20,721 nt of DNA from a virus: positions 1 through 20,721 of the IMG/VR virus record IMGVR_UViG_3300033143_004181; one strand, written 5' to 3'. How positions within the stretch are numbered: position 1 is the first letter of the stretch; the number at the start of each line of letters is the position of its first letter. Under the pieces are notes generated by a model, which was not told the DNA's origin, did no database searches, and saw only the letters and a list, made by a program, of their open reading frames with translations. A program made the position numbers and the translations under genes. Positions 1 to 20,721 of this stretch are shown here, piece after piece.

Positions 1-3000
1 AAGGCGGGGAAGATAGCGTCATTAAAGGCCGAGCTGCGCGTTGACGTTAGTGGCGAAAAGAACATCACCGCTAAGAAGGCCAGTGCCAAGAAACAATTAG
101 AAGCGATTATTAAAACTCTGCCAGCAGAGGCTCCGGAAGGTCAACAGCAGATCGTAGATAAAATGGTAAAACGGTTAAACGCATTAACAGAACGCGCAGA
201 GATGATAAAAAAGCGAGAAGAAAACCGGTTCCCCCGTGAGAAAAGATGGATAGAGGTTAAAAAGGGCAACCAGATGGAGATGCAGTTTTCACCTGAATAC
301 CGGGCGGCGCAAGATAAGGCAAATCGACGTTTCGTCCAGCGACTTCATTTTGCTCAGGCAACAGGCATGAAATTTCGGCGTAAGTATATGGTCCCGGTCG
401 AATTGAATAACGGCATGACGATATGGCTGCCGAATAATCAGCAGTCCATAAAAGGTACTGATATTGTTAAGACAATGGCGGAGATAGCCGCCGCCCCAAC
501 TACAGTTAAGCCAACCGCCATTAAATGGGGCAAGAAACAACCGCCCACTAAGCCGTCCAAAGTTGGTGAAATTAAAGACCAATCGGCTAAGGGCGTACTC
601 AAGGTAGTATATGGGATAACGTCCATAGAACAGACCCGCTATGGCATTAACGGCGTGAAGGTTACTGAAGATGAGATGGTCGCTAGTGACGGTAGAAGCC
701 TGCTGATAGTCAAGCGCAAGGGGGCTTTTAAGGAAATCGCTCAGAAGTATGAAAAGAATGTCGGGCCGATTCTTGACGCTTCAGGTAAAGTCGTTCAACA
801 ATATGAATGGACCGAAGACGGGACGGGCAAAGCAACCGGCCCCAGGTCATTCCCGGATTATAAGGATATAATTCCCAAAGACAACCTCGTTGCTACTATC
901 AAAGACCCTCAGAAGTTAATGCACGACATGAAACGGGCGGCTTTAATGACAGACCAGACCAGCAAGGGCATCCTGCTCTATCTTAATCCTGATAAGACTA
1001 TCGGAATGGCCGCTAAAATCCCCGAAGCTGGCACTTCCAAAATAAATGTTAATGATAACGCTGCTTATCTTACAGCTATTGACCCCATATTGCTATCTAG
1101 GTTGGTCAAGGCACATATCCAATTAGGCAGCAAAGAATTACAGTTGCATGTCATCGACAATGATAAACCGCTAAAGCTGGTGGGCGAGAAGGGTGATTTA
1201 AGTATATTAATGCCGATAGAAGCCCAATATGAGTTTGGCGCAGGATATAAGACCCCTAGTGGCGGTGGGCGTTTTGCTGGATTTGATATTATTACTCCGA
1301 TGTTGGCACAAGAGGTAGTGGATAATGTAAAAAGTGCGGTGGCAGGAACAAAAACCGCTGCCAAGCATTTCCCCAAACTGGCAAAGTTCTATGCTGGCCG
1401 AGCTGCTCAATTTGTCGAGAAGAGCTACGGAACGTCCGGCAAACAGCTTGCCGGTGATATTCGGGAAGTAGCTTTTCAATCCGCTCGCCGGTTCTCTCAG
1501 CAGTGGGACGATATAGCCATGCTCTTAAAAAAATTAAGCCAGTCGGAGCGGGTGGCCTTAATGCAGATAGGTCAGGGGCGCAGGAAGATAGACCCGGAAG
1601 TAAGAAAAAAACTAAAGCCTTATAATGCGGCAATGCTCAAAATAATGGATAGAGACATGAACACCGCCGCCGAGGTGGGTTATCAGCGGTTTGTGGGGGG
1701 GCAATGGCGAGATATAAAAGGTTCAGGTAGATGGACCCCCCAAGTATTAAACGAAAAGGGTCGTGACATCATATCGCGGTTAAGACAGAGCGGGATGGCG
1801 GACCCCAAAGTAGCAAAGGCTGCCGAGGATATGGTGGCCGAGGGTCTGGCCGAAACCCCGGAGCAGGCTTTTCAGAACATTATCGATTGGGATAATACAA
1901 AGGTGCGTGGTAAGGCCGGTTACTTTGAATCGACCCGCATATTACTGCCTAAATCTATGGTCGAATTTAATCCTGAAAAGGTTTTACCGCATACACTTGA
2001 AAAGAATGCCATGATGATCGAGGCAGCGAGAACTTTTGGTGAAATAGAGAAGTCCGAAGGCGGGCTGGATTTTATCAGGGCCAAAAAATTAGTAGAGAAT
2101 ATTGGCACCCAGTACGGTCAAACTCACGCTCAGGCTCTCAAAAAATGGCTCAGAGTCGAGTTTGGTTTGTCAAACGATTTACCCGATTTTGTTTCCGGGG
2201 TGATAAACACCGCTAACCGATACCAGACTTTTGTGCGACTGGGCTACCGGGTACCGTCGGCCTTGAGGAATCTTACCCAGGGTAATGTCAATCTGTTTAC
2301 CGCACCGTTATCGGCACACATTAAAGCCCTGGACGTTTTATGGCTCAGACCGTGGCGGGCGGAAGCGATAAAGCTAAAGAAACAGATCAAACGTTCCGGG
2401 GCGATAGTAGGCCAAAAAGAGTTAGCCGAAGTGGAGAGGGGGCCGACAGGAGAAGCACAGGCGCCAAAACTGGCAATGAAACTGTTTGGGGTAGCAGAAA
2501 AAGATGACCATTTTCGGGCCGCGTTAATAGGAAGGTTCGCGGCAGAAAAACATATTAACGACCTGTTCAAGTATATAAAAGGGGGCCCGCTCAGAAAAAT
2601 ATTAACTAGGATAAACTATGTCTCAATTAACCCTGAAGGTTATTTGCGTGACATGATTAAGAACAAGAAGTTCACACGCACGCTTACCGATATTGAAGTT
2701 GACGAGATATTAAGCCGCCCCCTTACCCTAGACGAAGTTGACCGGATTATGCACCGGGCCAGTGTTGATACCCAGTTTATCCAGAATATAGCTACCCGCC
2801 CGGTCCCCTGGCGAACGAACCCGTGGCTCAGAGGCGCGTTGAAGTTCAAGACTTTCGGCATACATCAGACCCGCCTGGTCTGGGGTGATGCAGTAAAGTC
2901 TGCTTTGAAGGGAACACTTGCCCCACTGCTGGAATATCTTTTATTTTCTACTTTGGGTGGCGAATTGTGGAACCTCACCAAAGACCTGATAAGCGGTGGC

Positions 3001-3828
3001 GATAATTCGCTCCTTTCTACTATGAAGAATCGCCCTGAAAAGCGCAAGGCGCAGGATATTGCCAAACTTTTAGTGAACGATTTTATCGATGGTGCCGGGC
3101 CTGGTATAATAGCGGATATTGGCTGGGGGGTCGGAAACTTTGTCATAGGCCCTGCTGGACAGACCTTCAATAATATGCTCGAATGGGCGGCTAATGTAAA
3201 AAAGCACCCGATCAAGGCCACGCAATATTTTGCCAGGCAAGAGCTTGCCGTCTCTCGTGACATCGAAGGGCTAATGGCTCGTCTTGACAAGACGTTCATA
3301 AATGAAAATAATAAACACTTTGAATATAGGCGATGGCGTAACCGGTCTTTTGAATGGCGTGAAAAGGCAGGTAAGTTCACAGAGGGCCGGACCGACTTCT
3401 GGGCCATGACCGGCAAGCAGGTCAAAGAGATTTTAATCGGTCGGCCAACCTATGAAAAGAAGCTCGAATACATATACGCCGCCAGGCAAATAACTTACGG
3501 CGATATAGATGACGCTGCGGATTATCTGGCGGAGCGAATAACAGACCTTAAGGCGGGTGGCAAGGGCTATACGGAAATTAAAAGGGCGATAGAAGGGTCT
3601 ATGAGGGCGAACTCACCTTTTGGTAATATCGCCAAAAGGGATATATCGACATTTTTGTCTCAGTTTAGTCCAGACGAACGAAGTAAGGGCCTGAAATTGC
3701 AGGCAACGTGGATAGCTGATTACAGAAAAGCTCTAGCCAAGGCGTTTCTAGGTGCCGGTTTGTCAGGTAGCACTCAGACCCGGCTTAAAACGCGAACACG
3801 ATCAACACGAACACGGAGATCACGATGA
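1..3828 (+). CDS. Giant phage internal virion / large polyvalent protein with an embedded sliding-clamp-like domain (5' partial)
   Basis: The frame is open from base 1, so the true start lies upstream; 1275 residues are visible. Numbering codons from base 1, the first ~180 residues are charged and helical. Residues ~190-410 resemble domains 2 and 3 of the DNA polymerase III beta clamp: ASDGR at 228, FPDYKDIIP at 284 and a closing ILMPI at 402 have the order and spacing of ATDGHRL, FPDYRRVLP and the terminal MPM motif of DnaN. The rest is mostly helical, with a GYRVPSALRNLTQG stretch near 744 and hydrophobic helices near 970-1000 and 1030-1060, as in large phage proteins thought to be ejected with DNA. 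The last residues are an Arg/Thr-rich repeat (TRTRSTRTRRSR). It overlaps the next gene by ATGA. The virion role is inferred from size, helix content and place upstream of a holin-like gene; no peptidase or lysozyme motif was recognised. Confidence 0.8.
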   Translation, partial: KAGKIASLKAELRVDVSGEKNITAKKASAKKQLEAIIKTLPAEAPEGQQQIVDKMVKRLNALTERAEMIKKREENRFPREKRWIEVKKGNQMEMQFSPEYRAAQDKANRRFVQRLHFAQATGMKFRRKYMVPVELNNGMTIWLPNNQQSIKGTDIVKTMAEIAAAPTTVKPTAIKWGKKQPPTKPSKVGEIKDQSAKGVLKVVYGITSIEQTRYGINGVKVTEDEMVASDGRSLLIVKRKGAFKEIAQKYEKNVGPILDASGKVVQQYEWTEDGTGKATGPRSFPDYKDIIPKDNLVATIKDPQKLMHDMKRAALMTDQTSKGILLYLNPDKTIGMAAKIPEAGTSKINVNDNAAYLTAIDPILLSRLVKAHIQLGSKELQLHVIDNDKPLKLVGEKGDLSILMPIEAQYEFGAGYKTPSGGGRFAGFDIITPMLAQEVVDNVKSAVAGTKTAAKHFPKLAKFYAGRAAQFVEKSYGTSGKQLAGDIREVAFQSARRFSQQWDDIAMLLKKLSQSERVALMQIGQGRRKIDPEVRKKLKPYNAAMLKIMDRDMNTAAEVGYQRFVGGQWRDIKGSGRWTPQVLNEKGRDIISRLRQSGMADPKVAKAAEDMVAEGLAETPEQAFQNIIDWDNTKVRGKAGYFESTRILLPKSMVEFNPEKVLPHTLEKNAMMIEAARTFGEIEKSEGGLDFIRAKKLVENIGTQYGQTHAQALKKWLRVEFGLSNDLPDFVSGVINTANRYQTFVRLGYRVPSALRNLTQGNVNLFTAPLSAHIKALDVLWLRPWRAEAIKLKKQIKRSGAIVGQKELAEVERGPTGEAQAPKLAMKLFGVAEKDDHFRAALIGRFAAEKHINDLFKYIKGGPLRKILTRINYVSINPEGYLRDMIKNKKFTRTLTDIEVDEILSRPLTLDEVDRIMHRASVDTQFIQNIATRPVPWRTNPWLRGALKFKTFGIHQTRLVWGDAVKSALKGTLAPLLEYLLFSTLGGELWNLTKDLISGGDNSLLSTMKNRPEKRKAQDIAKLLVNDFIDGAGPGIIADIGWGVGNFVIGPAGQTFNNMLEWAANVKKHPIKATQYFARQELAVSRDIEGLMARLDKTFINENNKHFEYRRWRNRSFEWREKAGKFTEGRTDFWAMTGKQVKEILIGRPTYEKKLEYIYAARQITYGDIDDAADYLAERITDLKAGGKGYTEIKRAIEGSMRANSPFGNIAKRDISTFLSQFSPDERSKGLKLQATWIADYRKALAKAFLGAGLSGSTQTRLKTRTRSTRTRRSR

Positions 3829-4145
3829 TAGATATGTTGGCACAAGCAAATAATACCGCTTATTTTGTCGGGGCAAGCGGCCTATCTATGGCCGGGCTGA
3901 TCGTCTGGATTGTAAATCGACAGGTAAAGAAACTGATAAATCACGCGGACAACTCAAGTGTTCATGTCAACCCCCAAAACGGCTATGTGCAGCAGAGCCG
4001 CTGCGAGGAACGGGTAAAAGGTATGAAAGAGAGTATTGACCACCAGAGAGAAGATATTGTGCGGATTCACAGGCGGATCGACGTGCTGGGCCAGAGTCAG
4101 ACCGAAAATACCCAGAAAATATTAGAGGCGATAGCGAAGAAATAG
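3825..4145 (+). CDS. Small single-TM protein, holin-like
   Basis: 106 residues. One hydrophobic segment (about residues 12-32, ending VWIVNRQVKK) is followed by a polar linker and a C-terminal amphipathic or coiled-coil half (about 65-105). This layout, with one N-terminal membrane anchor and a helical tail, is seen in small phage lysis-cassette or membrane-anchored accessory proteins. The start overlaps the stop of the giant protein by four bases (ATGA) with GGAG just upstream, so the two are translationally coupled. It is the last plus-strand gene before the integrase; its stop codon directly abuts the integrase stop codon, with no base between them. No endolysin was found beside it, so the holin label is an inference from topology and position. 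A role in anchoring or assembly is also possible. Confidence 0.6.
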   Translation: MIDMLAQANNTAYFVGASGLSMAGLIVWIVNRQVKKLINHADNSSVHVNPQNGYVQQSRCEERVKGMKESIDHQREDIVRIHRRIDVLGQSQTENTQKILEAIAKK

Positions 4146-5141
4146 TTAGACCTTCTCAATGTCCGGGTCGTAAGTGGGGGCAAGGTGGGCGTAAATTTCA
4201 GTTGTTTTAACGGTCGAATGACCTAGTATTTTTGCCAACCTATAGATGTTGCCCCCAGCTTGCATGTACCGAGAGGCAAAGCTGCTTCTTAAGAGGTGCC
4301 AGGCCGATCCGGTCCCTTTACGCTCATTAAATTTAGGTATCTTGTCTTGCAGCGGTTTCAAAAGTACCTTCCACTGTTTCTCACCGACAAACCCACCTTT
4401 TTGGCCCAGGAATACCGGTCCTGTCTTTTTCGCTATTCTGGCCAGTTCTTCGGCAAGTTCAGGGTGAAGCGGGACTGACCGGGGCCGGTTGGTCTTGGTA
4501 CGTGGGATAACGATCAGATTTTGCCTAAAATGCACATCAGGCCATTCAAGTTTTCGGATCTCGGTCATACGCATACCTGTCTTAAGTGCCGTTAGGACTG
4601 GTAAATATATTTTCTGTTCACGGGATATTTTCAGGGCTATTTCAGTCTCAGTCTCGTCTAAGTAACGTGGCGGCAACGAGATTTGCTTTGGTAACTTAAT
4701 ATTCCGGCATGGATTATCATGTAGAATACTACGATTCACCAGGAAGCTACAAAACCCGCTCAGGCATCGCTTATAGCCGCTGACGGTGCCCGGAGCACAT
4801 TTTAGAGATAGAATGAATCGCTGTACCCTGTCAATAGTGATCTGGTCGGCATTGGTAATTTTGGCATAATTATAGAATTTTTCCAGTCGGGTGCGAACAT
4901 TACAGAAGTGTTTTTGGCTGACAGACGGCTTAAGTGTTTCTAAGTATCTGTCAATAAGTGACTTCAACGAATTGTCGGCTTTAGGCTTACCTATCTTAAC
5001 ACGCTGGTCAATGAGTGCTTTTTTTTTCAGGGCTACCCCCCGATGAGCGGTTTTGAGAGACTCCCTTTTGATCTTTCCGTCAATGTCCCGGTATTTGACC
5101 CAGAAGAATCTTGAGTTTTTTTGCCGGAAAATACTGCTCAT
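4146..5141 (-). CDS. int: Tyrosine-type site-specific integrase
   Basis: 331 residues, a normal length for a phage tyrosine recombinase. The N-terminal ~55 residues (RFFWVKYRDIDGKIKRESL) form a beta-rich arm-binding-type domain. Residues ~58-150 are a SAM-like core-binding domain. The catalytic domain has every expected residue: R191 (in TGMRMTEIRKLEW), K216 (TKTNRP), H282 and R285 (HLLRSSFAS), H308 (LGHST) and nucleophile Y317 (EIYAHL). It should cut and rejoin phage and host att sites, forming a 3'-phosphotyrosine intermediate. It is transcribed away from the attP-like tRNA fragment at 5235-5276, the usual arrangement. The ATG at 5141 has no clear ribosome-binding site. Repeats of TTGGGCATA lie just upstream of the start, which suggests the protein may bind its own leader. 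Confidence 0.95.
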   Translation of the reverse strand: MSSIFRQKNSRFFWVKYRDIDGKIKRESLKTAHRGVALKKKALIDQRVKIGKPKADNSLKSLIDRYLETLKPSVSQKHFCNVRTRLEKFYNYAKITNADQITIDRVQRFILSLKCAPGTVSGYKRCLSGFCSFLVNRSILHDNPCRNIKLPKQISLPPRYLDETETEIALKISREQKIYLPVLTALKTGMRMTEIRKLEWPDVHFRQNLIVIPRTKTNRPRSVPLHPELAEELARIAKKTGPVFLGQKGGFVGEKQWKVLLKPLQDKIPKFNERKGTGSAWHLLRSSFASRYMQAGGNIYRLAKILGHSTVKTTEIYAHLAPTYDPDIEKV

Positions 5142-5153
5142 AATACGTAGGTC

Positions 5154-5174
5154 TTGGGCATAGTTTTGGGCATA
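5154..5174. repeat. Two TTGGGCATA direct repeats, candidate integrase arm sites
   Basis: TTGGGCATA occurs at 5154-5162 and 5166-5174, a 12-base period. A third exact copy is at 5415-5423 and a weaker GGGGCATA at 5430-5437. They flank the tRNA-derived core on both sides, as arm-type sites do in lambda-like attP regions. The binding role is inferred. Confidence 0.4.
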
Positions 5175-5179
5175 CTTGA

Positions 5180-5207
5180 AATATAAGTTATATTAGCCGT
5201 TTTGTAA
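5180..5207 (-). promoter_or_regulatory. Possible integrase promoter
   Basis: On the minus strand TTACAA (5202-5207) and TATATT (5180-5185) are separated by 16 bases, about 40 bases upstream of the integrase start. The match to a sigma-70 promoter is fair only. Two copies of TTGGGCATA lie between it and the gene. Confidence 0.25.
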
Positions 5208-5234
5208 TCCCTGTGTTATCAACGCTTTAATTAA

Positions 5235-5276
5235 TGAGGGTGCTGGGACTCGAACCCAGGACCCACGGCTTAAAAG
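5235..5276 (-). other. attP core: 3' half of a tRNA-Lys(UUU) gene
   Basis: Read on the minus strand this is an anticodon loop CTTTTAA (anticodon UUU), the 3' anticodon strand GCCGT, variable loop GGGTC, a perfect T arm (CTGGG TTCGAGT CCCAG), the 3' acceptor strand CACCCTC and discriminator A. Upstream of the loop (above 5276) nothing pairs as a 5' anticodon strand or D arm, so only the 3' half of a tRNA is present. Phages that integrate into tRNA genes carry exactly such a fragment to restore the gene after integration. With the integrase beginning 93 bases away, this is very probably the attP core; crossover within or just 3' of the anticodon loop is implied. Confidence 0.8.
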
Positions 5277-5409
5277 AACGCAAAGGTCGTTTTTGTAACT
5301 TTTTGCCAGCTAATTAGTTATAATTATAAGTGTTGCTGGCCTAAGGACTTAAACTGTAATTGTAGTGTCCATTCGTCGCATAGAAAACATAGGCAATATC
5401 CGGCTTTTT

Positions 5410-5748
5410 TCATTTTGGGCATATTTTGCGGGGCATAGTCAGCACCACCAGCCCCCCGGTTAAGACGGTAACAGCAAGCAATTGAAGGTATAGCCGGTCT
5501 TTGTCTATGCGGACAGTAACATATTTTCTTTCTGTCTTGGCCGCTTTATCATTGATTAAATCTGAAAATAGCCCCCCCCTTGCTGGGTCTTTTGGGTAAG
5601 GAGGAATAAAAATAGGGAAATAACCTCCCGGCTGACTGTAAGCAGGACGCTGAGGATATTCAAGCTTGTAATACCACGGCGGGATCAGGCACATGGCAAT
5701 AAAGATCGCAAGGCCGATTAACAGTATAATTTTTTGTTTCTTATTCAT
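5410..5748 (-). CDS. Small two-TM membrane protein, 'PPWYY' family, paralog 1
   Basis: 112 residues. An N-terminal hydrophobic helix (about residues 7-22, ending MCLIPPWYY) and a C-terminal helix (about 87-105, LLAVTVLTGGLVVLTM) flank a ~60-residue loop rich in Pro, Gly and Tyr. The upstream neighbour has the same beginning (MN-x-x-QK) and the same IDKDRL-x-x-QLL-x-x-TVLTGGL end, so the two are tandem duplicates. The genes overlap by four bases (ATGA on the minus strand), implying one operon. From memory, similar proteins are common in Planctomycetes chromosomes, often in several copies, so this may be host-derived cargo picked up next to att. Function is unknown; changing the host envelope or excluding other phages is a possibility only. 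Confidence 0.75.
   Translation of the reverse strand: MNKKQKIILLIGLAIFIAMCLIPPWYYKLEYPQRPAYSQPGGYFPIFIPPYPKDPARGGLFSDLINDKAAKTERKYVTVRIDKDRLYLQLLAVTVLTGGLVVLTMPRKICPK
5415..5423. repeat. Third TTGGGCATA copy
   Basis: Exact copy of the two motifs at 5154-5174, on the other side of the tRNA-derived core, inside the last codons of the membrane protein gene ending at 5410. It may be an arm-type integrase site. Confidence 0.35.
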
Positions 5749-6131
5749 GGTTTTTCCCTATCGGTTGATTTCTGTTCTTGTTTGTTCTTGGATATAGCTA
5801 CTGCCATTAGTCCTCCGGTCAAAACAGTAATTATAAGCAATTGAATATGTAGTCGGTCCTTGTCTATATGCAGATATGTGTGTTTAGATGGAGGATAAAA
5901 GACGGGGTAATAGCTTCCTGGTCTAGTATAAGTGAATGTTGTTTTTAATCCACTTATGCCTCTGCGCGTTCTTGTCTGTCTAGTAGGCCTCGTCCTGATG
6001 CGCCTCGTTCTGGTAGGTCTTGTCCGTCTAGAGGAAAACTCTGTAATTTCGTAATACCACGGCGGGACCAGGCACATGACGAAAAAAATTATCAGTCCTA
6101 ACATCAAGATACATTTCTGGTTACGATTCAT
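5745..6131 (-). CDS. Small two-TM membrane protein, 'PPWYY' family, paralog 2 with Arg-Thr repeat
   Basis: 128 residues. It shares the N-terminal helix ending in MCLVPPWYY and the C-terminal helix (ITVLTGGLMAVAIS) with its downstream paralog. The difference is in the loop: residues ~34-57 are an Arg/Thr/Pro repeat built on a five-residue TRPTR unit, encoded by about four 15-bp repeats (roughly 5965-6035). The Pro- and Tyr-rich stretch after it (GSYYPVFYPP) matches the paralog's (GGYFPIFIPP). A GAGAG stretch lies about nine bases before the ATG. A strongly basic loop outside the membrane could bind polyanions such as nucleic acid or surface polymers, but this is only inferred from composition. 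Confidence 0.75.
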   Translation of the reverse strand: MNRNQKCILMLGLIIFFVMCLVPPWYYEITEFSSRRTRPTRTRRIRTRPTRQTRTRRGISGLKTTFTYTRPGSYYPVFYPPSKHTYLHIDKDRLHIQLLIITVLTGGLMAVAISKNKQEQKSTDREKP

Positions 6132-6270
6132 GTTTATTTTCTCTCAAATATTAATTTGCCCTTCCATTTTTCATCAGATATACTTGTGAGTAACTTGGTT
6201 GAACCGAGGTCCGGCACAGGGCCGACTCAAACCTAAGCCATTGAAACCACTACAGTTAAGAGGTAGTGTT

Positions 6271-6480
6271 ATGTCCAACATATCTAACACCGAAAGTATC
6301 GCTTCTACCACTCAACCCGAACGACTCAGCGACGGTCGCTATCTGATCGTCTGCGATCTGGCCGACGGTATTGACCCAGTTAAGTGGACCGATCTATGTA
6401 AAGAGTTAGCTACCTTGAACCCCGGCGCTTTGGAGGCTTTTGCGCGCGAGGTTGATCGTCGGCTTGACGAGCTTCAGTAG
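6271..6480 (+). CDS. Short unknown protein
   Basis: 69 residues if begun at ATG 6271, chosen because AGAGG lies seven to eight bases upstream; the frame is open further upstream (a TTG at 6199) but without a better start. The protein has a Ser/Thr-rich start, then an ordered-looking part (SDGRYLIVCDLADG, then KWTDLCKELATLNPGALEAF) with a helical acidic tail. No family was recognised. Its last 71 bases overlap antisense with the end of the convergent gene 6410-6712. It stands alone on the plus strand between minus-strand genes. Confidence 0.55.
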   Translation: MSNISNTESIASTTQPERLSDGRYLIVCDLADGIDPVKWTDLCKELATLNPGALEAFAREVDRRLDELQ

Positions 6481-6712
6481 CTTTATCGACTGTTTCTTTC
6501 GCAATATTATCATAAGCAACAAGTTGCCGATCTTGTACTCTGCGCACAAATTCCTTTTTTACATGGGGTTGCGCTTCAGAAAACATAATAATCGCAGCCG
6601 ATGCGATCAATGAATTCGCACCTGCGATCCCGTCTAACGTATTCACTTCTTTTTCAAACACTTCCGTTACCCACTGGTCGAACGAAATATTTTTTTGCGA
6701 TTTTTTATTCAT
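6410..6712 (-). CDS. Unknown helical protein facing the early operon
   Basis: 100 residues from ATG 6712 (MNKKSQKNISFDQW); a longer reading from 6751 would run into the control region and has no better ribosome-binding site. It is mostly helical (DQWVTEVFEKEVNTLDGIAG, then IASAAIIMFSEAQPHVKKEF) with a basic, disordered-looking tail (QKPPKRRGSR). It is transcribed divergently from the plus-strand early operon across an AT-rich intergenic region with inverted repeats, the position where temperate phages usually keep a lysogeny regulator. However, I see no clear helix-turn-helix. Its 3' end overlaps antisense with the gene ending at 6480. The leftward promoter at 7395-7423 would read into this gene. 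Confidence 0.55.
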   Translation of the reverse strand: MNKKSQKNISFDQWVTEVFEKEVNTLDGIAGANSLIASAAIIMFSEAQPHVKKEFVRRVQDRQLVAYDNIAKETVDKATEARQADDQPRAQKPPKRRGSR

Positions 6713-6748
6713 ATAAGTAATTGTTACTCTGAAACTTATAAGAAGCAA

Positions 6749-6778
6749 CATAGAAAATATATAGATAAAATATATTTC
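6749..6778. promoter_or_regulatory. AT-rich imperfect inverted repeat, possible operator
   Basis: AGAAAATATAT (about 6752-6762) and AATATATTTCT (about 6769-6779) are near-perfect inverted copies in the divergent region between 6712 and 6843. The sequence is AT-rich, so chance is a real alternative. Confidence 0.25.
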
Positions 6779-6782
6779 TTAT

Positions 6783-6819
6783 TTGCATTTGTCTATATTT
6801 GATGTAGAATAGATATAGA
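6783..6819 (+). promoter_or_regulatory. Early rightward promoter with overlapping inverted repeat
   Basis: TTGCAT (6783-6788) and TAGAAT (6805-6810) are 16 bases apart, a reasonable sigma-70 promoter for the gene at 6843. TCTATAT (6792-6798) and ATATAGA (6813-6819) form a perfect 7-bp inverted repeat around the -10 element, which would suit a repressor operator. Promoter strength and operator use are inferred. Confidence 0.4.
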
Positions 6820-6842
6820 AACAATATATGGAGAACATAACG

Positions 6843-7031
6843 ATGGCAACAGAAAACATGAAACCAGTCCTAATATTCGATGAGTTAACCGAGAAAACCA
6901 AGTTACCTGTTTTTCCCATCGAACTAACCAATGTTCAGGCCAAGATCAACCACGCTATTCGCCGGGGCATTGAAATCTTGCAAGCTGAGGCCCAGCAGTC
7001 CCAGCCTGACGGCCAGGAGGATGTAGCTTAG
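6843..7031 (+). CDS. First early gene, short unknown protein
   Basis: 62 residues from ATG 6843, chosen over ATG 6828 because GGAGA sits eight bases before it. The protein begins MATENMKPVLIFDEL, then a helical stretch (NVQAKINHAIRRGIEIL) and a polar tail. No known domain was recognised. It is the first gene after the early promoter and its stop codon directly precedes the next ATG at 7032; an AGGAGG inside its end serves that gene. In lambda-like phages the first gene here would be a Cro-like repressor, but the sequence gives no direct support for an HTH. Confidence 0.6.
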   Translation: MATENMKPVLIFDELTEKTKLPVFPIELTNVQAKINHAIRRGIEILQAEAQQSQPDGQEDVA

Positions 7032-7349
7032 ATGACCTCTAACTGCTCTACAATCTCTCAAAAAACAGATAGCCTTCGTTTCAAGGGCGCTGAACGAACG
7101 ATTAGGGGCAGAAAGCCTTCGGACCTTAATAATCCTCGGATACGGCAAAAACTGGCGGATATGCCCAGAAAATACCGAGGCACCTACACAAAAGCAATGA
7201 AGGGCAATGATCTACGAGCGGCAATCCGGTCATTCTGCTTGGAATGTGTCCAATGGCAACGGGAAGAGGTTTGTCTTTGCACCTCAACTTCTTGTCCGCT
7301 TTATCCTTACCGGCCCTATCAGAATAAAGATACCTCCAAAAATGGCTAA
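7032..7349 (+). CDS. Phage protein with ECVxW...LCTxxxCPLYPYRP motif
   Basis: 105 residues. The C-terminal half has SFCLECVQWQREEVCLCT followed by CPLYPYRP, a cysteine arrangement I know from many small phage proteins of unknown function and likely to bind a metal ion. The N-terminal half is basic (FKGAERTIRGRKPSDLNNP, then KYRGTYTKAMKG), which fits nucleic-acid binding. It starts directly after the previous stop codon with AGGAGG 11 bases upstream. The leftward promoter at 7395-7423 would produce an antisense transcript across this gene. Confidence 0.7.
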   Translation: MTSNCSTISQKTDSLRFKGAERTIRGRKPSDLNNPRIRQKLADMPRKYRGTYTKAMKGNDLRAAIRSFCLECVQWQREEVCLCTSTSCPLYPYRPYQNKDTSKNG

Positions 7350-7394
7350 CAAAACAGAAAAATCGGAAAAACCCATCCGTGAGTGAATTGCACA

Positions 7395-7423
7395 ATTATA
7401 CACCATAAACGGGGAAAAGTCAA
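7395..7423 (-). promoter_or_regulatory. Leftward promoter, pRE-like position
   Basis: On the minus strand TTGACT (7418-7423) and TATAAT (7395-7400) are separated by 17 bases, almost the full sigma-70 consensus. It shares 13 bases around the -10 (ATGGTGTATAATT) and a CCCG spacer motif with the promoter at 20631-20658. It fires antisense to 6843-7349 and toward the minus-strand genes at 6410-6712 and beyond. The -35 hexamer abuts the ATG at 7424. Confidence 0.55.
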
Positions 7424-7612
7424 ATGGAGCCGCTACTTTCAGCTAGGGATATTAAACAGCGTACCAGCCTGAGTATGAGTGGTGCGTATGATCTGATACG
7501 TGATTTCCGGGTTGCCGGCGGCAAGCTCTTGCGGATTGGAGGTAAGAACTTACGGGTACCGGCTAAGGAATTTTGGGCGTGGTTCAACGCGAAGAAGATT
7601 GAGGAGCTTTAA
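7424..7612 (+). CDS. Small helix-turn-helix protein, AlpA/excisionase-like
   Basis: 62 residues. It begins LLSARDIKQRTSLSMSGAYDLIRDF, a winged-helix MerR/AlpA/excisionase-type start (helix, turn, recognition helix), followed by a wing-like GGKLLRIGGKNLRVP and a terminal helix EFWAWFNAKK. Such proteins bind DNA as excisionases or activators in temperate phages and integrative elements. GGGGA lies about ten bases before the ATG. Its start codon abuts the -35 of the leftward promoter, so it may be divergently regulated or may itself act on that promoter, as lambda CII does on pRE; this is inference from position. Because the integrase is more than 2 kb away, an Xis role is not certain. Confidence 0.7.
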   Translation: MEPLLSARDIKQRTSLSMSGAYDLIRDFRVAGGKLLRIGGKNLRVPAKEFWAWFNAKKIEEL

Positions 7613-7613
7613 G

Positions 7614-7844
7614 ATGGACCTGATTGACATAATCGACCGGGCAGATGAGTTATCTAGGGGCGTAGTTCGACATTGGATCGACGAGGCCCTGATGAAGCCG
7701 GATATTCGCCGCCAAATATTAAATGACGCTTTTTCATTTTCTCCTCCTTCTGTTGGCCCGCCGTCTCACATGAAGCCCAGGGACGGCGGGCCTATTTTAA
7801 TCCTGGGGCCGGGTGGAGACTTCACTGAGGAGATATACGGATGA
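7614..7844 (+). CDS. Short unknown early protein
   Basis: 76 residues from ATG 7614, with GGAG eight bases upstream inside the preceding gene. The N-terminal half is helical and acidic (IIDRADELSRGVVRHWIDEAL). The C-terminal half is rich in Pro and Gly and is encoded over a perfect 11-bp hairpin at 7755-7792. Because its stop overlaps the next start as ATGA, the frame appears to be translated to the end. No family was recognised. Confidence 0.6.
   Translation: MDLIDIIDRADELSRGVVRHWIDEALMKPDIRRQILNDAFSFSPPSVGPPSHMKPRDGGPILILGPGGDFTEEIYG
7755..7792 (+). other. Strong hairpin inside a coding region
   Basis: GGCCCGCCGTC (7755-7765) pairs perfectly with GACGGCGGGCC (7782-7792) around a 16-base loop, followed by TATTTTAAT. 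It resembles a terminator or attenuator, but the T run is short and the loop long. It lies within the 7614-7844 reading frame. Confidence 0.4.
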
Positions 7845-8449
7845 CTGAGAAAAAACATACTAAGAAGTTTGAAGCTGACATTGAATGCCCCGCCTGCGCA
7901 GGCACGGGATTATATGTGGGCATGGCCGAAAGAGATGGGGCGGCCGTGATTTGTCGTAAATGTCAAGGGACAGGTAAATATCACTATGTGTACGAATATA
8001 CGCCATTCGAGAGGCGGAATATCCGCAATGATGTAATTCGCGTGTTTGCTAAAAGCTGTGGCTATGTCCATACGGCACTAGACACAAAACTAGAAGATGG
8101 AACGTTCATTCAATTTTCTAAATGCGGTGTTGATTATCAGTCATGGCTTGGTGGCGCAAAACCCAAGCCTATCAAGGAGCTATATTGCCCGCTCCAGTGG
8201 ACGGGGCAAAAGTGGAGTTCGCCTTTGTATTGTAGAGGTGCGTACATTGGTGGCTGCATCGGTAGTTGCCCCAAGCGCGGTGAAATGGCAAAGTGCTGGG
8301 AATATTACGACAATGATAATATCCGGGCCGAGCTTCTGGCCGCCCTCAGAATATTAATGTCTATAATGGAAGTCTGGACTCCCCCTCCCAAATGCCTTGA
8401 CGCAGTCAAGGCCGTAATGGCCAAAGCGGAGGGTAAAAAAGATGGATAA
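7841..8449 (+). CDS. Cysteine-rich protein with DnaJ-type zinc motif
   Basis: 202 residues. Two CxxCxGxG-type motifs occur at the N terminus, CPACAGTG (C16, C19) and CRKCQGTG (C38, C41), spaced like one DnaJ zinc-binding unit. The middle holds further cysteines (YCPLQW, GGCIGSCPKRGEMAKC) and the end is helical. The family function is unknown; zinc binding is inferred from the motif. It overlaps the previous gene by ATGA and the next by eight bases, so it sits inside the early operon. The phage has another CxxCxGxG ribbon in the DUF5131 protein at 15822. Confidence 0.65.
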   Translation: MTEKKHTKKFEADIECPACAGTGLYVGMAERDGAAVICRKCQGTGKYHYVYEYTPFERRNIRNDVIRVFAKSCGYVHTALDTKLEDGTFIQFSKCGVDYQSWLGGAKPKPIKELYCPLQWTGQKWSSPLYCRGAYIGGCIGSCPKRGEMAKCWEYYDNDNIRAELLAALRILMSIMEVWTPPPKCLDAVKAVMAKAEGKKDG

Positions 8450-8797
8450 TTTACCTGTGAGTAAGCCGAAACATACGCCGTTGCCGTGGGAAGTAAATAC
8501 AGATACGCCGCCATTTTTCCTAAAGTTTAGGCACGCCACAAAACATATAGGTACGGCGCGAAATGACGCACTAAGTAATGATGAAGCTCAAGCCAATGCC
8601 GAGTTTATCGTCCGGGCCTGCAACAATCATTACAAATTATTAAATGCACTAAAGGAATTAGTTTATGACATACGCGACTGGAATGACGCGCTTGAGATCC
8701 TAATCGGCCGTCAGCCAAGGACGCTTGTTGACCTCGACTACGCTAAAACCCTTATCGCTGAGGCGGAGGGCAAAGACAATGATTGATAATTTACCTG
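8426..8797 (+). repeat. Imperfect junction repeat around two consecutive gene starts
   Basis: 8426-8457 and 8763-8797 share GCGGAGGG(T/C)AAA, an ATG, then GATAATTTACCTG. As a result the two upstream proteins both end in AEGK-x-x and the two downstream ones both begin M(I)DNLP. Confidence 0.5.
8442..8786 (+). CDS. Phage protein of the 'HTPxPWEV...NAEFIVRACN' family
   Basis: 114 residues. The start (HTPLPWEV) and the later EAQANAEFIVRACNNHYKLLNALKELV are hallmarks of a widespread small phage protein family with no established function. It overlaps the previous gene by eight bases and the next by eight. The sequence around its start (GCGGAGGG, then GATAATTTACCTG) is repeated around the start of the next gene, suggesting the junction was duplicated or used for recombination. 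Confidence 0.7.
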   Translation: MDNLPVSKPKHTPLPWEVNTDTPPFFLKFRHATKHIGTARNDALSNDEAQANAEFIVRACNNHYKLLNALKELVYDIRDWNDALEILIGRQPRTLVDLDYAKTLIAEAEGKDND

Positions 8798-9075
8798 ATT
8801 GTGTAGCAGAGACAGACCGGCTTCGAGATGAGCGGCTGGATGAGCTTGGCTCGTCCGGTTATGGCCCGCCGGTGAAGTATTGCTGGGGCCACGATGATTA
8901 TTGCGTTGCTGATTTGCAGGATGATTGTATCGACTGTGAGAAAAGCTACTGCCGAAGCACGATGAAAAAGTGCCGAGGCTGTGACGAATGGCTATGCGAG
9001 GAATGTTGGAATAAGGATTTTGAATGCAAGGAATGTGCCAAACTACGCCGCCAGGCTGGCCCTATCACTTCTTAA
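8779..9075 (+). CDS. Cysteine-rich zinc-finger-like protein
   Basis: 98 residues from ATG 8779 (MIDNLPDCVAETD); an upstream start in the same frame would lie deep in the previous gene. The C-terminal half has a dense cysteine array: CIDCEKSYC, then CRGCDEWLCEECW, then CKECAKL, about 11 cysteines in all with a spacing like tandem B-box or RING-type zinc fingers. It likely binds zinc and a protein or nucleic-acid partner. It is the last gene of the tightly packed early block; a long non-coding stretch with a tRNA-like element follows. Confidence 0.6.
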   Translation: MIDNLPDCVAETDRLRDERLDELGSSGYGPPVKYCWGHDDYCVADLQDDCIDCEKSYCRSTMKKCRGCDEWLCEECWNKDFECKECAKLRRQAGPITS

Positions 9076-9121
9076 CCCAACCGTACACAACCCGGCCTGG
9101 CGGCCATTTTGACAAGTAAAT

Positions 9122-9255
9122 ACGGCGGCGGCGTGAGATGGTAGCACGCTTGGCAGACTGTGCCGTGGGTAGTTGGTAGTTTAGCTGGGTTATACAGTCA
9201 AACGCGGCGACTAGTAACTTCGTAAATATTGCAGGTTCAAATCCTGCCCGCCGTA
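9122..9255 (+). ncRNA. tRNA-like element A (134 nt, no usable anticodon arm)
   Basis: ACGGCGG (9122-9128) pairs perfectly with CCGCCGT (9248-9254), followed by discriminator A. A D-arm-like hairpin GCGT...ACGC (9131-9149) has a GG in its loop. The T arm is canonical: GCAGG TTCAAAT CCTGC (9231-9247). Between them are ~80 bases instead of the ~22 expected, including GACTGT (9156-9161) complementary to ACAGTC (9194-9199). No 7-base anticodon loop with U33 on a 5-bp stem could be drawn, so this is not an ordinary tRNA. It could be an interrupted or decayed phage tRNA or a tRNA mimic. It fills most of the non-coding stretch 9076-9389. Confidence 0.45.
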
Positions 9256-9288
9256 AGTTTTTGAAAGGAATGAGTGAGAGCACACGGA

Positions 9289-9344
9289 TGGCAGGTGCAG
9301 CATGGAGGCTGCCGATAGCCTGGGCCGCCGCGTAAGGCCCAGGC
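9289..9344 (+). other. Two stacked hairpins before the HNH gene
   Basis: GGCAG and CTGCC pair in the 9290-9314 region, and GCCTGGGCC (9318-9326) pairs perfectly with GGCCCAGGC (9336-9344) around a 9-base loop. What follows is A-rich rather than T-rich, so this is not a typical rho-independent terminator on the plus strand. It may structure the leader of the HNH gene. The rest of 9256-9389 has no visible gene. Confidence 0.4.
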
Positions 9345-9389
9345 GCGAAAACAAAAAGAAGATTCATATTATAAGCGGAAGGAAAAATA

Positions 9390-10073
9390 ATGAGCAGGAC
9401 TTTTAGAATAAACTTAACAGGCAAAAGATTTGGCAGGTTAGTAGCGATACGTTTTGTTAAGCGTTTAAACAGGCCTACTTTCTGGCTTTGGAAGTGTGAC
9501 TGTGGTAGTGAGAAGCTTATAAGAGCAGATTCAGTAAAGAGGGGTGATATAAGATCATGTGGATGTTTGCAGAGAGACTTGGGTGGCAATGGGTCATTAA
9601 AACATGGTTATGCAATAACCGGACAAGTTCGACCAGAATATATGGGCTGGATTAGCATGAAGCAGCGATGTTATAACCCTAAGCACAAGAGTTATAAAAA
9701 TTATGGAGGTCGTGGAATACGAGTGTGTAAAAGATGGCTTCTCTCAGTTGAGAATTTTTTAGCTGATGTTGGAGATCGCCCATCACCCAACTATAGTATC
9801 GATAGGATTGATAATAATGGTAATTATGAACCTAAAAATGTTCGTTGGGCAACAGGAAAAATTCAAGTAAAGAATAGGCGTAAATATATACGTATTAAAA
9901 ATAGAGGAGAAAATCATCATTTCTCGAAATTAACAGAGCAGGAAGTAATAACTATTAAAAACCTTCTTAAAGAAGGCAAATCGAATCAAACACAAATAGC
10001 GCATCAATACAATGTTACTTCTTCGGCAATTAGTAAAATACACTTAAAACATCGTTGGGTACATGTTAATTAA
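9390..10073 (+). CDS. HNH homing-type endonuclease with C-terminal HTH
   Basis: 227 residues. The N terminus (GKRFGRLVAI, then WLWKCDCGS and RSCGC, C36/C38/C57/C59) is the zinc-like module common in phage HNH proteins. The nuclease core runs from W87 through QRCYNPKHKSYKNYGGRGI to IDRIDNNGNYEPKNVRWA (about 137-154). A C-terminal helix-turn-helix follows (LTEQEVITIKNLL, then IAHQYNVTSSAISKI). These are free-standing homing endonucleases that cut and spread into related phage genomes. The gene is clearly more AT-rich than its neighbours and uses ATA and AGA codons freely, a sign of recent transfer. Directly after its stop lies a remnant matching the end of the next gene, so its insertion seems to have disturbed a duplicated gene. 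GGAAGG stands before the ATG. Confidence 0.9.
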   Translation: MSRTFRINLTGKRFGRLVAIRFVKRLNRPTFWLWKCDCGSEKLIRADSVKRGDIRSCGCLQRDLGGNGSLKHGYAITGQVRPEYMGWISMKQRCYNPKHKSYKNYGGRGIRVCKRWLLSVENFLADVGDRPSPNYSIDRIDNNGNYEPKNVRWATGKIQVKNRRKYIRIKNRGENHHFSKLTEQEVITIKNLLKEGKSNQTQIAHQYNVTSSAISKIHLKHRWVHVN

Positions 10074-10120
10074 AAAATAATGCCGCGAAAGGTAAATGAT
10101 AAACAGAAAGGAAAATCATG
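10074..10120 (+). repeat. Direct repeat copy 1, with a remnant gene end
   Basis: This copy matches 11121-11166 with few differences. In one frame it reads NNAAKGK and then TGA (10076-10099), the same residues that end the protein encoded at 10118-11149. It looks like the 3' end of a lost or displaced upstream copy of that gene plus the ribosome-binding region. Confidence 0.55.
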
Positions 10121-11149
10121 TGTAGGGCTGCTAGTTTCGTTTTAGTTAAAAAGCATAACGAATTATTGGCGTTATGGCATCCAGATATATCTGACTCACA
10201 CGAAGATATTATCGAGCATTTTGGGTTGCGTGAGAAAAACGTGCGTGGCGAAATTACCTTTGCGCGGGTAGAGATAGTGCCGCCAAACAATAATTACGTC
10301 TTACCCCTATCGAAGTGGGTATATCTTTTAGACCAGGATTGCCTGCCTGAATGGTATGACCCAACAAAAGCAGAGGCAGCAGCACGTATGGCGCTAAAGC
10401 AATGGGTTAAGGCCAAGCTCGTTAAGCCTGGCAAGAGAAGGGTTTTTACGCGTAATGCTAAGGTCTCGGTTGTGCTTGGACATGCTGAGCTGCGGGGCAA
10501 TTCGTCCGCTGATCTGCGGGGCAATTCGTCCGTCGTGCTGCGGGACAATTCGTCCGCTCAGCTGCGGGGCAATTCGTCCGCTGTGCTGCGGGACAATTCG
10601 TCCGCTGTGCTGCGGGACAATTCGTCCGCTGAGCTGTGGAGCAATTCGTCCGCTGAGCTGGGGGACAATTCGTCCGCTGAGCTGCGGGACAATTCGTCCG
10701 CTGCGCTGTGGAGCAATTCGTCCGCTGTGCTGGGGGACAATTCGTCCGCTGAGCTGGGGGACAATTCGTCCGCTGAGCTGGGGGACAATTCGTCCGCTGA
10801 GCTGCGGGGCAATTCGTCCGCTGTGCTGCGGGACAATTCGTCCGTCGTGCTGCGGGACAATTCGTCCGTCGTGCTGCGGGACAATTCGTCCGCTGTGCTG
10901 CGGGACAATTCGTCCGTCGTGCTGCGGGGCAATTCGTCCGCTGCGCTGCGGGACAATTCGTCCGCTAAGCTGCGGGGCAATTCGTCCGTCGTGCTGCGGG
11001 ACAATTCGTCCGCTCAGCTGTGGGGAAATTCGTCTATCGCAACATCCGAATCAAGGCATAGCGTAATCATCGATAGATCACGTCCCCAAAAAGCACCGAC
11101 AGTTCTCGTTGGTATAACCGAAAACAACGCTGCGAAAGGTAAAAGATAA
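10118..11149 (+). CDS. Octapeptide-repeat protein (23 x NSS repeats), predicted beta-solenoid
   Basis: 343 residues. Residues 1-125 form a globular domain (MCRAASFVLVKKHNELLALW, then WVYLLDQDCLPEWYDP and AARMALKQWVKAKLV) that I associate with small phage proteins of unknown function. Residues 126-309 are 23 consecutive eight-residue units of the form (R/G/W)-(G/D/S)-N-S-S-(A/V)-x-L. The invariant N-S-S and the Leu every eight residues suggest a beta-solenoid with stacked Asn/Ser ladders. Phages often carry comparable 'GNSTV' repeats. A short polar tail follows. The 24-bp units keep the frame through any whole-unit gain or loss. AGGAAAATC before the ATG gives the start. Possible roles are binding to a surface or ice-like lattice, or host interaction; none can be chosen from sequence. 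Confidence 0.8.
   Translation: MCRAASFVLVKKHNELLALWHPDISDSHEDIIEHFGLREKNVRGEITFARVEIVPPNNNYVLPLSKWVYLLDQDCLPEWYDPTKAEAAARMALKQWVKAKLVKPGKRRVFTRNAKVSVVLGHAELRGNSSADLRGNSSVVLRDNSSAQLRGNSSAVLRDNSSAVLRDNSSAELWSNSSAELGDNSSAELRDNSSAALWSNSSAVLGDNSSAELGDNSSAELGDNSSAELRGNSSAVLRDNSSVVLRDNSSVVLRDNSSAVLRDNSSVVLRGNSSAALRDNSSAKLRGNSSVVLRDNSSAQLWGNSSIATSESRHSVIIDRSRPQKAPTVLVGITENNAAKGKR
10493..11044 (+). repeat. 24-bp tandem repeat array, 23 units
   Basis: Units follow the pattern (C/T/G)GGGG/GAC-AATTCGTCCGCT-x-x-GCTG. The AATTCGTCC core is unchanged in nearly every unit, while the first two and the seventh codons vary among a few options. The array is open in other frames on both strands only because the unit lacks stop codons. 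Confidence 0.95.
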
Positions 11150-11166
11150 ACAAAAAGGAAATTATG
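11121..11166 (+). repeat. Direct repeat copy 2
   Basis: Near copy of 10074-10120 (shared GCGAAAGGTAAA, then GATAAACA, then AAAGGAAA). It spans the end of the octapeptide-repeat gene and the ribosome-binding site of the nuclease gene. Recombination between the copies would delete or duplicate the repeat gene exactly. Confidence 0.55.
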
Positions 11167-12201
11167 ACAAACAACTTAAACACTCATAGTTCGATGCAGA
11201 CAGCTAAACAGTGTTTGCGCCGACATTATTTGGCCTACGGGCGGGGGATCCGACCCCGGCGGGACGCTATACCACTACGAATCGGCCAAGCGATACACTA
11301 TGGATTGGATTTATATAAACGAGATATAATAAACCACTGTGTAGTACCAGGCGAAGATGATTGCCGCAATATAATCTTGCATGTCATTAATAAATATAAT
11401 GGAACTAAGCCGTCTGATCCAAACTACATTTATGACTGGGAGATTGAAAGAGCTATTATCAGCTCAATGCTCAGCGGCTATTTCTGGCGCTGGCGCGACG
11501 CTAACGAAGAATTTGAGATTGTTGCATCAGAATTGGCGTTTGAATTGCCTATTATCAATCCCGACACTGGTCGAATGTCGCGGGTTTCAAAGGTAGCTGG
11601 TAGAATTGATGGTATTGTCAAATTGCCCGACGGTCGGCTGGCAGTAATGGAACATAAGACTACTAGTGACGATCTTTTGCCTGATAGCGAATATTGGAAA
11701 AAATTACGAATAGACAGCCAAATCAGTTTATATTTTCTAGCGGCTCAGCAATCGGGTTATAATGTCGAAACAATTCTCTATGATGTTTTACGCAAGCCGA
11801 GTATCAGACCATATCGGGCAACCCCTCCCGAAAAACGCAAATACAAAGCCGATGGCTCGTTGTATACCAATCAACACGATAAAGATGAAACACCAAGCGA
11901 ATACGCAGAGCGATTTACCGAGGATATAGGGATCAGGCCGGATTTCTATTTTGCCCGCAAGGAGATACCGCGATTAGCTGCCGACATAGAAGAATTTCAA
12001 TATGAGTTGTGGCAGATGACTAAACTGTTACACGATTGCGAAAAAAACCATCGGTATCCGAGGAACACCGGCGCGTGTATCGGGTTTGGTCGTTGTCCGT
12101 ATTTTGAATTATGTACTAACGGATTTGATATTCACTCCGATACCATACCCGATAATTTTGTGAAAGTTGATGATGTCCATCCAGAACTAGGAACTATTTA
12201 A
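11164..12201 (+). CDS. PD-(D/E)XK nuclease, RecB/Cas4-like with iron-sulfur cysteines
   Basis: 345 residues. The motifs are in the right order: S-x-M-x-TAKQCLRRHYLAY with C17, IGQAIH (H45), GRIDGIV (D149), VMEHKTT (E163 and K165) and DSQISLYFL (Q186, Y190). The C-terminal triplet C305, C311 and C317 (CIGFGRCPYFELC) joins C17 as the four ligands of a 4Fe-4S cluster, as in AddB and Cas4. Expected activity is single- or double-strand end resection for recombination. It leads a block with a RecA-like ATPase and an SSB-like protein, a common phage recombination set. An AAAGGAAATT site precedes the ATG. It could equally serve replication-end processing. Confidence 0.9.
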   Translation: MTNNLNTHSSMQTAKQCLRRHYLAYGRGIRPRRDAIPLRIGQAIHYGLDLYKRDIINHCVVPGEDDCRNIILHVINKYNGTKPSDPNYIYDWEIERAIISSMLSGYFWRWRDANEEFEIVASELAFELPIINPDTGRMSRVSKVAGRIDGIVKLPDGRLAVMEHKTTSDDLLPDSEYWKKLRIDSQISLYFLAAQQSGYNVETILYDVLRKPSIRPYRATPPEKRKYKADGSLYTNQHDKDETPSEYAERFTEDIGIRPDFYFARKEIPRLAADIEEFQYELWQMTKLLHDCEKNHRYPRNTGACIGFGRCPYFELCTNGFDIHSDTIPDNFVKVDDVHPELGTI

Positions 12202-12212
12202 GGGAAAAAACC

Positions 12213-13103
12213 ATGCCAACTACAACAGAAAAACGGAAGGGAGCGTTGCCGCCGCTACCTCCGATGACAAACGGTGGCAGAAATGGGAAACCACCAACTA
12301 CAACAGAACAGAAAGAGACCCCTGTCTTAAAGAAGTTAAAGCCTGTTTTTGCGCCGCCCCGAATATTACTTAACGCGGTCGAGGGTTGGGGAAAAACTAC
12401 AATGGGCGCTTACGCGCCCGAGCCTGCGTTTCTGATGGCCCAAGGCGAAACGGGATATGAAACCCTGCTGGGCAGCAATTTAGTACCAAGCGTCGGTGCG
12501 GCCAGGATTGATGGCTGGGGGGACTTATTAAATGTGGTGCCGACACTAACTAGTTACAAAACAGTTGTACTAGACGCTCTGGGAGGGTTTGAGAGATTGT
12601 GCCATGAGTTTATCTGTGCGCGGGATTTTGAGAATGATTGGGGCGAGCGAGGGTTTACTGCCTACCAAAAAGGTTACGATGTTGCAATTACCGAGTGGCT
12701 GAAACTGCTTGCCGGGCTCGATAAGTTACGTGATACCGGCGTGGTTATCGTGATTTTATCACACTGCCGGATCAAAACTTTTAAGAACCCGCTAGGTGCC
12801 GATTATGATCGTTATGTCTCGGACGTACATGATAAAACGTGGGCGGTTACTGGTAAATGGTCAGACGCCATACTATTCGGTAATTTCTTTTCAGCAGTAG
12901 AAACCGAGCGGTCAAAAAAGCCGGAAGCGCTCAAAAAGGGGAAAGGGATAGGGGGCGCTGAAAGGGTGATCTATACCGAAAGGCGCGATGCATTCGACGC
13001 AAAAAATCGGTATGGTATGACAGAGACGATAGATATTCCAAACGACTCAACGGCAGTTTGGAGTACCATTTGGAATGAAATAACGAATAGAAAGGATAAA
13101 TAA
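12213..13103 (+). CDS. RecA-fold ATPase, Sak4-type (AAA_24)
   Basis: 296 residues. The N-terminal ~40 residues are Pro/Lys-rich and probably disordered. Walker A is NAVEGWGKTT (G60, K61, T62), a variant in which the first glycine of GxxxxGK(S/T) is alanine. Walker B is KTVVLD (D121), and VIVILSH supplies the sensor strand. The tail (ERRDAFDAKNRYGM) is typical of this phage family. Members named Sak4 promote single-strand annealing with an SSB partner, and the next gene is exactly such a partner. AGGGAAA lies before the start, 11 bases after the nuclease stop codon. ATP use is expected despite the variant loop but should not be taken as shown. Confidence 0.85.
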   Translation: MPTTTEKRKGALPPLPPMTNGGRNGKPPTTTEQKETPVLKKLKPVFAPPRILLNAVEGWGKTTMGAYAPEPAFLMAQGETGYETLLGSNLVPSVGAARIDGWGDLLNVVPTLTSYKTVVLDALGGFERLCHEFICARDFENDWGERGFTAYQKGYDVAITEWLKLLAGLDKLRDTGVVIVILSHCRIKTFKNPLGADYDRYVSDVHDKTWAVTGKWSDAILFGNFFSAVETERSKKPEALKKGKGIGGAERVIYTERRDAFDAKNRYGMTETIDIPNDSTAVWSTIWNEITNRKDK

Positions 13104-13104
13104 G

Positions 13105-13596
13105 ATGATGAACGAAGGACGTTATTTAGGTACCTGTAAAGATTTGGGCATGGACACCTCCGTCAACAAAACCTTGCTGTTGGATGTTATTTTTGAGGTC
13201 TCGCAGATTGCATCTAACGGCAACTGGGAACAAGTGAGTCCGTTTGATCGACATGTGCGAATTTATCTATCACCAGCGGCTTGGCCAATGTCACAGCAAA
13301 AACTCGATTCTCTTGATTTCAATGGTGACTTCAGGAACCCCGAAATTACTACTGAATGGGTAGAGCTGATATGTAAACACGAGGATTACAAAGGCCAGAC
13401 ACGCGAGCGGTGGGAACTGGCAGAATGGGGCAACCAGGAACGGCTGGCGCCGCCTGATGACGAACTACGCAAGCTAAGTGCCCGCTATAAAACTGCTCAG
13501 GCGGCTAATAAGAAACCACCTGGTAAACCAGCAGCGCCCCCAGTGCAAGGCCCGGACGATGTGCCGGGCTATGAAGATAAGGACATACCGTTCTGA
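13105..13596 (+). CDS. SSB-like protein with DIPF acidic tail
   Basis: 163 residues (a second ATG at 13108 is equally possible). Residues ~1-115 have a beta-rich look (KTLLLDVIFEVS, then HVRIYLSPAAW and WVELICKHEDYKGQTRERWEL) consistent with an OB-like fold. A Pro/Ala/Lys-rich linker follows, and the protein ends GYEDKDIPF. That acidic tip with D-I-P-F is the hallmark by which bacterial SSB recruits partner proteins. It starts one base after the ATPase gene. It most likely coats single-stranded DNA and brings in the ATPase and nuclease. The fold assignment is inferred; the tail is seen directly. Confidence 0.75.
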   Translation: MMNEGRYLGTCKDLGMDTSVNKTLLLDVIFEVSQIASNGNWEQVSPFDRHVRIYLSPAAWPMSQQKLDSLDFNGDFRNPEITTEWVELICKHEDYKGQTRERWELAEWGNQERLAPPDDELRKLSARYKTAQAANKKPPGKPAAPPVQGPDDVPGYEDKDIPF

Positions 13597-13611
13597 CACA
13601 GAAAGACGACG

Positions 13612-13773
13612 ATGAAGAATAGCGATAATAAGTTTTGGTTAGGCGCAATAATATCCGTATGCGTAACCGTTATTATAGTGGTATGCACGATATTTATTTT
13701 TGTGAACAATCGCGACGAAATATTCATTAACGCCGGATACGACAGAACAACTATTTTGTTTTATCAACCGTAA
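13612..13773 (+). CDS. Small single-TM protein
   Basis: 53 residues. After KNSDNKFW a hydrophobic segment runs from about residue 10 to 31 (GAIISVCVTVIIVVCTIFIF), followed by a short polar tail ending YQP. The ribosome-binding site is weak (GAAAG). It lies between the SSB-like and the coiled-coil gene on the same strand. No family was recognised; it is a plausible membrane peptide of the kind phages often encode among early genes. Confidence 0.5.
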   Translation: MKNSDNKFWLGAIISVCVTVIIVVCTIFIFVNNRDEIFINAGYDRTTILFYQP

Positions 13774-13838
13774 AGGCTCTGTAACAATCGAAGTCGACAA
13801 ACGTAAATGCAGAATGAGAGAGAAGGCGAGATGACAAC

Positions 13839-14093
13839 ATGACTGAGCGAACTATTGGGGAAATCGACAACGAAATAGAAAAATTACAGCACGAGATAGA
13901 AAAATTACAGTACGAGCGAGAGGCGATCATAAGAACCATATTAGTTGCAGCGCAATCTAATATCCTCAACCGCAACGGAGGCTGCAAATGCGATCCGCAA
14001 TGCCTGGATTGCGCGGATGGGGAAAGGATATTAACGCAGTTGGATGAGTTGGGAAACTATTTATACATAATACCCAAACGCAGAAAGAGATAA
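13839..14093 (+). CDS. Short coiled-coil protein with a cysteine cluster
   Basis: 84 residues. Residues ~7-35 are a heptad-like coiled coil (EIDNEIEKLQHEIEKLQYE), containing a repeated EIEKLQ. A CKCDPQCLDC cluster sits near residue 50-58, then a basic C terminus (KRRKR). It probably dimerises and may bind a metal. The gene precedes the replication protein, with an AAGGAG site for that gene in the 41-base gap. No function can be assigned. Confidence 0.6.
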   Translation: MTERTIGEIDNEIEKLQHEIEKLQYEREAIIRTILVAAQSNILNRNGGCKCDPQCLDCADGERILTQLDELGNYLYIIPKRRKR

Positions 14094-14134
14094 TTAATAA
14101 CCCGAACGGACTCGCCGTCAGGCTAAGGAGAGCC

Positions 14135-14914
14135 ATGAAAAAAGATAATATAAGTCCGGCATTCCAATTTTACCCTAATGATTGGCTCAGTTCGCCCAAA
14201 ATTATGACCATGAGTCCAGCGGAGGAAGGGGCCTATATCAGACTGCTTTGTATCTGCTGGGCGAACGATGGGCTGCCCGATAATGATGACGAATTGGCGG
14301 TGCTTTCACGACTCGGAGAAGACTGGTTGAACGGTCGTTCAACAGCCGTTCGTAAATGCTTCATTAAACATCCAAAAAAAAATAACTTTTTGCACAACAA
14401 AAGATTGATGACGGAGGCGAAAAAACAACACTCGTATCGGCAAGCTGGACGTAAGGCTGGTATTGCGTCCGGTAAAGCCCGCCGTAAAAAGAATTTAGGG
14501 CTTAAAGAAAAAATGAACGAACCTTCAACGACCGTTGCAAAATCGTTGAACGGTTTGCGAACGAAATCGAACTCTTCATCTTCATCTTCTTCTTCATCTT
14601 CTGATTTAAAAGAAAAGAATAAGAAGAGCGCGCGCGCTAATATAAAATTTATCAAACCCGCCCCCCAAGAGGTCGAAGAATACGCCACGCAAATTGGTGC
14701 CAGTATTGATGGGCAGATGTTCTGCTCTTACTACGAAGCGAACGGCTGGCGAGTGGGCCGTAATCCGATGAAATCCTGGAAGGCGGCGGTAGTAACCTGG
14801 ACTAAGCGGTCGGAGTTTAATAAGCGGGGGGACGAAACATCCGAGCAACAGGCACAACGTGAGATGGACGAATATAGAAAAAAAAGAAAAAGACAAGGCG
14901 TAGAAGTACCATGA
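14135..14914 (+). CDS. DUF1376 phage replication protein
   Basis: 259 residues. The N-terminal ~75 residues (FQFYPNDWLSSPKIMTMSP, then EEGAYIRLLCICW and DDELAVLSRL) are a clear DUF1376 domain, found in phage and prophage replication regions next to helicase loaders. A basic linker follows and then ten consecutive serines (about residues 147-156). The C-terminal domain (FCSYYEANGWRVGRNPMKSWKAAVVTW) is the tail seen in phage replication initiators and DnaT-like proteins. It likely binds origin DNA or recruits helicase. AAGGAGAG precedes the ATG. Repeats inside the gene are candidate initiator sites, as in lambda O. It overlaps the next gene by ATGA. Confidence 0.85.
   Translation: MKKDNISPAFQFYPNDWLSSPKIMTMSPAEEGAYIRLLCICWANDGLPDNDDELAVLSRLGEDWLNGRSTAVRKCFIKHPKKNNFLHNKRLMTEAKKQHSYRQAGRKAGIASGKARRKKNLGLKEKMNEPSTTVAKSLNGLRTKSNSSSSSSSSSSDLKEKNKKSARANIKFIKPAPQEVEEYATQIGASIDGQMFCSYYEANGWRVGRNPMKSWKAAVVTWTKRSEFNKRGDETSEQQAQREMDEYRKKRKRQGVEVP
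14326..14554 (+). repeat. Iteron-like motifs inside the replication gene
   Basis: GTTGAACGGT occurs at 14326-14335 and 14545-14554. AACGGTCGTT occurs at 14330-14339 and in reverse at 14527-14536. The first copy lies in a 7-bp inverted repeat, TTGAACG (14327-14333) with CGTTCAA (14336-14342). An AT-rich A/T-tract region follows at about 14353-14400. An origin here is possible. Confidence 0.3.
14573..14602 (+). repeat. TCT/TCA microsatellite encoding ten serines
   Basis: Ten consecutive TCT or TCA codons link the two halves of the DUF1376 protein. Such a tract could vary by slippage in steps of three bases, changing linker length without losing frame. Confidence 0.8.
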
Positions 14915-15393
14915 TCTTGAATGATTATATTCTTGACCAACTTATGAGTTATTACCCCGATAGCAAAAAAGCAAAGCCTGCAATTGCTGACGAGATTGCC
15001 GCTGAGTTTGGTCAGATGGGATTGGGAGAGAGAGAGTTTGATGATATTTTGCGGGCGTATCGAAAGGCAAACCAATGGTGCCCTGAGCTTCGGACGCTGC
15101 AACCGTTCATGCCGGTTCGTAAGAGCAATTGGAAAGGCAGAATGATTCATGGGATATTTGTGCAGAACAAATCTGACGCTCTTGACTTTTTTGATCTAAC
15201 GCAAGCAGGCTGTGGCTCACCGTCGATATTTCGCAAATACGGTCTGAAGAATCCAGGCGACCAATACGTAAGAGCGGCGGAAGTATTAGGCCGTTGTGCT
15301 ACAACGTTAGAAGAACAGGCGCGGGCGACAAAGTACATGCAAGGAGCAATTAAACAGGCAGCGGCGATAACGGCCAGAAAGGCGGGTGAGTGA
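14911..15393 (+). CDS. Unknown protein between DUF1376 and RusA
   Basis: 160 residues, starting inside the previous stop codon (ATGA) and ending one base into the RusA gene start. The N-terminal half (YILDQLMSYYPDSKKAKP, then EFDDILRAYRKANQWCPEL) is helical and resembles the small DNA-binding partner domains often encoded beside phage replication initiators, but I cannot name a family. The C-terminal half has a helical run (YVRAAEVLGRCATTLEEQA). The tight coupling on both sides suggests it works with replication or recombination proteins. Confidence 0.65.
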   Translation: MILNDYILDQLMSYYPDSKKAKPAIADEIAAEFGQMGLGEREFDDILRAYRKANQWCPELRTLQPFMPVRKSNWKGRMIHGIFVQNKSDALDFFDLTQAGCGSPSIFRKYGLKNPGDQYVRAAEVLGRCATTLEEQARATKYMQGAIKQAAAITARKAGE

Positions 15394-15809
15394 TGCGGAT
15401 AGAAATTACCATTCTGGGCGACCCTAAATCACAGAAGCGGCATAGGCACACCAGCGCCGGTAAGTTTGTACGTACTTACGACCCGAGCGCGGCGGATAAA
15501 ACACATATGCGCGTGATATTGCAAGAAAAAGCGCCGCCTAAGCCGCTGACCGGGCCGGTGCGGGTGGATATTACTTGGTATTTTCCGTACCGCAAGGGCG
15601 ATTACGGGACTGGCCGAAACGCCGATAAACTAAAAATATCAGCGCCGACATATCACACAACAAAACCTGACCGAGACAATGCTGACAAGATCGTCCTCGA
15701 TGCGATGAGCGGTATATATTTTATGGACGACCGGCAAGTATGTGGGGGCGAGTTACGTAAATATTATTCTGAGCGGCCGCGAACGGAGATTGTTGTTACG
15801 GAGTTGTAA
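15393..15809 (+). CDS. rusA: RusA-family Holliday junction resolvase
   Basis: 138 residues from ATG 15393, which overlaps the previous stop by one base; a GTG at 15390 is in frame one codon earlier. The family signature is complete: EITILGDPKSQKR at the start, KPDRDNADKIVLDAM (D93, D95 and D98) and MDDRQV (D112, D113), carrying the metal-binding aspartates. RusA dimers cut four-way DNA junctions symmetrically, resolving recombination intermediates made by the nuclease, ATPase and SSB proteins upstream. Length and motif spacing are normal. Confidence 0.92.
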   Translation: MRIEITILGDPKSQKRHRHTSAGKFVRTYDPSAADKTHMRVILQEKAPPKPLTGPVRVDITWYFPYRKGDYGTGRNADKLKISAPTYHTTKPDRDNADKIVLDAMSGIYFMDDRQVCGGELRKYYSERPRTEIVVTEL

Positions 15810-15821
15810 CGAGAGGTCAAT

Positions 15822-16685
15822 ATGCCAAGTAAAATCGAATGGACTAACGAAACTTGGAACCCGCTTATCGGATGTAGTAAAGTGTCGGAGGGTTGCGAGA
15901 ATTGCTATGCCGAGAAGATGGCCAAGCGGTTAAAGGCAATGGGAATGCTACAATACCAACGGGTTGTTGACGATAATGGCTGGACAGAAAAAATCTACTT
16001 GGCCAAAGATCAGATGGAAAAGCCCCTACACTGGAAAAAACCGCGGATGATATTTGTCTGTAGTATGAGCGACTTGTTTTACTATCGCATATTACCTAAA
16101 CAGTTAAGACGAACACAAGACATCATAAGCCGATGTCCACAACACACTTTCCAGATATTAACTAAGCAGCCGATTAGAATGCAGCGTTTTGTAGAACAGA
16201 ATCCGTTTAGCAAAAACGTTTGGCTTGGCGTCTCCTGCGAAAACCAGCGATGGGCCGACGAGCGGATACCGCATTTATTAGACACGCCCGCCGTTGTATG
16301 TTTTGTTTCTTTTGAACCATTGTTGGGGCCTGTAAATTTAGAAAAAAATGAATGCTGTTGTGCAAAGTGTGGGGGTTGTGGAGAGGGGTATGCAGGTGAA
16401 CCAAGTACAATTTGTCATGTTTGCGGTGGTAGCGGTATGGGCTCAAGGTTGGACTGGGTAATTATCGGGGCCGAAAGCATTGGTGGTCGGCCGGGCCGAG
16501 AATGTAAGCTGGAATGGGTACTTGATATTGTGCGGGAGTGCAAAGACGCAAACACGCCGGTATTTGTTAAGCAAGTTCACGTACACAAAAACGGCAGATT
16601 AATATTGTCCAAAGACCCGGCTGAGTGGCCGGAAGAAATACGGCTGCGGGAATACCCCGCAAGAAGGGATAATACAAATGAGTAA
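15822..16685 (+). CDS. DUF5131 (phage Gp37/Gp68-type) protein with inserted zinc ribbon
   Basis: 287 residues. The start IEWTNETWNPLIGCSKVSEGCENCYAE is diagnostic of DUF5131, with a C18, C25 and C28 triplet like that of radical-SAM-related enzymes. Other family blocks are IFVCSMSDLF, TKQPIRM, WLGVSCENQ, SFEPLLGPV and DWVIIGAESIGG. Residues ~178-205 insert a CxxCxGxG-type ribbon (CAKCGGCGEGY then CHVCGGSG), which looks DnaJ-like. The exact reaction of DUF5131 proteins is not established to my knowledge; an iron-sulfur enzyme is likely. It overlaps the next gene by eight bases. It could modify nucleic acid or a small molecule in the replication stage. Confidence 0.85.
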   Translation: MPSKIEWTNETWNPLIGCSKVSEGCENCYAEKMAKRLKAMGMLQYQRVVDDNGWTEKIYLAKDQMEKPLHWKKPRMIFVCSMSDLFYYRILPKQLRRTQDIISRCPQHTFQILTKQPIRMQRFVEQNPFSKNVWLGVSCENQRWADERIPHLLDTPAVVCFVSFEPLLGPVNLEKNECCCAKCGGCGEGYAGEPSTICHVCGGSGMGSRLDWVIIGAESIGGRPGRECKLEWVLDIVRECKDANTPVFVKQVHVHKNGRLILSKDPAEWPEEIRLREYPARRDNTNE

Positions 16686-17466
16686 ACCAAAAATAGCAGA
16701 CAAACAGATCAAAGCCTTAAGGGAATTTATCCAGGCTAACTTTGAGCAGGGCGATAAAGTCCTAGTCATTCGGACTTGGCAGCAAGGTGAATGTGGTTTT
16801 ATCTATGGCTGTACCAGAGCAAAGCGGGACGCTGTTGGCGAGGTATTTACAATAAGGAACATCTATACAGTGGACAATAGCCTACTGTGCCCCTACATAG
16901 CCCTTAACGGGTTTCCAGATGCTAATAATTATTTCCCCCCCTTTGCCCTGCAAAAGGTGGAGCCTGAACCGGAACCCGAACCTATAGTAATTGAGGGAGA
17001 AAACATTGTTACTCGAAACCCTCTAACCTGGGTAACGCCCGACGATGCTGAGGAAGCAGCCAAAAAGGGCCTGCTTGCCGCCGTAAAAAGCTCAATTGAA
17101 CACCACGAACAGCTTGCCTTTCGGCCGCCGGAAGTACTCATCGAAAAATTCGAGACGGAGGATAAATTAAAAGACTATATAAGGTCCTCCTATTGTGCCT
17201 TATGTCACTGGACCAGAATGAAATCAAGAAGGGGATATTTGACAACGAGAGAGTGCCATGACTTCTGTCCTTTGTTTAATGCAAGGCCCATACCTGTTCC
17301 AATGTCCTCTAGCTGCTGCCCGGAATGGTCAAAGGTCAGTAAAACTCTTACTGATGTCAAGAATAAACTAAGTCTTAAAACAATCGAGGCTTTTCAGGAA
17401 AAAGAAAAGCCGTTGTTGTTGCGGCTGATGCGATTGCGGGATAAGTTGGAACGTAGAACGAAGTAA
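16678..17466 (+). CDS. Unknown two-domain protein with PEPEPEP hinge and cysteine cluster
   Basis: 262 residues. The N-terminal ~95 residues look beta-rich (DKVLVIRTWQQGECGFIYG then GEVFTIRNIYTV). A rigid-looking hinge EPEPEPEP (about 97-104) leads to a helical part (DDAEEAAKKGLLAAVKSSIE) and a cysteine cluster CALCHW, CHDFCP and CCPEW (about 177-220), probably a zinc site. The family was not recognised. It begins inside the DUF5131 gene and ends just before a lipoprotein gene with a good AGGAG site. Confidence 0.65.
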   Translation: MSKPKIADKQIKALREFIQANFEQGDKVLVIRTWQQGECGFIYGCTRAKRDAVGEVFTIRNIYTVDNSLLCPYIALNGFPDANNYFPPFALQKVEPEPEPEPIVIEGENIVTRNPLTWVTPDDAEEAAKKGLLAAVKSSIEHHEQLAFRPPEVLIEKFETEDKLKDYIRSSYCALCHWTRMKSRRGYLTTRECHDFCPLFNARPIPVPMSSSCCPEWSKVSKTLTDVKNKLSLKTIEAFQEKEKPLLLRLMRLRDKLERRTK

Positions 17467-17488
17467 CTTTTACTTTAGGAGAACTGTC

Positions 17489-17884
17489 ATGTTGAAGAAC
17501 TGGAAAAGATTGTTGTTGATGGTAACGGTATTAGCCTTCATGGGCTGCATGGGCTGTGAGCTAGACGAAGAGACAGCGGGCAAAATCGACACCGCAGTCG
17601 ATACTGGTATTAAGCTTGTTCCTCTTGGCCCCATCATAGCAGGGTTTTGGCCCCCTGCTGCTGGGATAGCGGCAATAGTAGGCATAGTGTTCGGAGCCTG
17701 GAAGCAACGTAAGGCAAACACTACTTATGCTCTTAGCAGGACGATTGTATCCGCTATCGAAAAGTGGAAGCAAGAGCGACCCAATGACTGGCCATATCTG
17801 GAGGTCGAGCTTAATAAACTCATTGGCCCAACGGCGGAGAATATTATCCGTGCAATGCGGGGTCTGCCAGAGAAGCAAAAGTAA
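17489..17884 (+). CDS. Membrane lipoprotein, possible lysis or entry-exclusion protein
   Basis: 131 residues. The N terminus (KRLLLMVTVLAFMGC) is a signal peptide with a lipobox-like FMGC, though methionine at -2 is unusual; a second cysteine follows at MGC. A second hydrophobic stretch (LVPLGPIIAGF then AAGIAAIVGIVFGAW) runs from about residue 47 to 72. The rest is a soluble helical tail (ALSRTIVSAIEKWKQERP). The start is supported by AGGAG nine bases upstream. Lipoproteins with a second membrane segment are compatible with lysis, spanin-like or superinfection-exclusion roles; the sequence does not decide. Confidence 0.7.
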   Translation: MLKNWKRLLLMVTVLAFMGCMGCELDEETAGKIDTAVDTGIKLVPLGPIIAGFWPPAAGIAAIVGIVFGAWKQRKANTTYALSRTIVSAIEKWKQERPNDWPYLEVELNKLIGPTAENIIRAMRGLPEKQK

Positions 17885-17893
17885 ATAAAACCA

Positions 17894-17996
17894 GCCGGGG
17901 CGGCGTGTGTGAAACGCTTAAGCCCTACAGCAAGAGTTAATCGGTTTATGAGCGTAAGGGCAAAACTGATAGCAGGTTCAAATCCTGCCCCCGGCG
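17894..17996 (+). ncRNA. tRNA-like element B (103 nt)
   Basis: GCCGGGG (17894-17900) pairs perfectly with CCCCGGC (17989-17995). GCGT/ACGC (17903-17917) makes a D-arm-like hairpin lacking a GG loop. The T arm, GCAGG TTCAAAT CCTGC (17972-17988), is identical to that of element A. The middle is oversized and can form competing stems: GCCCT (17922-17926) with AGGGC (17957-17961), or ATCGGTTT with AAACTGAT. No anticodon arm is visible. The acceptor stem and T arm recall a bacterial tRNA-Leu, so it may derive from one. An 18-bp upstream segment (17883-17900) recurs at 18087-18104. Confidence 0.45.
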
Positions 17997-18005
17997 TTTG
18001 GCAGG

Positions 18006-18041
18006 ACGCCGTGCTGACCAACAGATGCTTAACTTGCGGCG
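18006..18041 (+). other. Hairpin between tRNA-like elements B and C
   Basis: ACGCCG (18006-18011) pairs with CGGCGT (18036-18041); a second short hairpin GTTCG/CGAAC lies at about 18070-18085. Together with elements B and C, the whole stretch 17885-18197 appears to be structured RNA; I see no convincing gene in it. Confidence 0.3.
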
Positions 18042-18094
18042 TATTAGAGGCAAGGAACCAGGCGTGACAGTTCGGAGAGACGAACAAAATAAAA

Positions 18095-18178
18095 CCAGCC
18101 GGGGTAGCGAATGCTATAAGTTGCCCATCTCGGAAGCAGGTATAAAAGGGTTAATCTTCCTGCCCCCGGCTGGCTTTT
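18095..18178 (+). terminator. tRNA-like element C / terminator-like stem
   Basis: CCAGCCGGGG (18095-18104) pairs perfectly over 10 bp with CCCCGGCTGG (18164-18173), followed by CTTTTTA. The enclosed 59 bases keep a GCAGG...CCTGC stem and a small TAGC/GCTA hairpin. Measured from GCCGGGG to CCCCGGC it is 73 nt, tRNA-sized, but the T loop is replaced by a longer insertion. It shares its acceptor stem and left flank with element B, so it looks like a decayed copy now able to act as a terminator. Confidence 0.5.
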
Positions 18179-18197
18179 TAGAAAGGGATGCGAAATA

Positions 18198-18365
18198 ATG
18201 CGATCAATCTCATTACTTATCGCCTTGCTCTTGATCGGCTGTACGCCCGCACCGGAGCCGTTGACCATGAAAGAGAAGCAAGTGGAATGGATGGCGTCAG
18301 AGGTAGAACAAGTAAAAGCAGGTAAACACCCACACGAGTTTTGGTTAGGAAACAGGTATCAATAA
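18198..18365 (+). CDS. Short Rz1-like proline-rich lipoprotein
   Basis: 55 residues, MRSISLLIALLLIGC then TPAPEPLT. The signal peptide ends in a good lipobox (L-I-G-C, cysteine 15), and the mature part starts with a Pro-rich stretch, as in phage Rz1 outer-membrane spanins. The remainder is helical and acidic. Its stop overlaps the next ATG by one base (TAATG). AAAGGGATG lies about 13 bases before the start. No i-spanin partner with the classic embedded-frame layout was found; the spanin role is a suggestion from size and composition. Confidence 0.6.
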   Translation: MRSISLLIALLLIGCTPAPEPLTMKEKQVEWMASEVEQVKAGKHPHEFWLGNRYQ

Positions 18366-18541
18366 TGAGCGTTAAACGTGTTATGTCTGCTTGCGAGGTA
18401 GTGTTTTCGGCATGCAGAAAGGTATCGTTGGCAGAAATAGAAGTTGTAGCGCAGCAGTTATTCCACCGTGAAGATGTTTATTATCACAAGCGTTACGACG
18501 ATCAATTTCAGTTACATGTATTCTATTGGGTGTTCCTCTAA
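18365..18541 (+). CDS. Short unknown protein coupled to the lipoprotein
   Basis: 58 residues from ATG 18365 (MSVKRVMSACEVVF); a GTG-started extension to 18341 exists, but the TAATG overlap with the lipoprotein gene supports this start. The protein is basic and aromatic (AQQLFHREDVYYHKRYDDQF). No family was recognised. Confidence 0.5.
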   Translation: MSVKRVMSACEVVFSACRKVSLAEIEVVAQQLFHREDVYYHKRYDDQFQLHVFYWVFL

Positions 18542-18596
18542 ACCGTACTATCAATTTTGGCTGATGAATAGATACAAATAGAAAGTGGGGCCAGCG

Positions 18597-18863
18597 ATGA
18601 GTAAAGAAACAGAACCAATAGGGTACATACGCAACTGCTATTTGGGTGCAAGAGATGGCGAAGCAATATTTCATGGCCGGGAGGATGGCATTACAGTCCC
18701 GACATTAAACGGATATGCGATAATCCCAATGGAAGAATACGTTCGGTTACTGAAATCTGACCCGCGATGTACTTATCTTAAACTAGAAAAATTCCGGCAG
18801 ATGTTATTAGAAGTTATCAGGGAAGGAAAGAAAGAAAGCGAGGCAAGTGATGAAACCAACTGA
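18597..18863 (+). CDS. Unknown small protein
   Basis: 88 residues from ATG 18597, preceded by AGTGGGG. It has a beta-rich N-terminal half (IGYIRNCYLGARDGEAIF then LNGYAIIPMEEYVRLL) and a helical acidic C terminus. The family was not recognised. It overlaps the next gene by 14 bases and is part of the operon that ends before the sigma factor. Confidence 0.55.
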   Translation: MSKETEPIGYIRNCYLGARDGEAIFHGREDGITVPTLNGYAIIPMEEYVRLLKSDPRCTYLKLEKFRQMLLEVIREGKKESEASDETN

Positions 18864-19188
18864 TTTATGGTGGTCAAGAGATAATCTTGTTGATGGGGAA
18901 ACCTCCAGTAACTATAGCCTTTGGCTTGGCCCTCCAGTTAAGGTAGAGCTTTATAGACTTAGCGATCTTAGCGTCTCCAAATACCAGGGTAAATTTTTTT
19001 GGCAGGCCTCAACTATAACAAGCAACATCCTGTTTGATTGGCCTGCATCAGACATCAACGCCAAGTTCCCCGCGCTAAAACTCCGTAAAGGCCAGTGTGT
19101 GCGGGTATGTCTTACAAGGGCCAGGAAAAAAATAATAACCCCGGCAGGACTATCAAAGTTGAATACAATAGCCAACACTAACCCTTAA
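18850..19188 (+). CDS. Unknown small protein
   Basis: 112 residues from ATG 18850, with GAGG seven bases upstream; GTG 18847 is an alternative one codon earlier. It looks beta-rich and aromatic (LWWSRDNL, then NYSLWLGPPVKVELYRLSDL and KFFWQASTITSNILFDW) with a basic tail. The pattern suggests an OB-like or small beta-barrel fold, but I cannot support a family. It ends 86 bases before the sigma-like gene. Confidence 0.55.
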   Translation: MKPTDLWWSRDNLVDGETSSNYSLWLGPPVKVELYRLSDLSVSKYQGKFFWQASTITSNILFDWPASDINAKFPALKLRKGQCVRVCLTRARKKIITPAGLSKLNTIANTNP

Positions 19189-19274
19189 CCATAGGAGATT
19201 ATCAGGTAGCCTGCCGGGGACTTTACAGCGTGAAGTGCAAGAAGTGCTGTTTAACGAGGTGAGATAACACGTAG

Positions 19275-19817
19275 ATGGGTAAAAAAGGCAACAAATCGCC
19301 TTTGACGGCACAGCAAAAACAACTGGCGGCTGACAATATGGGTCTGGTCTTTAAACTCTTGCGTGATGCGTATCAGAATTATCCCTCGTTAACAGAGTCC
19401 GACCGCGACGAGTTATTAGGTCATCTTTACGAGGCACTGGTGCGAGCGGCCAGAGGGTATAAAGATTTGGGCTATAAGTTCTCGACTTACGCAACGAAAG
19501 CGTTGAAGCGCGAGACGTGGTATTATTTGAGCAAGCGTAACCGCCGCAGGCGCAGAATACCTCTGGTTGATGCTCCTATTGAGGAGATGCAGATAGCAAC
19601 CACTGAATCATCAGCGGATAATCCGATTATTACCTGGTCTGAATTAGATAAGATATTTCGCAGAGCAGAATTGTCGGATCACCAGGCCAATTGCTTAAGA
19701 TTGCGGTTCAAAGAAGGCAAGACATTATGGCAGATCGGGAGGATTCAACGGCGCTGTCCTTGGGGGATAACACTTGCGATCAGGGCGGCTCTTGAGAAGA
19801 TTCGGGCGGTTTGGTAG
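19275..19817 (+). CDS. Phage-encoded sigma-70-like RNA polymerase factor
   Basis: 180 residues. Region 2 covers about residues 12-85 (LAADNMGLVFKLLRDAY, then DELLGHLYEALVRAA, then KFSTYATKALKRETWYYL). A very basic RNRRRRR follows. Region 4 (about 132-178) has LSDHQANCLRLRFKEGKTL followed by a helix-turn-helix (WQIGRIQ...WGITLAIRAALEKI). Region 1.1 is absent and region 3 is short, as in small group 4 or phage sigma factors. It would direct host RNA polymerase to phage late promoters. It lies at the end of the early/middle block, the expected place for a late switch. Its last 38 bases overlap antisense with the convergent gene ending at 19780. Confidence 0.85.
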   Translation: MGKKGNKSPLTAQQKQLAADNMGLVFKLLRDAYQNYPSLTESDRDELLGHLYEALVRAARGYKDLGYKFSTYATKALKRETWYYLSKRNRRRRRIPLVDAPIEEMQIATTESSADNPIITWSELDKIFRRAELSDHQANCLRLRFKEGKTLWQIGRIQRRCPWGITLAIRAALEKIRAVW

Positions 19818-19965
19818 CACAATCTTCATTTTTTTGAGATATTATTGCGCGCTGCAGCAAGGCATTAACCCGGTTCTGTAGATCACCTTTCATTCGCTCC
19901 GGCCAGGGTAGTTTCATAGCCTGCTTGAGGAGGGGTTCTTCAATACGCACTGTTCTGAAGTTCAT
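19780..19965 (-). CDS. Short unknown protein, possibly ribbon-helix-helix
   Basis: 61 residues from ATG 19965, chosen over an upstream ATG at 20028 because GAAGGA lies about six bases before it. MNFRTVRIEEPLLKQA could be the strand and first helix, and LQNRVNALLQRAI the second helix, of an Arc-like DNA-binding fold; the match is weak. The tail is polar. It is the last gene of the leftward operon beginning at the 20631-20658 promoter, and it overlaps the 3' end of the sigma gene on the other strand. Confidence 0.5.
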   Translation of the reverse strand: MNFRTVRIEEPLLKQAMKLPWPERMKGDLQNRVNALLQRAIISQKNEDCATKPPESSQEPP

Positions 19966-19987
19966 TATATTTCCTTCTCGGGCTTGC

Positions 19988-20281
19988 TTACCGGTCGTAG
20001 GTATAATATGACCCGTTAAATTTACCACTCATTAACTCATTTTCCGCGGGCAATTCGATATTTTTTGAAATAATAGTCCAGCAACCCCAGCCGCTATATG
20101 AGTCGCGGGGATAGCGGGGGACTTTCCATAACGCATCGTGGCACTGGCGGAATGTGCCCCCTAGTACAACCTCACTATTTTCGCCCGCGATCAAAATAGC
20201 CGGTTCGTCTCCGCGCGAGTCCAGTAGTTCTTCTCGCCGTTCTCTAATACGCCTAATTTTAACCATAACTTTTGATTCCAT
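19988..20281 (-). CDS. Unknown small protein of the leftward operon
   Basis: 97 residues from ATG 20281, with GAGAGG seven bases before it; an ATG at 20305 lacks such a site. A basic helix (MVKIRRIRERREELL) is followed by a beta-rich, aromatic part (AILIAGENSEVVLGG, then YSGWGCWTIISK). The family was not recognised. It sits between the two other leftward genes. Confidence 0.5.
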   Translation of the reverse strand: MESKVMVKIRRIRERREELLDSRGDEPAILIAGENSEVVLGGTFRQCHDALWKVPRYPRDSYSGWGCWTIISKNIELPAENELMSGKFNGSYYTYDR

Positions 20282-20328
20282 TTTTTTGCCTCTCTTTCTG
20301 TGCATTATATAGCGTGGATTGAAACAAC

Positions 20329-20574
20329 TTACTGGATTAGCGTCCCGCGCCGGATAATCCTATCCGGCTCAATACGTTGTTGGAGGTACTGCGCGACGGT
20401 ACAACCATCATTCCAGGGAGCGGCGGGATCGCTCTCGTAATCAATATCGAGTTGGGCTAGGGTTGACTTGTAGTATAATACTTTGCGCCCGCATACGCCG
20501 CCTTGTTCCGATATGTCGTTGACCATATTGGTTATTTCGATCAGCCATCCCTTGTCTGTTTTTGTGGCTTTCAT
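20329..20574 (-). CDS. Unknown small protein, first gene of the leftward operon
   Basis: 81 residues from ATG 20574 (MKATKTDKGWLIEI). An in-frame ATG at 20610 adds 12 residues, and both starts are preceded by nearly the same site (GAAAGGAACGAAAA and GAAGGGACGAAAA), so either or both may be used. The body has a beta-rich start, a KVLYYKSTLAQLDIDYE middle and a helical VAQYLQQRIE end. No family was recognised. It is the first gene after the strong promoter at 20631-20658. Confidence 0.55.
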   Translation of the reverse strand: MKATKTDKGWLIEITNMVNDISEQGGVCGRKVLYYKSTLAQLDIDYESDPAAPWNDGCTVAQYLQQRIEPDRIIRRGTLIQ

Positions 20575-20630
20575 TTTTCGTTCCTTTCTGTTGTTTGTTT
20601 TGTTTTCCATTTTTCGTCCCTTCTACTTTA

Positions 20631-20658
20631 ATTATACACCATGTATCGGGATTGTCAA
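20631..20658 (-). promoter_or_regulatory. Near-consensus leftward promoter
   Basis: On the minus strand TTGACA (20653-20658) and TATAAT (20631-20636) are 16 bases apart, both perfect hexamers. It faces the three leftward genes at 20574-19780. It shares ATGGTGTATAATT and a CCCG spacer motif with the promoter at 7395-7423. Confidence 0.75.
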
Positions 20659-20674
20659 ATCATTTCTTTATTTT

Positions 20675-20692
20675 TTTATACTTTGTTTATAC
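20675..20692. promoter_or_regulatory. TTTATAC direct repeat upstream of the leftward promoter
   Basis: TTTATAC occurs at 20675-20681 and 20686-20692, 11 bases apart, one helical turn. This could be an activator or repressor site 17 or more bases upstream of the -35 at 20653-20658. The stretch to the end of the window is AT-rich without a visible gene. Confidence 0.25.
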
Positions 20693-20721
20693 AAGGATAA
20701 AATATTCACTTTTGCGAATTT

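Follow-up and report, generated by a model that had tools for sequence, protein, structure and literature searches.

What is part of a bacterial sliding clamp doing inside a giant phage protein? The question is raised by the first 20,721 bases (the window) of the 39,245-base IMG/VR record IMGVR_UViG_3300033143_004181, in which the initial annotation, made from the letters alone, had seen a segment resembling domains 2 and 3 of the clamp protein DnaN within one very long open frame. The frame, whose product is called the giant below, is laid out as follows.

1-3828, + strand: giant open frame in frame 1, 1275 codons, continuous and open at the scaffold 5' end.
1-558, + strand: residues 1-186, the expected place of domain 1; no DnaN domain 1 detected.
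559-720, + strand: first half of domain 2, residues 187-240, with a helix and the motifs RYGING and ASDGRSL; DnaN-only HMM i-E 2e-8; strands and helix in the model.
721-846, + strand: second half of domain 2 and linker, residues 241-282; shorter than in DnaN by alignment and model, and poorly modelled.
847-1224, + strand: clamp domain 3, residues 283-408, from FPDYKDIIP to LMPIEA; DnaN-only HMM i-E 1.4e-16; pLDDT mostly 80-94.
1225-3828, + strand: C-terminal 867 residues of the giant; no detectable relatives.

The giant is strongly basic (net charge +69, with +3 for the clamp segment), which could suit packaging alongside DNA, and GC and GC3 are even along its frame. Searches of Pfam, PHROGs and NCBIfam recognised no domain in it besides the clamp segment; a weak ParE_toxin match at residues 27-84 (E 0.004-0.02) falls below the cut-off. 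The hexapeptide QMEMQF at residues 91-96 was considered as a clamp-binding-like motif and set aside as lying near the chance level. No relative of the giant or of its clamp segment was found in viral contigs, in genome contigs or, by tblastn, in phages, and the giant has none in seven P22-type phages and part of an eighth, chosen by portal, terminase or capsid similarity.

Residues ~187-408 (window 559-1224) are almost certainly a divergent homologue of DnaN domains 2 and 3. Against a DnaN-only profile built from 57 other viral clamps, with the giant left out, hhalign aligned residues 194-408 at E 5e-16 with a score of 120.7, while 30 shuffles scored 23.8 or less. An HMM of 13 DnaN sequences singled out the giant among 2423 ORFs (E 8e-9). 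Curated models agree at lower strength: Pfam PF02768 (DNA_pol3_beta_3) matches the segment at E 8e-4, its 16-20 bits lying below the cut-off of 27, and NCBIfam TIGR00663 (dnaN) at E 5e-7, with 29-35 bits, below the cut-off of 137.65. The phage profile phrog_947, 'DNA polymerase processivity factor', is matched over columns 124-364 of 368, spanning both domains (E 3e-4), and phrog_3007 matches as strongly (E 4e-4). PDB sequence matches are beta clamps in 32 of 33 cases, the best at E 7e-4. In the phage and plasmid collections every match was of dnaN type: the processivity factor of Rhizobium phage 16-3, dnaN genes of plasmids, and a Shinella frame without annotation that encodes a full DnaN. 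Profile searches in Pfam, PHROGs, NCBIfam and the PDB thus bear out the module first proposed, and its motifs are where they had been placed (QTRYGINGV at residues 211-219, MVASDGRSL at 226-234, FPDYKDIIP at 284-292 and LSILMPI at 400-406). The segment is strongly divergent (about 25% identity) and has diverged from all known dnaN. The pattern FPDY-x-D-[IV]-[IV]-P also occurs by itself in non-clamp phage proteins (one scan for it gave no matches, the other six loci, none of them a clamp), and the case for a clamp therefore rests on the whole profile rather than on this motif.

Predicted structure points the same way. With a 58-row alignment, AlphaFold returned a model with pLDDT 72.5 and pTM 0.73; confidence is good in domain 3 and low for residues ~252-279 in the second half of domain 2, where pLDDT is under 50; from the single sequence the fold was poor (pLDDT 37.8). 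The best Foldseek match has E 9.9e-10, and VIA-align superposed 193 residues on clamp residues 118-366 (Z 16.1, rmsd 3.4); among the matches listed, Foldseek's from the PDB and VIA-align's alike, there are only beta clamps. The fold thus matches the clamp as the initial annotation had anticipated, in a model that leans on the alignment of homologues, so that the structural match and the sequence evidence are not independent lines. On that alignment-driven model, Foldseek and VIA-align assign the clamp fold to domains 2 and 3.

The source phage is a P22/SU10-like podovirus; its portal, adaptor and capsid genes, and others of tail/ejection-like type, lie in the second half of the scaffold. The window encodes an integrase, by which the phage is temperate, together with a Sak4-like annealing protein, an exonuclease and RusA; no DNA polymerase was recognised on the scaffold, and the phage therefore probably needs host replication. 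A run of 13 Ns at scaffold 20722-20734 (L003:722-734) directly follows the window, which itself has none. The record is therefore a scaffold, and how its two halves are ordered depends on the assembly. Both the record ends lie inside genes: structural genes run up to the scaffold end, and the break separates the tail genes from the giant, cut off at its 5' side, which would come after them only in a circular or permuted genome. We infer that the giant adjoins the virion genes and, from its position and size, that it is virion-carried.

Three other features of this phage may be recorded here. The large terminase is apparently split into overlapping frames (L003:1245-2240 and 2126-3052; whole L003:1245-3052) by a frameshift, a sequencing error or an intron-like break. 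The protein of window 10118-11149 has 24-nt tandem repeats (NSSAxLRD units) whose in-register copies are about 85-90% alike, and other frames across the array are also open. A small protein at window 19275-19817 has weak matches to sigma-70 regions 2 and 4 (E 0.002) and is possibly a phage sigma factor.

A clamp embedded in a giant had been called unexpected; the description holds, but the arrangement is not unique, and the search for similar segments in other large phage proteins found two. A scan of viral contigs with the clamp alignment gave 59 loci, most of them separate proteins of DnaN size. At one locus, L032, all three clamp domains are present within a long frame. The extended record sequence of the same phage, L090, shows the following.

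L090:7071-15509 (IMGVR_UViG_3300037200_000158): second giant, 2812 residues.
Residues 545-639: 2H-phosphoesterase-like domain.
Residues about 890-1195: adenine-methylase-like (N6-methylase) domain.
Residues 1567-1957: DnaN domains 1-3, all three Pfam domains above cut-offs.

By the usual sequence criteria, the L090 giant is a polyvalent protein. Its clamp retains most pocket residues, and a DNA-ejection protein gene (phrog_598, E 3e-11) lies two genes upstream. In the same phage, a frame at L091:2410-3207 encodes tandem repeats of the SGCSDCSGC type. The other case is BFVD A0A6J7W9M3, a model fragment of 1394 residues named 'Large polyvalent protein-associated domain-containing protein', which matches the clamp model at E 8e-6. 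Another 80 viral loci, sampled later, held no further giant with a clamp; embedded clamps are thus rare, roughly one among well over a hundred clamp loci sampled. The C-termini of the window and L090 giants have no detectable relation to each other, and genome contigs held no relatives of the L090 giant.

Can such a segment close around DNA? The initial annotation had noted that domain 1 seemed absent, and absent it is from its normal place: a domain-1 HMM found no match in residues 1-1275 (hhalign probability 0.2) of a giant whose 5' end the scaffold lacks, while the same HMM found domain 1 in the L090 giant at E 7e-16. In domain 3, about 10 residues are gone around the positions of E. coli E303-I305, the dimer edge, where we take I305 to lie at the clamp subunit interface. 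An insertion of 11 residues follows NAAYL, and the positions of E. coli I272/L273 are occupied by L/M. Among the Foldseek matches is PDB 3pwe, the solved E. coli clamp mutant R103C/I305C. With domain 1 absent and the E303-I305 region deleted, the giant lacks the DnaN-type interface between domains 1 and 3. Having two domains, lacking the dimer edge and lying within a long chain, the segment is unlikely to form a closed DnaN ring. The suggestion that the module tethers an ejected protein to DNA is accordingly weakened for the window protein as far as an encircling ring is concerned.

A working clamp on DNA might still arise if domain 2-3 units assembled, three copies as in PCNA or together with host DnaN, and so anchored the giant on the entering genome or the host polymerase. 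Phages do have separate clamps of about two domains, such as phrog_3007 with its 171-residue member in BcepC6B and the 211-235-residue clamp folds in BFVD, Bacillus phage Sam46 among them, and the L090 giant has all three domains with most pocket residues. A shorter E. coli DnaN product without domain 1 (beta*) is also reportedly active, which we count on the same side. Set against these precedents are the deleted E303-I305 edge, a domain 2 of which half is degenerate, and a segment that is only mildly basic, and we regard assembly into a working clamp as unlikely here.

The peptide-binding pocket is kept in part: its hydrophobic floor is retained and its basic rim is not. Floor positions are identical or similar throughout (L155I, T172S, G174, L177, P242, V247I, N320, Y323, V360I, M362, P363 and M364I), and they include the residues V247, L177, V360, P242, M362 and G174, which in the clamp hold the leucine of the UmuC peptide (PMC3716654). 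The rim has changed at four basic positions (H175R, R176S, R246D and R365E) that 91-98% of phage clamps conserve. As read from the alignment, the basic rim (E. coli R176, R246 and R365) is lost or reversed in charge, so that binding of the usual host clamp-binding motif may be lost. The retained floor argues for a surface that may still hold a peptide, with changed specificity. At conserved columns, however, identities number 11 of 21 in the pocket and 17 of 29 elsewhere; the pocket is no better kept than the rest, and its retention may reflect the fold only.

Another view is that a captured clamp gene survives as a folded spacer in the giant, a structural leftover with no binding function. 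Strong divergence, the shortened domain 2, the loss of the dimer edge and the altered rim all accord with it, but the hydrophobic pocket positions and core motifs remain and clamps recur in other giants, which makes a mere spacer rather improbable. The module might instead be a decoy or inhibitor that, once ejected, titrates or blocks the clamp loader or the host's clamp-binding proteins and weakens host replication or clamp-dependent defence. The kept pocket floor would suit this role, and polyvalent proteins have been proposed to act early on host functions (PMC5512222). Yet few copies per virion are to be expected against an abundant host target, the reversed rim should weaken binding of host motifs, and the phage is temperate and probably depends on host replication; we think such a role improbable. 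An artefact, whether chance similarity or a chimeric assembly joining a piece of host dnaN to a phage gene, is already largely refuted and scarcely credible: the record does end inside genes and is a scaffold interrupted by 13 Ns, but the frame is continuous with even composition in a window without N, the E of 5e-16 stands clear of shuffles, the segment has diverged from all known dnaN, and other giants carry clamps.

The reading that we favour, tentatively, is that the segment is a clamp-derived docking module, not a ring, of a virion-delivered polyvalent protein. Homology to the clamp, the retained pocket floor, the lack of a ring, the P22/SU10-type carrier, the clamp in the L090 giant and the known non-ring viral clamps all point to docking; since no relative of the window giant was found, the readings are not separable by sequence alone. 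DnaN domains 2 and 3 would have been incorporated into a polyvalent protein that is large, basic and probably carried in the virion, and the giant would be packaged and ejected together with the DNA. Its clamp-derived surface may then hold a peptide partner near the incoming genome, presumably to the benefit of the phage. Candidate partners are a host or phage replication or repair protein, or another part of the giant itself.

Clamp parts in the giants of two phages suggest that phages may deliver such parts into the cell with their DNA. A bolder proposal, which we hold to be possible though rather doubtful, is that phages deliver working clamp activity, ejected polyvalent clamp modules loading onto the incoming genome or docking replication and repair enzymes there in the first minutes, before phage gene expression. 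For this the complete L090 clamp would be the better candidate and the window protein a reduced, non-ring form. If the giant is virion-delivered, replication or repair machinery would be engaged by an ejected protein at the very moment of entry. Separate phage clamps are known and so are polyvalent proteins; the element that seems new is the clamp as a polyvalent domain.

A comparison with DnaN (PF02767/PF02768, TIGR00663) and phage DnaN (phrog_947) shows what has been kept and what has changed. The segment has the sequence and fold of domains 2 and 3, the hydrophobic pocket floor and the common motifs RYxxNG, ATDGxxL, FPDY and MPM. Unlike DnaN, it has no detected domain 1, a shortened domain 2, a partly missing dimer edge and no basic rim, it is internal to a protein of at least 1275 residues, and it scores below curated cut-offs. 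Phage-encoded clamps as such are common, one plasmid DnaN query matching 173 phage records. The phrog_3007 mini-clamps (BcepC6B gp31, IME207-like phages, L084) also do without domain 1, but they are separate proteins of about 170-215 residues whose domain 3 is shortened too. The window segment is embedded and its domain 3 is fuller, which sets it apart from a stand-alone mini-clamp. BcepC6B gp31 (L179:1273-1788; 171 residues) adjoins a DNA polymerase gene. Members of phrog_3007 (L084:3903-4541; BcepC6B gp31) mostly go under the name of RusA-like Holliday junction resolvase or of DNA polymerase III beta subunit; the family looks like a small clamp of domain 2 and part of domain 3, and the resolvase name seems wrong.

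Polyvalent proteins of phages and conjugative elements are an established class (Iyer et al. 2017, PMC5512222). The window giant resembles them in size and in its expected place near virion genes, with the clamp as its only recognised domain, and the L090 giant in joining a 2H-phosphoesterase, a DNA methylase and a clamp in one chain. A large protein lies beside virion genes in L090; for the window giant, of at least 1275 residues, the scaffold ends lie between. The survey that defined the class mentions no clamp, DnaN, PCNA or processivity domain, and in the open-access literature a clamp was nowhere described as a polyvalent domain, though it may have been reported earlier elsewhere; the one paper there that names both polyvalent proteins and sliding clamps does so in unrelated passages. 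The virion RNA polymerase of coliphage N4, a giant ejected protein, shares the idea of delivering a part of the replication or transcription machinery with the DNA; it is an enzyme, whereas the window giant would bring a clamp module by an ejection that is presumed. Herpesvirus UL42 and UL44 are non-ring viral clamps (PMC9690074). Like the docking module favoured here, they have the clamp fold without a closed ring; unlike the window giant, they are separate, strongly basic proteins bound to a polymerase.
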